From contig BGKB01000057.1 in NCBI GenBank assembly GCA_003116975.1, positions 62,001 through 126,000 on the forward strand: DNA of 64,000 nucleotides, written 5' to 3'. This DNA comes from Aurantiochytrium sp. KH105 (lineage: Eukaryota > Sar > Bigyra > Thraustochytrida > Thraustochytriidae). Under the pieces are notes generated by a model, which saw nothing but the letters and a program-made list of their open reading frames with translations, was not told the origin of the DNA and ran no database searches. Of the stretch, positions 1 through 64,000 are shown one piece after another. Every line of letters starts with the position of its first letter. The first letter of the stretch is position 1. The position numbers were made by a program, and so were the translations under genes.

Positions 1-1256
1 TTGACTTCTTTCATGGCCGGTGAGTTGGGCGCAATATCGAGGCGGAGGAATTGCCGGCGCTTGGGCGGTAGCTGGCGTAGAACGTTGCGCTTTTGGCGGC
101 GCACGAGCAGGCCCTGAAGACGCTCATGCAGCTCCTCGAGGTTTGAGGCGCCGTTGAGGTCCATGCCCCAGGGGCGCCGCGTTGGTTTGCAAAAGCGCCG
201 GGTAAAGGCTGTATACTGTGGGAAGAGGTCTGGCCGAAGCGCGTGGACTTGTGTCCAGAGCTCAATGGGGCGCGCGAGGGCTGGCGTGCCGCTGAGCAAA
301 GCGACGCGACGTGCGGCCTTGAGGACGGGCGCAAGCATTTTCGTGCGCAGAGCAGAGGAGCTCTTGAGGTAGTGACTCTCGTCGACGACAACGACCCCAA
401 ACTTGCGCGCCTCAATGGCGGCGGCCACCTTGCTCCCGCGTGCGAACATGCCATAGGTGATGATGGTGACGGGCTTGTCGAGATCGCCAGGAAAGGAACG
501 CGACTTGACGACGTTAATGTCGCCGGGCTGCAGGCTCGGGGCCCACTGTTCGAGCTCGTCGGCCCAATTCAATTTGACGGACGAAGGGGCCACGATGAGC
601 AGTGGCCACTCGTTGCGAAAGGCGAGAGCAAATCCAATCGCCTGCACAGTTTTACCGAGGCCCATTTCGTCGCCAATGAGCACTCGTCCTTTGCATTGTT
701 GGACCGCAAAGGCGACACCCTGTTTCTGGAAGGGCATGAGCATGTCAACAAAGCGCTGTTCGAGCCCGACGGTCGGGGAGACAAGGGCCTTGGAAGCCTC
801 AGCCGGAGGAAGTAGGCGCGCATCATAGAATCGATCGCGGGCGTCCTCGTTGGTTGCATTTGTTGCTTTGGAAGTGGAGTTGTCGTCATCGACGTCGTCG
901 TCGTCGCTTCGTTTTGCCTTGGTCTTTGCTTTACTTTTGGCGGGCGTTGAGGACGATGCCGCAGAGCTGCGCCCACCGAGACGTTTGAGAACCTCCAGAT
1001 TGTCGCTCATGTGGAGGCCGTCCATGGCGACGCTCTCCATGCGAGCCCATCGCGCTTGCGGAAAGCAGTCGAGGTGGAAAAACCTCGTGCCTGTACGAAA
1101 GGCGCCGCCCACGCGTTGCTGATATGTTTCGCATACGCGCAATTCGTCCTTTTGGATGGGCTTGCCGCACGCACGACCTCGGCATGCACTTCGGCCGCTC
1201 TTGCTGTACTCTACGCGCACGCCGTCGTCTCCCGCATCACCATGTGCCGTGGTCAT
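1..1256 (-). CDS. SMARCAL1-like SNF2 annealing helicase with N-terminal PARP-type zinc finger (3' part outside window)
   Basis: The frame reads from an ATG at 1256 leftward with no stop to the window edge, giving about 418 residues. Residues ~17-62 form a PARP-type zinc finger: a YSKSGRSAC lead-in, a second Cys five residues later, the GKPIQKDELRV segment, then FFHLDC (His-x2-Cys). A Ser/Asp/Lys-rich linker follows. From ~165 on is an SNF2 ATPase lobe with Walker A in GDEMGLGKTVQAI (~193), Walker B/motif II DESHYLKS, and motif III LLSGTP. The stretch through PLLIVAPSSVKLNW and LSGTPALARPIELWTQ closely matches SMARCAL1/HARP, an ATP-dependent DNA-annealing helicase acting at stalled forks. Human SMARCAL1 carries HARP repeats and an RPA-binding motif at its N-terminus; here a nick/break-sensing finger occupies that place. 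The second helicase lobe lies outside the window. The family call is secure; fork-remodelling function is inferred. Confidence 0.88.
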   Translation of the reverse strand, partial: MTTAHGDAGDDGVRVEYSKSGRSACRGRACGKPIQKDELRVCETYQQRVGGAFRTGTRFFHLDCFPQARWARMESVAMDGLHMSDNLEVLKRLGGRSSAASSSTPAKSKAKTKAKRSDDDDVDDDNSTSKATNATNEDARDRFYDARLLPPAEASKALVSPTVGLEQRFVDMLMPFQKQGVAFAVQQCKGRVLIGDEMGLGKTVQAIGFALAFRNEWPLLIVAPSSVKLNWADELEQWAPSLQPGDINVVKSRSFPGDLDKPVTIITYGMFARGSKVAAAIEARKFGVVVVDESHYLKSSSALRTKMLAPVLKAARRVALLSGTPALARPIELWTQVHALRPDLFPQYTAFTRRFCKPTRRPWGMDLNGASNLEELHERLQGLLVRRQKRNVLRQLPPKRRQFLRLDIAPNSPAMKEV

Positions 1257-2554
1257 GGAACCGGCCTGTGCACGAATCTAAATCCGCGGCCACGCCCACG
1301 GTTCTGACGAAGCAACGCGGAGAGCGTGCGGCGGACTCGAGCGAGGTGGTGCTCGTCGGCCAGCCTGCCTCTCGGCCTCTCTGGCGAGCGTGGCGTCGCT
1401 GCCAGTGTCTCGGGTCTCTGTTTGTTCGTTCCCTCGAGCGATCGAAGCACTACTCTCGTTACGGTTAAGTCGCGCAGTCTGAAGGGGCCTAGCCGAGCCT
1501 AGCACGGTCTTAGAGATCATCTGTCTGCATGGCAGGCAGGGTTATTCACGTCTTTTTCTCGCCACCGAGACAGCACAGGAATCGGCATGAGCGAGTTTTG
1601 CATAACGAAAGTTGAGATGTCAATAGTATGCAAGGCAATTTATGCTCTTGTATGCAAGGTATTCTCTGCTCGTGGCGCATTTGACGAGAAGGATTGGTCG
1701 CGTTTCGATCGACATGTACGACAAGGGCGAGAAGAACCATTGCGTACATCACCAGGTCCTATCGTCGTAAAGGTAGGCAGGCAGCCCGTCAAGATAGGTC
1801 AATGGCTCTCATTTTTCTCAACTTGAAGGCAGAGTGGGAACTCCATCTGCCTCATTGATCCAAGAACAAGGTAAAGTTAATATGCTCGCTCCGAGCCCAA
1901 TCTTGTCGCCGCATTTGCGCAAGTTCATGGCGCTCGATCTCTCGAACCCACGGTGGTGTTCATTCAACCTCTGAGCTCCTGCAATGCTCTCCAGCAGCGT
2001 CTTCCCGCTGCTCGGGAGAAAGGATTTGAGGTGAACAGCCAGGCCGAGCTTTGGACAAGCTCGACTGCGGCTGGACTCGGTCCGTCTTGAAGCCTTCTCC
2101 GATCTTCCATGATCTTTCCATTTCTCCGGCCCCAACTGCGCACAGGCTCGGAGCGGCCCGCCGTCTGAGCGCGATCCAGCTTTAGGCAGGCGCGGCCGAG
2201 TTTCTTTCTTGGCGAGTAAAAGCGCAGATGCAGATTGGTTGGTGCAGAGCAAAATCAGACAGAGCACGACAGAACCGAGCAGAGCAGAGCAGAGCAAGCA
2301 AGACAAAACTGAGGTGGGGAGCATCAAGCGCTTCGCCCAAACTAGGTCAGAGTCCAGGTCAGAGTCCAGGCCGAGAGAGGCCGAGGCGAGGCGAGGCGAG
2401 ACGAGCTTCATTTATTCCAAGGTCGACTTTTTCATCGCTCGGTCCAGCCCAAGTTCCTGTCCCATCGCGGTGACCTTGAGCGTGCTCGCCATGGGCCAAT
2501 TTCGGACAAAAGCTGCTTCGCGACCGCGCACTGGCGCACTGGCCGGTGCTGGGC

Positions 2555-2583
2555 TTCGTTCGCTCGTTCGTTCGTTCGTTCGT
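2555..2583. repeat. (GTTC)n microsatellite
   Basis: Repeated TTCG/CGTT units, with one interruption, are visible directly in the sequence. Confidence 0.85.
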
Positions 2584-3112
2584 CCCGGAGACTCTGCGTC
2601 GCCTCGTTTCGTCCGCGTTTCGCCCTCGTTCGTCTCTGCTCGAGCTTCGGTTTGAGAGGCAAGATATCGAAATAAGAGAGAGATACAGCTGCGCGAAGGG
2701 GACAAACTCCGAGGACGTGCGCTCAATTTTGGCCCATGCTTGTTGCTCAGCTGCGGAGCGAATCTAGTCGCGGCCGCTTCGTTCGCGTTTGCGTGTGCAT
2801 TGCAGCTAGCTAGCTCGCGTGGTTTGTCGGGTCGGAGCTGCGGCTCGAGTCAGTCCTCGAGCCGGGCAGCCTAGCCGCTGCAGAGAGCCTTGGGCATGCG
2901 TACATCTTCGAGCGGCCGCACCGCTCGCTCGCCTGCCCGTGACCCGGTTCTCCCCTGAACGCTCTGGGAAAAAGAGACCGTGGACGCGCGCCCAGAAAAA
3001 AACGAAGGGCAAAGTGATAAGAGGGAAAAAGAAAAAACAAAATAAGGGTCCCGTGCCAGAGGGGCGCGCGCGCGTCGAACATTTCGCCGCCGTCGATCGC
3101 TCTCGATGGTGT

Positions 3113-3154
3113 GGATGGATGGATGGATGGATTGATTGATCGATCAATCGATCG
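3113..3154. repeat. (GGAT)n grading into (GATC/ATTG)n
   Basis: Five GGAT units run into ATTG and then GATC/AATC units. A second, interrupted GGAT block occurs at 3857-3893. Confidence 0.9.
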
Positions 3155-5146
3155 AGCGTTTGTCCTCGGCCAAGAGGACGCGCGAGCAAGATGTCGCCAG
3201 AGCGGTCACGGACGCCCGGCCGACCCCCGAAACGTCGGCGGGTCCATCCAGGCTGGAACCGATGGATGGGACGTCGGCGCCGCCAACCATTCCGAGACGC
3301 TCGCCAGGCTGCCTGACGTTGCTCCTGCTCAGTGGGACGATTGGAAAGGTATTAGTGACTGGAGCACGGAGGAGCAACTGGCTGCTGTAGCTGCTGCTGT
3401 AGCTGCAGCTGCTGCAGCTGCTGGGCTTGTTCAAGATGGCCGAGGCTCTCCCGCTCGCCGTCGTCGGCCGCAGGGACATCCAAGATAGTCCGCCTCGCAA
3501 AGAGCTTGAAGGCAGTTCTCCTGAACGCCATGCAGAAATGGAGCAGAAATTGCAGCGGGGCTATCTTCGCCAGCGCTTCTCGCCAGCCACATGAGCACGG
3601 TCTTCAAGGACGGCGAGATACACCACTGCATTCGCTCTCGCTCTCTCTGTCGCTCTGCCTCAGCCACGGCCGGGGAAGAAGCTCAGAAGGAGGAGGAGAG
3701 AAACACCACGCAACCTGGCAACTCGTGGCGAGCCTCGGCATCATTGTGGAGGAAGACGAAACGTTCTCGCGATGATGGTGATGACGATGATCGCATCACA
3801 TTCAGACGATACGTAGCCTGGCCGATCCTTTGATTCTTGGATTGGTTTGTTGATTGAATGGATGGATGGATACGTAGATGGATGGATGGATGGCGATGGC
3901 TGAGCGTCCGATTGAAACGTCAGCCATCACGGCCAGTTCAATCCGCGACGACCGGAAGTTGGTTGGGTTGTTTGTGTGTTTGTTTCTTTGTTTGTTTTCT
4001 TTGCGTGTAAAATTGGTCGTTTGGTTATCCGCAGCCGCTCGTCCGCGTGGCGCTTCCCACTTCTTGTTTCTTCGTCATCGCTGTGTTCCACCAAGTCGCC
4101 CCTGTGTCAGCTTTGCGTCGCCGTCGCGAGGTCGACTGGGGGTGGATCGAGGCCGGCAAGGCCCCTTGCCCCCGTCACGCGATGCCGATCTATCTCACCG
4201 AACAGTCAAAGCCTCGCCCGCTCGGCATCGTGCAGCGCAGCGCACGCAGCCAATCTGCAGCTGCCAAAGAGAACTGCGGCTTGCTCGCTGGCTCGCTCGA
4301 TCGCTCGCCGCCAATGATTAGATAGAATGGCCTCGGTTCGCTCGCAGAAAGCTAGATTGGTAGTCGGAAGCGTAGCGCGAAGAAAGCCCGTGTTCGCGGG
4401 CGTTTGAAATGAACCAAGGGAGGAGAGATGACTAGAGCCCTTCGTCGCCCGCCGCACAGTGTTCTGCTGTTGTCACGGACGGCGCGCCGCGCTTCTACAC
4501 CGTCCCCGCGTCCGAGGCCTGGCTGGCGACTGACTCTCAGGCGTGGTGGGTCGCCAGTTTCGGAGACGCTCGCCCACGACGTGCGAGGGGCGTGTTGTCG
4601 CAGGACGGGGTAATGGTCGAACGAAGCACGCTCGCGCAAGGACGGACTTCCCTTCCCGCACAGCGACCAGCACGGCCAGCCAGCACGGTGGCAAGAGGGA
4701 GAGGACCAGCGCCCCCGGCAAGCCAGCATAGCCCTGCTGCCGAGTTTTGAGCGAGGCTTCGTGAGCTCGTACATGCAAGCGAGCTATACAGCTGCTGCTG
4801 GCAGCAAAAAAAGGACGAAAGAATGTACAAATTGATGCAATGAATGAAAGAATGAACGAAGGCATTGAATGGACTAGAACGAATGAACTCCACCCACCCC
4901 AAGATGAAAGATGAAAGAAAACAATGAACAAGCCAGCCGCACTGCCAGCCAGAACTGCGAGCCAGCTGCTCTTGTGTGCACGTTGTAGGATCCAAGATCC
5001 TCACTGCCGTGAAGTGTGTAGAGCTGTGGGATTGACTGCAGGGAAAAAAAATTCCTTTTCGCGGCTGCGTTTGTCTCTTGCTCCCTTTGTTTTTCCCCTC
5101 GCCGCGCCGCGCCTCGCTTCGTCTCACCCTCAGCTCGACGCGCCGT

Positions 5147-5186
5147 GCCGAGCCGAGCCGAGCCGAGCCGAGCCGAGCCGAGCCGA
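5147..5186. repeat. (AGCCG)n pentanucleotide repeat
   Basis: Eight perfect five-base units, followed by degenerate AGACG units. This is one of the few tracts in the window whose period is not four. Confidence 0.92.
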
Positions 5187-6778
5187 GACGAGACGAGGCA
5201 CGCCGCGCCGCGCCGGGACTGCGCTCGCCCCTTGCCCGGCGTGCAGGCGAGCGAGGTGCAGCTCGCTCTGCTGCAGCTTTGGTCGTTGCCATCGTCCGTC
5301 GTCGCGGCCGCCGCCGTCGTCTTGTTTTCACTATCGTGCAGGAGAAGCATTGTGGCTGGGGCTTTGCCTTCCCGCCTGGCTGGCAACGCCGAAGAAGTAT
5401 GAAAATCTCGCGCTAACTGCCGCGGCGACTGGCGGCTGGGCTCCCTCGCAGCCGCAGCCGCAAGCAGTGGCTGGCTGGCTGGCTGACCGGCTGGCCTTGC
5501 ACGCAATCAGCGCCGGCAGTCCATCGACCCGGCGGAGCCAGGCTGGCCGGCCTCGGCCGCTGCATGGCCTTTTCACGCCACCATAGTACGTGGGGGTCTC
5601 GCCCGGTCGGTCGTTTTCCTCCGGGTTTTGCCTTCCTTACACTGTGCGTGTTTTGCCCTCTTCCTCGTCTTCCCTGTGTCCGCCCGCTTGTCGCCTCCCC
5701 GCCATGGAACGGTGAAGATGACGCGATCGACCCCGGCTTGCGACGGCGGCGGCGCGTCGCGCCCTCCTAGCTAGCATAGCCCTGGCCTTGTTTCTCTCTA
5801 CGGAGCGCCCGTTGCGGGTCCCATGGCGCCCGCTCGCAGAGTGCCGACTGCAGTGGCTAGCTTCCGAGCGCCGCGCTGCGTGCAACGGTCACCTCGAACG
5901 AGGACATGGCAGGGTGCTCCGCGGGCGTTCACTCCATGCACCCCCATCCATCCGTCCGTCCATCCATCCATCCCATCTATCCTCCGGCCGTTGCGGTACG
6001 GTGCGGTCTCTGCTCGAATCGACCCGACCGAAGCCCGCTCGACGCGCCGATCATGGATGGGAGCACCTTGGTCGCTGTCGCTAGCTTGCATTTTCGTGCA
6101 CGCGAGTTCTGAAAGATTGACGGGTCGGGTCGCTGCAGCGGCAGCCACCCGGCTGCTGCAGCGTGCTGCTCTGGCCAACTGTCAGTGCGTGGCCATGGCG
6201 GCTGCCGATTCAACGTAGCGCTACATGCACGCACGCGTGGTCAGGGCGTCTGGAAAGGCAGGCGGACGCTAAGAACGTTGTCGTTGCCGTGGCGCTCGAC
6301 TGCTTCGCCCGCGCTGGCATCGCATCGACGGCGCGGCGCGAGCGTCGGCTTAGTTTCTTTCTCTCTGCCCTCACGGCACGTTTCGTCGAGGTGCATTCTT
6401 TCACTTTACCGCAGCTGGCTAACTGGCGGTCCGGCGCACACCCCCGCTGATTCGAAATAGCTTCGCCGCCTAATAACGACCGCCTGCGTGCCTCGGTGCA
6501 GTATACCTGCGCTGGCCGGTGGGTGGCCTGAGGCGTCTTTCGCAGCGTCCGCTGCGCGGCTGGCGGACGAATAAATGGATGGAGGCGGGAGAAGGAGGAG
6601 TCGAGAAGAAGCCAGGACCGCGAAGCAGGTAAACGGACGGCCCCAGCCAGCTTGCCTGTCTGCCAGCTAGCCGTCAGGATGCTCATCTTCTGTGGGGCCA
6701 CAGCGGCCCCGCAGCGCTGTTGGCAACATACACATCCACGGCCAGCGCTCCCGCTCTTTTTTCTCGCGCGCTCGCGCG

Positions 6779-6788
6779 CACGCACGTA

Positions 6789-6832
<44 letters not shown>

Positions 6833-6833
6833 C
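6779..6833. repeat. (GCAC)n microsatellite
   Basis: About 13 nearly perfect GCAC units, with one GTAC variant near the left end. Confidence 0.95.
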
Positions 6834-7343
6834 GACGGGCGTTCGGCGACCGGCACTGGCCGCTCTCCCCGACCGCCGGGGCGAAGTGGGCGCGCGCTGG
6901 ATCGGCAGCGCAGCGCAGGGAGGGACGGAGGGAGAGGGAGCGCGATGCGGCTCTGCACTGCGGCACGCGCGGCGCATCGCATCCTATCATGGCTCCGTAG
7001 CCATGCAAGCGAGAGACCGCAGCCACAGCCGCTGCGGGAAAAGGTGCATGCGTAAAAGGAAAATGAAAAAGAAAAGATAGAAAAGAAAGAAAGAAAAGAA
7101 GAACGAATCGAGATACTATACTTTGCTGGCTGGCCTTGTCGCGCCGAGTTCTAGGCTTATTTATGACATGACACCCACCATGGCCAGGCAGGATGAACGC
7201 CCTCGCGAATTCTCCCACCCCCGCCGCTCGAGGCGACGCGACGCGCGGAGAAGCTGGTCAACAGCGCAGTGCGTCAGATCTTGCGGCACGGGTGCCACTG
7301 ATGTGAGGCAGCGACTGACGAGGCCCGCGGCGGGCGGGCTGGC

Positions 7344-7374
<31 letters not shown>

Positions 7375-8095
7375 GCGCTGCGCTGCTCTGCGCTGCTAAA
7401 GCTGTTGCTTCTGAGAAGTTCCAGGGCGGTGGAACGGAAAAGAAGAAGCAATAAAATTTCTGGCAACCTCGATTGCTTCCGACTTTTCTTTTAGATTTCT
7501 TGCCGTTCAGTTTTGGCTAACTTATTCATCCGACTTTATCCGACTTGGCTCAACTCGACTTGGCTCCCGCTAAGCGTCCAGGGCCAAGTTAGGCAACGTG
7601 GAAGGGGCGGGCGTGAGAGGTGCTGTAGGCGGCACGGCAGGAACCGGTGGATCCTGAGGCGTGCTCCGGTTTTCGCCTCGAAGCCTCTGGCTCCGGCAAC
7701 CCGTGATGCTCATACCATCGTTTCATGGCCATCCTAACCTTCTTTCTTCATTCAGGTACCGGGGGACCCTCAGCAGCTGTCCACCCCATAGCCCGCGCAC
7801 TGTGCACACTCTCTCTCATAACACACATGCCACCCACCCACTCACTAACACCCCCCCCCCCCACACACACGCGTTTTCTATTTTGTTTTGTTTTGCCGGG
7901 TTTCATTTTCTTTATCTCCTCTTTCTGATGATTGCTCGCGCCTCACCTTGCGCGCGAGCCTGGTCGCTGTCGCTATCGCGCGCGAGGGGGGGCGCGCGCA
8001 GAGGTGTCGCGCGCCCCCTGCGCGGGCGTCCACGAGCCTGCAGGCTTGCGGCTCGACACCGGCCAGCAGCGCGGCGCCGAGCCTAGCGGAACAGG

Positions 8096-8128
8096 AGAAA
8101 GAGAAAGAAAGAAGTAAAAAAAGAAAAA

Positions 8129-8162
<34 letters not shown>
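8096..8162. repeat. (GAAA)n purine tract
   Basis: An imperfect then perfect GAAA tract. Within 200 bp to the right lies a (TGCC)n tract at 8233-8263. Confidence 0.93.
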
Positions 8163-8163
<1 letters not shown>

Positions 8164-8231
8164 CGTGTGGATGTACAAAAATGGGCGCGCGCTCCTTCCC
8201 TTGGCTTGCGCTCTGACGTAACGCGGTCTTC

Positions 8232-8263
<32 letters not shown>

Positions 8264-9097
8264 ACCGCGCGCACGCTGCTCTGGGCGGGCGAGCGAGCGA
8301 GCGGGCGAGCGGCCGCAAGCAAACTCGCTCGCCCACTCGATCGACTGACCAGCGGGAGCGAACGCGAGCAAGAAATCCAAGGCGGGACGAGCGTGAGCGC
8401 CATCCATTGTTCCTTCATTCCTGCGTTGTGGGCCCGCTCGAGACGAGCACTAAAGCAAAACAAAGCGGAGCAAAGCTTCTAAAGATTGACGGCCAGCCGA
8501 AATCCATTGCTCGATCGATCATCTCGATCGTTCAAATTCCCCAATTCCTCGTATTCGAATCCTCAGCTCGTCCCTTCGTTGGAGCCCAAACTCAACAAGC
8601 CCGGCCTGGACGGCGGGCCTGTGTCGATCTGCAGAGAACCAACCACGCTCGCAGCCTTCGCGCCCTCGAGTCCCATCTCCTCTTCCGGTCGCTCGTCCCC
8701 TCGCTGTCCAGACCGCTCGGCTCTGCTCTGCTCCGCTCCGCTCTGCGCTGGGCGGCCGGGGGCGGGGAAGCGGCGCGGCGCGGCAAGGTTGCGTTGATCG
8801 AGCTCTGCGCGAGCAGGCAAGTCTCGCGCGCAAGCGGTCGTGGGAGCGATCGCAAGTAGGAACCCGACTCCAGGCCAATACGGGAAACCTTGAACTCGTG
8901 CCTGCTGCCGACCTCGCCTCGCTGCTGCTCGTGCCGCGCGAGCAGAGCGCGGAAAGGCGAAGCGCGGCGAGCGAAAGGCGAACGCGACAGCGCACGTCGC
9001 CATACTGGTTGGCTGTCTGAGTGTCTGTGCGCGCTGTGCTTTGGTTTCCTCTGGTTTCGTTTTCTTTGCTTGGCTTTGCGCTGCCGCAAACAAGCAG

Positions 9098-9163
9098 ACG
9101 AAGAAAGAAAGAAAGAAACAAACAAACAAACAAACAAACAAACAATCAAACAAACAAACAAAC
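9098..9163. repeat. (GAAA)n-(CAAA)n compound microsatellite
   Basis: GAAA units switch to about 13 CAAA units, broken once by CAAT. A (GGCA)n block follows at 9263-9287. Confidence 0.94.
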
Positions 9164-9750
9164 TGCGTACATTCGTACTACCCGAGCTCTCCCCGGCTGC
9201 AGTCGGGCAGCCCTCGGCTCGGATCCAGCTGGGCCGGTCGAGACCAGCCAGCGAGCCTCGCGCAGGCAGGCAGGCAGGCAGGCAGGCGCCCGGGCCTGGC
9301 GAGGGCACCGCCGCGGCCAGGACGCGAGGCCGCGCCCCGTGCCGCGGAGCGAGAGCGGCCTCGATCGACGTCGCTCATCGATCGAGCAGTCGCCACACAT
9401 TTGCGCAGCACGTGCGAGCTAGCAAAACAAACCCTCGACCCGCGACTCCCGCCCGCCAGGCAGGCAGCCGGCAGACGCGACCTCGCGCGGCGCGAGGGCG
9501 CCGAGCGGAGCCGCGGCGCGCTCTGCTGGTCGCCAGGAGGCGAGGCGAGGCGAGGCGAGTTGCAGTTGTGGAGTAGAGGCGGGCTGAGACCGGGCCGTCG
9601 TCTTCGTTCGTGCGGCCGCTCGTTCCTTCGTACGAGCAACAGAGAGAGAGAGGGAGGCAGGAGGCGCGAACGACGCGCAGCGACGAAGGCGAGGAGAAGG
9701 CCTGCGCTCGGCGTGCGGCCGCGCGGGCAGGCGCTCTCGCCAGCGAGCGT

Positions 9751-9780
9751 GGATCGATCGATCGATCGATCGATCGATCA
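9751..9780. repeat. (GATC)n palindromic-unit microsatellite
   Basis: Seven perfect GATC units, about 275 bp upstream of the start of the next plus-strand gene. The unit is self-complementary. A near-identical tract sits at 55079-55109. Confidence 0.95.
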
Positions 9781-10055
9781 GTCAATCCATCGGTCTCTCT
9801 CCCTCCCTCCGTCGGGCCATCAACTATCTTATCTCTTTACTGCATACAGAGGGCCCAGACGGGTGACCTCGTGACAGAGACGAAAAAAGAAAGTGTCTGC
9901 GAGATTGTGCGGTGCGCGGACGCCGGGAGGAGGGCCGAAGCGAGCCGGGAATCGAGCGCGGCGTGGACGCGGCTGCCCGACGGTGCGGCGGCAGAGTGGA
10001 GCAGAGGTAAGGATAGAGACGCGGCGCAGACGGTTGCGCAGAGACGACGCGACAC

Positions 10056-11594
10056 ATGCAGCCCCCACCTTCCCACGCGGCGTCCCTGCGGCGAGGTGGG
10101 CCCGCCGAGGATGACTCGCAGGACTGGCTTTGTTATGTGCATGAAAGCAGCCAGCAGCAGCAGCAGTTGCAGCAGCAGCAGAGACTCGAAGGCGTAAATA
10201 ACGGTGGCGACACAAACAACGAAGCCAGTCTCCAAAGACGCGTGGCCTCGTCATCATCCTCGTCGTCGTCGTCGTCGTCATCATCATCATCATCATCCGC
10301 GAGCCCCCACGCGCGCAGCAGCGACGGCGAAGAGGCCGAAGTCCCCCCTGGACAAGTGCGTCGGCTCAGCCCGCAGCCCTATGACCATACGCAGCAATAT
10401 CACATGCAGCACACCTCGAGCTATCACCATCCTTCGGGAATGCCCATGCCCTCGAGCCTCACCCCCGAATCAAACTTCGTGCGCCAGCAGCCACTTATTT
10501 ATCGCGAAACTATGCCCGCTGCGAGCCACCTCAACGAGGTCGAAACAAACTTCTCAGGCCGCACCCTCGCCGCCACCGCCGCCACAGCAGCTGGGGGCGG
10601 CTTCGAACAACTCTCGCCTCAGACACAGAGTCTCATGAGCGACCCTTCCGCGGCCGACATATGGTACCCTGCTCACCCCAACGCGTCGGCTTCGCGGTAC
10701 CAGCAGTCACTCGGCGACCCGTACTTTGCAAGCTCGCTCTCTGACCAAACTGAAATCTATGCGGGCTTGCAAGGCCAGCGTCCCAGCTCCGCGGGATTCA
10801 CCGCCGCCTCGACGTTCTCCTCGAGATCCTCCGTCTCCCCGCTTCCCTACGCCTCCTCTTCCTCCTCCTCCTCGCAGCAACATGCGCACGCAAACCACGC
10901 CGCCGCAGCCGCCGCCGCGTCCTCGATGCTGGCCAGGGCCGGAACCAGCGACGGCACGCGCCTTGGTCCGCGCCCGAACATCTCTTCGCACGCTGCGAGC
11001 GCTTTTGCCGCCTACGATTCTCGAATCGGGGGCACCGACTACGCCCCCCCCTCGTCCTCCTCAGCATATGGAGGGAGCGCCTTTCAAGGCAACTCCGGAG
11101 TCACCTCGCCGCGCACGGGCAGGTGCCTCGACAGGGAGGCCCACCAGGCCGTCGAGGCCCTGCGCAAGGGCAAGCGTCGCCGCCGCATGCAGTCCGTGGG
11201 ACCTTTCCAGCAGGGCCGCTGGAACCCGGGCGAGATGGCCACCCTGCTTACGATTGCAAAGCTCTTCATCCGCAAGGAACTCCGCGCCGTGTGTGACATT
11301 TGCGTCTACTCTGGCATCAGGCGTCCGAGCCGCGCCATCGACAAACAGCTCAAGCGCGTCATCGGCTACGAGTCGTGGATCACTCGCGACCAGAACATGG
11401 TGCTGGGTAAGATCGAAGAACTCATGCTCTCCAAGGCGTACGGCTCGGTCCCGCCCGACGCCGCGGCAGCCATTGAGCGCGCGCTTGAGATATGGGGCAC
11501 GGATGGCCCTGGCGGTGCCGTCAGCGAGGAGTTTCACCGCAACGCCCACGCCCCGGGGCGCGACACTTTACAAACAGACACAACGTCCCTTTGA
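10056..11594 (+). CDS. Unrecognised poly-Q/poly-S protein with conserved-looking C-terminal domain
   Basis: A 512-residue single open frame. The N-terminal ~360 residues are low complexity: a poly-Gln run near residue 30, a poly-Ser run near 70-88 and a second Ser run near 270. The C-terminal ~130 residues are unlike the rest. They begin with a basic GKRRRRM stretch, continue with GPFQQGRWNPGEM and an amphipathic LLTIAKLFI segment, and include Cys-x2-Cys (AVCDIC). The GRW lead-in with spaced Trp recalls a Myb/SANT-type fold, but I cannot confirm it. The shape (disordered activator-like N-terminus plus a compact basic C-terminus) fits a nuclear regulator by inference. An AATAAA lies about 250 nt after the stop. 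I do not recognise the family. Confidence 0.75.
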   Translation: MQPPPSHAASLRRGGPAEDDSQDWLCYVHESSQQQQQLQQQQRLEGVNNGGDTNNEASLQRRVASSSSSSSSSSSSSSSSSASPHARSSDGEEAEVPPGQVRRLSPQPYDHTQQYHMQHTSSYHHPSGMPMPSSLTPESNFVRQQPLIYRETMPAASHLNEVETNFSGRTLAATAATAAGGGFEQLSPQTQSLMSDPSAADIWYPAHPNASASRYQQSLGDPYFASSLSDQTEIYAGLQGQRPSSAGFTAASTFSSRSSVSPLPYASSSSSSSQQHAHANHAAAAAAASSMLARAGTSDGTRLGPRPNISSHAASAFAAYDSRIGGTDYAPPSSSSAYGGSAFQGNSGVTSPRTGRCLDREAHQAVEALRKGKRRRRMQSVGPFQQGRWNPGEMATLLTIAKLFIRKELRAVCDICVYSGIRRPSRAIDKQLKRVIGYESWITRDQNMVLGKIEELMLSKAYGSVPPDAAAAIERALEIWGTDGPGGAVSEEFHRNAHAPGRDTLQTDTTSL

Positions 11595-11841
11595 CCAAAA
11601 GAACCTTTTTTTTACCGGGACCACGCTAGTATTTTCCATTCCTATTTCATCAAGCTTTCCCATGATTCATTCTCTTCGGGAGTCTCTCATGATCCTCTCC
11701 TTATCGCACGCGCGTAGATGCCCACGTTGTCGTTTTTGTCGGTGGCGTCGTTATTAACCGGCGGCTTGCAGGCAAGGGAGCCTGCACGCCTCTTTTGACT
11801 AGCGAAGTGAAGCGAGGCGAGGTGAGACGAAGAGAAGAACC

Positions 11842-11847
11842 AATAAA
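11842..11847 (+). terminator. Poly(A) signal AATAAA
   Basis: Canonical hexamer 248 nt downstream of the stop at 11594, in AT-richer DNA. Confidence 0.5.
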
Positions 11848-11896
11848 TTACAAATGATTTCTAACTCAGGCATTTCCTCGGTTCACTCACTTGCTC

Positions 11897-12453
11897 ACTC
11901 ATTCAGTCTCGTTCGTTCTTCACGACTCTTCTTGCAAACATGATATAATTTTTCCACGAGTGGGAATCATGGGTCCATACGAGTCTTCTTTACGAGTCTT
12001 TCGTAAGGCCTCGAGCTCAGAGGCCTCGAGCTCAAACCTTCGTTCCGCAGCAAGAGGAAGAAGCTTTAATTGCACTTCTGTCAGCCAGCGAGCGAGCGAG
12101 CGAGCGAGCGACAAGATGCGTCTATCCTTGAAAACGTGTTGGAAGGTGATGAACTGACATACCAGATGACCAACTCATTCAGTCTCGTTCGTTCTTCACA
12201 ATTCTTCTTGCAAACATGATATAATTTTTCCACGAGTGAGAATCATGGGTCCATACGAGTCTTTTGTACGAGTCTTTCGTAAGGCCTCGAGCTCAAAGGC
12301 CTAGAGAGCTCAAACCTTTTTTCCGCAGCAAGAGGAAGAAGCTCTAATTGCACTTCTGTCAGCCAGCGAGCGAGCGAGCGAGCGAGCGACAAGATGCGTC
12401 TATCCTTGAAAACGTGTTGGAAGGTGATGAACTGACATACCAGATGACCAACT
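11897..12453. repeat. Tandem direct repeat, two ~276-bp copies
   Basis: Copy 1 runs from about 11897 to 12175 and copy 2 from about 12173 to 12453. The offset is 276 bp at the left end and 278 bp at the right, so copy 2 has gained two bases. The copies differ at only a handful of sites. Each contains the palindrome-rich AGGCCTCGAGCTC block, a (GCGA)n run and a shared ...GATGAACTGACATACCAG end. No frame is conserved between the copies, so this is not a duplicated exon. Confidence 0.95.
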
Positions 12454-12578
12454 TCACCGCAGCGATGGTGCAACAATTTCTTCACTCATTCATTTGATTC
12501 ATTTCTTTCGTCTGTCACATACGACCAAGGCTACATCTACATTGGACTCCCGCCCGCCCCCTCACTTCACCGAGCAAT

Positions 12579-14471
12579 TTAGACTTGCGCCTCGGCCTCC
12601 GCATACTCGTGAGAGCGTGCACGAGCACGATCCCGCTCCAACTCGCGCTCAATCTCGCGCTCAATGCGGCGCTCCAAACGACGCTCGCGGTACCTCTGAA
12701 TGGCTGCCTTCGTCTTCTCCTTGGACTCCTCCATCAGCTCACGGCTCTTGGCCGTGAAGGCGCGCCTCTTCACGTTGAAAGCTCGCTTCTGCGTCTTGAG
12801 AACTCGCTTCGTCTTGACAAGCATCGCCTTGAGACGCTCCGACGAGGTCAACGGCGCCGTGGAGGCATCGGTGTCATGGGCCTCGCTAGCCTCCATGGGC
12901 ACTTGCGCCACCTCTTCTTCGTCATCAACCTCTGTGGCCTCCTCGCTTTCGCGCGAGTTCCGTTCCCGCGGTGACAGCAGCGACGAAGACGCAGAGGCTG
13001 GCGAAGACGCCCCCGGGAGCTGTGGTGGCGCAGGGAGTGGCTCCAGACTGCCAAGAGAAGCTCTGCTTCCCAGCGAGGCGCGACGCATGTCTTCGACAAT
13101 GTTCGAGATCTTGCCATCCTCAGACAGCAGAAATCGCCGCGAAAGCTCATCCCTGTACGGTGACCAGTCCTCCTCGTCGAGACCGTCCATGCTACGAAGC
13201 TGCGCCTCGATCTTGGCATCGAGCTTAACCGCCGCCTCGAGCTCGGCGCGCGCCTGCAGAGGACCCAGGCTTCGTTCCTGATGACGCTCGCGCTCCATGT
13301 ATTGCAGGACTTGGGCGTCGGTGACGCTTTCGTGATCATCCTCGCAAGAATGTTTGCTCTCTTCGTCTTCGTCATCATCGTGCTGTGGCACGGTGGAGTG
13401 CTTGCCGGCAATGTGCATGCGATGGGCCAGTACAAAGCAACGCTCCATCTTGGTTTCATCATTGTCGGACTTGCCCATCTTGCCGTCAGCGCAATGCTCC
13501 CCAGCTTGGCTGCGACCGACCTGGTCCCTGTCCAGCTCATCAAGGCGGCGCATGTCAGACTCTTGCTGCAGAAACTCCTGGAGAGACTGTCTGCGACGCG
13601 CCTGTTCCGAGTCCAGGTATCGCTTCATGTCGTCATAGGCGGCAATCTCGCGCTCGCGGTCCTGGCGCTCCAGAATGCGATCCAGACGTTTCTGCTGCTC
13701 GTGCTTCTCCTTCCACTGCGAGGCCTCCGCGAGACGGAACTGCACAGATTCGCGCCGCTTGGTACGCTCTGCACGCAGATACTCCTGAACGTCCTGGTAC
13801 GCGGCCTCATCGAGGTCGCGGGACTCTTTGGCTCGACGTTCGGCCCGGGCACGCTGTTCTTCCTCGCGAGCACGAGCCTCCTCGCGAGCCTGGGCACGCA
13901 TCATGTGCTCCTCGAGCTGCTCCATGCGCTCCATTTCCTTGACGAGACGGGCATGCTCCATGTCCTCGGCGAGTTGCAATCGGAAGACGCGGCGTTCTTC
14001 GTCCTGGATGGCTTTTTGCCGCATCTCGGCCTCGTGCTGCACGTGCCGCTGTCGCGCCTTCATTTCATTTTCTTCTCGCCTCTTTCGCCGGTGTTCTTCC
14101 TCCATGTCGATGCGGTGGAGACGCTCTTGTTCAAGCGTCCATTTCAGGTCGGCAATCTCCATCTCCTTGGTTGCCATTGCGGCGTTGTTGGCGTGCTTGG
14201 TAGCCATGCGCCGCGCATTGAGTTGAGCCTCCATCATTTCGCGCTTTTCGGCCGTGCGCCGCAGAAACTCTTCTTGCCGCCGCTTTTTCTCCTCGCGGAG
14301 TCGCTCCTTTTCTTCGCGAACCTGCTGCGCGAGCTCCACCTTTTGCAGGTACACCTCCTCCTGCTTGGCCGAAAGCGGCGTCTTTCCTGCGGAGGCATGC
14401 CCGGCATTGCCAAAGCCTGCATTCTCCTTGTTGTTGCGGACGGGCGTCTTCATCCTGTACGACTGCGACAT
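12579..14471 (-). CDS. Long coiled-coil protein with N-terminal KEN box
   Basis: A 630-residue protein from the ATG at 14471. The frame opens further upstream to 14648, but that extension is Cys/Arg-rich and unlike the rest. Residues ~30-340 are an almost unbroken Glu/Arg/Lys heptad region. The N-terminus carries KEN at residues 15-17 after KTPVRNN, the form of an APC/C degron. Two related blocks, AAYQDVQEYLRAERTKRRES (~222) and AAYDDMKRYLDSEQARRRQS (~277), show an internal repeat of about 55 residues. The middle is acidic (DDDEDEESK), followed by a Ser/Pro-rich linker and a final basic helix. I do not recognise the family. A cytoskeletal, centrosomal or flagellar role would fit such composition, but that is inference. 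Confidence 0.8.
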   Translation of the reverse strand: MSQSYRMKTPVRNNKENAGFGNAGHASAGKTPLSAKQEEVYLQKVELAQQVREEKERLREEKKRRQEEFLRRTAEKREMMEAQLNARRMATKHANNAAMATKEMEIADLKWTLEQERLHRIDMEEEHRRKRREENEMKARQRHVQHEAEMRQKAIQDEERRVFRLQLAEDMEHARLVKEMERMEQLEEHMMRAQAREEARAREEEQRARAERRAKESRDLDEAAYQDVQEYLRAERTKRRESVQFRLAEASQWKEKHEQQKRLDRILERQDREREIAAYDDMKRYLDSEQARRRQSLQEFLQQESDMRRLDELDRDQVGRSQAGEHCADGKMGKSDNDETKMERCFVLAHRMHIAGKHSTVPQHDDDEDEESKHSCEDDHESVTDAQVLQYMERERHQERSLGPLQARAELEAAVKLDAKIEAQLRSMDGLDEEDWSPYRDELSRRFLLSEDGKISNIVEDMRRASLGSRASLGSLEPLPAPPQLPGASSPASASSSLLSPRERNSRESEEATEVDDEEEVAQVPMEASEAHDTDASTAPLTSSERLKAMLVKTKRVLKTQKRAFNVKRRAFTAKSRELMEESKEKTKAAIQRYRERRLERRIEREIERELERDRARARSHEYAEAEAQV

Positions 14472-16533
14472 GCTTGCTCGCGTCTCTTTTGCTTGCTCGC
14501 TCGCTCGCTTGCGGAATGTCGTATCGCTTTTGTCTCCTCCTCGCGTCGTGCAGCAGCGGCAGCAGCAAGACCAGGACCTACGGGGTCGCCACCTCTCTTG
14601 GCAAAAATGCTGGCTGTTTGTCTGGCTGTCTCGCAAGCAAGTTTGCACGCGTGAAACGAGATGAGCGAGCCCGGACGCGTACGAGGCCGAGCGGAATTGG
14701 GCCTCCCCTCCCTTCTTTCCCGCCTGCTGGGCTTGCTTTTGCCTCTCGTCTCGCTTATTCTTCTTGTCGGTCTCGGAGCCTCACTGCCCCGTCGCGGTGA
14801 CCTTGAGACGAAACCGTCTGCGTGGCTTCTCTGCTGCTCGTGCGTTTCATCGCCGCGTGCTCGTGCCAAGCGCCCACTGCCAGCCGAGCTCGCACTGCAA
14901 AAGGAGAGAAACGTGAGAGCGGTCAGCTCAGTGCCCCGCCGCCGCCGTGCACGGCGTAACGCATAGATTTCGAGTTCTTTTCTTATCTTCCTTTGACCAC
15001 CGAGAAGACAGTTTCGGGATGACGCTCGGCGATCGATAAGAGAGCCCAGGAGAAAAACGAACGGAGTCGGCAGGTCAGGCGGCCGGCCGCCCGGCCGCCC
15101 GGTCGGCTGGCTAGCGAGTTGGGCGCGCGAGAGGACTGGCGTGCGCCGGCGCCCACGGTTTCATCCATTGAACTTCATCGTCTAACTCATTTTTCCATTT
15201 TCACCCGGCGAGCCAGCCAGCGAGCGAGCGACATGCAATGCAGAGCACTCGTGAGACACGGAATGAACGAATTTGTCTGTGTCCCGAAGTAATAGGCCTG
15301 ACCTAGTCGCCACCGCTGAAAGCGAGTAGAATGGGGTCAGACCTACTTGGCCAAGCGTAGTAGGCCTGGGCGACTTCCGGCCTGGGAACCCTTTTTTCCT
15401 CGCGCTAGCAGCTGCAGCTGCAGTCAAACTTTTGTAGGCTGCCAAACACCAAATTGAACACGCGAAATTGGGAGGGTGTTTCGTCTGTCGCTGCCCATAA
15501 TCATGCACGGAAAAAGGAGAGAGTTTGTGCCTGCACAGTGTAGAGAATCCATTGCATTCTGCAAGAGACGCTTTTGGTGATTATCTGGTCGGAGCTGCTG
15601 CAAGCTTGCCTTTGCCTCCAGCGGGTCTTCATGCAAGGACTCGCGTCTTAACCTCTCCTTGGCAACTCTGGTGCCATTGATTGTTTTCTGGGCTACTCGC
15701 ATCTCTCACAAGTTGCCTCCCGCGGGTCTTCATGCAAGGACTCGCGTCTTACCCTCTCCTTGGCAACTCTGGAGCCATTGATTGTTTTCTGGGCTACTCT
15801 CACCTCACAAGTTTCCCTGGGTGAATGTAAACTCGACTGTCCAGCCAGGCAAAGACCCACGTGCGCGCGTGTGTGTGCGTGCGTGCAGGTCCGCCATGAA
15901 AAAGGCACACTAGATTCTCGTCTTTCCTTTCCGACGTGCGATCGTCGCCACGTTCTCCGCTCCGACTGACGGTACGACGCTGCATCCCATACCTCTCCCT
16001 CCAAAGGTCTCCTACCCTACACAGTAGATTTCGGTGCACCTGACAGAGAGGCGCCAGCAAAGTGTCTTCTCGCGAGCTCTTCTTCTCGTGCGCCTGCTGC
16101 TTGTGCGCCTGCTGCTGCCCGCTCGCCGCGATGGGAGTCCAATCATGAGGAAATGGTTGTGCACCTTGTGTCCAAGGGCTCTCTCCCTCACGCTCTGATA
16201 CATACTAGGCCCTTCATGCAGTTCCTTCTTCCCGCACAAACCAAATCAATCAAGCTGCGCGAGGGCGAGCAGGCAGGCAGGCACGAGACGCGCGGCAGGA
16301 GACGCGCGAGAGGGCGCTCGCGCGCAGACCGACGGACAGACCCCGCGGGCGCGGGCCAAGCCCCGGTGGATCGAGTTGAATCCAGTTCGCACCCCGCACG
16401 CGACGGCGCGGAAGGGCGCGGCCGGATCAGATCAGGCACGTGCGCGCAGCTCCGAAGGGCGCTCGCTGCGGCGCGCGGACGGCGGCGGTCCGCGGCGCGC
16501 GGGGCAGGCAAGGGCGGCGGGCGGCCAGCGGCG
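14472..16533. other. Divergent intergenic region with short tandem repeat
   Basis: Lies between the start codons of a minus-strand and a plus-strand gene and must hold both promoters. It contains a 101-bp tandem duplication at 15611-15815. The kinase frame opens upstream of 16534 (to 16153), but that part is Arg/Gly-rich and looks like translated 5' UTR. Confidence 0.6.
15611..15815. repeat. Tandem direct repeat, two ~101-bp copies
   Basis: GCGGGTCTTCATGCAAGGAC starts at 15621 and recurs at 15722. The following ~80 bp, through TTGATTGTTTTCTGGGCTAC, also repeat with few mismatches. No open frame is shared. Confidence 0.93.
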
Positions 16534-18084
16534 ATGCTCCGCAGGCAGTCGCGCGCGCCGCGCTCCTTGAACGACATCGAGTTTGGCGAACTCATCGGCA
16601 AGGGGGTCTTCGGCAAGGTGTATATCGGGCACAACAAGTCCAATGGACAGACGCTGGCGATCAAGGAAGTCTCGGGCCGCACGCTCAAGAACAAGCTAGA
16701 CTTTCTCAAGGAGACTAGCGTTTTGCGTAAAGTGCGTCATCCGCATCTCCTCCGTCTCCGGGCACTTTTCGTCGTCGAGCACGACGCCACGGACGACGAC
16801 CTGCGAGCGATTCCTCCGCGAAAGAGTCGAACAGCACGATGGATCAACACCCTGCGCCAAAGAGCTGTCGACGAGGGAGCGGCCACCGCGGGAGACTACT
16901 CAGAGCTCAGCATGGACCATGAAGACGACGAGGAGGAAGACTTTAACGACTTTGTTCGCGTGCAGATTCGTGATGAAAGCGGCCAGCAAGACAGTACCGA
17001 CGACTTTGACGACAACGACTACGTTAGTCGCGACGATGAGAGTGCAAGCTTTAGGTCCGAAAGCCGAAATGGACATGGTACAACAGGGTCTTCCAAGGCC
17101 TCTGCCGCGCGTGGTTCGGGCGCAAGGCGCACGAAAAAGTACAATGGAAACGATGATGAAGAAGATGATTATGACGATGATGATCATCATGATCATCATG
17201 ATCATCATGATCAAGGAGAACAAGATGCTCACGACACACACCAAAGGCTGCCGCCTGTAAAAGTTGCCTACAAGCTTTATCTTGTGACCGAATATTGTGA
17301 AGGAAGCTCGCTCAACAAATTACTGGCAAACAACAAGTTGGACTTACCCTGGGACACGCGCCTCAGATGGATCATGGAGGCGGCAGAAGGATTGCAGCAC
17401 CTGCACAAGCACGGCGTCATCCACCGCGACCTCAAGTCTGACAATTGTCTGCTGCGAATCCCCGAAAACGTCGATCATGACGACGTCAACAGCTTTTCCC
17501 TGGTCCTTGCTGACTTTGGACTTTCACGGTTTTACAGTTCGGGGTCGATCACGGGCAGCGACATGATGCGCAAGCCAATGACTGTCGTTGGCACGCCGTG
17601 GCTCATGGCTCCCGAGCTGATGAACCCCAAGTTTCACGATGGCTACACCATCGAGTCGGAAATTTTCACGTTTGGCGTGCTCATGCTCGAGATCCTCACG
17701 CGTCACAAGGCACTTGACATTCCTCGCAATCCGCACACCTTGGCCATTGACATGCACTTTGTGCGCGAAATGACGGTGAATGCAGAAAGCGAGGATGAAG
17801 ATGACGAATCGTCCTTCTTTGATGCCGAGGATGAGGCGTCGAGCGATCGGATTCGTCCTACCGCGATGGGCAAGGCTCGCTCTCAGCGCACAAAGCAGTC
17901 GCGCTCCAAGCCAAAGGCTAAGATGCGCCCCCCCTCGCGCCGTCTCCAGTCTCTGGTGCAGTCGTGCCCGCCACTCCTCCTGGATCTCGCTTCAGACTGT
18001 GTTGCTCTTGAGCCAAAGCAGCGGCCAGAGCTCGGCGACATCATCGCACGACTCAATGACATCACTACGTACAAGCATACATGA
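16534..18084 (+). CDS. LIMK/TESK-like protein kinase with large acidic/His-rich insert
   Basis: A 516-residue protein from the ATG at 16534, chosen because the kinase fold starts right after it. The catalytic set is complete: glycine loop GKGVFGKV (from residue 22), LAIKEV with Lys44, the alpha-C Glu in LKETSVLRKVRHPHLL, HRDLKSDN (His297-Asp299), DFG at 327-329 and APE in WLMAPELMN. The activation-segment and C-lobe style (VVGTPWLMAPE, CPPLLLDLASDCVALEPKQRPEL) is of the TKL group, nearest LIMK/TESK, which phosphorylate cofilin in animals. Two inserts are unusual. About 150 residues, with Asp/Glu runs and a DHHDHHDHHD block, separate the alpha-C/beta-4 region from the hinge. A shorter Glu-rich then Lys-rich insert splits the C-lobe. 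Activity is expected; the substrate is unknown. Confidence 0.85.
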   Translation: MLRRQSRAPRSLNDIEFGELIGKGVFGKVYIGHNKSNGQTLAIKEVSGRTLKNKLDFLKETSVLRKVRHPHLLRLRALFVVEHDATDDDLRAIPPRKSRTARWINTLRQRAVDEGAATAGDYSELSMDHEDDEEEDFNDFVRVQIRDESGQQDSTDDFDDNDYVSRDDESASFRSESRNGHGTTGSSKASAARGSGARRTKKYNGNDDEEDDYDDDDHHDHHDHHDQGEQDAHDTHQRLPPVKVAYKLYLVTEYCEGSSLNKLLANNKLDLPWDTRLRWIMEAAEGLQHLHKHGVIHRDLKSDNCLLRIPENVDHDDVNSFSLVLADFGLSRFYSSGSITGSDMMRKPMTVVGTPWLMAPELMNPKFHDGYTIESEIFTFGVLMLEILTRHKALDIPRNPHTLAIDMHFVREMTVNAESEDEDDESSFFDAEDEASSDRIRPTAMGKARSQRTKQSRSKPKAKMRPPSRRLQSLVQSCPPLLLDLASDCVALEPKQRPELGDIIARLNDITTYKHT

Positions 18085-18620
18085 AAATTATCTCCGTATT
18101 GATGTGTAATTCAAGATTCATAACCAAGATGGTCGACAAGGTCAAGGTCCAAATCGAGCAAAGCAACGCAACGCAACGCAAACAAAAACAAAGACAAAAA
18201 CAACCGAAAGAACCTAGACGCGCGATTACCTTGCTTTCTCCAAGAAAATGAAGAAAACGATCGAATTCTGCATGCACGCAGGTCCCCTTGCTCTCTCTCT
18301 CTCTCTTTCTCTTCATGTGTCATTTTATAACCTGTCCACATGCAAAACTGATTCGAGCATCCTTTCCTTGACCACCCTTTTCTCGACCTCGAACCTCAAC
18401 ACCCATGATCTTCAATTCCTTGCCAGTCCTTCCAACGTGGCTCGGGTTTTCGCGACCGTGCCGTGCGTGCGGGGTGTGGGTGTGCGAGTGGTGGGTGGGC
18501 AGAAGCCACGGCTTCTAGTTCCTTGTTCGCGCTCCCGGTTCCGGGCTCGCCGAGAGAGCAGACCCGGAACGGAGCGCGGTTGCGGCGCCGCGAGGGAGAG
18601 CGCGCGCGAGGAGAGGCGCG
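18085..18620. other. Intergenic region between two plus-strand genes
   Basis: Holds the 3' UTR of the kinase and the promoter of the helicase-glycosylase gene. A (CT)n tract lies at about 18288-18312. Nothing else is recognised. Confidence 0.55.
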
Positions 18621-21600
18621 ATGAAGGCGCTGCGGAGCGCGCTGCTGGCCAAGGGCACCGTGCTGTCGGTGAAGCTGCCCGGGGCGACGCTGCTCCCGGC
18701 GATCCGGGTCCGGGAGACATGCTGGGACGTGCCGAGCCAAAAGGATTTGGAGCGCGCCCTGCGGCTCCTCGAAAGCGGCGCCGACGCCCACGCCCTGGCG
18801 GCCGTGGTTGGCCACGGCGACCCGAGCACCGTCCGCGCCTTCTTGCGCGTCTGCATCGACACAGAAAAGGACGTCAAGCTCCCGCCGACGCTGCTTGACG
18901 CTGACCCGGAAGCACTCTCCGGCGACGACAGGCTCCGCGCCTCAACGCGGCCTTCGGACTTCTTCCGACATCAGTTCACCATTGAAGCGTGCGGAGCCCG
19001 ACGCGAACGCAATGGAGATCTCGTCCCCGTCTTGCCCATCCACTGGGTCGGCCAGGGTTTTCAGAACGGCGCTGCCCTCGATGCAGCCATATCTCAGCTT
19101 GAAGAGGAGCAAGCGGGGAACCTCAAGGACATCCGCGGGCTCATCCGATATGAAAACCTCGCTCGATCGCATAACATCTGGGAGACAAAGGAGGATCTCA
19201 CACGAACTATCCACGCACGGGGGCTCAAGCCCAGCGTGCTCGTTCGGGTTCGCAAGGAAACCCCGCAGACCTCTCTTATCCCCTTTTCTGACGCCAATTG
19301 GGACGCTGTCGATGCCAATTCACATGCCTTCCAAGTGCTCTCGGGCCGCGATGGAAATCTTAGTGGCGACAAGAAGGAGGATCACTCCATTGTTCTCGCT
19401 GTCCACGAGTCGCTCCTTCAGGAGTCCGGGGCGGCCGCAACGTCTGGGCATGCCTCTAGGCACAGCAGCGAGCACACGTCCGTGCTTGAGAAAGAGCCCA
19501 AGCTTGAGCCGATCTCGTCCGTGACACCTCTTCCGCCCGACGCGGACGGCCCGCAACGCGGTGAGAACTTTCTTCCGCCACCGTCGCGGACCATGTTGGA
19601 CATTGAGCTGCCTCTCTCACTCTTGCACAAGTCCATTTTGCGGGGGACCAGCTTTTCCTCTCCTCGCCAGGCAAACTTTGCTGTCGACCAGCTCTTAGAG
19701 ACCAAGACAATCGGCCATCTTGGGGCCTCCGCGACGCACTTGCTTTTGTGGCGGCTCTTTTCATGCGCCTGGCGGGATGTTTGCCCCTACTTTCCACCCG
19801 CGCGGTCGACGACAGTGTTTACCCTGCCTGACCTGCTCGGTCTCAGTCTCGTTTCCTATGTGGACCCTTCGTTCAGCTTGTCTGAAAAGCTCGCGGCTCG
19901 CGCCAAAAAAACTGCGCTCTCTCTTCAGGCCCACGAAGATATCACCTCTGTGCTCTGGCCATGGCGAGGATTTCGCAAGCAGACTCGTGAAAAGACCCTC
20001 GTCGTTGAAGACGCCCCCGACGACGCAGTGGCACAGCTACGAAATACGCTACGTTGTGCCTCGATGGGACCTTTTCCTCTCGCCTCTGCCGCGGACCGCG
20101 ACATGTTTCGCAGATATTTGTCCTGTCTGCAAGAGCCGTCGTGGGCCGCAAAAGTGCAGCCTTTGCCTGCTGCCCGCGTCACCAAGGCCGCTTTGTCAAT
20201 GACTGCGCCCGCGCGCGCTGCCGAGCTCGAGACGATGCAGGCGAGCATGGATGGTCGCTTGAGCGCCAATGTTCTTCTCTTTCTCCAGGCCAGCATGGAC
20301 ACGCCGCCCAAAAACACCCTGCAGCACAGCATCAGGTCTCTGGGGATGCTTGTAGACCGCATTTCGAGCACTTTGAACGTCCGTGCCATCCGCAAACAGC
20401 TTGCAGGTCAAGAGAACGAGGCCGAGCTTTTTCGTATTCAGCAGTTTTTAGGCGCCAAATCCGAAATTCCCGAGTCTTCCGGGAAAACTCACGCAGCCAA
20501 CGGCGACGCGCCTGCCCCCCCAATCAAGCTGCAGGAGACTGTTCATGATACTGTCAAACTCACGCCTCACGAAAGGGTCTTGTCGGCCGTTCTCCACGAC
20601 GTACAGCGTGCTCTGTGGAAGAACACCATGGATCATGCCCCTTCTGTGTGGCGCGACGGTCCGTACGGCATCCATGCTACAGATATGCCCGCGCATGAGC
20701 CATCCAAACATCTCATCGAAAGCATCGCGCCCAGTGCCCGTGCGATGTCGACAGGGCGGGAACCAACCGCGCTTGAAGCCCGAACAGCATTTCTGCAACT
20801 CTTTGGTCGCCAGACAATTCTTCCCGCTGCCAAAGGAGCCGCAAAGGGAGAGACATTTTCCGTCGTGCTTGCTGGTACCACAGAAGAGCCGCTTTTGGTT
20901 CGCCTCGTCGAGCCCAAGGCGGCGAGCTCCATGCAACAACCGAATCGCTTCCTCGATGCAAGCAATCCTCTTGTTGCGGAGGCCCGTTTGCGCCTTTGTG
21001 CTCTCGGCCCGCAGTCTGTCAAGATCGCTTTCCCCCCGCCCCAAGGCTTTCGTTGGATTTGGGAAGACCCGTCCCTTGCAACTCGCCAGCATGCGGTTTC
21101 TATTGTATCGACAGAGGTCCGTCTCGGTGCAGCGTCCACTCGTAAACGAGGGACGCGGCGACAGAAGAGCAAGGCTGGTGCAGATCCTGGGGCATCGGCA
21201 AGCCTTGAATTTTTTGTGAATGGCAAAGCCATTCCTGCATTTGACGCTTCATCATTGCTTGTGCCATGCAACACGCCAGCGGATCAGAAGCCTCTGGGCG
21301 GCGAGTTGAGCGCTCTTGTTTCACGGGCATTCTATGTCTCAACGTCTGCCAAAATCAAGAGCAAAAGGAATGGAAAAGACAAAGGGAAAGCTTCGCGGCG
21401 CCCCGGATCCGGCACTCCGAAAGACTGCCTGGATCTTTTCCGCGATCTGGAGACGGCCGCGCGCGTTGGTCGACAAGGCAACGTAGATGCAATTTACGAC
21501 TGGCATACTGTGCGGGACGCGACGCCAATTTCGGCTCATGTCTTTCGCGACTTGTTGCTCAAGGTCATGATGATGGAGGGAAATACCTTTAGTTTGTCTG

Positions 21601-24389
21601 CGTCCGCGGGCGCCAACTCGCAGCATTGGCAGCAGGACTTTACGAACGAGGGAACGGCGCTCCGTGCCATGTTTGCTCTATGTGCGCTTTACCCCGGCTG
21701 CGTTGAGCGGGTGGCAGAGCATCAATTCCAGACATTCACGCGTTTTCGTGTCTTGAGCAAGAGCAATGTGCAGTACGTGGACTTGATCGAGTCTTTGCGC
21801 AGGCTCGCTTTCCCGCCAGAGATTATTCAAGGCGGCGACGCTGAACAGCTCACGAGTGACGCGAGTGCAAGTGCAAAGTCTGCTGTGGCTGTAACAACAA
21901 AACTCTGGTCCCATCAACAGGAAACGGTGGATAAGGTTACGGGTGGAATTCGAAGCGGCATGCTAGGATTCGCTGACGCCTCGACTGTGGGCGCTGGCAA
22001 GACTCTCTCCGCGCTGGCGTGTATTGCCGGTGCGCAGGATATTATTTCAGGCAAAGGCGAGACACTTCGCGGAAGCCTCGTGCTACTGCCGACCAACGCA
22101 CTGATCTCGGAATGGGCAACACAGATCATGCTGCACACCAAAGGTGTTCACGTCATCGCGCAGGACAAGAGCGGTTTCCTCAAGTCACTTGGCATCTCGA
22201 ATGCAGGAGGGCCAGCGCGCCGCATCGCGCGAGGGCGTCACGTCAAGGTCGACGCGGACAGCATTGTGTTGACAACCCTGGGGCGTGCCCGAGATCATCC
22301 CTTTTCAACCCTTGGGTGGGACCTGGTCATCATCGATGAGTGTGTCTCGGTGCAATCGCAGACCGCGCTGCAGAGCTTCGCGGCGTGGCGCCAAGTCTTG
22401 GCCAGCAATTGTGGCGTCATGATGTTGTCGGCGACCATGTACAGGTCACGAATGGCGGATCTCTTTGTTCTCATCCGCATGTTGCGCAGTCCGTTGCCGC
22501 GCACGCAGCCGTATTTGGCCACTCTCTTGAGCGAGCATGCGATCGTAGCGCTGCCCGAGAACCCACGCAAGTGGGTCATGGAGTTCCGCCCCGTGCATTT
22601 GGAGATGAGCGCGCAGGAGAGATACCGTGCGATTGTTGAGCAGAGCTTCCATGGGAACGGCGTCTCGGACGCTCGGACGCTCTACAAAGACCTCAAGACA
22701 TTTTTGCGTCACAATTACGAGCGATCCGAGGCGGTAGAGTCGATTGCGTCGGAAGTCGCCGCTATGCGCGACCAAGGACGCCGCCCTCTTGTGTTTGCTG
22801 CCAATGAGAACGAGAAGAAGCTCTTGCTCGGCGCGATACCCAACGCGGAGAGTCTTCCCGCCAGTTCCAAGGACCGTGACAAGGTGCTCGTTGTTACCGT
22901 ACGTGAGGGTTCGCATGGGTTGAATCTTCAAGAGCACGCCGATGCCATTGTCACGCGTCCGCAGCCTGGCGACATCATGGAGCAAATGAAAGGCCGCATT
23001 GATCGTCCTGGTCAAAAAATTAAAACTTTGCTCCTTACTATCGTGGTGGCGCATGATACGATCGAGGAAGCTGAGGCCGCAAATATTCGCATTTGCGGCT
23101 CTTTCTTCCGGCAGTACCTGGACCCTCTCTCGCGAACCTTCCAGGAGCGCGCCATGTCATCTGCGGAGTCTGTTTTTGACGCGCAGCGCGCCACCGCATC
23201 ATATTCGCAAGAGAGCAACCTGCGTCCTGCTCGGGGCAAGGCGAAAAGGAGCTCCGTTTCGACCGCATCTTCGACTTCGGCACCGCTCCGGTACCGGTCG
23301 CGATACGAAGGCATCTTGGCGCAAAATTTTCGAGCACACTTGGAAGCATCATTTGCAAGTGACGACGGTGCCTCGGCAGTAGCCTCCGTCTCGACAACGA
23401 CTAGCAGTAGAGGTGGCAGAAAGCGGAAGACTGTAAAAGACAATGATGACGATCTGGAGGAGCAAGGAAGCGATGAAGACTTTGTGGACGAAAGCGAAGC
23501 AAACCCGTCTCCTCCCTCGAAGCGTCGCAGGACAGCAGCCAGAGCTGCCAAGTGCAGAACATTAAATTCGGATTCTGTGGAGGAAAAGAACCTGGAGGAC
23601 GCCGTTGTCAAACCTCGAAAGGCAGGAAAGAAGACCGTGGAAAAAGGCCCTGTTAAGGCAAAGCGTAAAAAGCGGCCACCCGAGGAGGCCTTTCTGGGAA
23701 GCGGTCCACCGCAAGTCATCTCAGACGAGCTCATGGCTCAGGCACTTGCACATTTTGCCAAAAACGATGCCAAGATGGCCAACGTTGTGAACCAGGTTGG
23801 CGCTCCGACGCAGCTCATGGAGATGGTGGGCACTGCAGATCCATTTATGGCACTTACAAGGTCAATTATCTACCAACAAATCTCCACCAAGGCCGGCGCG
23901 AGCATTTTCAAGAAATTCTCGGCGCTCCTCAATGATGCAGTGACCCCTGAAAACGTTCTGGCAATGTCGCAGGAGAAACTGCGTACCGCAGGTCTCAGCG
24001 CGCGCAAAGCCGAGTACGTCCATTGTTTGGCCGCACACTTTCAGGCCGAAAAGTTGTCTCGAGCGCAGCTCGACGCCATGACGGACGATGAGGTCTTTCG
24101 GTCCCTTATTAAAGTCAAGGGCATCGGGCCCTGGAGCATTCACATGTTTTTGCTCTTTTCACTAGGTCGTCCTGACGTGCTACCGTACGGTGATTTGGTG
24201 GTCCGCAAAGGCTTTAAACGGCTTTATCAGTTGTCGAACGGCGAAGAAATTGAAGATACCAAAGTCGTGCGTCTCCCTGACGAGCATGAACTGCTGGAGC
24301 TATCGACGACGTGGAGGCCGTTTCGATCCATTGGAACCTGGCTCATGTGGCACGCTGTCGAATCTGAATCCGCGGTATATACCTTTTAG
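18621..24389 (+). CDS. SNF2-like helicase fused to AlkA/Mag1-type 3-methyladenine DNA glycosylase
   Basis: One uninterrupted 1922-codon frame. Residues 1 to ~1090 match nothing I recognise. A helicase core spans ~1095-1500: TVGAGKTLSAL (Walker A, ~1123), LVIIDECVS (motif II, ~1236), MLSATM (motif III), SHGLNLQEHADAIV, and EQMKGRIDRPGQ (motif VI, ~1455), then TIEEA. The second lobe is of SNF2 type. A charged linker (~1540-1700) has several NLS-like clusters (GGRKRKTVK, PSKRRRTA, KRKKRPP). The final ~215 residues are an HhH-GPD base-excision glycosylase: LTRSIIYQQIS, LRTAGLSARKAEYV, the hairpin VKGIGPWSIHMFLLF, then LPYGDLVVRKG with catalytic Asp1858, and WRPFRSIGTWLMWH. AlkA/Mag1 enzymes excise alkylated purines. 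Both halves keep their catalytic motifs, so an ATP-driven translocase coupled to alkyl-base excision is inferred. The start is the first Met of the frame. Confidence 0.88.
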   Translation: MKALRSALLAKGTVLSVKLPGATLLPAIRVRETCWDVPSQKDLERALRLLESGADAHALAAVVGHGDPSTVRAFLRVCIDTEKDVKLPPTLLDADPEALSGDDRLRASTRPSDFFRHQFTIEACGARRERNGDLVPVLPIHWVGQGFQNGAALDAAISQLEEEQAGNLKDIRGLIRYENLARSHNIWETKEDLTRTIHARGLKPSVLVRVRKETPQTSLIPFSDANWDAVDANSHAFQVLSGRDGNLSGDKKEDHSIVLAVHESLLQESGAAATSGHASRHSSEHTSVLEKEPKLEPISSVTPLPPDADGPQRGENFLPPPSRTMLDIELPLSLLHKSILRGTSFSSPRQANFAVDQLLETKTIGHLGASATHLLLWRLFSCAWRDVCPYFPPARSTTVFTLPDLLGLSLVSYVDPSFSLSEKLAARAKKTALSLQAHEDITSVLWPWRGFRKQTREKTLVVEDAPDDAVAQLRNTLRCASMGPFPLASAADRDMFRRYLSCLQEPSWAAKVQPLPAARVTKAALSMTAPARAAELETMQASMDGRLSANVLLFLQASMDTPPKNTLQHSIRSLGMLVDRISSTLNVRAIRKQLAGQENEAELFRIQQFLGAKSEIPESSGKTHAANGDAPAPPIKLQETVHDTVKLTPHERVLSAVLHDVQRALWKNTMDHAPSVWRDGPYGIHATDMPAHEPSKHLIESIAPSARAMSTGREPTALEARTAFLQLFGRQTILPAAKGAAKGETFSVVLAGTTEEPLLVRLVEPKAASSMQQPNRFLDASNPLVAEARLRLCALGPQSVKIAFPPPQGFRWIWEDPSLATRQHAVSIVSTEVRLGAASTRKRGTRRQKSKAGADPGASASLEFFVNGKAIPAFDASSLLVPCNTPADQKPLGGELSALVSRAFYVSTSAKIKSKRNGKDKGKASRRPGSGTPKDCLDLFRDLETAARVGRQGNVDAIYDWHTVRDATPISAHVFRDLLLKVMMMEGNTFSLSASAGANSQHWQQDFTNEGTALRAMFALCALYPGCVERVAEHQFQTFTRFRVLSKSNVQYVDLIESLRRLAFPPEIIQGGDAEQLTSDASASAKSAVAVTTKLWSHQQETVDKVTGGIRSGMLGFADASTVGAGKTLSALACIAGAQDIISGKGETLRGSLVLLPTNALISEWATQIMLHTKGVHVIAQDKSGFLKSLGISNAGGPARRIARGRHVKVDADSIVLTTLGRARDHPFSTLGWDLVIIDECVSVQSQTALQSFAAWRQVLASNCGVMMLSATMYRSRMADLFVLIRMLRSPLPRTQPYLATLLSEHAIVALPENPRKWVMEFRPVHLEMSAQERYRAIVEQSFHGNGVSDARTLYKDLKTFLRHNYERSEAVESIASEVAAMRDQGRRPLVFAANENEKKLLLGAIPNAESLPASSKDRDKVLVVTVREGSHGLNLQEHADAIVTRPQPGDIMEQMKGRIDRPGQKIKTLLLTIVVAHDTIEEAEAANIRICGSFFRQYLDPLSRTFQERAMSSAESVFDAQRATASYSQESNLRPARGKAKRSSVSTASSTSAPLRYRSRYEGILAQNFRAHLEASFASDDGASAVASVSTTTSSRGGRKRKTVKDNDDDLEEQGSDEDFVDESEANPSPPSKRRRTAARAAKCRTLNSDSVEEKNLEDAVVKPRKAGKKTVEKGPVKAKRKKRPPEEAFLGSGPPQVISDELMAQALAHFAKNDAKMANVVNQVGAPTQLMEMVGTADPFMALTRSIIYQQISTKAGASIFKKFSALLNDAVTPENVLAMSQEKLRTAGLSARKAEYVHCLAAHFQAEKLSRAQLDAMTDDEVFRSLIKVKGIGPWSIHMFLLFSLGRPDVLPYGDLVVRKGFKRLYQLSNGEEIEDTKVVRLPDEHELLELSTTWRPFRSIGTWLMWHAVESESAVYTF

Positions 24390-26396
24390 CAGAGCCACTA
24401 TGGCGCTGGAACAGAATACAATTCCACTAAGCACCAAAGCGATAATGTCATAGTTGAGGCTTCGAAAGAATGGCCATGTCTCCCTTTTGCTGCGCAAGAG
24501 GCCCTGAGGAGGGACTTGCGCCACAAACTCGATTACATCTCCCGCCAGACGGCGCCCATTGAGATGAAGAAAAAGCTTGCTTGCGCGCTCGAGGGTAGCG
24601 AAATCATACTTGCGACGGAGCGCGTCTTCGACATCTGCCCTTGTCGCTGCAATATCTCGATGGATCGACGTACCGACCCCTAGGTCTGCCACACGGGCAG
24701 CTACGTCGAATTGATCAGCAAACAGAGGGAGACACACGAGAGGTGTTTGAGCACGAATGCTTTCCTGCGCAATGGAAAGGCCACAGTACGAGATTGTAGC
24801 TACAATTGCCTCGTGCGCGAGAAGTTCTGTCAGAGGCAAGAAGTCCGTCTGTTCGTGAACAAGAAGATGACTCGGCCCTGGAGCACTTGCGTCTTCAACC
24901 GACTCACGCCTTGCAACCGGACATATTCGGTCGCGCCATTCCTGCGCGGGAGGAATTTCATCTTGCCCCGAGCTCTTTGCCTCGCAAAACTCGATAAAGG
25001 AGGCAACAAGGTCATGTTGCGCCCCGTCGTGCTTTCTCTGGGTCGGATGAATCTGCGATACATACGAGAGAAGATGATGAGCATCCATCTCAAGGGCACC
25101 GATCGACTCTCGACTCTTGTCAGAAGAAACGACCCAGAGTACTGCATAGTTGCGCGTGCCTTGCAGGATTGCCTCAAGGAGCTCTGGACTCACGACCCCA
25201 ATGGATCCTAGGACTACAGCCGCCACCGGGCGTGACGCTTTTGCCTGAGCTTGCAGCCAATGCCGCGTGGCGAGATGGTGGCGTCGACTTGGATCTGGAA
25301 GTGGGCCTTCATAAGTAGGCCTTTGCAGTACGCCCACAAAGTGTACAGTTGGCTCCAGGAGCCGGGGGTATTCGAAGCCAATAACCGTGTTCACGAGCAT
25401 ATGGCGACCCTGGAAGATGGTGTGCTGCGCATCGAGGGATGGCAACCCAATATTCTCGTTGAGCTGGTTGAGAAGAACAAAGTCTGGCGTTAGCGCAATT
25501 GCCATAAGCCGTGGGTAAACGACATTAATGCAACGGTCCAGAAACCCCATGTTTCTGGAAAACCCGGATCCCCATCCGGGAAGATGCCGTGATGCGCTCT
25601 GGTTCGGATCTCCAAAAGAAAAGTAAAGCGTTGGGCTGTTGAGCACCACAGGGATATGGAATCTATCAGCCATCTCTGCAGCCCCAATGGCCCCCACATC
25701 TGCTACAATTACGTGTGGAGCCCAACGATCCGGATTGCCTTGCGCAAACGGGTACGGTTGGATTGCTTCCTCTGGCTCCGCAAGATCGCTGTGAAATGGA
25801 TCTCTAATATTGCAATTGATCTTGGCCGTTGTGCTCGCAGCGTGCAAGAATTTGCAGAGCCGCGAGGCTGTACGTGAGGCTTGGCCAAGGTAAAGGTCTC
25901 GGAGGACACCCCAGATGCCGTGCAAGAGGGCGGAGCTGTCAACAACAGAGTACAAATGCTTGCGCACTGCCGATCGCCCATGTAGTAGGCCACCGAGCGA
26001 GACGAGGCTCCCTCGTGCGCAATGAGCCGGCCCCCTGCAGCACGGAGAGCTCGCGTTGGACGCGGCACAGCGATGCTCTGCGAACCAGGGAATTCCTTCA
26101 TCTTGAATGGCAACACGTACGTCGTGGCCACGTTGTAAGAGCTCGTCTGCAAGTTCGAACATTGGCATTGCGTGGCCTCGAAACGCCATGGACACTACGA
26201 GCACGCGCAGTGGTTCGCCGCGTCCCGGCCAAGGTCCTCTTCTCTTGCCGCCATCTTCATGTCCGGCGCGAGGCTGCCTTTCTGGCCCCTGCTCTTGCTG
26301 CTGCTGCTGCTGCGAGCCCGCTCGTGTCCCTGCGACTGTCAGTAGTGCGAGCAGCCAAAGATAGAGCACCCCGCGCCGTGCGACAGAGCGCCGCAT
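24300..26396 (-). CDS. UDP-glycosyltransferase (GT1/UGT-like), type I membrane protein
   Basis: A 698-residue protein from the ATG at 26396, chosen because it opens with a signal peptide (MRRSVARRG then a Leu/Ala-rich core). A poly-Gln stretch follows, then the N-terminal UGT pattern VLVVSMAFRGHAMPMFELAD. The nucleotide-binding region is at about residues 520-570: VHEQTDFLPLTELLAHEAIV, a degenerate ISYCG where the family has a His-Gly-Gly/Cys-Gly motif, then PLVCLPLFADQFDVAARV and LGVG. A single transmembrane helix (IIALVLSGIVFCSSAIVAL) and a short basic tail close the protein, as in animal ER UGTs. The last 30 codons lie antisense to the end of the helicase-glycosylase gene. The acceptor is unknown and the altered motif leaves activity open. 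Confidence 0.78.
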   Translation of the reverse strand: MRRSVARRGVLYLWLLALLTVAGTRAGSQQQQQQEQGPERQPRAGHEDGGKRRGPWPGRGEPLRVLVVSMAFRGHAMPMFELADELLQRGHDVRVAIQDEGIPWFAEHRCAASNASSPCCRGPAHCARGSLVSLGGLLHGRSAVRKHLYSVVDSSALLHGIWGVLRDLYLGQASRTASRLCKFLHAASTTAKINCNIRDPFHSDLAEPEEAIQPYPFAQGNPDRWAPHVIVADVGAIGAAEMADRFHIPVVLNSPTLYFSFGDPNQSASRHLPGWGSGFSRNMGFLDRCINVVYPRLMAIALTPDFVLLNQLNENIGLPSLDAQHTIFQGRHMLVNTVIGFEYPRLLEPTVHFVGVLQRPTYEGPLPDPSRRHHLATRHWLQAQAKASRPVAAVVLGSIGVVSPELLEAILQGTRNYAVLWVVSSDKSRESIGALEMDAHHLLSYVSQIHPTQRKHDGAQHDLVASFIEFCEAKSSGQDEIPPAQEWRDRICPVARRESVEDASAPGPSHLLVHEQTDFLPLTELLAHEAIVATISYCGLSIAQESIRAQTPLVCLPLFADQFDVAARVADLGVGTSIHRDIAATRADVEDALRRKYDFATLERASKLFLHLNGRRLAGDVIEFVAQVPPQGLLRSKRETWPFFRSLNYDIIALVLSGIVFCSSAIVALLKGIYRGFRFDSVPHEPGSNGSKRPPRRR

Positions 26397-26550
26397 TGGC
26401 GCGTACGCTGTACACGAGGGAGTCTGATTTGGGGCTTCTTTCTTTTTCGTCGTCGCAAGACAATGACAAGGTCGCAAGCCTGGAAGACCATATGGTTGCG
26501 GTGCGCTTGTGTCAAAACTTGGAACTGAGTGGTACGATGAGATGTAAGAA

Positions 26551-26574
26551 GATGAGATGAGATGAGATGAGATG
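26551..26574. repeat. (GATGA)n pentanucleotide repeat
   Basis: Nearly perfect five-base units in the ~280-bp gap between the UGT-like and FHA genes, which otherwise shows nothing. Confidence 0.85.
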
Positions 26575-26677
26575 GCACAATTGGTTTAGGATTATCGTGT
26601 TCATTCGCGCGGCAGGAAAGGCTGATTTGTTGCCCCTGAAGAAGAAGCATGAAAAGAAAAAAAAATCGAGATCCACT

Positions 26678-27217
26678 TTATGATGCGGTGAGCGACTCGA
26701 GCTTGAGATAATTCGATCCAACGCGTAGCACATCTCCCTCGGTAAAGGGCACAGCAACGTTGGCCTCGAGCAGATCCTCGTTAAGAAAAGACCCGTTCGT
26801 TGAGCCCACGTCAGTAAAGGTACACGTACCAGCCTCGCTGATATCAAAGCGACCGTGCGTCGTAGAGGTTTCTTGATCACGCGCGAGACTAATACCTGCC
26901 GGCGCTTGAAATTTTTTTCCTCTTGATCGGCCAATCATCGCTGGCTTGTCTGCCTCGAGGACGAGGGTAAACACCTTGTCCTTGTAAGAGCCTTCCTGGA
27001 CCACAAGATTGATTGTGAGCTTTGAGGACGTCTTTTCGGTGGCCTTGCGGTCAGCTTCCTGAGCGATTTGTGCAAGAAAGTTGGATTTGAGCTTTTCATA
27101 CTCGGCTTCGAGTGTGTGGACAAGCTCTTTGGCGTGCTCTTTGATGTCTTCAATTTGCCGATCGCGCTCGGCGTTGAGAAATTCTTCGACGGTCATATCC
27201 GCAGGAAAATCTCGCAT
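26678..27217 (-). CDS. Small FHA-domain protein
   Basis: A 179-residue protein. The N-terminal ~65 residues are a predicted amphipathic helix or coiled coil (DRQIEDIKEHAKELVHTLEA). Residues ~70-175 are a forkhead-associated domain with the phosphothreonine-binding set: Gly-Arg in MIGRSRGKKF, Ser/Thr and His in ETSTTHGRF, and the Asn-bearing turn in DVGSTNGSFLNE. FHA domains read pThr on partners, often in DNA-damage signalling or transport. The protein has no other domain, so a dimeric adaptor is inferred. It is transcribed in the same direction as the UGT-like gene downstream, about 280 bp apart. Confidence 0.85.
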   Translation of the reverse strand: MRDFPADMTVEEFLNAERDRQIEDIKEHAKELVHTLEAEYEKLKSNFLAQIAQEADRKATEKTSSKLTINLVVQEGSYKDKVFTLVLEADKPAMIGRSRGKKFQAPAGISLARDQETSTTHGRFDISEAGTCTFTDVGSTNGSFLNEDLLEANVAVPFTEGDVLRVGSNYLKLESLTAS

Positions 27218-28070
27218 TTTCCTCTGCTTGCTAGGGTCCGTCGGCGTCTGAGGGGCGTTCTCATTGTTGGCGGCGCCCGAGGCGTTCTCGCTCTCCTACG
27301 CGTGTTGATTGTATGCGAAAGTTCCCATTTTGTTAGTCTCGTGGTCGTTTTCTGAGCAGGCAGGCAAATGTTGTTTGAGCGTTCTACAATCACGCTCATG
27401 GCAAGATATGGTGCTGCTCTTCGTCAATGCGCCCACCAGGCTAGTCTGGCCGTGCCTGGCGTAGTCTTGGCTTGACCCGGCCTGGCTTGGCACGCTTGCT
27501 GTAGCGCGTCCCGTCCCACTCCTTCATCTTCCGTGACGTACCTTGTCCAAGAGGCCGTCCATGGCGGGTCTGAGAAAGGAACTAGCCGCTCTGTACAGCG
27601 CTCTGACCGGCCGCTCCCGGCGCTCGCGGCGCGCGTGCGCGACGCTCGCCACGTGCTCTTGTCGTTCCACGTTTGTTATCGTCGTCGTGTCTGCTTCTTG
27701 CTTCTGTGCTGGTGTAACGGGCGCGCTATACTTGTAGTGGTCGCCCCTTGGCAGTGTAGCCAGGCCTCTTCCCTTTCAGGTTGGTCTCGGTGGGCAGCGG
27801 GGCATCAGGGGCGCAGGGTCCGACTTGAAGAGAGCGCGACTGCGAGGGAATGACAAGAATACTTTCGTGGCGATGCAAATCGCTCAATTTTGTCTTTGCG
27901 GGAGCTCGTGCACATCATCGCGGAGGACACTCTTTCTGCAAACCGGGCTCTACAGATGGATGGATGGATGGATGGATGGACTGCCACGACCTTGGCAGCG
28001 TCAGCGATTATTTTCATTTTTAATAGGATATTTATGACTCGTTGTTGACGTCAAGGCTCTTGCAATGATT
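27218..28070. other. Intergenic region
   Basis: Promoter side of the FHA gene and 3' side of the helicase gene. It contains a (GGAT)n tract at 27955-27980. Short frames of up to ~106 codons look like noise. Confidence 0.55.
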
Positions 28071-30179
28071 TTAAAGGGCCGTGCGCATCTTTTTGCGAGA
28101 AGATCGGCGCAAAGGCACTTCCGGCGACGCAACGTCAGTTGCTTGACTAGATCGCTTGAGCCAGTTCTGCGAAGTCGCGCCTCTTGGAGAGCCATCGCCT
28201 TCATCTTGGTCCTCAAACTCGACTTTTAGTGGAACTGGGGAAGTTGCCTCTTTGACGATAATGTTTCGCTGCAATTCTTTGCTCTCAATATTTTCTTGCG
28301 CCCTCAGCACGCCATATTCGGGCTTTGGAGCTATGTAGGCGAGAAGTGTGGAATTCGGGTAGAAGGAACAGGCCTCTTGAAACCACGGGCTAGCAAGACT
28401 CACATTGAGTGCGCTTTCATCTGAAAGATTGCTTGCGCCCTCGAATTTATGTTGATGTAAAGCGATTTGGAAGGCCTTCAAAAGCTTGCAAAACCTGGCA
28501 GGTAGAAAGAGCTGACGCTTGGCGCGTGTGACAGCCACATACCAGATGTTGAGATCGTCAGACCAATGCGGAAGAGCAAAGGATGCCATGGGCATTGATG
28601 GAGCAAATGCAGAGGCTCTATCGAACTGGGGGTTACTCAATCCGCCTTCAAAATTAAAAGTCGCGAGCTTGCACAGATCGTTGCACATAACCACAGTATC
28701 CCATTCTTGCCCCTTTGCCGCGTGTACGGTCGTTAGGAGTATGTCGGCCACACCTGGGGAAACGTTGCTGTCGATCACATACTTGCGAAAATCCTCAAGA
28801 TCATGGCGCGCGTTCTCCTGTCTTTCCTCCACCAGCATCACCGCGGTGATGAATTTGCTGAGACTGCGCTCGTAGACTTCGTTCTTGAAGGTGTCCCAGT
28901 CAAGCGTTCGGTCGCGAAATTCGTAGGAGTCAATCCTGGTGATTTCGCCTTGCCACAGTTTAATGACTTCATCAATGACCTTGAGCGTGCTTAGCCACCT
29001 CTGTTTGCCAGAGTGCTCGCCAGATCCATTGATGGCGAACTTGGGAAGTGGTATGCCACGCGCTCTTGCGTTTACTATGATTTGGAGGGCCTCCGTCAAC
29101 AAGGTAATGTTCGTGAATGCGATGAGAGTGAAGGGCATTCTCACGTTGATGTCGTTCATTCCAACGTCGACAGTACCAGGATGCGCTGCGCCACCTGTCA
29201 CGCGATAGGGTTTCCATTCTTTAGGCGACACCTTTTCCTTGACGAAGAGGAGAAGATTTGCGGCGGAAGCAATGTTTTGTCCGAATCGAAAGCTCTTGGT
29301 GAGGCTGAAATCAGAGCAATCTCGAATTTCCATGAGGAACTTGGACTTGGCGCCGCGGAAACCGTATATAGTCTGAGCCGCGTCCCCGACAAAGACGAGA
29401 ATTTTGCCACGCTTGTTTTGTAGAACCCACTTGATTTGAGAGGCTGTGCAGTCCTGCGATTCGTCGATGAGAATGACGGATCCTGGAATCGGCGCCCGTC
29501 GGAGCTCAGCTTCCTTCATGAGCACGTCATAGGTCGTAAATCCTCCGGCCGAATTTCCATCGGGATCGGGCTTGAGTAAGGCGTACACTTCGCGGGCCGC
29601 CCTGGTGTAAAAGTCTCCGACGTCTGATGGTAGGTGGTCCTCTTTTTGGTGGTGCAGCTGCGCGGGATAGTAGGTGTTGTATTTACTTTGGGGGCTGAGA
29701 CCATTTGCCAGAGAGTCGGTACTAGCCGTGAAGCGGTCGAGAGTTTTCCGTATGAAAAATGCAAGTTTTACCTTCTCCGAGGCAAGCAAGATGGATTGAC
29801 TGCTGTCCAACGTTCTGAGCATGTGCGCAATATCCTGTCTGAAATTTTTCCGAATGAGCGATTCCACCTTGGTCTCCGATTCGATGTTGAGATTGTGTGA
29901 GAGCTCAAGGCTGGAGATGGCCTGTGAATGGAGCGTGCGGCACTCCACCTTTGAGGGAAGCCGTGCCGCGCCATCAGAAGCTGCGGCTCTGTTGAAGGTG
30001 AGATACGTAATGTCTTGATGCCCCTTCTGGAGCAGGTGTTCGGCCAGAGCCTCCAGGGTGGTGGTCTTGCCAGTCCCGGCCGCAGCTGTCACGCGCAGCA
30101 CGAGGCCCTCGGCAGGCACATCCTCCGGACGCCGCGTCGCGCCCAAGATGTCGCGTTGCTCCTGCGTAAGCGCTATCAT
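28071..30179 (-). CDS. UvrD-family (SF1A) DNA helicase, FBH1-like
   Basis: A 702-residue protein from the ATG at 30179. The frame extends to 30428, but helicase homology begins at this Met with the Q-motif LTQEQRDIL. Motifs follow in order: VTAAAGTGKTTTLEAL (Walker A, Lys38), YLTFNRAAA (Ia), ILIDESQDC (II), LVFVGDAAQTIYGFRGAKS (III), TTVHAAKGQEWDTVV (V) and WYVAVTRAKRQLF (VI). The ESQDCT and GDAAQTIYGFRGA wording is closest to F-box DNA helicase 1, an anti-recombinase that removes Rad51. No F-box precedes the helicase core. The C-terminus is basic (RRSSRKKMR), as in a nuclear protein. Helicase activity is expected; the FBH1 role is inferred. Confidence 0.85.
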   Translation of the reverse strand: MIALTQEQRDILGATRRPEDVPAEGLVLRVTAAAGTGKTTTLEALAEHLLQKGHQDITYLTFNRAAASDGAARLPSKVECRTLHSQAISSLELSHNLNIESETKVESLIRKNFRQDIAHMLRTLDSSQSILLASEKVKLAFFIRKTLDRFTASTDSLANGLSPQSKYNTYYPAQLHHQKEDHLPSDVGDFYTRAAREVYALLKPDPDGNSAGGFTTYDVLMKEAELRRAPIPGSVILIDESQDCTASQIKWVLQNKRGKILVFVGDAAQTIYGFRGAKSKFLMEIRDCSDFSLTKSFRFGQNIASAANLLLFVKEKVSPKEWKPYRVTGGAAHPGTVDVGMNDINVRMPFTLIAFTNITLLTEALQIIVNARARGIPLPKFAINGSGEHSGKQRWLSTLKVIDEVIKLWQGEITRIDSYEFRDRTLDWDTFKNEVYERSLSKFITAVMLVEERQENARHDLEDFRKYVIDSNVSPGVADILLTTVHAAKGQEWDTVVMCNDLCKLATFNFEGGLSNPQFDRASAFAPSMPMASFALPHWSDDLNIWYVAVTRAKRQLFLPARFCKLLKAFQIALHQHKFEGASNLSDESALNVSLASPWFQEACSFYPNSTLLAYIAPKPEYGVLRAQENIESKELQRNIIVKEATSPVPLKVEFEDQDEGDGSPRGATSQNWLKRSSQATDVASPEVPLRRSSRKKMRTAL

Positions 30180-31561
30180 GCTCGCGCGCAGCGCCGGCGC
30201 GGGGTTGGGGCGGGGATACGCGGCTGGGAGCGGCGCGCGGGCGCGGTCAAGCCCGCGGGCGGCCTTGTCTCTCCCGAATATTGCGCCCGCCGCGCGCACG
30301 CAGGCTCGCGGTTCTGGCCGAGCGAGAGACTTTTCCTTTCGGTCTGTGATCCGCTGACATCTACCTATAGTAGTACTACGCAGCGCCGTGAGACTTTGGC
30401 GTCCTGGTAGAAAAAAGAGTAAAAGCAATCTCCATCTTTATTTTATCAGATAGATGGGTGTGGTACTACCTTCAAGCGTGAATGCGACCGTCGGCGGCCT
30501 TCGCGGCAGGCCCCGATTCCACCTTTACTAGCGGCAAGACTTTCGAGTCTGTTGACTTTTTCGTCAAATCTTTTAACTCCATGTCGATGCATCTGATTCG
30601 CGCGGACTTCAAAGTCGAAGATCATGGCTTCGCGGAGGGGCGTGTGACGCCGATCGGACCGCCCGTTTGCGTTTGCTGCGCCCCTGGTAGCGAGTCCATA
30701 TCGGCAGCACATGCCTCTAAATGCTCGTCAGTCACTGCAAACACCAAGATCTTGTAGACAATAGTAGGACATAATTTGTGGAAATGGTCCACGAGGGGCG
30801 CATCGGGCATAGTTGGCGCGTTGAGTGAAAGACATTCCTCTTTCCGATTCCCATTCTTGATTTGTAACTCTCTGAAAACGACCAATTACAGGGCGCTTTG
30901 AGTCGAGCGCAACCTGTTGATTCGCAAAATGAGTCGAGTCATGGGGGTCCGCTGTTTCTCCGCAAAAATCTTTTTCTCGCTTCGGGCCATCGACCGAGCA
31001 ATTGGCTACGGTCTTTGGGTGCCTAGCGACCCCGTCATAGAAGATTTCGTTCGCGAATACAAGCAGCGAGCACACCAGTTGGTCAGTGCAAGGGCCATAG
31101 TTAACTTCTGCTTCTGACAATGTTTTGGCCCATTTCCCAAAGAGCATGTAAGCAAATCAGACGCTTGAAGATAAGCTCAGATTGAAAGTATTCACGTTGA
31201 GCAAAGAGAATGAGAAGGTGAGAAGAAAGCTGAGAATGACATGTTTATATCTGCACAACAAAATGGTGGATGCAGAGTCGCGAGAGATTCGACTCAAGAA
31301 CCATGCCAAGTATAGACTAGAAGTGTCGGCTTTGAAAAGAGATGACTGACTTTCAAGAGCAGCAGGATGAGATGAAGTGAACTCGCGAGCATATCAGGAA
31401 ATACATTGACTTTCTAAAGTGGGCCGCACATTGGTCCCAGACGCAACGAAACGGAACGAAAACGGGTCACACATACACTCACTTATTCACAGAGCTTGGC
31501 GAATTACTGAAGTGTTCAGAGAACTCAATTGGAGCTGGGCCTACTCAGATCAGTCAATCAG

Positions 31562-31570
31562 TATATATAT
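31562..31570 (+). promoter_or_regulatory. TATA-like element
   Basis: TATATATAT in the gap upstream of the homeobox gene, but about 1.7 kb before its start codon. It would imply a long 5' UTR or a separate transcript. Confidence 0.25.
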
Positions 31571-32214
31571 TCATACACTCAGCTCTGTCTTCGCTCTTGA
31601 GCCTGTTGCTTCACGCTTTTCCCTTCACTGCAAGGTGCTTGTGCCAGCGTGTCCTGGATTCACTCGCCTTGTCTGCCCACAATTTTGTCCGACGTCTCGG
31701 GCGTCCCCGGACGGCCCTCTATTTATTCTCCGACCGCGAATGCGATCACGGGCAAGGCGCCGCCGATATTCCGGAAGGGAGCGTCGGCCCCGCCCGAGGC
31801 CATGGCTCTGGTCCCGCGGCCAAGGCGCTCGCCGCGCTGCACGAGAGAGGCCGTCGAGCTCGGCCGGCTGGCTTCCTCGAGGCGCTGATCGACGCCCCGC
31901 GATCTACCAGGTCTGCGGGCTTGGCTGTGGCGCCTGGACTGTGGGGCCGGCGTCGCCTCGCCTCGACCTCCTTGGTCCACCTGGCACCACTGTGGCCCGC
32001 ACGCTCCCCTGGTGGCCTTGCCGCGCCTGTCCTTTTTCCCCTTGAAAGATACGAAAGAGCCCCTGCATCATACCCCGTGGGGCCCCCAGTGGCGTGCGGG
32101 GGAAGCACGGCCGGTGCACTTGCGCGGTGGCCGCTGCGACTTGCGCGCGCGGCGCATTCCTGACTTGCGCGCGGGCGCTGTGGGGGCGGGGCGGTCGCGA
32201 TGCGGGGGGGTGGT

Positions 32215-32580
32215 GGGGGGAAGGAGAGGAGACAGACGACAAAAAAAATAAAAAAGAAGGAAAGGAAAGGAGGAGGAAAAAAGCGGCAGCGAGGCCGTGA
32301 AAGAGGCGAAAGAAGCGAAAGAAGTGAAAGACTTGACTGAGTGACTGATTGGCCGAGTGGCCGCAAAGTGAAGAATGGCCGAAAGAAGGATTCGGAAAGA
32401 AAGAAAGTGAACGCATGAAAGAATGAATGACTCGGAAAGGAAGAAGGAAACAATGCAAGAAAGAAAGGAGGAAAGAACGAAAGAAGGAAAGAACGAAAGA
32501 ATGAAAGAAAGAAAGAAAGAAAGAAGGAATGGAGAGAAAGAAAGAAGGGGAGAAAGAAAGGCGAGAAGCAGCAGCGCGCA
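32215..32580. repeat. Long purine-rich tract
   Basis: About 365 bp of mostly A and G on the plus strand, with GAAA/GGAAA units densest at 32395-32575. Confidence 0.85.
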
Positions 32581-32829
32581 AAGCCGAGACGCACGCACGC
32601 TCGCTCGCTCTCCGCGCGGCCGAGGCTCTCGCTGCGCTGCGCGAAGGAGGGAGAGCGGCAGGCAGACAGGCAGGCAGGCGCGCGGCGGAGGAGGTAGCGC
32701 GAGAGGAGGCGCGCGGCGAGCGAGGTCGGCCGGGCGGAGGCACGCTCGAGCATCGGGCATCCCCATTTGCATCCCCGCCCGCGCATCCATCCATCCATCC
32801 ATCGATCCCATCCATCCTTCCTCGACCCC

Positions 32830-32870
32830 GCGACGCCGCGACGCCGCGACGCCGCGACGCCGCGACGCGC
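32830..32870. repeat. (CGACGCCG)n 8-bp tandem repeat
   Basis: Five near-perfect 8-bp units, about 415 bp upstream of the homeobox start codon. Confidence 0.9.
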
Positions 32871-33284
32871 GTACGCCCCGCGGCGCGCACGAGCGGGAGG
32901 GCGCGAGGCACGCGGCCGCGCGGCGCCAGGGCGCGAGAGCGAGCGCGCGAGAGCGAGGGCGCGAAGGAGGACGCGAAGTGCGTGCTCGGCACGGGCCCCC
33001 CGCACGCGCTCGAGGACGGCGCGTACGAGGCGCGCCTTGCGAGCTAGCCAGGCAGCCAGGCAGCCAGCCGGCCGCCCAGCGCGCGCTTGATCCAAGCAGC
33101 CTGACGCGCACGGCGCGGGCACGGGCGCAGCCGGCCAGCCTGCAAGGCTGACGGAGCCGGTGGACACGCACGACACGAGACGAGACGACACGACACAGCA
33201 CGACGCCTCTCGCGGGTCCGGGCACAGAACTCGCGCAGAAGCAAGCAGCAGCGAGAGCAAGGGCAAGAGCAAGAGCAAGGGAAA

Positions 33285-34873
33285 ATGTCTGGCCCCGTGG
33301 CCACGCCGTCGTCGGTGGGCACGCCCGGCGGTGGCGGGAAGCGGTCCGGGAGGAGACTTGCGCACCCCTCATCTGAAGTGCTCAAAAAGTGGCTCTACGC
33401 GCACAGCGACAACCCGTACCCGACGTCAGAGGAGAAGGAGGAGCTGCAGCGCCTCACGGGACTCACGCGCATGCAGCTCGACGCCTGGCTCACGAACGGC
33501 AGGCAACGCTACGTGAAACCCAAGGAGCGCAGAGGCGCCAACCCAAACTATGCTCGCTACTCCAAAGACGTCCGCGACATCCTCGTCGAGTGGCTTGTGA
33601 ACCACGTCAAACACCCGTACCCTAAGAATGACGAAATGGCCGACCTCATGAAGAAAACCAAGCTCACCAAGCGACAAATCCAGAACTGGATGACGAACTC
33701 GCGCAAGCGAAAACTCATCGATCGCATGGCTGCAGACGGAAAGTTTATTCACGATGACGACAGTCTGCCCGCCCCCTCGCCGCGGAACCCCACGTCCTTT
33801 TCATCAGGATCCTCGCCCTCTTCATTGGCATCCACGCAAACACCCGGCATGCTTGGTTTCCAAAGCGCAACCACGCCGCTGCCGAAACCCTTTTCTTTCC
33901 AGATCCCGACTCCAGCCGCTTCATCTTCCTCGTCTTCGCCCAATATAGTCCCGAATTTTATGGCCGCCAGGAGCAACAACACAGGCAACGACGCCATGAG
34001 CAACGCCATGTCTTCTTCCGTAAATGCCTCTTCATCCTCGTCCTCGTCCTCGACCTCGCCTTCCCTCTCGGTCTCCGTGTCGGCTCTCGGGGCCGTGCCC
34101 AACAATGCTAATCCGTCCAAGGACAAGAGATCAAAGAAGGGGCTCGAGCTCAACATTCGCCCCAAGGGTCACAACTTTTCCAAGCTTACTGTGGACACAA
34201 GCGCTGCCTCGTTGACGCCTACGGCCAACGGGAAGATCTTCTTTTCGCCTTCGCAAGCCACGGACAGCTTTTTCAACGGCCCAATGGATATGATTCCATC
34301 TCCCCATGCCATTCCATCTCCCATCAACAACATCAATTCGAACTGCTCTTTTGAGATTCCTCCTCACTCTCCTCAAGGCGGCATCGAGAACGTGGCGAGC
34401 AGACTCATGCGCAGACAAAATGCGCCCATGCAGTCGTCTCAACAGCTCTCCATGGATCGCCAGCAAGGAGGCCGGCATCAGCAACAGCAAACAGATGATG
34501 ACTCTCCGAGCCAATCTTTCAACCCTTCCCAAATCTTTGTGCCGCCAAGTCCGAGCGCGCTGGCGCTTTCTCAATTTGCTGCGCAAGCCTTCTCTCCCAA
34601 AGGCTTTGGGGCCAGCTTTTTCGGCGGATCAACTTCTGCGCCAGCCTCAAATGTTTCTGCGAATGCTGGCTCGGGCGCCAGCGGGAGCACAAGCTCGCCT
34701 ACGCATAACTCCGGGGCAGGCTCGCAAATGCAAAGCGCATCGACCACGAGCGATGTCCCTGCGTCGCCTCACGGCGTGCAAGCTTTTCATCAGCAGCAGC
34801 AACAGCAACAGCAACAGCCACAACAACGAGAGCAAGAGCAACAGCAACAACATTCCTTAGGCGATGGGGAGAG

Positions 34874-34916
<43 letters not shown>

Positions 34917-35188
34917 AGGGAGGCACTTATGAACTTTATGCGGCAGAGTTCACTCGTACCAAGCACGCCCATGATGTTTTCACCGACCAACATGGCGGGG
35001 ATTCAGAGTCTTTCTCCCGGCGCGAGCAAGTGGCGACAGAACCAGCATGCGCAGAGTATTCAGCAGCTCCAGGCACAGCATCAGGCGGAACTCTTGCAAC
35101 AGCAGCAGCAATTGCAGCAGATCCACCAGCAACACATTCAACATATTCAGCAAATGCATTACCTGCAACAACAACAGTACCATATGCA

Positions 35189-35219
<31 letters not shown>

Positions 35220-35816
35220 CAACAACAACAACAACAGTATCAGCAGTCGCAACAACAACAACAGCAACAGCCAACGTCCAATTCCGAGTTTTCTCCACCT
35301 GCGCCGCCAAATGCGAGCGCCGCGTCATCCAAGAATGCCTCTTCAAAAGGTACCAAACGTGGCCAAAGCTCGACCGCAAAGGATTCAGGGAATGCGGCGA
35401 CTGCACCTGTTGCGAAAAAGGCACGCAAAAAGAGCCCCAAAGCTTCTCCGTCCCCTGCCAAAGTCACGGGTTCAGCTCCAGCCTTGGCTGTGGCCTCGAC
35501 GAGCAGCAACGACAATGAGGCGAGCTCCAAAGCCCGCAAGCCAGCGGCGGGGCGTGCTGGGAAAGCCACCGGACCCCTGACAAAACAAGGGAAAGCAGCA
35601 AGTCCAAAGGCCCGCTCGCCAAAGAGCAAGGATGCCTCTGGCAATGTAGCCTCACCGAAAAAGGCACCGGGTGCCAAAACCAAGAGCGCTGCTCCAAAAA
35701 AGAAGACCGCTGCGACCAACGCAGCGAGCGGGGCGTCTTCAAATGCAGTAAAAAAGGGAAAGGCAAATGGCAAGGCTGCCAAATCACGCGCGCCTACCGC
35801 CGCTGCGGCCACATGA
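33285..35816 (+). CDS. Transcription factor with two tandem TALE homeodomains and poly-Q tail
   Basis: 843 residues from the ATG at 33285. Residues ~23-82 are one TALE-class homeodomain: VLKKWLYAHSDNPYPTSEEK (the PYP three-residue loop extension), LTGLTRMQLDAWLTNGRQR. Residues ~90-148 are a second: DILVEWLVNHVKHPYPKNDE, LTKRQIQNWMTNSRKRK. Asn51 and Arg53 are kept in both, but the near-invariant Phe49 is Leu in the first and Met in the second. The rest is low complexity: Ser runs, several poly-Gln runs around 505-555 and 600-660 encoded partly by pure CAG tracts (34875-34914, 35187-35210), and a Lys/Ala/Ser/Pro-rich, histone H1-like C-terminus. TALE factors bind DNA and usually act as heterodimers. 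The target genes are unknown. Confidence 0.9.
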
Positions 35817-35908
35817 TGCTAGCGACTTGAAGGGACAAGTCTGAGAGCGCAAATGTATACCTCGGCTGCAAGTGGTTGACATGTGTACTTCGAATAACAT
35901 GAAGGGAC

Positions 35909-35951
35909 CAAAATGAATGAATGAATGAATGAATGGATGAATGAATGGATG
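35909..35951. repeat. (TGAA)n microsatellite
   Basis: TGAA units with two TGGA variants, in the 296-bp gap between the convergent homeobox and Myb genes. Confidence 0.9.
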
Positions 35952-36112
35952 AAGATTCAAAGATTGAACGACCACAAGTAAATGTGAGAAAATTTGTTGT
36001 GTTTCAGTGCCTTCTTACTTTTGGATATTATTTTCTTTCAGCTTGCACGATGATTAGCCATCCCATCGCAACATATGACTCACGCGTCGCGCTGTTCGCT
36101 ATCAGGCAGTGA

Positions 36113-37729
36113 TTAGATAGAAATGTTGGCATCGTGCGAGTTGGGTGGGGGAATTCCTGTGTTTGGAGCGTGTGGGTCCATTGCAGCAATGTCGCGACGC
36201 GAGTGCTTGAGCGAGTCCTGCACAAGGGCATCGTCAGCATCAAGGTAACTGTTGATCTTTCGCTTTACGCCACCAACCACGTCGTCATCGTCGTCATCCT
36301 CGTCCTCAGAGTCCATAATGAGGCTTGCCTGCTGTGCCATGGACATTGGCGCCACAATAACCGGGGCGGTCACCACCCGTGGCGCATAGTCGGGCACCTC
36401 AGGCGCCGCCATTCCTTCGGGCGATGAAGGCGTATCTGGCATGTTGTGTTCAGAGCCGAGTCCAGAGCTCGAAGCCATCGCGACGACGTCTGAAGTGCTG
36501 CTGGGGACATCGTCGGCAGCGGAGACACTGCTCGAATGCTTGCGTTTCGAGGATTTTTTGGACTTGTGGCGTTTTCGACGAGTCTTGCTGGCTGCCTGGT
36601 GCATTGACTTGTCCGCCATACTCGGCGCATACTCGAGGGTGAAGGTGCTGAGTTGTGTGCTAAAGGGTTCATCTTCAAGACCCTTGCGCTTGACAAGCGC
36701 ACGCCACTGGCGTCTGCACACGGCCGGTGAAAATCGAACGGGAAGGTCCTCCCAGGGAACCTGGTCATACTCCTTTGCGTCCGAAAATCGAATTGCCTTG
36801 ATGAGCTCCTCGTATTCAGGGTAACCCCAGTTGCGCACCTTGTAGCCTACAACTTTGCCGTGCAGGTTTGCGTGCCACTTTTCCATCACGGCGGTCTTGT
36901 TGCGCCCCATTTTGTCTGCGATTTCCTTCCAAGGGATGCCATGCAAGGGAACGTTGCCTGCCTTCCATTCGGGCATGGCTTCCTTGATGAGCTCAATGAG
37001 CTGTTCCTCGTCAGCGCTAGACCATCGCGCAGACACGGGTTTGCTCCGGCCCGACAAGAGCTCGGAGAGCTGTCGGTACTTGTCGCGCACGGATCCGGGC
37101 TCGCGGTCCAGCAGGGCCCCAAGCTTGACCCACCGCCGGCCGTGCTGCTGCACGAGCGCCTTGAGCTCGGCGAGCTCCTCCTCGCTCCAGTTACCCTTTT
37201 TGAATGAAGGATGGAAGATGCGCTCACCACGGTGCCGAATGCTCTCCACCGTGCGTCGTGGAAAGTAGGCAGCACAGTGAACCCACACGCCCTTGAAGTG
37301 CTTGGTGTTGGGCCGGTCCTCCGTGCGGCTCTCCACGCTGAGGGACTCGCGGTACTCCTCGAGGGAGCTGCCTTTGGACTCTACAAATTCACGCACCAGG
37401 AGACGCAGACGGTCGTCTTCTTCTTTGGACCATCGGCCCGAGACAACCTCTGAGCCGTCACGCTTGCCGAATTTGCGCACCTCGCCATCGTAGTGCATCT
37501 CGCTCATCTCGGGCGGCCTGCGCGTGCGCATGGCCAATTGGCTTTCAAGACCTTGGCCGCCCCTCTCGCCATCATTACCGTCGTGGTCGCTCCGGCTTCC
37601 GCGGTGGCCGCTGCGGTGGCCTCCGCGGCGTCTTCCGCTGCTCCCGCTTGCCCGGTGGTGGCCGGAGAGGCCGAGCCCGCCGCCCTCCACGCCGTCGACC
37701 TCGTGGGCAACCGCGCCGTCCAGCTCCAT
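36113..37729 (-). CDS. REB1/TTF1/DMTF1-like Myb-repeat DNA-binding protein
   Basis: 538 residues. After a Gly/Ser/Arg/His-rich N-terminus come Myb/SANT-like units: SGRWSKEEDDRLRLLV (~97); FPRRTVESIRHRGERIFHPS leading to KGNWSEEELAELKALVQQHG and WVKLGALLDREPGSVRDKYR (~170-220); SARWSSADEEQLIELIKEAM and IPWKEIADKMGRNKTAVMEK; and a last unit with VPWEDLPVRFSPAVCRRQWR. The RT..SIRHRG.R.FHPS junction is typical of REB1, TTF1 and DMTF1, which bind rDNA terminators or promoters. The C-terminus has a basic NLS (KTRRKRHKSKKSSKRKH) and an acidic stretch (DSEDEDDDDDD). A role in Pol I termination or boundary formation is possible but inferred from family only. Confidence 0.82.
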   Translation of the reverse strand: MELDGAVAHEVDGVEGGGLGLSGHHRASGSSGRRRGGHRSGHRGSRSDHDGNDGERGGQGLESQLAMRTRRPPEMSEMHYDGEVRKFGKRDGSEVVSGRWSKEEDDRLRLLVREFVESKGSSLEEYRESLSVESRTEDRPNTKHFKGVWVHCAAYFPRRTVESIRHRGERIFHPSFKKGNWSEEELAELKALVQQHGRRWVKLGALLDREPGSVRDKYRQLSELLSGRSKPVSARWSSADEEQLIELIKEAMPEWKAGNVPLHGIPWKEIADKMGRNKTAVMEKWHANLHGKVVGYKVRNWGYPEYEELIKAIRFSDAKEYDQVPWEDLPVRFSPAVCRRQWRALVKRKGLEDEPFSTQLSTFTLEYAPSMADKSMHQAASKTRRKRHKSKKSSKRKHSSSVSAADDVPSSTSDVVAMASSSGLGSEHNMPDTPSSPEGMAAPEVPDYAPRVVTAPVIVAPMSMAQQASLIMDSEDEDDDDDDVVGGVKRKINSYLDADDALVQDSLKHSRRDIAAMDPHAPNTGIPPPNSHDANISI

Positions 37730-38225
37730 GGTTGCTCCTCTTTTCTCTCCCCGCCTCTTCGCCTCGGAGCGCTTGCGCCCGGAACGCGCCGCGCCGCGCC
37801 GACTCGGCCCGCGCTAGGCCGTGCCGCGCCGCGCCCACGTCGAGTCTCCCCGCGCGCGCAGGCGAGCGAGCTCCTGCCGACTGGTTCTGCGTGTTTGTTG
37901 CAATTTATTGGTCCTCACCATCTGGCGAGTGGTGTTTCTGCCGGAGAATGGAAGAGGGACATGCATGACTCCGGCGGGCCATGCACAAAACAACAGCCAA
38001 CAAGAGCAGCACCAAAGCCGGCCATGGTGAAGAAGAACAAGGTGGACTGGAAGGGAAGAGGTAGGGATAAAGCACGTTGTTGTACAGATAATGGCGTGGC
38101 CCGTGCAATGTTGAGCGGAAAGAGGTCATCATCCGAAGTGAGCACAGCAGTGCTCCTTGCACAACAGAAATGTGTGGAACAAGAATGACAACAACTAGAA
38201 AAACAATGACAGACTTTCAACTATA
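37730..38225. other. Intergenic region between two minus-strand genes
   Basis: Promoter of the Myb-like gene and 3' flank of the RGS gene. No feature recognised. Confidence 0.55.
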
Positions 38226-40112
38226 TTATGAGGTGGCCGCGAGGGTCGCGACGACCTCGGATAAAGGCAAAGAAGAACCCTCGGACCTCTCGCGAATGGC
38301 TCGGGCATGCGACACCAGTTCCTTGACGGGGTTCATTTCGACACAATCGAACAAAAGACTTTGAACCATGAGACCGCGACGCTCGGTGCTGGATCGATCA
38401 GCAAGAACGATCTGGGTGAGAGTGTTTCGCATGGTGTCGAGACGATGGAGCTCGAGCGATTCGAGCATGTCAAACGCGCCCATCATTGCTTCCCCACTGA
38501 CATCCTCAATACCAGAAACCTCGAGCTCGCACGCCTCGCGGGTCGCAACGAGCTGCTCGCATTCTGTATCGAGCTTTTTCAGCTGAGCTTGCTGGCGCTT
38601 GGTTGGTTTGCCGTTTTTCACTTCGCCGCGCACCGCCTCGGCACGATTAAAGGCGGTGGCTTCCTCTTGAATTGCGTTCTGCAACTTGGCGCGAGAGTCG
38701 ACCATGCGTTGCACTGTGGGCAGATGGTCATCGAAGATGCTTTGCACCGAGGTCGAGACGGTCGCCTGCAGTTCGCGAAGCGGTGCAATGCCGTACAGTT
38801 CGAGGTCATGTGCTTCTTCTCTCACGAGCAATTCACGTTTGTGCACCATGGCGAAGAGCTGAAAGACTGCCCGATCGAGCGTGCCCTCGGCAGGCCCTCC
38901 ATTGTCCGCCAAGGACCCGGCAAAGGGACTCGTTTGTTGCATGTTTGCGTAGCGTCCGGCAAGTTTTTGCAGTTGTGATGCGTAGCGTTCCGAGGTACCT
39001 TGGAGTTCCGTGAGAAATCCAAGAACGCTAGCAATCTGACTGATGCGCGGCTTGAAGTCGACCATGAGCTTGTTATAGCCGGAAAGCCCCGCATGAGTCC
39101 AGATGCTGAAAAAGGATCCGGCCATTTCCTGCGCCTGCGCGGCGCGGCGAGCACGCTGCTCGACCTGCGTCACAAATGTCGAGAAGAAGTTACGGAACAT
39201 GAGGGACTCAATCTCACGCAGAGAGGGCGCAAAGACATCAGGCGGGACTGGCGTGCCCGTTTCTTCGAGATCGGCAAGCGAATCCACGATCATACGGCTC
39301 ATGAAGGATGGCAGATTGACCTGTCGAGGCGAGGACTCCTTGACGAATTCCTCGACAATGGCCGCGAACTTTTGATTCCGCTCATCCTGATCCTGTACAC
39401 GCGAGAACTCTTCGACGGCCTCTACGAATTCAAGATTCTCCTCCGCAAAAGCGTACTTGAGGAAGGCCTTGAACTCTGCACGAAGCTCGGACGAGCCGAG
39501 GATGTCCGCCAGAGTACGAATATCGCGCGTACGCTCCTGCATCTTGTTCTTTCGCAGCGTCACTCGACGGCCTGATGGCGGAGTAAGCTGTGATTGTGAT
39601 CCCACGGCCCTTGGGCCTCGTCGTGAGCTGTTGGGTCTGGACAGCCGCTTCGTCAAGCGTGATGCCAGAGTGGACCGCGACGAGATATCGGTCATGGTCT
39701 GAAGAAGGTATTCATACAGGAGCATTGTTGCCGGCTCGTTCTTTGGGTCATCGGTGAGGACCATGGTACGTTCCAGTGTCGAGAGCGTGAGCCTTTCTCC
39801 AGAGCTCGTGACTTGCGTTTGTTTGCTCAAATCTACATTGGCCACGAGCTTGGCGCGACTCCCCGCCGGAGTACGAGCAAGAACTGCTGCGACGGATGCG
39901 CACAGGACGTTCTCGTTTGACCCGGGCTGTGCGCCGTAAAAGCGCAGGCTAAAGGAGCTTTTATCGCCCTCGCCAACGCGCAAAAAAGCAAAGTACTCCG
40001 CCTTTTTCGGGCCTAGCATGTCATTTTCGAGCGCTGCTGCGTCTGCCACAGCAAAGTCTGCGCTCGCGCGTTCCGCCCATCCCTGGAGCAGGACCTCCAC
40101 TGCGCTCGCCAT
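38226..40112 (-). CDS. RGS-domain protein with F-BAR-like C-terminus
   Basis: 628 residues. The first ~140 have the spacing of a PH-like domain (EYFAFLRVGEGDKSSFSLRF, ending with an amphipathic helix at LLYEYLLQTM). A basic Ser/Arg linker follows. Residues ~205-315 are an RGS domain: LADILGSSELRAEFKAFLKY, FAEENLEFVEAVEEF, ending FRNFFSTFV. RGS domains speed GTP hydrolysis on G-alpha. From ~330 to ~600 is a long helical region starting FFSIWTHAGLSGYNKLMVDF and LQGTSERYASQLQKLAGRY, which matches the start of an F-BAR (FCH) membrane-curving module. The combination suggests a factor linking G-protein signalling to membrane shape. The RGS call is firm, F-BAR likely, PH tentative. Confidence 0.82.
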   Translation of the reverse strand: MASAVEVLLQGWAERASADFAVADAAALENDMLGPKKAEYFAFLRVGEGDKSSFSLRFYGAQPGSNENVLCASVAAVLARTPAGSRAKLVANVDLSKQTQVTSSGERLTLSTLERTMVLTDDPKNEPATMLLYEYLLQTMTDISSRSTLASRLTKRLSRPNSSRRGPRAVGSQSQLTPPSGRRVTLRKNKMQERTRDIRTLADILGSSELRAEFKAFLKYAFAEENLEFVEAVEEFSRVQDQDERNQKFAAIVEEFVKESSPRQVNLPSFMSRMIVDSLADLEETGTPVPPDVFAPSLREIESLMFRNFFSTFVTQVEQRARRAAQAQEMAGSFFSIWTHAGLSGYNKLMVDFKPRISQIASVLGFLTELQGTSERYASQLQKLAGRYANMQQTSPFAGSLADNGGPAEGTLDRAVFQLFAMVHKRELLVREEAHDLELYGIAPLRELQATVSTSVQSIFDDHLPTVQRMVDSRAKLQNAIQEEATAFNRAEAVRGEVKNGKPTKRQQAQLKKLDTECEQLVATREACELEVSGIEDVSGEAMMGAFDMLESLELHRLDTMRNTLTQIVLADRSSTERRGLMVQSLLFDCVEMNPVKELVSHARAIRERSEGSSLPLSEVVATLAATS

Positions 40113-42014
40113 CTGTCTCGACGCCCACGGCGGACGAAGCGGTCGCGCAGCGCGCTCGCCGTCCGTCCGCAGCTGACGCAGCCAGGCCGAGATCAGCTAG
40201 TGCAGGTCAACAAAGTTGCTCGCTCCTGCTGGCCGCTGGCGCTGCTTCGGCCTCTGCTGCAATACTCGAGGCGGCTGCCGCACCCAGACGAGCGCGAGCC
40301 GAGCGCGAGCGCGAGGGCGAGAGCCGGACGCCGTTCACTCGCTGTCAATCACTCGCTCGCTCGCGAGCGCGTTACCTGTTAGCGAACTGGACTCGGCAAG
40401 CACGTGCAGCCAGTCTCATTAGTCTCGTGCACGTGCCTCAGAGAAGCCGCACAAAGTGTGAGCAACCCTTTTTCAGAGCAGGCTTCGGCCGAAGGGGAGG
40501 GGGACGCGAGAAGCTCTCTCGAGCGTTGCGCATCGCGCAGAATTGGCCTCGGCCTAGGCCTCGTCTGATGGCATGGTGTATATACCAGCACGCACTGTCA
40601 GGTGGTGTCATTATTGGCGAGCGATCGCTTCTGAATGACCTTGGAATTCGCGCGAGAATGGCATACAATAAAGAGCAATATAAATCTTCCGATGAGCGCG
40701 TCGAAACTGTCGCAGCGATTGAGATTGTCAGAAATCTTCTCAACGGGCGTCCTATCTTTTTTTAGCAAGCTCTCGCTCATTTACGTATGGAGTGGTCAAA
40801 CCATATCACTTGAAGAAATCTTAGGGTTAGACGTCAAAAGCATTGATCCCCATCTCTCTCTGGGCTACAATTGCAGCTGTCAAGGTTAGGTTGTCAGCGA
40901 AACAGGCAAGGCTCTTGATGTTATGTGATGTGTGATTGCGAGCGGACAATCTCATCTTTTACTATAAAGAAGGCAAGCTTTGATTCTTTGTCTTTGTTCC
41001 TCTTGCCTATTGTCTTATCCTGGTCGCTGTCGCGGACAAAGTGGCCTCACTCCACGACCAGTACCCAATGACGAAGATCGCAACCGCCACGAGGCCAAAA
41101 TGCTGCTCGCTCTTCACTTTCTCGCTGCAGCCTGGGAGTAGTACCTCACCATATGGCGAGGTGTGGCATGGCCGCCACGCACACCCTCCTTCCCTGCCAT
41201 AACTAACACACAGGCGTGGTTTTCCTTTGCTTTGCCACAATCTCACGCACCTCACCCTATCTATATACCTATACCTCCCAGCGACGGCCCTGCCCGTCAT
41301 GAGCCGCCGGGACGGGCACACGCCCACGTTTCCGCACAGGCTGCCCGACCGGCACTCACAAGAGTCTGCGTGCGCCTCCAAGCCCCGCTTGATTTCCTCT
41401 TCTCCTTCCTCACCTCCTTTCCTGCCCAGGTCCCCTCCGCCGCCTAGCCTCCTGCTGCGCTGCGCCGCGCCGCGCTCGCCGTCTCCAGCTCCTCGCCCGC
41501 CCGCTCGCTCGCCGCCCGCCTCGCACGCACCCGCGTCGCGAGTCGCTCTTCTGAAATTCCTCGATCTTCGACCGGCACTCACTTTACTACCCGGGCGCGC
41601 GCCCAAGAACAGCGCCGCCGCCGCCGACCTGCTTGCCGCGTGCGTGACGCGGGCGGGCGGCCGCGGCCTGCTGCTGCGCGCGCGCGAGAGGCGCGGCGGC
41701 GCGCGAGCGACCGGGCGCGGCGCGGCAGCGCAGCGCAGCACAGAGCAGAGCCGGATCGCGGGGCGGGACCGCGGTGCAGCGCGTGCAGCGGCGGCGCGGC
41801 ACGTGCACACGTGCCGGCCCGGCCGCCTGGCCGCCGAGGAAGGAAGACAAAAGCGAGGCCGAGACGAGCAGCGCGAGCGGAGAGGCATACGGGCAGACAG
41901 CGAACGCGCTCGCGCGAGGCGCGGCGCGAGGCAGACCGCGATCGATTGTGCGCACGGGGCTGAGCGATCGATCGGTCGGCCGGCCGGCCGAGGCCGCGAG
42001 GAGGAGCGGGCGCC
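40113..42014. other. Divergent intergenic region
   Basis: Holds the promoters of the RGS gene (minus) and the orphan gene (plus). TATA-like runs lie at 40579-40584 and about 41265-41275. The GC-rich right part (41440-42010) gives long Arg/Ala-rich frames on both strands that I treat as noise. Confidence 0.55.
40579..40584. promoter_or_regulatory. TATA-like element
   Basis: TATATA in the divergent gap, about 470 bp from the RGS start codon. Which gene it serves cannot be told. Confidence 0.25.
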
Positions 42015-42986
42015 ATGCTGAGGAGGCTCGCGTCGCTGGGGCAGCTGCGCGGCGGCAGGGGCGGCAACGGCGGCGAGGAGAGCAGCGAGGAGGACGCGCC
42101 CGACAGGACGTCGGTGCGGGAGGCCTCGTGGAAGACGCCGCCCGTGGTCACGAGCTTCGAGGACGTCTTCGGGCCGGCGCGAACGAGGCCGGACTCGAGC
42201 GAGATCGAGCGCGCGCTCCCCGCGAGCCAGAGGGGGCAGTTTTACGATGACGAGGTCATGTCGCACGAGAGCGACGAGGTCGCAGACAGGCTGCTTGCGC
42301 GCTTCAGAATGAAGGGCGCGCGGCCTTGGTCCAGCGCTCCAAACGTGCTCGCGGCGCTCGATGAAGAGGCGGAGGAGACCGACTTTCATTACCATAGCGA
42401 CTACGAAGACGACATTGTTCGCAAGGCGTTCAGTCCGTCGCGACACTCGGGTCGCCTCATGCGTTCGGGCTCGGACCAAAGCGCTCCCTCGCGTATTCTC
42501 TCGGGAAAATTCGCCATGGCGCCTCGTTTGTTGTCACGGCGCCGCGACAGGCGCAAGGAGCACTTTAGCATCGAAAGCGAGAATCCCCTCCACCGCAATT
42601 CCGAAGAATCTTCATCGTATGCCGAGACCTCTCAAGCTGACGACGACGACGACGACGAGGAGCAGCATCAGCAGCAGCAGCAGCAGCAGCAGCAAGGCAC
42701 GCGCACTGGCCGGGCCTCCTCGCGCTTCACCTGGCTGACGCGCTTGAGCGGGCGCTCTCGCAAGTCTTCCTCGTTCACGCGTCCAGCAAGGGAGGAGGCC
42801 GAAATGGAAGAGTCCGAGGACGAATCCGCCTATGCGTCGCGCAAGAGCAATGCATCTGAATCACGCCCGGAGCTACCGAAGCGTCGCCAGCACAGACCCT
42901 CCGCCGTCGGCGCCCTGGACCAGGCCCTTCGTGATCGCGCAAGAGCCTTTCGCGTTCGCATCCGCATCTCTCGCAACTTTTCATAG
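42015..42986 (+). CDS. Disordered orphan protein with poly-Q and acidic runs
   Basis: 323 residues with no recognisable domain. It starts MLRRLASLGQLRGG, then alternates acidic clusters (EESSEED, DDDDDDEE), a poly-Gln run encoded by CAG (~residues 218-227), and Ser/Arg-rich phosphorylation-like stretches (RLSGRSRKSSSFTR). The C-terminus is basic (FRVRIRISRNFS). The base and codon use resemble those of the neighbouring genes, and a poly(A) signal lies downstream, which supports it being real. Function unknown. Confidence 0.6.
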   Translation: MLRRLASLGQLRGGRGGNGGEESSEEDAPDRTSVREASWKTPPVVTSFEDVFGPARTRPDSSEIERALPASQRGQFYDDEVMSHESDEVADRLLARFRMKGARPWSSAPNVLAALDEEAEETDFHYHSDYEDDIVRKAFSPSRHSGRLMRSGSDQSAPSRILSGKFAMAPRLLSRRRDRRKEHFSIESENPLHRNSEESSSYAETSQADDDDDDEEQHQQQQQQQQQGTRTGRASSRFTWLTRLSGRSRKSSSFTRPAREEAEMEESEDESAYASRKSNASESRPELPKRRQHRPSAVGALDQALRDRARAFRVRIRISRNFS

Positions 42987-43915
42987 ACGCTCTGCTTTGC
43001 GATGCCTCGACGTACTGTCTCTTCTCTGTCCCTGCTCTGCCTTTGCTCTGCCTTTGCTCTGCCTTTGCTCTGCGAGCGCCATATCGCCTTTTGCTCGCTC
43101 GCTCGCTCGCTCTCGCTCATATGAACATAAACCCCGCTTTTTCTTGGCGCGATCGATCGTGGGCCCCTCCCTCCAATCTCCTTGCGGGTCGGGCCTTCTT
43201 TCTGTTGTTTTTTTTACAATAAATCTGTTATCAAAATTGTCAATTACTTGTAGTTGCCGGATTTGAGCTCGTTGCATTACTTGAATGTTTCGTCCCATTG
43301 AGTTGTGCCGGCTATTCTAGCATTTGTTTAGCTTTTTCCTTTTTTTTTTTCACGCACACTCTTTGCAGCAAATAGGCCTACGATGTAATCGAATTTTTGT
43401 AACCTGCACGTCGTATGACCTGAGACGAGAGCAAGCGAGCTAGCGAAAACCGAACCATGATTTTGGAGTGCGAGTCCCAAAAATTCTTCATTCTTTCTGC
43501 CGGTAGTGTAATACATTGTGGGTGTTTTGGATGTACGTCTTGAGTTTTTTGTAGAATGGGCGTGTCGAGTGGCTGATGCCGCGCGTCACGGAGGCAAAAT
43601 CAACATGCCGAACTGGTTTTCGTGCTGATTGAGCAGCGTCAAATCCTACGGGTTGGCCAACTTGCTAACCTGCAAATCTTCTGAACTATTCTCGGCCGCG
43701 AGACGCTCGTAATGCATCAACTCGCCGCAATTCCAACAGGCTACTGACTGAACACTTTCACATGCTCGCTAGTTGGGGTTTTACCTTCTCGCATGACGTC
43801 AACAAATACTACTCGGCCTACTCAGCTCGGAAAGTCGAAACTCGCTCTACCAGCTAGTTCTCGTTCTCCCCCTTCACCACTTGGCAAACTTCTGGCATAA
43901 CCCAAGTTCTCTTTT
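42987..43915. other. Intergenic region
   Basis: 3' flank of the orphan gene and promoter of the MESD-like gene. An 11-bp unit, TCTGCCTTTGC, is repeated in tandem at about 43034-43073. No coding frame is supported. Confidence 0.55.
43218..43223 (+). terminator. Poly(A) signal AATAAA
   Basis: Canonical hexamer 232 nt after the stop of the gene ending at 42986, preceded by a T-run. Confidence 0.5.
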
Positions 43916-44590
43916 TTGAGGAATGCCATGAGCATGGTCGCGCCTTCGAAGCGCGCCTTGGGCGGTGGCAGCCGGGCCTTTGCGAGCCGCGCAGCAGCGT
44001 GCGCGCTCGCTTGCTGCGTCTGCCTCTATCTGCTTGCGGCAAGCGCAACGGCGCTGGCGCCAGGCAAGCGCTGGCAGGATCTCACGGACCAGGATTGGGA
44101 CAGGCTGGAGCGACAACTCGAGGTTGACGACGAGGCCGCCGAGCTAGAAACGGAAGGCCAGGCCTTGTACGCCGAAATCGAGCGCAAGGAGAACCAGGGT
44201 AGTCTCGGCGCGACGATGATGTTCGTCCAACTCCGCGGTAAACTCGATGAGCAGGAGACTATTGGGTTCGGGGACCGTCTTAAACGTCTGGCCAAAACGG
44301 GCGGGGTGGATGTTAGCGTCTACAAGCTTGAACCAGGAAAGCTCGTCGTCACGCTGCAAAAGGGTTGGGTTGCGACTGGAATATATGATCTCATTAGTGA
44401 CCAGCCCGAGGTAGACAATGTGCATTGGCAAGATGGACTGGCGAATGGAATGATTCCCGAGACCGCATCGCATCCCGCGGCCGCCGATTACACAGCACAC
44501 GCAGCACAAGCTCCCACTCGTCGTCGTCGACGTCGTCGTCGTCGGAACAGCAAGAGCTCTCCGTCCAACCAAGTGAAGACTGAGCTGTGA
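43916..44590 (+). CDS. MESD-like ER chaperone with KTEL C-terminus
   Basis: 224 residues from the first ATG; a second ATG at 43928 is equally possible. A signal peptide with core ALACCVCLYLLAASATALA is followed by KRWQDLTDQDWDRLERQLEV, the acidic opening of the MESD/Boca family. The folded core continues with ATMMFVQLRGKL, a GGVDVSVYKLEPGK strand and IYDLISDQPEVDNVHW. MESD proteins assist folding of beta-propeller/EGF modules of LDL-receptor relatives in the animal ER. The tail is a run of Arg (RRRRRRRRRR), then Lys/Ser, ending KTEL. That ending resembles KDEL-type ER retrieval signals; animal MESD ends in a similar retrieval motif. Family assignment is good but not certain, because the core is short and diverged. 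Confidence 0.7.
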   Translation: MRNAMSMVAPSKRALGGGSRAFASRAAACALACCVCLYLLAASATALAPGKRWQDLTDQDWDRLERQLEVDDEAAELETEGQALYAEIERKENQGSLGATMMFVQLRGKLDEQETIGFGDRLKRLAKTGGVDVSVYKLEPGKLVVTLQKGWVATGIYDLISDQPEVDNVHWQDGLANGMIPETASHPAAADYTAHAAQAPTRRRRRRRRRNSKSSPSNQVKTEL

Positions 44591-45321
44591 GCACGTCCCT
44601 TCTTCTGAAATTGAATAGCAACTCACGTTGTGCGTATGCGAGATTGATTACTTTTAGATGGACCTGGCTCTCGCTGCCCACGTCGTGTTTATTTTGTGTA
44701 AATTTCTGCAACGTTCTTTACGATAGGGCCTATCTCCGAAGCCGGTCGCATAACTTACATTATCACAGGCCCAAGTATGTATTTCGTAAACGTCTCGAGC
44801 ACAATGAGACAGGCCTCTCTTCTCACATGAAAAGAGAGATATCCACAAGAGAGAAGGTCGCTTGTGCTTGCTATCTTGCTTGCTTGCTTGCGTACTCGCT
44901 AGTCTCATGTGGTGAAAGAGACCTACGTCAAGCCTTACGTCCAACCTCTTGTTTCTTGGTTTTTATACACACACAACGTCTTTTTTTTCTCTCGCACTCT
45001 CCCGCTGTTGCTTTCTTTTCTTTGCCAAGTTGCCTTGCCAAGTTGCCTTGCCTCGAAAAAACGAGAAAAAAAAAAAGGAAAAAGAAAAAGAAAAAGAGCA
45101 AAACCGAATCCACGTGGCCTCGGTGACGTGCGGCGCGCGCACGAGTCGCAAGGCGCGACTCGTTGGCTCGCTAGAAAGGCCCGGCCGTCGGGTAGCGAGA
45201 CGTCCGTCAGCTCACCTGCAGGGCATCTCCAAAACCCGCGCAACTCTGTCTGCAGAGCACGCGAGTGCACGCACAGCAGGAGCAATCCGCGGCGTTGGTC
45301 GGTCGGTCGGTCGAAACGACG
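44591..45321. other. Intergenic region between two plus-strand genes
   Basis: Contains a pyrimidine-rich block (44955-45050), an A/G tract (45057-45100) and GGTC repeats just before the ArfGAP start. No gene recognised. Confidence 0.55.
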
Positions 45322-46869
45322 ATGAGCTCGCCGGCAGGGTACGTGGACGCCAAGACGTGCAAGGACCAGCTTCTGCGCCTTCGCACGCGTCCAGAGAACA
45401 AAAAATGCTTTGACTGCCCGAGTAAGAACCCCCGATGGTGCAGCGCCACCTACGGCATCTTCATTTGCCTCGACTGCTCAGGTCGCCACCGGTCCCTTGG
45501 CACCCACGTCTCGTACGTGCGCAGCGCCGAGATGGACACCTGGAAGCCCGAGCATCTCATTGCCATGTTTCTCGGCGGTAACCGGCGAGCCACGGAGTTC
45601 TTCAAGCAACAAGGCTGGCGCACCTCGGGCTCGCAAGACTTTGAGGAAAAGTACCACTCCAACACAGCCAAAAAGTATCACAAGGCGCTCTACAAGGATG
45701 TCAACGCCGCGAACCTCGAGGACCTCTTGCACACTGGCGAAGCCACCGCCAAGAAAAAGCTTTCGGCCTCGGAACTCGGAGGCGACAAGGGCCTTGACAA
45801 TCTCATTCGCGAAAACACGCCGCCCCCTTCTCGCGGTGCTACGCCGGTGCCCGGCGGAGCCATTGCCGCGGCTGCGACGGCTTCGCCTCCCGCGCAAAAC
45901 CTCGCGGGATCGGCGCCGCCACCCCGATCCCGAACCCCGGATGCAACTTCCCCGGAGACGCCGACTACGGCCTCGTCCACGACGCCTCCGCCCGTTCAGC
46001 GGAAGCCTACGCCCAAAATCGAGCCTTCGTCAAGCACCGCAGATGAGCCCGCAACCCAAGCAACTCCTGCCGCTACCGCTGCGCCTGTTGCAGCTGCAGC
46101 GAAGCCTCCTGTTCCTAAGCTCGAGCCCAAGGACATGGCTGGCCTTCGGCTTGGGCCTTCGGCGGGCGACGGACCGGGCGCGCCATCTGGCGCGCCTGGT
46201 GCCTCGGACCCTTCCGCGCTGCAAAAGAAGGCTGCGGCTCTGACGAAACGGCGACCTACGACAACTCGCAAGAAGAAGAACGGTCTGGGAGCCCAGCGCG
46301 TGTCCAGGTCGGGCGGCGCAACGGCCTCGAAACAGGATCTCGACGATCTCATGAAGGAGCCGGTAAAGCCTCTTGCGCCCTCCATCCAAGCTCCTGCCGA
46401 GCCACAGTCCAGATACTCAAATGCCGCGCCCTCTGCGCCAAGCGCGCCCGCTTTCAGGACGAATGGCAGCACCAGCACCAGCAGCACTGGCGGTGGCGGT
46501 GGCGGCTTCAGTATCACTGGTGGCGCATCAAATGCTACCGCCGACAGGGTAGGCGACACGCTCGACCGCTTCAAGAATGCCAAGGGCATCTCATCGTCCG
46601 AGTTCTTTCGCGATACCGATGAGTCTCTTGAGGAGCGACAGCAGCGCGAACAGCAGCTCAGCAAGTTCTCCAACGCGAACAGCATTTCTTCGGATGCTTA
46701 TTTTGGTCGCGAGACCCAAGATCCCATGGATTCTATGCACGCCCAGGGCTCGACGCGTTCTGGATCTGGTTCTGGGTCTGTGGACCTCGCGAATGCCGCC
46801 GACTTTTTTGCCGAGCTTGGCTCCAAGGTCAGGTCCGATGTCTCCTCCTTTGCGTCCAGATATCGCTGA
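45322..46869 (+). CDS. ArfGAP2/3 (Glo3-type) Arf GTPase-activating protein
   Basis: 515 residues from the ATG at 45322. An in-frame ATG at 45265 adds 19 residues outside the family pattern. The ArfGAP zinc finger is complete: CFDC, 16 residues, CLDC, with [16 protein letters not shown] giving the catalytic Arg, and the NPRW...YGIFICLDC wording of ArfGAP2/3. WKPEHLIAM and GNRRATEFF follow. The middle is a Pro/Ala/Thr-rich spacer with [11 protein letters not shown], the basic BoCCS-like element. The C-terminus has two Glo3-motif copies, ISSSEFFRD and ISSDAYFGR, and ends in an amphipathic segment with [13 protein letters not shown]. This class removes Arf1 from COPI vesicles at the Golgi, recruited by coatomer. 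Confidence 0.92.
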
Positions 46870-46894
46870 TCACAAGAAACGGAACCGCAAACAG

Positions 46895-46900
46895 AATAAA
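46895..46900 (+). terminator. Poly(A) signal AATAAA
   Basis: Canonical hexamer 26 nt after the ArfGAP stop codon. Confidence 0.55.
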
Positions 46901-47163
46901 CCTTTGTGAATCGAAGCACATAAAATAGTAAAAGGAAAAGCTTCGCACAAAATGGGATCGTGAAGGGCCTTCCTTGAGTTTAAAATCGATAATAATTGGA
47001 GCCAAGCACGAACCAGCAAGTCATCGACCAGACCAGACCAGATCAGACCCCTCTTCTCATTTTGCCAAAAGAGAAAGCCCGCATGAATGCGATCCTCGAG
47101 AACATCCGCCACAAAAGCGGAAAACCTCAACTCTCAAAGGTAAAGAATAGAAGAAACTTGAAG

Positions 47164-48096
47164 TTACAGCCTCGCGACTTTGGGCGCTAAACGGGTGCTG
47201 GCCTTGGTAGGAAGGGAAAAAGTCTCCAGAATGCGTTTGGTAAAAAATTCCGGATCCACCATTGGCAAAAAGTGATCGCCACCTGGAACAATCTCAAAGC
47301 CTCCAGGGTATCGGTATAGCTTGTGGAAAGCCTCAACTTTGTCCTTGGGCATGTGCCAGCTCTCGGAGCCGCCGATGACAATCGCTGGGCAGCTTACCTT
47401 GTGCAGCTCTGTAAGAACCGGATTGTTATCCGCATAGGCCTCAGCCTCAGAAGCTGGCTCGCATTTGAGCTCCACGGAGCCATCTTCAGTCTCGCGCATC
47501 GCATGTTGCACAAAGAGCTCTAGCATTCCTGGAGCCCAGCCCTTGTACGCTCCTTTACCGCGCCAGTTGTCAGCTGCGGACTTGCGGTCGGGGAATCGGT
47601 TGCGTCTTCGCAGGGTCGACTTGACAAAGTCGGATTCATCTTTGCGAAAGAATCTTCCTTGCTCATCGGGCAGTGACATGATGGGCTCCATGAGCAGCAC
47701 GCGCGTGAAGACAGGTCGTAGCAGCTGAGCTTTCAGCGTAGACGAACCGCCAATCGAATGGCCAATGCCCACAATGCGGTCGTAGCTCGCCTGCGTTTTG
47801 GCGCAAAAGGTATCGATTGCCTCGAGCACATTGCGACCGAACTCTTCGATGTTTAAAGGTTTTGTCATCGGCCCCGAGTCTCCATGTCCAGCCAGATCGA
47901 GGCTCAGTAGATCAATCGGAGCGCGCTCCGTGTCGATCTGCTCGATCAAAAGGTCCCAAATGGGAAGCCACATCTCCTTGCAGAATCCATTTGCGTGCGT
48001 GAACACGAGAAGCGTGCCACGTTCTTTGGCACCTTTCGCGCCCACTTGCCTCGCGATCCATGCCGTCTTGGCTCCTGCCACGGACTTCATGATCAT
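47164..48096 (-). CDS. Alpha/beta-hydrolase fold protein
   Basis: 310 residues, the usual size. LLVFTHANGFCKEMW carries the oxyanion-hole HxNGF variant, LLSLDLAGHGDSG the conserved D-x-x-GHG strand, GIGHSIGG the nucleophile elbow with catalytic Ser, VIGGSESWHMP the strand bearing the probable acid, and PGGDHFLPM the catalytic His. The nearest style is epoxide hydrolase/haloperoxidase-like esterases; the substrate cannot be told. It ends KVARL, where ARL is a permitted but weak peroxisomal PTS1 tripeptide. The start at 48096 leaves only a short N-terminal extension, and MIM/MKSV starts are equivalent. Confidence 0.88.
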   Translation of the reverse strand: MIMKSVAGAKTAWIARQVGAKGAKERGTLLVFTHANGFCKEMWLPIWDLLIEQIDTERAPIDLLSLDLAGHGDSGPMTKPLNIEEFGRNVLEAIDTFCAKTQASYDRIVGIGHSIGGSSTLKAQLLRPVFTRVLLMEPIMSLPDEQGRFFRKDESDFVKSTLRRRNRFPDRKSAADNWRGKGAYKGWAPGMLELFVQHAMRETEDGSVELKCEPASEAEAYADNNPVLTELHKVSCPAIVIGGSESWHMPKDKVEAFHKLYRYPGGFEIVPGGDHFLPMVDPEFFTKRILETFSLPTKASTRLAPKVARL

Positions 48097-48600
48097 CTAT
48101 CTTATCGCCTTTCTCGATTTGGTTGGATTGATGCAGCTGGTCCGTCTCCGTGGAATACCTCGATTGAGGACGGACCAGCGTCGCGTGAAACCGAGAAAGC
48201 ACGAAAGCTAGCTTGGCCGGAAAAGCCAAGACTTGAGCCAGGTGCGAGCACCTCCGGCCTGCGACTCGAGTTGCGTTTGCTCTGCTGGGCGTTGCCTCCG
48301 TACCAAGTCCGCAGCAGACCTCACGCGGGTCGACCAGCCAGCCCGCCAGCCAATCGCAGTCTCAAGGACGCCCAAACGAAGGTTTACAGGTTTGTTTTTG
48401 CGTTTTCCCTTGCACGTTTCTGGGTGTCCGTCTGACAATCAACATCACATACCAAGCCGAGGCGGACACAGGAAGAGACCTATCCCTGACCACACGCACT
48501 TGGGTCTCTTTCAATCAAAAGAGCCTAGGTCGGGAAATGGGTGCTTCAATTAGGGTACTAGCCGCCGCCTCATCTTTTTCGTTTTTTGTTTGATTTTTTT

Positions 48601-48632
<32 letters not shown>

Positions 48633-48772
48633 TGCGATGGCAAACACGCTACGCGAGCGGGGACGAGCAGGGCTGCGCGACGCGCGTGCGGGCGGGGCGG
48701 CGCGCGGCGGCACGGCTCGGGCACGAGGACCGGGCGTCGTCGTCGGCGGCAGCGAGCTTCGGAGACCTCAAG
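48097..48772. other. Divergent intergenic region with (TTTC)n tract
   Basis: Lies between the hydrolase and RPB9 starts. A (TTTC)n microsatellite occupies 48592-48634, about 140 bp before the RPB9 start codon. No other feature is seen. Confidence 0.6.
48592..48634. repeat. (TTTC)n microsatellite
   Basis: About ten perfect TTTC units immediately upstream of RPB9, in the probable promoter/5' UTR. Confidence 0.94.
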
Positions 48773-49353
48773 ATGGCGAGCATCAACTTTTGCCCGGAAT
48801 GGTAGGTGAAGGAGAACGTCTGAGATGGCAAACCGCGGCCAGCGGCTGCCGCTTGCGCCGCAGCACTCTCGCGCTCATTGTGACGGGGCGAGACGCGGTG
48901 TGGCATGGGCCGGCGCGACGGATGCGGTGATTGTGCAGATGCAAAGCATTGTTTTACGCTGGACGGCCAATTGCGCATATAGAGACGACCCCAAAGAAGA
49001 ATATCGACTAACACGCAATCTCCACGTGCAGCCAAAACATGCTGCATCCGAAGGAAACTCCTCAGGAGAGGAAGCTCTTTATGCATTGCAAAAACTGTAA
49101 CTACGAGGCTGAAGCAGAAAACCCGTACATTTACGTCAACAAAATGAAGAAAAACGCAGCGATGCGGCTTGATCTCATCGACACGGAGCTTGCGCGCGAT
49201 CCCACGCTTCCGCGGACCTTCAATACACGGTGCCCCAACTGCAAGGGAAAGGAGGCCTGTATGATGATGAATCGCTCCGGAGGCAAAGATAGTGACATGA
49301 GTTTGATCTTCATTTGCGCAAATGACGCATGCCTTCACAAGTGGCTTGGATAA
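48773..49353 (+). CDS. RPB9: RNA polymerase II subunit RPB9 (two exons)
   Basis: Exon 1 is 48773-48801 and exon 2 is 49032-49353; splicing gives 116 residues (human 125, yeast 122). Exon 1 encodes MASINFCPE plus two bases of a Cys codon. Joining to exon 2 restores CPEC followed by QNMLHPKET, the family's first zinc ribbon, completed by CKNC. The C-terminal TFIIS-type ribbon has DPTLPRTFNTRCPNC, MSLIFICANDAC and HKW. Without the intron the first ribbon is broken by a stop, so the join is well supported. RPB9 sits at the Pol II jaw and helps fidelity, start-site choice and proofreading with TFIIS. Confidence 0.95.
48802..49031 (+). other. Spliceosomal intron in RPB9 (230 nt)
   Basis: Begins GTAGGT and ends GTGCAG. 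A CTAAC branch-site sequence lies at 49008-49012, about 20 nt before the acceptor. The phase-2 junction rebuilds a zinc-ligand Cys codon. Confidence 0.92.
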
Positions 49354-49540
49354 AGAAGATTGCCAAAAAAGCAAGAATTAGTTGTACGTGTCTGCGATGT
49401 TGCACGCGGAAGCCCTGTCGCAGGTCGTCTTTGATCATTCTTACAGTCCCACCAGAAAGGAAACCATAGTTTTGTCTATTAACGTTTGCTTGCTGCGCAA
49501 CACGAGCGCTCGTTTGGCCCACTCGATCCTGATGTAAGCG

Positions 49541-52500
49541 TCACAAATAGTTGGCCGTGTAGGTATTTTCCGAAGAGCTAGAACCATAATGCAATGCCGC
49601 GTTCACCGTGAGCGACCGACGGAGCGCCCGTGCAGCACTTGCTTCGCGCATCGCCTCGGCTTGTTTCTTGTAAACCTGGGAGCGTTCCTCGGTCACGCGA
49701 AGACGGAGTTGCTGTTGGCGGCACTGCTCCTCGATCAGCTCGCGCTTGCGCTTCTCGAGCTGCGCCGCCTCGCGCGACATTTCTGAACGCGAATGCTCCA
49801 TGCGAGCACAAAGTTGTTTGGTCTCGTCGCGGCCCTTTTGCGCTTCCCGAAGATCTTCGAGTGCTCGATGCGTCGCATCTGCCTCGTCCCTCAGACGTTG
49901 GGACTCACGCTCATTTTTCTCGCGCTCAAGATCGATCGCCTCGCGTTCCCGCGCTAGAGCTGCCTTTTGCTCCTCGAGCGAGACACGCGTTTTGGCCTGG
50001 GCTTCGCGAGATTCACGCAACAGACGCTCTTCCTCGCGAACTCGAGCAAGAGCAGCTTCTGCCTCGCGCAAGCTCGATGACCGCTCACTTTGAAAAGCTC
50101 GTCGGGCTACCTCCAGTGCGTGTCGCTCTGCCTCCAGAGCAGTCTCTTTGCGATGCGATTCGTTGCGCCATTCCTGCCGTTCAGTCTCCCACACTGCGCG
50201 CTCTTCGCGCAAACGCGCGCGGGCGTCCATTGCATCGTTGCGAAGCGTCTCAGATTCCACTTTCAGGGTCAACTGCAAGGCTTCGAGACGAGCGTGTTCG
50301 GCGCCTAGTCTCGTGCGATCCTCTTCGCACTGTCTACGAACAAGTTGATTGGTTTCTTGCATGGCCCCGTAGAGCGCTTGCAGTTTCCGAGCCTCATCGC
50401 TCGCTCGTTCGAGCTGCTCGCGCGCCTTGGTCTCCACTTCTTCAACGAGTCTTTCGCGACACCCGAGTTGCGCGGCGCGGGCTTTTTCGCTTTCGTCGTG
50501 TCGTTGTGCAACGACCAGCTCGACCGCCCGTAAATCTTCGGTGGCCTTTCCCACAGCACTCGCGAGCTCATCAAGCTGGGTGGCTGAAGAGGCAGTCTTG
50601 CGCAGCTCTGCGAGGGACTCTTCGTGTGCACGAGAAATCGCCAGCATGCTTGCCTCGTGGTCCGCCTTTGTACTCGCAAGCGAGGATTCCGCCCGCTCTC
50701 GCGCCTGCTGCTCCCGCACCGAGAACGCTTCGAGTTCGCAAATGCGGGCCTTGGCTTTGAGCTCTTCCGCAGTGCGCAGCTCACGCTCCGCTGTGAGCGA
50801 TGCTGAAAGTTCCTCAATCTTGCTCTGCAATTCTTTGACTCGCTCAGCGTGAATGGCGCCAAGCTCCTTGCGGATTTCATTCACGAGGGCGGACACATCG
50901 ACGACAGGAGCAGAGATTGCCATCGAGCTTGCGGTATTTCCGGCGTGGGGACTTTCTGCTGCCTGTGCTTGTGTTTGTGCTTGGGATTGATTTGGATTCT
51001 GCTCCACGTTGTTTTCTTTGCCTGCAAGCTTGGAAAGCGTACTTTGCTTGGGTGGTGTCGGTGGGACCGGTAAGGAAGGTTTCTCCTTCTGCGGGGATAT
51101 CTTTTCGATCTCATCCTTTTCAACTGCTTTGCGTGCCGTAGACGTAGTGACTTGCTCGGCGTCTGCCGATGAGACCGCCGCGAGGCCCTTCCAAGGTCGT
51201 AGTCGACGTGGACCGCGCGATATTGCCAGGTCCTCGTCATCACTCGAGTCGGAGAATGTTACCATGTGTGTTTTTCGCATTGCACTTGGTGCAGCGTTGC
51301 TCGTGGGCTTCTTTTCCGGTTCCGTGCGATCGCGCCTTGCGTTTTCCAGAGCAGGTTTTCGCTGTGTCGATGCGGTAGGAAGCGATCGCCTCTCCTTTCT
51401 CCCAAAGGTAAAGGCGTATCCCTCCTCAGACTTGGGCTCAGGATCCTTGGCAGCGAAGTTTTTCCTCGATGACATCATAGGTGAATTTGCTTTCTTCACT
51501 GGTGATGGCGATTTACCCTTGACTGCCGCAGTAGCTTCGTCTGTATCTTCTGGCATGAGATCATCGAGAGCGTCCAAGCCCCAGCTGTCTTCCAATTCAT
51601 CCTTGTGCTCCTCTTCGTCCTCTTCTTTGACAGTGTGATTACCACCAATAGAGGGAGAAGCAGCTGCGTTGACGGTTTTGGTATCGAGAAGCTCTTTGGA
51701 CTTTGAATTCGCAGTCCACTCGCTGGCGCCCTTTGCAAGCGATGGTTGGTTCGTCTTTCTATCTTGCGCGGATCGTGCGCCCCGTCCCTGGGACTGCCCA
51801 CGAAAGTCATTCACGTCGTTATCAATGTTGTCATCCATGTCATCGTCAATGTGGTCATCGTCATCGTCATCGTCATCGCTCACTCCATGCAAATTCTTCT
51901 GGCCAAATGTATACGAGCTCCCTTTGAGATTTTCCCTTGTCGATGAGCGTGGCTGGGAACCACTTGCATGTGCCTCTTGATGTTCTCGTCGAAGCGAGGG
52001 TTTGCTGTCATGCTGGCGCTCTGTACGAAGCGAACGTGAAAAGTCATCATCGCCCTCATTTTCAGAATCTGTAGCTGGGCCAAAGTCATCATCATCGTCA
52101 TAGTCTACTTCGTCGTCGTCGTCGTTGTCGTCTTTTTTAGCAGCATACCTGCCAAGACTTTGGGGTGCCTGCAAAGGGCTTGCTTCCTTGGGCGAAGGTG
52201 AGAAGTCTGGCGATGACTGAAACGAGACGCGTTTGCTCGCTGCAGGTTTACTTGCTTTTACTGGGGAGGACCCATGTGCAAAACTCTTCGCAAAGGCTGT
52301 CGTCGACGTTGGGGGGGACTTCGTTTGCCGACCTTGCCCTGCGCTTGGTGCTGCGTCTCCAAAGTCATCCATGAAGAGTTCGTCGAGGGCTGCCATATTC
52401 GCGGCCGACCTCTGCTTTGATGTTTCGCGCATCGAAAATGTCGGTTCGTACTGCTCTTGAACATCAGAGTCGTCGAGCTTGGCTTTGATATCATTGACCT

Positions 52501-52723
52501 CGTCCATATCGGCGTCCCAGTCATCCTCGCTGTCGCTTCCCAGATCTAGATGACCCGGCTTCCTTGCGTCCTGGCCGCTAGCGCGTAGCCCAAAAGAGAC
52601 GCTTGCATCATCAGCAACATTATCGTCATCGTCATCGCTCTCGAACCCGTACGAGAATTGCGACCTGGACGCAGAGGGTTTGCTGCCACCTCCGAGGGGC
52701 ACCAGCCCACCGGAGAGGCTCAT
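49541..52723 (-). CDS. Large coiled-coil protein, FBF1-like
   Basis: 1060 residues. The N-terminal ~600 are disordered and acidic, with Asp runs and short aromatic-Gly motifs (FSYGFES, YTFGQKN, FTFGRKE). From ~620 to ~1035 is one long coiled coil, starting VDVSALVNEIRKELGAIHAE. Its wording, such as ALAREREAIDLEREKNERES, HEESLAELRK and LGCRERLVEEVETKAREQLE, resembles the C-terminal coil of Fas-binding factor 1, a distal-appendage/transition-fibre protein at the ciliary base. Coiled coils produce chance similarity, so this is a moderate call. If correct, it implies a flagellated life stage. Convergent with RPB9, with a gap of 187 bp. Confidence 0.7.
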   Translation of the reverse strand: MSLSGGLVPLGGGSKPSASRSQFSYGFESDDDDDNVADDASVSFGLRASGQDARKPGHLDLGSDSEDDWDADMDEVNDIKAKLDDSDVQEQYEPTFSMRETSKQRSAANMAALDELFMDDFGDAAPSAGQGRQTKSPPTSTTAFAKSFAHGSSPVKASKPAASKRVSFQSSPDFSPSPKEASPLQAPQSLGRYAAKKDDNDDDDEVDYDDDDDFGPATDSENEGDDDFSRSLRTERQHDSKPSLRREHQEAHASGSQPRSSTRENLKGSSYTFGQKNLHGVSDDDDDDDDHIDDDMDDNIDNDVNDFRGQSQGRGARSAQDRKTNQPSLAKGASEWTANSKSKELLDTKTVNAAASPSIGGNHTVKEEDEEEHKDELEDSWGLDALDDLMPEDTDEATAAVKGKSPSPVKKANSPMMSSRKNFAAKDPEPKSEEGYAFTFGRKERRSLPTASTQRKPALENARRDRTEPEKKPTSNAAPSAMRKTHMVTFSDSSDDEDLAISRGPRRLRPWKGLAAVSSADAEQVTTSTARKAVEKDEIEKISPQKEKPSLPVPPTPPKQSTLSKLAGKENNVEQNPNQSQAQTQAQAAESPHAGNTASSMAISAPVVDVSALVNEIRKELGAIHAERVKELQSKIEELSASLTAERELRTAEELKAKARICELEAFSVREQQARERAESSLASTKADHEASMLAISRAHEESLAELRKTASSATQLDELASAVGKATEDLRAVELVVAQRHDESEKARAAQLGCRERLVEEVETKAREQLERASDEARKLQALYGAMQETNQLVRRQCEEDRTRLGAEHARLEALQLTLKVESETLRNDAMDARARLREERAVWETERQEWRNESHRKETALEAERHALEVARRAFQSERSSSLREAEAALARVREEERLLRESREAQAKTRVSLEEQKAALAREREAIDLEREKNERESQRLRDEADATHRALEDLREAQKGRDETKQLCARMEHSRSEMSREAAQLEKRKRELIEEQCRQQQLRLRVTEERSQVYKKQAEAMREASAARALRRSLTVNAALHYGSSSSENTYTANYL

Positions 52724-53349
52724 GCTCGATCCCGGATGACCACTCCTTGATGCCGTCGCCCAAAGCCCTGGACTTTCTCTGCTCGCGACGCGTTTCCAGC
52801 AAACAAGTTCTTCTTGTTAATGCTACTGCTGATGCTGATGCTATTCTTGCTCTTGTCCGCTCCACGCGTGCCTCGTGAGCCCCCCTCCCCCCCGCTCAAA
52901 AGCTTCTCCCTTCATTGGGTGGGGGAGGAAAGAGGCGTTACGTTACGACCTCGGAGTTGATTTTTATAATTTCATTGTCTTAGGCCCCTTCTCGCAGTCA
53001 ATCGGAGGAAATTTCGGGAAAAGACGCATCGAAGACAACCGAAAACTATTTTGTTTTGGTCCGAAGCTGGCGACCTGGTTGGACTGTGTATACACACATT
53101 ATTTTTTCCAAGGAGGACCCTTGTTGTTGTTGTTTTTGTTTACCTGAATAACGACGTGGCGCATCGCGACCCCATCCGCAGATCAGTCCAATGGTTTTTC
53201 TTCGTTATTTCCTTCAACGCTGAGAATGTTTGCAGCCTCAGAACGGCGACGGCGGACCAAGACAACGTTATAAAGAGGAATTTCGGACGTTGCAGCAAAG
53301 AGAAGCAAACAATAAAGGATCACTATTCAAATTGTCTCGGTCAGAGTGT
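52724..53349. other. Intergenic region
   Basis: Promoter of the FBF1-like gene and 3' flank of the next minus-strand gene. No feature recognised. Confidence 0.55.
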
Positions 53350-54771
53350 TCAGGTGCGAAGGTGCTTGACAAAGTTGAGCACAAGCTGTGCGCGATGGTG
53401 ACTCAGGCCAGGTAAGGCCTGGTCAGTTTCTGTGATTACATCCGACGACGAGTACACAAGGTGGTTCGTACGGATGATCGGGACCCCAAAACTCACAGCG
53501 AGCTCGACGACACGATCCTGAAGGGCTTCAATTTCTTCTGCGGACCCTGTCCTCGATTGCGCAGAGAGCATGGAGGGTGGTAAACTGGGCTCAAGAAAGA
53601 TGATCTTGATGCGCCGCAGCACGTCATGGTTGAGCGCCAGCGTCTTGAAGAAGGCAGTGAGGTCTTTGAGCAGGTCCTGCCCGAATTGTACACCCTTGCG
53701 AGGCGTTTGCAAGAGATCAGCAGAAATGACGAGAACATTCGGGATGGACAACAAGCTAGTATCCTCCAAGACGGCGTTGACTACATTTGCCTCAGAAAGA
53801 GATGCCTTAGAAAGACGTGCGCGCGACTTTTTGAATTCAGCAGCGCTGATAAGAGCGTCGGCGCGTCGCATCATTTGGTCCATCGAGCGAGCCCATCGGA
53901 ACTTGATTGAAGGCGAAATCCACTTTCTTCTCCGTAAAGATGATTCGGACGACTCCGCGTCGGTGTTGTCATCTGTCGCGCCCGGCGACTGCGACTCCGC
54001 GGCAGATCCAGCTGGGTCATTCGTAGGAGGAGGGGAAGCAGTACTGAACACGCGATGCGCCCTTCCTAGAAGAGGATTTTCAAGAATGTCAGTCGCAGGT
54101 AGACTCCATGAGAATTGGAGCTGCGAAAAGTAGCACTCCTGACGTGCGCGAGCCGTCTTCGCGCGCCGACATGCCTCCACATCGGGCACGGGCGCCCCAG
54201 CAAAACATTTTTCGCCGTCAGTCCAGGTGAAAGAAGTACCTGATTTCCCAGAGTTAAGGGGCGCTGGGAGGTAGGGAAGCGCGGCTTCGGGTTGCCACGG
54301 GACACGCCCGCTAAGCCAGCACATGAGCGCGCTTGTGAGATGGAGCTGTGACTTGTCGCCCCAGACTTCGATGCGCAAGTCGCTTGGAATTTTGCGCGTC
54401 AGCCGCTCCAGACCAATGATGTACTCGTACGAGCACGAGTCGCTTTCATCGATATTGTACATGTACCTGTACGCAGGAAACTCGGGAACCGGGTCGACCC
54501 AGGTTCCGGTAATCTTGCTCGAGTCACAGTACCGGGTCCACCTCCAAAGCGAGAGATGCAGCATCTGGGTGCCCAAGTACAGGATGGAGAGGCAGACTGC
54601 AAAGAGCGAGAACGCGATGCAGGTGAGCATGCGCATGTTTACATCTGCCGCGGCGGCGTCTTCGTCTGCGAAGGCGCTGATGCGCTTGCCGCCCGCGAAC
54701 GACCGTCCCAGCATCTGGCCTTGGGCCTTTCGAATGCGCGATCGCATTTTCCACCAGGAGCCCGCAAGCAT
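53350..54771 (-). CDS. Type II membrane protein, possibly PC-esterase/SGNH-like
   Basis: 473 residues from the ATG at 54771; the frame runs further upstream only through Arg/Ala-rich sequence. A basic cytosolic N-terminus is followed by one transmembrane helix (TCIAFSLFAVCLSILYLGTQ, ~48-67) and a luminal domain. That domain opens with GTWVDPVPEFPAYRY and an acidic Cys-rich stretch, then LRIEVWGDKSQLHLTSALMC, which recalls the GDS box of PC-esterases (TBL/CASD1 group), except that Ser is displaced by one residue. The C-terminus has a possible Asp...His pair in TDQALPGLSHH. VLVISADLLQT and IKIIFLEPSLPP are typical alpha/beta strands. A Golgi O-acyltransferase/esterase role is conceivable but unproven. 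Confidence 0.65.
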   Translation of the reverse strand: MLAGSWWKMRSRIRKAQGQMLGRSFAGGKRISAFADEDAAAADVNMRMLTCIAFSLFAVCLSILYLGTQMLHLSLWRWTRYCDSSKITGTWVDPVPEFPAYRYMYNIDESDSCSYEYIIGLERLTRKIPSDLRIEVWGDKSQLHLTSALMCWLSGRVPWQPEAALPYLPAPLNSGKSGTSFTWTDGEKCFAGAPVPDVEACRRAKTARARQECYFSQLQFSWSLPATDILENPLLGRAHRVFSTASPPPTNDPAGSAAESQSPGATDDNTDAESSESSLRRRKWISPSIKFRWARSMDQMMRRADALISAAEFKKSRARLSKASLSEANVVNAVLEDTSLLSIPNVLVISADLLQTPRKGVQFGQDLLKDLTAFFKTLALNHDVLRRIKIIFLEPSLPPSMLSAQSRTGSAEEIEALQDRVVELAVSFGVPIIRTNHLVYSSSDVITETDQALPGLSHHRAQLVLNFVKHLRT

Positions 54772-55582
54772 CTCTTCTCGCTCCCGCGCGTCCGGCCACG
54801 TGCAAGCAGATCCCCAGCACGCACGCGCGCACGTATGCACGCACGCGCCCTCGCTCGCTCGCTCGCTTGGCCTGCCTGCCTGGCTCGTCTGTCCGATGAA
54901 CGAACGCCACCTCGCGCGGCCCGCGCGCTCGATCTCCCTCGCACCCTGGCCTCCGCTCGCCCCCGACGAGCGCCGCCGCGCGACGCGGCCTCCCCGCGGC
55001 TGCTGCCCGCCGCGGCCGACCCCGCTCGGCTGCGCCGTGGTCGCGCCGTGGTTGCGCGTCTGCTCGAGCCCGAGCGAGCGATCGATCGATCGATCGATCG
55101 ATCGATCGTCGCGGTCTCGAAGCGGGAAAGACGCGCGCCCCCCTTGCGCCGCCTCGAAGAACGCGCGCGAACGCCCCGGTCCCTCCTCTTCTTGCCCCTT
55201 ATGCGCGCGCTCCTCATGCGCATGCGCATGCTCATCGTGCGCGAGCTCGAGGTCGAGTTCGAGCTCATCGAGGTCGAGCTCGTCGAGGCCGACTCCGTGG
55301 AGTTTGCGGAGCTTGCGGAGTTCGCGGAGATTGCCGAGCTCGAGCTCGAGGGGCGCGTTCGCGCCAGCGGGTGCGGCGCCGCGGGAAGGGGATGGGCGAG
55401 CGGATGCAGAGGCGAGTGAAGAAACAAAACAATGCAAAGACGAGGCGCGGCGGCGAGCAGAGCGGCAACGAGGCGGCGCGGGACGCGGAGCGCGGCGACG
55501 GCGGCGCGCGAGCGGGGCGGGAGCGGGCGGGCGGGCGGGCGGGCGCGCGCGCGGGGGGTTCTCGTCTCCGGCGGGCGGGTTN
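54772..55582. other. Divergent intergenic region ending at an undetermined base
   Basis: Lies between the start of the membrane-protein gene and the RBM22 coding part. It contains a (GATC)n tract at 55079-55109 and a very GC-rich run of GGGC units before an N at 55582. The promoter and 5' coding part of RBM22 should be here but are not found. Confidence 0.6.
55079..55109. repeat. (GATC)n palindromic-unit microsatellite
   Basis: Seven or more perfect units, matching the tract at 9751-9780 in motif and length. Confidence 0.95.
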
Positions 55583-57149
55583 AGAGACGCAGGTTTGCTA
55601 TGAAGTTGCCGCGGACAAGAACATCTGCCAGTGCTGTATGAACGACCTCGACTACAACGTGCCGCTTGCACTGCGCGAGTCGCTCGAGGCTGCGGCATCC
55701 TCGTCGTCCTCTGGCGCTGCTGCAGCTGCTGCTGGAGGCGGTAGTGGCGGCGGCGGCGGCCAGTCGTATGCGCCGGTGAGCGAAGTGAACCAGGCCTTTT
55801 ATTTCAATCAGCAGCTCGCCGACGCGAATCGTCGCGAGGGATGGTCGCAGACCGCGCCTGGCTTCAAGTTCCGCCACATGGCCAAACAGACCTTTTCTGC
55901 CACGGGCGCCCCAATCGATTTGCCTCCAATTTGCAACAACTGGGCCCGCGGGCGTTGCGGCCGCTCGGTCCGGCTCGCGTGTCGCAGTCGACCTTGCTGT
56001 GGTGCCTTTATTTTTCCCGAGCTCCACAATTCGCCGTTGGCAGACCGTGTCAAACAGCTCGAAATCCAGCTGCGCGAGAAGGGCCCCATCAAAATTGTGC
56101 CGACGGACCCGGAGATGCAGTCCGCGCTCCTGGGCGTGGCCCAGGCCGAGATCAATCGCCGCCACGAAAAGGCACTGCGGCCGCCTTCGGACACGTCCAT
56201 CAAGACTCTTTTTCTGGCAGGGATTCCCGCCAAAGCCACCACGACAGCCCTTCGCGCCGCGCTCGACTCTCTTGGAAAGGTGCGCCAGCTCAAGTTCACG
56301 CCGGGCAAACCAAGCGCGCTGGTCGAGTTTGCCAACCGCAATGACGCGGAGACAGCCGTTCAGCACCTCCAAGGTCGTTTTTACCTTGCAAATTCGAAAA
56401 AGGCTATCCGTGTCGGCTGGGCCGTCAAGCGCAAGACGAGCGGCGATGCCGCGGACTCTTCGCTCGATGCCGAAGAAGAGACTTTTCCCGAGCGCAAGAA
56501 GCGAAGGACCGATTCCGAGTCCTCGTCGCGTCTTCAGCGCGCGAACTCGAGTGACGCAGAGCAGGATGCTGCGATACAGGCTGCCCAGGAACACAATAGG
56601 AAGCAGAAACTCCGCGAGGCCGACGAGGTCGCCGAGGCAGAACAGAACAAGCCCGAGACCGAAGACACGGAGACGGCCAAGGCGCCATTGCCCCGTCAGC
56701 AACATGCGAACGAGCCCCGGAACATGACAAAACAGCGCCAGGACAGTTTGCAAACGATCGAGGAAGCCGGAGACGAAGAGGAGGACGAAGAGGAGGATAG
56801 TGAAAGCTCGGACGACGACGACGATGACGAAGATGAGGAGGACGTGGAGAAGAGCCACCCTCGCGCCCCTGCACAGGGTATCCAAGGACTCGTGCGGGCT
56901 CCTGTACCGATTCCAGAGCTTGTGCCAGGTATTCTCCTGCCTGCAGGCATGCGTCCTGGCGACAAGCTTCCTGAGCTGCCCCCGGGCCTCGTCGCTGTAT
57001 ATCAAAAGGTGATTGCTCCGGATTTCAAGCCGCGCCCAATCTCTTCGCCGACTGCTTCTCCGGTCAACTCGGGCTCGTGCGCCAAGCCTGAGGATCTGTA
57101 TCCGAGTCTCCAGGGCTATGCGCTCGAGGGCAGTATTGCACTTTTTTAG
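55583..57149 (+). CDS. Spliceosomal protein RBM22/Slt11 (Ecm2), 5' end missing
   Basis: About 521 residues after an N at 55582. The protein starts ETQVC...KNICQCCMNDLDYNVPLA, which matches RBM22 from roughly residue 65; the first zinc-rich segment is absent. After a Ser/Ala/Gly insert come VNQAFYFNQQ, then the CCCH-finger region PPICNNWARGRC and the HNSPLAD junction. The RRM follows: TLFLAGIPAKATTTALRAAL, VRQLKFTPGKPSALVEFA, IRVGWAVKRK. The tail is acidic (EEDEEEDSESSDDDDDDED) and then Pro-rich. RBM22 binds U6 and the intron in the activated spliceosome. The third Cys of the finger is followed by RSRP, not the usual x3-His, so that finger is altered. Confidence 0.85.
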
Positions 57150-57794
57150 ACGAATATGACGTAATGAGCCAACTTGCACATCCATCCTCTTATTTTATGC
57201 TTTTGACTGTTGTTTATACGACTTTGTGGGGAGGCGTTGGTGAGAGAGAAAGACCCGATCTTTCATGCGACTTGCCAATCCCACCGCGCGCGGAAACAAA
57301 CGTTCCAGCCCCCTTCTTTCCAGACCCTTCAGACCAAACCAAGAGAGTGAGTACCAAGGTGCTGTTCGGAAATATATTTGTGTCTTGCGTGCGGTTGCGT
57401 GTGCAGAAAAGGGATGGCCAAGCAAGGATTTGGTCGATGATTTGCGCCTGCGACATGAAGCCGGTCGATCTCAGACTGACTGGCTGACTGACTGACTGAC
57501 TGACCGACCGACTGATTGACGCGTAGAGGAAAAAACGTGTCCCATGTATAGATAGTATAGACAGAGGAGACACGGTTGTCAATGGCTCGAATCTTGACAA
57601 GTTGGCAGAGCAAAGCCAAGCCGCGCGACCACAGACAGACCAGTCCTGGCATCGTGGGCGGCAGCGAGGGCGTGAGGACCGATCTCGCCCGCGCTGTCTT
57701 TGTTGTGTAGGCCTCGCTCTCGCAAGCTCAGAAGAGAAGGGAAGAGTCTCATCGCGAGATCGGAAAGGAGGGTCGACGAGAAGTTCTGGCGTCC
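57150..57794. other. Intergenic region with (ACTG)n tract
   Basis: 3' flank of RBM22 and promoter of ALG7. A (GACT)n/(GACC)n microsatellite lies at about 57476-57518. No gene is seen. Confidence 0.6.
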
Positions 57795-59267
57795 ATGGTG
57801 ACGACGCGGAGGACCGCCGCAGGCGCCAAGAAGAGCGCGAGCACGCGTGCTGTGGACAACAAGACAAAGACGCCTGCGGCATCGCACAAGGATGACAAAG
57901 ACGTCAATGGCAAGCCTGATGGGTACTCGGGCACCAACGATGTGCAGACCCGCGCCACCGAGGCGGCCTTTCAACCGCCGATCGTTGCCATGAGCGCCGC
58001 CCTGCTCGTCCCTCTTGGCGCGCTCATGTTCCATGTCGGCAAACGGAACCACGAGGTAGGCATACAGCTCGCCGCTTGCACCCTTGTCTCGGTGTGCGGC
58101 TTTCTCGTGACCACTTACATGGTCCCGTTGGTCGGAGAGAAAATCAAAGCCAAATTGTACGGCGTTGATATTGGCAAGCGAGGTCTTGGAGGCCCACGCG
58201 ATGGCGAGCGTGTACCCGAGAGCTTAGGGATCGTGTCTGCCATGGCGTTCATGATTTCGGTGGGGATCTTGCAGGCTCTCTTTGCCAGCTCCAACGGGCA
58301 GATGCTAGAGTACAACACAGCATTGCTCTCCATTTGCTTTGCAACATTGCTCGGTCTCGTCGATGACATTATTGACATCAAATGGAAGCACAAATTGATC
58401 ATTGGCATTGTCATGTCCCTTCCCATGCTGCTTTCATACAAAGGCGCGACCACGGTCTTGGTCCCGCGCCCCCTCATTGGTGCCCTCGTCAAGACTGGCA
58501 CAGACGAAAACGATGTTGCATTGACGGCATTGGGCAAAGCTGTCGACGCCCTTCCCTCAGTGCATGTGCAGGGCGAGGGCGCTCTTTTGGACCTTGGCAT
58601 TCTGTACTATGGCTATATGCTCGCGCTCGTCGTGTTTTGCACCAATGCGGTCAACATTTATGCTGGGATCAATGGTATTGAGGTTGGGCAGTCCATCATT
58701 ATGGCTCTGAGCATTGCTGTCGTAAATTTGCTTGACTTGGAATGGCGTGGCGCATCCGTCGAGGATGTGCTTAGTGGTGATGGAAGTCATCATCTCTTTT
58801 CGCTGATGCTCATGCTCCCGTTTGTTGCTACATCTGCAGGCTTATTGGTTCACAACTGGTACCCTGCCCGCTGTTTCGTTGGCGATGTCTACCCTTATTA
58901 TGCGGGCATGACGATCGCCACAGCAGCCATCCTGGGCCACTTTAGCAAGTCGCTCCTCTTTCTCATCATTCCCCAGGTGGTCAATTTTGTCTACTCGGTG
59001 CCGCAGCTCTTTCACATGATTCCCATCCCACGTCATCGTCTCCCGCGTATTGATTTGCGAACAGGTTATCTTCACCCTTCCAAGGTAGCACCCGGGGATG
59101 ATCGTGACAACATGACGCTCCTCTGCCTCGCCCTGCGTATCTTCGGACCGATGCATGAGCGCACGCTCTGTGTTGTACTCATTTTGCTGCAGGTTATTTG
59201 CGCAGCAATTGGGATTTTCCTGCGCCACTATGTTGCTGGCCATATTTTCCGAATTCCACTAAGCTAA
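57795..59267 (+). CDS. ALG7: UDP-GlcNAc:dolichyl-phosphate GlcNAc-1-phosphotransferase
   Basis: 490 residues. It transfers GlcNAc-1-P from UDP-GlcNAc to dolichyl phosphate on the cytosolic ER face, the first step of N-glycan assembly and the tunicamycin target. About ten transmembrane segments are visible. Conserved signatures: VDIGKRG after the second helix, ATLLGLVDDIIDIKWKHK with the Asp pair, CTNAVNIYAGINGIEVGQ, NWYPARCFVGDVYPYYAGMT and IPIPRHRLPR. The Lys/Ala-rich first 60 residues are longer than usual. Full-length otherwise and expected to be active. Confidence 0.96.
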   Translation: MVTTRRTAAGAKKSASTRAVDNKTKTPAASHKDDKDVNGKPDGYSGTNDVQTRATEAAFQPPIVAMSAALLVPLGALMFHVGKRNHEVGIQLAACTLVSVCGFLVTTYMVPLVGEKIKAKLYGVDIGKRGLGGPRDGERVPESLGIVSAMAFMISVGILQALFASSNGQMLEYNTALLSICFATLLGLVDDIIDIKWKHKLIIGIVMSLPMLLSYKGATTVLVPRPLIGALVKTGTDENDVALTALGKAVDALPSVHVQGEGALLDLGILYYGYMLALVVFCTNAVNIYAGINGIEVGQSIIMALSIAVVNLLDLEWRGASVEDVLSGDGSHHLFSLMLMLPFVATSAGLLVHNWYPARCFVGDVYPYYAGMTIATAAILGHFSKSLLFLIIPQVVNFVYSVPQLFHMIPIPRHRLPRIDLRTGYLHPSKVAPGDDRDNMTLLCLALRIFGPMHERTLCVVLILLQVICAAIGIFLRHYVAGHIFRIPLS

Positions 59268-59521
59268 CACTCTAATCTGGTACTACTTGTGAGATGTTTG
59301 CTGTTTGTGTTTGTTTGACTTTGAGCAATTCTTGTGCTGACTTCTTCCTTTGCAGGCACTAACATCGCTGTCAGCGTGAACAAGTCCATTTTCGCATCAT
59401 TGTGCGTCCCCTCCCCCTTATACACACGTGAAGATTACAAGAAAGGAATGAAAAAAATAGGATACATTTTTTTAAAGAGTACAGTTCGGCAGAAGAAAGG
59501 TTTGCACAAGCGTAATGGACC

Positions 59522-62473
59522 TCAGATGGCTTGTTCCGTGTATCCAGGCATGAGCTCATCTGTATCGCGCATACACCACGCCAGTGTAGAATGGATGCGA
59601 CGCGAAAGCGCCTGTGAGCCGCTGCCAACGCGAACATCGAGCAGTCGAACGACGGAGAGAAGGGCCCGAGAGAGTGCTGCGCAGAGTCGCTCTCGACTAT
59701 CTACGGAAAGATCGTCGAAAAAATCGTCCAGGAGTGCCTGAAAGTGATATAAAACAATGTCGAGCGACTCTACATCGATACCCGTGTCTTCGGCGGTGGT
59801 GAAGAGAAAAACGAGGCACTGGCATGCAGTCACAAAGCCCGAGTTGACATCCTGGACGAGAGAACCCATGATCTCAAAGATCTTCGTCACGAGCTCAGGG
59901 TACTGCGCGCTCTCTGGATTTGGTTCGCGTACAATGTCATCTACCGCGGTCATCCACTTTGTGAGAAGACTCGCGTCCTGAGCCACGAGAGAGGTTGCCA
60001 CCTCGAGTGTCTCGAAAATACACTCGTCCGGAAGGGTTGGTAAGACGTCAAAGATGAAGCTCACCAGATACTCGCATGAAGACAGATCGGCCATGCCAAT
60101 ATCACACAGGTAGATCACGCCATCGAGAATTCGCAAGGAGATTTCACGGACCAAGTCCGGGGGCCCGACCAGGTAGGGAAGACCGATTTCGAACACGAGG
60201 GCAAGGGTCCGCGGCACAAGAATCTTGCTGCGCGCCTCGGAGAAGTCGCACTCAATCATGAGCAAAGTCAGTGTTTGTACGATGTGAATGAGATTTTGCG
60301 CCCAATGCTGCACCATCGTTTCTTCATTGGGGTCGCAATCTCTCAACTCTGGCGTCTCTGGATCTCCGAGAAGGATGCGCTCCGCACGACTCGCGAGAAA
60401 GGAGAGCATGAGCGCAGCGCGAGAAGAGAGCACGAGGTGTGGGATGTGGCACAGCGCGCGACAGACGGCCGTGGCCTCCTCAACGTCGATGGGGCTTCCG
60501 CCAAGGGGTCGATTTGGGTCGTGCATGGCTGACTCGGGGCAAATCACATCCAAAAGACGATCGGCAATACTTGCGGTGGTGGGATATGTGTCAAATTTGG
60601 GATCGATCTGTGCCAAGTCCGTGAGAAGCTCACAAGCATGAAAGGTATCGGTTCTGAAGTCCCGATCGCGGGCGGCACGATGCGCGAGAATCGACACTAC
60701 CAGCGAAATAGCTCCAGTCGTGTGCATTCCACGGGTGTAGTGGCAGATGGTGCGCGTGTCTCGGACCATTGCATCAATCTCAGAGGGACGGAGACGTTGC
60801 ATCAGGGCATGCCAAAGATGGTGCACGAGTATCCCAGTGTATTCTCGCACACGCAGGTGCGCAGGTAGAGCAGCGACACTTCGATTAAGCGAAGAGGAAC
60901 GCGAGCTCGCAGGCCCGTACATGGGAATGCGAAAGGAGTCCATGGGCGACGATGCTATTGCAGGCATCGAAGACACGGACGTCGGAGAGATGAGGTGGGC
61001 GCGACCACGTCTTGCGTCTGCGGGGACCTGAACACGTAGCGCAACGCGATTTGCTCCAAGCGAGTCATTTTCGTCAGCACCACTCCGCTCCGCAATCGTT
61101 TCATAGCTGCCTCCAGGGCTCGGCTCGGCTGGCGCCCTCGGCCGACGTGCGCTCATGGGTGTTCTCGGCGCAGCAGCAGCGACTTGCGCATCAGCGTTTG
61201 TCGCAGAACGAGTGGTCAGAGCAGCAGCACCGCGGGCGACGCGAGCGGTGGTGCTGCGAGGCGACACTTTGATCTGCGACTCGACGCTATCGTGGGCGCG
61301 CGGGCTCCTCACCGCGCCCGTGGCGCCTTCGTACGAATTCGAGCGAAAAGAATGGCGCGGTCTTGGTCGCGATTGTTGCGAAAGAGATTGATGCGGGCGC
61401 TTGAGATCTGCAGACATGGTCATGGACATGCTGTTGCTCAGGGATCCATCGAGCGAGAGGCCACTGTTATTGAAGCGGCCTTTGATGAGAGCAATTTGTC
61501 TATCCATCGCGTTGGCGAACTCCTCTTGCTCAGAAAGATTTCTCGACGCGAGGAGGTGATCGTGCTGCACATCATGGGCGCGAGCCTCTTGCAATTCATC
61601 GTTTGCGAAGTTTAGTGCGAGCTGAATGCCAAAGAGAAGAGCATCGACGCCCCCGCGCACAGCCTGGACAAGGTGTGCGGGCGAGCTTGCATGAACGAGA
61701 CACATTTCGAGTAATGCATTGAGAATCTCGCGCTCGTGTTTGTGATAGGCAATGTGTTGATCATGAACGTCAACGAAATTGAGGTTTGGAATGAGGCCAA
61801 GACTTGCCTCTTGGTTGGCCGTAAATGGATTGCGAGGCCGTGGCGCGTGCAGCAGAGGTTCGATGGCGGCGAGCATCGACTTTGGGTTTCGTCGTTGTTC
61901 GTACGTGGCAACAGACCAGGCGACACGAATCATCCCACGCGATGGCCCAGGGAGGTCGAGAAGGTTTGTCTCAAAACTCTCAAAGCGAGCGAGACGTTCT
62001 TGAAGTACACTGACGAGACGCGAGCAGGAAAGCTCGTCGGCGGGGAGATCACCATGAAAGTGGAGCTGCAAAATGCGCAAATCTGCGATCGTGTCCAGGA
62101 TTCTGGCGAGGTCGCCAACTTGCGCCGGGTCGAGATTTTGAATGGTGAGCACCGCAAGGTCGCGAAGATCGAGTGCTTGGAGGTCAGCGCTGGCGAGAGG
62201 ACTGCCACCTGCATCGAGGCGGATTCCTGAGAGTTTCCAGAGAACCCAGTGGGGCGGATCTCTGCGAAGCGCGTGCACGGAGACGGCATGGTCCAAGACT
62301 GCGTCGAGGCGAATCGGAAAGCCTTGCAAGCTTTGGAGAAGAAGTCTGCTCACCAGAGGCGTGGTGTGGAAGACCTCATCCTCCGGAAGATACTCGCATA
62401 TATGTCTCCACAGGACGCCGCCTTCGACGGACGCCACGGTCTCCAGGTCCGCCGCCATGCTCATAACGGCCAT
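59522..62473 (-). CDS. F-box-like protein with C-terminal helical (armadillo-like) region
   Basis: 983 residues from the ATG at 62473; the frame opens to 62659 but the extension is Arg/Leu-rich. Residues ~18-55 look like an F-box: GVLWRHICEYLPEDEVFHTT, then VSRLLLQSL. Leu-rich strands follow (LASADLQALDLRDLAVLTIQ, LRILQLHFHGDL), then a disordered Ser/Arg/Ala linker (~330-560). The last ~420 residues are almost all helical, with repeated helices such as VLSSRAALMLSFLASR, LTLLMIECDFSEA and LVREISLRILDGVIYLCDIG, in the manner of armadillo/importin-alpha-type repeats. An SCF ubiquitin-ligase receptor is one reading. I do not recognise the family; the F-box is tentative. Confidence 0.72.
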   Translation of the reverse strand: MAVMSMAADLETVASVEGGVLWRHICEYLPEDEVFHTTPLVSRLLLQSLQGFPIRLDAVLDHAVSVHALRRDPPHWVLWKLSGIRLDAGGSPLASADLQALDLRDLAVLTIQNLDPAQVGDLARILDTIADLRILQLHFHGDLPADELSCSRLVSVLQERLARFESFETNLLDLPGPSRGMIRVAWSVATYEQRRNPKSMLAAIEPLLHAPRPRNPFTANQEASLGLIPNLNFVDVHDQHIAYHKHEREILNALLEMCLVHASSPAHLVQAVRGGVDALLFGIQLALNFANDELQEARAHDVQHDHLLASRNLSEQEEFANAMDRQIALIKGRFNNSGLSLDGSLSNSMSMTMSADLKRPHQSLSQQSRPRPRHSFRSNSYEGATGAVRSPRAHDSVESQIKVSPRSTTARVARGAAALTTRSATNADAQVAAAAPRTPMSARRPRAPAEPSPGGSYETIAERSGADENDSLGANRVALRVQVPADARRGRAHLISPTSVSSMPAIASSPMDSFRIPMYGPASSRSSSLNRSVAALPAHLRVREYTGILVHHLWHALMQRLRPSEIDAMVRDTRTICHYTRGMHTTGAISLVVSILAHRAARDRDFRTDTFHACELLTDLAQIDPKFDTYPTTASIADRLLDVICPESAMHDPNRPLGGSPIDVEEATAVCRALCHIPHLVLSSRAALMLSFLASRAERILLGDPETPELRDCDPNEETMVQHWAQNLIHIVQTLTLLMIECDFSEARSKILVPRTLALVFEIGLPYLVGPPDLVREISLRILDGVIYLCDIGMADLSSCEYLVSFIFDVLPTLPDECIFETLEVATSLVAQDASLLTKWMTAVDDIVREPNPESAQYPELVTKIFEIMGSLVQDVNSGFVTACQCLVFLFTTAEDTGIDVESLDIVLYHFQALLDDFFDDLSVDSRERLCAALSRALLSVVRLLDVRVGSGSQALSRRIHSTLAWCMRDTDELMPGYTEQAI

Positions 62474-62830
62474 CGTCGCGCGCGACCTCGTTGACGCCGG
62501 CGCAGAGGCCGTGTAATGATGACCGTCGCCGTGGGTCTCAAGAGGGAGAAGGTGATCGTCTTCGCTTTGGAGCCGTCTTCGTTTCGGACCCGGCAGGAGC
62601 GGGGCACAGAGCAGCACAGCAGAGCACAGCCAAAGGCGAGGTCGAGGCGAGCGATGCAAGCAGAAACCCTCGGCAGCCGAGCTCCGCGGACGGTGCCGGT
62701 CTTGGCGTCACGCGTAGTTTAGTGAGTTTTTTCCGAACCCAGCGATGGGCCGGTCTTGCCAGGCCCGAGGCGACGACTGGGGCCTGCTGGCGAGGCGTGG
62801 AAAGCGGCCGCAGGCCTGGGGAGCAAGCAA

Positions 62831-62832
<2 letters not shown>

Positions 62833-62865
<33 letters not shown>
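62833..62865. repeat. (GGCA)n microsatellite
   Basis: Eight perfect units. A (CTGT)n tract at 62921-62952 follows within 60 bp. Confidence 0.94.
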
Positions 62866-62920
62866 GAGAGGCAACGAGGGCGCGAAACAGGCCGAGCGAG
62901 CGAAGGTTGACCCTCTCAAG

Positions 62921-62952
<32 letters not shown>

Positions 62953-62995
62953 CCGCACGCGTCCACGCGGCTGGCTGGCCGGCGCCCTGGCAGGC

Positions 62996-63035
62996 GGGCG
63001 GGCGGGCGGGCGGGCGGGAGGGAGGGCGGGCGGGC
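62996..63035 (+). repeat. G-run repeat (GGGC)n with GGGA variants
   Basis: Six or more runs of three G separated by one or two bases, on the plus strand. Confidence 0.85.
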
Positions 63036-64000
63036 AGGCTGGCTGGCTGGCAGGCTGGCCTCCGCGCCGGGATGAGGGTCTGCCCGCTGCTCGAGCCGAG
63101 CCGAGTCGGGTCGAGTCGAGTCGAGTCGATGGGGAATTAGCCCAGCACCCCACCCCGGGCTCCTTTGGAACAGAACAACCGGGACGTTCTCCGCGTTCTC
63201 TTCAACTCGTTTTGGTCTCGCGTCTTGGCCCTGGCTATACCATGCACGGCGCACTTTTGTTCTTTTCACCCGCACGCGAGCTGTGGGGGGCATGTCCTGG
63301 CTCGGCTTGGCATTGATTGGATTGCTTGGTATTGTGACTTGGCATCGCTGGCGGAAGAGCTGGCTGGTGGGCGGGCCCGACCGGCGAACGGTATTTTGCA
63401 TGCAACGGAAGACAGGGACTGTCGGAAATATGCCCAGCCGAAAATTTCCTCACTTCGATGAAGTAGGAAAGTATGAAGGAATCTTTCGCGGAAATGGGAC
63501 CACGACGTCTTTCTCATGCTCTTGGTCACATATAGCAAGCTATAGCCGTGTCGCTCGCTCAAACTACGTAGCTGGCTATGACTAGCTAGCCACTATGGCT
63601 CGCAAAGGCCCACTAGCGGTCTGATTCAATAAAAGATAGGCTAACTGTGAAAAGAAAGAGCGAGCGAGGCTGGGCTTGTCCCGAGAATTTCACTGGCTTA
63701 GGGTCAACCCGATTTTGAGCGATCGCGGCATTTCCGCAAGAATAAGATTCGCCGTTGACGTGGAAGTCAACGAGAAGTCACGTGAGCGATCGATGGTTGG
63801 CAGACTCCAATGCACGACAGGCTATGTCGCGCCGTCTCGTGGCAGACATGTACAGCCATTCCTTTTTCTTTTCCTTTTCCTTTTTCCTTTTTTTCTCTTC
63901 CCACAAATAGGCTCTGTCTAATGGGTCCCAAATGCAGTCAGGAGCCCAATCGGTGTTCGCAAACGAGTGAACGGTCGTGGGCCGCAAACGTTGCCCGTAA

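Follow-up and report, generated by a model that had tools for sequence, protein, structure and literature searches.

Does a single open reading frame of the thraustochytrid Aurantiochytrium sp. KH105 place a DNA motor and a DNA glycosylase on the same protein chain, and could the two act together? These are tasks that a cell usually divides between different proteins. A first-pass annotation of the window (the whole stretch of DNA analysed here, 64,000 nucleotides of contig BGKB01000057.1) had reported SNF2 motifs and an AlkA/Mag1 domain in one frame, and we found every motif where it had been placed (Table 1). From the N to the C terminus, the predicted protein carries an N-terminal region, a SNF2-like core, a basic linker and a HhH-GPD glycosylase domain. 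Our preferred reading, to which we give a probability of roughly 0.55, is that one protein would combine a divergent SNF2-like translocase of double-stranded DNA, a flexible basic tether and a monofunctional AlkA2/Mag1-type glycosylase that would excise N-alkylated purines.

Table 1. Position of the fusion gene and its features in the window.
Feature	Position	Strand	Description
Fusion gene	18621..24389	+	Single open reading frame, 1922 aa, without internal stop
N-terminal region	18621..21890	+	Residues 1-1090, without recognised domain
SNF2-like ATPase core	21891..23180	+	Residues about 1090-1520
Motif I, GAGKT	21990-22004	+	Residues 1124-1128, SNF2-like core
Motif II, IIDEC	22329-22343	+	Residues 1237-1241, SNF2-like core
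Motif III, LSAT	22425-22436	+	Residues 1269-1272, SNF2-like core
Motif V, GSHGLNLQ	22908-22931	+	Residues 1430-1437, SNF2-like core
Motif VI, EQMKGRIDRPGQ	22980-23015	+	Residues 1454-1465, SNF2-like core
Linker	23181..23732	+	Residues 1521-1704 (~185), basic NLS-like clusters
AlkA/Mag-type HhH-GPD domain	23733..24386	+	Residues about 1700-1922
Hairpin, KGIGPW	24117-24134	+	Residues 1833-1838, HhH-GPD domain
Asp1858 within YGDLVV	24186-24203	+	HhH-GPD domain

In the genome assembly (76.0 Mb, 367 contigs), PfaA-like pieces scored 930 and 456 bits, below the model's cut-off of 1010 bits, and the model also responds in 11 of 14 control genomes, so this marker is only consistent with a labyrinthulomycete. 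Searching the assembly, we found a second copy of the fusion on contig C77. Its protein is 97% identical and also 1922 aa long, with no indels and an identical junction, and the two genes differ at 185 of 5766 bases. The two genes probably represent haplotypes or homeologues, because their neighbourhood aligns in four segments at 91–96% identity, one of which includes the fusion gene. As the same junction occurs on two contigs, an assembly error at 23300–23750, which the first-pass annotation had named as a possible source of a false fusion, is unlikely.

Comparison of the copies showed strong suppression of amino-acid change in the core, the glycosylase domain and the N-terminus, but not in the linker. 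The dN/dS ratio was 0.09 for residues 1–550 and 0.175 for residues 551–1090 (Fisher p < 1e-9 for each), 0.03 for the core (residues 1091–1520; p about 1e-11) and 0 for the glycosylase domain (residues 1701–1922; no nonsynonymous and 15 synonymous changes; p about 2e-10). For linker residues 1521–1700 it was 0.67 (22 nonsynonymous and 11 synonymous changes), a value that neutral evolution fits (p = 0.30).

The N-terminus, about 1090 residues for which the first-pass annotation had recognised nothing, stayed unmatched in Pfam and the PDB. Residues 1–1087, searched against Pfam as four overlapping pieces, gave nothing above noise (best E 0.08), residues 1–1090 had no match among PDB sequences at E ≤ 10, and the one PHROG match that reaches this region starts only at residue 976. 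Within its own genome the whole protein matched its two copies only (E ≤ 0.001). An AlphaFold2 model of residues 1–1200 made from the single sequence was uninformative (mean pLDDT 35.3). The clear suppression of amino-acid change nevertheless suggests that the N-terminus is probably functional.

The identity of the motor was assessed by profile, motif and structure searches. Pfam SNF2-rel_dom scored 24.6 bits against the whole protein; a segment-by-segment search, as proposed in the first-pass annotation, raised residues 960–1520 to 27.4 bits, above the cut-off of 24.9. Motifs I, II, III, V and VI occur in order, second lobe included, and were aligned with seven SNF2-like frames from IMG/VR; motif VI reads QMKGRIDRPGQ in the fusion versus QAEDRAHRIGQ in the protein of locus L082, described below. 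No Helicase_C match was obtained at E ≤ 10 with the whole protein or its pieces, which reflects a profile threshold and is not by itself a defining feature; for this reason we name the core SNF2-like and not a firm SNF2 member. PF00176 matched 56 times in the genome, in part with several pieces of one gene, and the fusion copies scored lowest (28.4 and 28.2 bits). With phmmer, residues 960–1520 had no match at E ≤ 1 among 261 frames of 35 own-genome loci (30 from the PF00176 search and 5 regions).

An AlphaFold2 model of residues 1060–1520, built on the alignment of the seven IMG/VR frames, had low confidence (mean pLDDT 47.8), with first-lobe blocks mostly at 50–80 and a poor second lobe. Foldseek placed ALC1 at the best E value (1.4e-8) and an archaeal SWI2/SNF2 core at 4.1e-8; DDM1 and INO80 were also at or near the top, and ZorD was sixth. 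TM-scores were about 0.3, with large rmsd. Most of the 50 matches listed were SNF2 proteins, and two XPB structures were among the 50. This fold result is not independent, because the alignment behind the model contained SNF2-like sequences. Taken together, the core is best described as a putative, divergent SNF2-like ATPase outside any named subfamily, its full SNF2 membership not being firm. SNF2 proteins are mostly translocases of double-stranded DNA and not strand-separating helicases. Of the earlier helicase label we thus keep the motor motifs and prefer translocase to helicase; for the same reason, remodeler-assisted repair or the kinetoplastid protein JBP2 offers a closer model than the ASCC3/ALKBH3 pair originally suggested.

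Matches to other profile collections were read as common SNF2 or HhH motifs. PHROG 62 matched the whole protein at 63.8 bits over residues 976–1484, starting slightly before the core, and PHROG 23807 at 20 bits; PHROG 62 is non-specific, since it also recognised other SNF2 genes of this genome at 5 places (with 3 of 112 candidates scored) and matched 14 of 14 control genomes. Six NCBIfam families, all far below their cut-offs, and 11 PADLOC families (best 1.8e-6) matched the whole protein as well.

We also considered whether the motor came from viruses or has relatives there. Records very close to the window were possibly excluded from the phage, viral and genome_contigs scans, in which tblastn of residues 960–1520 gave no match at 1e-5 in 50,697 phage records, IMG/VR scans matched 7 stretches with the helicase, 9 with the glycosylase domain and 1 with the N-terminus, and the helicase matched 10 stretches of genome_contigs; confirmation failed for all of these. 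Two longer patterns found no stretch. The GRIDRPGQ pattern found 26 IMG/VR stretches comprising 1871 frames, six of which matched the helicase by phmmer at E ≤ 1 (best 1e-5); as these matches span motifs V–VI, the six are distant SNF2-like proteins at most. A viral connection was rejected, no relative being confirmed in the phage records or IMG/VR.

The glycosylase domain was recognised above its cut-off. Pfam HhH-GPD matched at 60 bits in the whole protein (residues 1747–1874) and, in the segment-wise search, at 65.1 bits for the domain alone (cut-off 26.2); the hairpin and Asp1858, which the first-pass annotation had named in a complete domain, were both located. Five solved AlkA2/Mag chains matched at E 4e-27 to 4e-22, and two archaeal chains at 2e-9; the structures 4b21 and 4hsb of Schizosaccharomyces pombe Mag2 are among the matches. 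The domain is 30–39% identical to the four structure-derived sequences aligned with it, and the catalytic Asp column is invariant in all five aligned sequences. By sequence it is an ordinary AlkA2/Mag-type domain. Its hairpin reads GIGPW versus GVGPK in the own-genome genes read as OGG1 and NTH1, and a Trp in place of their Lys argues against AP-lyase activity, so that the sequence points to a monofunctional glycosylase.

Such a domain might nevertheless bind without cutting, as has been proposed for S. pombe Mag2, and SNF2 proteins such as HLTF, ZRANB3 and ALC1 work at forks or damaged chromatin. By these precedents, the domain would mark alkylated or abasic sites and recruit the motor, which would remodel forks or clear nucleosomes. 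The match to both Mag2 structures is in keeping with this, as is a Ser common to the fusion and Mag2 at the position of a His in S. pombe Mag1 (QQLH), but the same Ser occurs in 2h56 and 2yg8, both of which are named glycosylases. Moreover, QQ, K and GIGPW are retained in the fusion, the corresponding Mag2 residues being QK, A and GVKRW, and the complete lack of nonsynonymous change in the domain between the copies also speaks against it. We consider a non-cutting domain unlikely and retain an excising glycosylase as the preferred reading. S. pombe Mag1 and Mag2 are both treated in the available text of PMC8620282.

At least 595 relatives of the glycosylase domain were found in genome_contigs, and the best 80 (32–42% identity) were kept. 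In none of these 80 bacterial or archaeal loci (the best 80 of at least 595; 3.4 to 10.7 kb each) did a SNF2-like frame of at least 150 aa lie beside the AlkA2 relative, while, as a control, the profile recovered 33 of 35 own-genome loci and a second query recovered 29 of the 35, including the locus from which it came. An adjoining SNF2 gene as the sign of a functional link in bacteria was thus rejected for the best loci. Stop-to-stop frames longer than 400 aa occurred at five of the best 80 loci. One of them, L109:4416-5681 from a Candidatus Schekmanbacteria MAG, unites MGMT (PF01035) and an AlkA2-type HhH-GPD domain in one protein; another, L098, has HhH-GPD only by Pfam, and the other three look by eye like read-through. 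In a 40-row tree (four structures, the fusion and 35 of the best 80 loci, handpicked for spread), the fusion fell among bacterial and archaeal sequences without a resolved sister. Good support was limited to 7 of the 37 inner branches, and the bootstrap had not converged.

Whether motor and glycosylase leave the ribosome as one product depends on the linker. Its changes fall on the three codon positions 13, 9 and 11 times (residues 1521–1704), without position bias, and one of its antisense frames is likewise open. Two products could be imagined if the linker were a gene boundary or contained an intron or an internal promoter, and its apparently neutral changes would suit such an arrangement. 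In-frame Met is absent between residues 1512 and 1705; a separately made glycosylase would thus need Met1705 as its start, which lies at the domain edge, immediately before the homologous part. The linker also contains 13 acceptor-like YAG sites, but no donor-like GT[AG]AG site, a pattern that leaves room for other GT donors. Against two products, all 180 linker codons are open in both copies, with no indels where 4.6 would be expected in 540 bases (P about 0.01, from 18 gap runs in 2133 aligned bases of two nearby noncoding stretches), and residues 1661–1704 have two synonymous and no nonsynonymous changes, numbers too small for a test. Because selection on the linker protein is not detectable, the case for a single transcript rests on the open frame and the absent indels. 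We judge that the fusion is likely made as one product and that separate products are quite improbable.

To place the fusion among the repair genes of its genome, we searched exon by exon, a procedure that split genes may escape. HhH-GPD was found at eight places, each above the cut-off. The fusion copies account for two of these and are the only AlkA/Mag-type members; the other six were read by eye as MUTYH, NTH1 and OGG1, two copies each. Each copy of the presumed NTH1 gene (L009 and L010) is adjoined by an endonuclease V-like frame, named by eye. The exon-by-exon search found no place for AAG (PF02245) or AlkD (PF08713). Tag (PF03352) matched at four places, which we read from the scores as two genes in two copies, AlkB-like PF13532 at 11 places (9 over the cut-off) and MGMT-like PF01035 at four. 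Given these matches, the fusion is not the sole route of alkylation repair, and its substrate may differ from 3-methyladenine.

This inventory bears on two further explanations. The two parts could share a chain neutrally and work independently, as a long linker without detectable selection on its sequence would allow; the junction is, however, kept in both copies, and the exon-by-exon HhH-GPD search found no separate AlkA-type gene, and we regard a neutral fusion as having little going for it. Alternatively, motor and glycosylase might excise a modified base put into the DNA by the cell itself. To our knowledge, no programmed base of this kind is known in this organism, and the ordinary AlkA2/Mag type of the domain also speaks against such an eraser. 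On the other side, Tag-type genes (four places) could already handle 3-methyladenine, and the protein could be directed to its sites by its long N-terminus, which is under selection. The logic would be that of JBP2 in the opposite direction, and JBP2, in the available text of PMC11065753, does unite SNF2 with a base-modifying enzyme. An eraser seems to us a distant prospect, and repair of alkylated purines remains our preferred reading.

Other genes of the region were also recorded. A frame at the start of the window (1-1277, minus strand; L082:772-4278), cut by the window start, encodes zf-PARP, SNF2 with Helicase_C and a C-terminal HNH domain, and we take it to be ZRANB3-like. It lies about 17 kb upstream of the fusion and has a matching SNF2 place on C77 with equal frame length. 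A UDP-glycosyltransferase-like frame (24300-26396, minus strand) meets the fusion tail to tail and shares its final 90 bases (24300-24389) in both copies. With a UvrD-type helicase gene at 28071-30179 (minus strand), the fusion and the SNF2–HNH frame make three helicase-type genes in about 30 kb. Elsewhere, a SNF2 frame of 609 aa occurs in L083 (G000:C168:49000-53000), whose sequence has a viral look by eye.

How would the preferred reading work? The nuclear-localisation clusters of the first-pass annotation are present, as pattern matches only, and the protein would be nuclear. The motor would move along or remodel DNA, for example nucleosomal DNA, clearing or scanning it, and the tethered glycosylase would thereby gain access to N-alkylated purines, flip them out and excise them; an AP endonuclease would then act on the abasic site. 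Targeting or regulation would be the task of the unmatched N-terminus. Joint action of motor and glycosylase on alkylated purines can fairly be inferred from the two domains. A bolder proposal, a base-excision machine with its own chromatin motor, in which translocation would deliver the glycosylase to lesions or to a programmed base beyond the reach of stand-alone enzymes and the N-terminus would be a new targeting module, is tentative and in our view rather doubtful. Remodelers are described, in the available text of PMC13277549, as aiding base excision repair in chromatin by a mode of action that is still quite poorly understood. A motor and a glycosylase on a single chain would make such coupling directly testable, with and without ATP, on nucleosomes.

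In the open-licence literature, searched by titles and the beginnings of abstracts, we found no description of a SNF2–AlkA fusion, and the available part of PMC10140301 mentions none. What appears new is the combination of two known domain families in an order that we found described nowhere in that literature, although public genomes may already carry an annotation of the gene. The fusion also flags about 1090 residues under selection without a known domain.

Compared with known systems, the fusion shares with AlkA2/Mag1-type glycosylases (2h56, 2yg8, 3s6i) the HhH-GPD domain, the GIGxW hairpin and the catalytic Asp; those enzymes are small (five chains of 217–233 aa), whereas here the domain ends a protein of 1922 residues. 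The bacterial protein of L109 joins an AlkA-type glycosylase to another alkylation-repair domain, MGMT, and, unlike the fusion, has no motor. In the ZRANB3-like SNF2–HNH protein, as in the fusion, a SNF2 motor is joined to a domain that cuts DNA, but that domain is an HNH nuclease and the motor a canonical SNF2 of 120 bits, against a glycosylase and 24.6–28.4 bits in the fusion. The nearest precedent appears to be JBP2 of kinetoplastids, which carries a SWI2/SNF2 domain and a thymidine hydroxylase in one protein, according to the available text of PMC11065753. The likeness is one of logic only. The fusion protein has no Pfam match to the TET/JBP oxygenase domain, and the order is reversed: JBP2 has its hydroxylase at the N terminus and SNF2 at the C terminus, while in the fusion the SNF2-like core comes first and the glycosylase after it. 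The glycosylase would then join the JBP2 hydroxylase as a base-acting enzyme fused to a SNF2-type motor.
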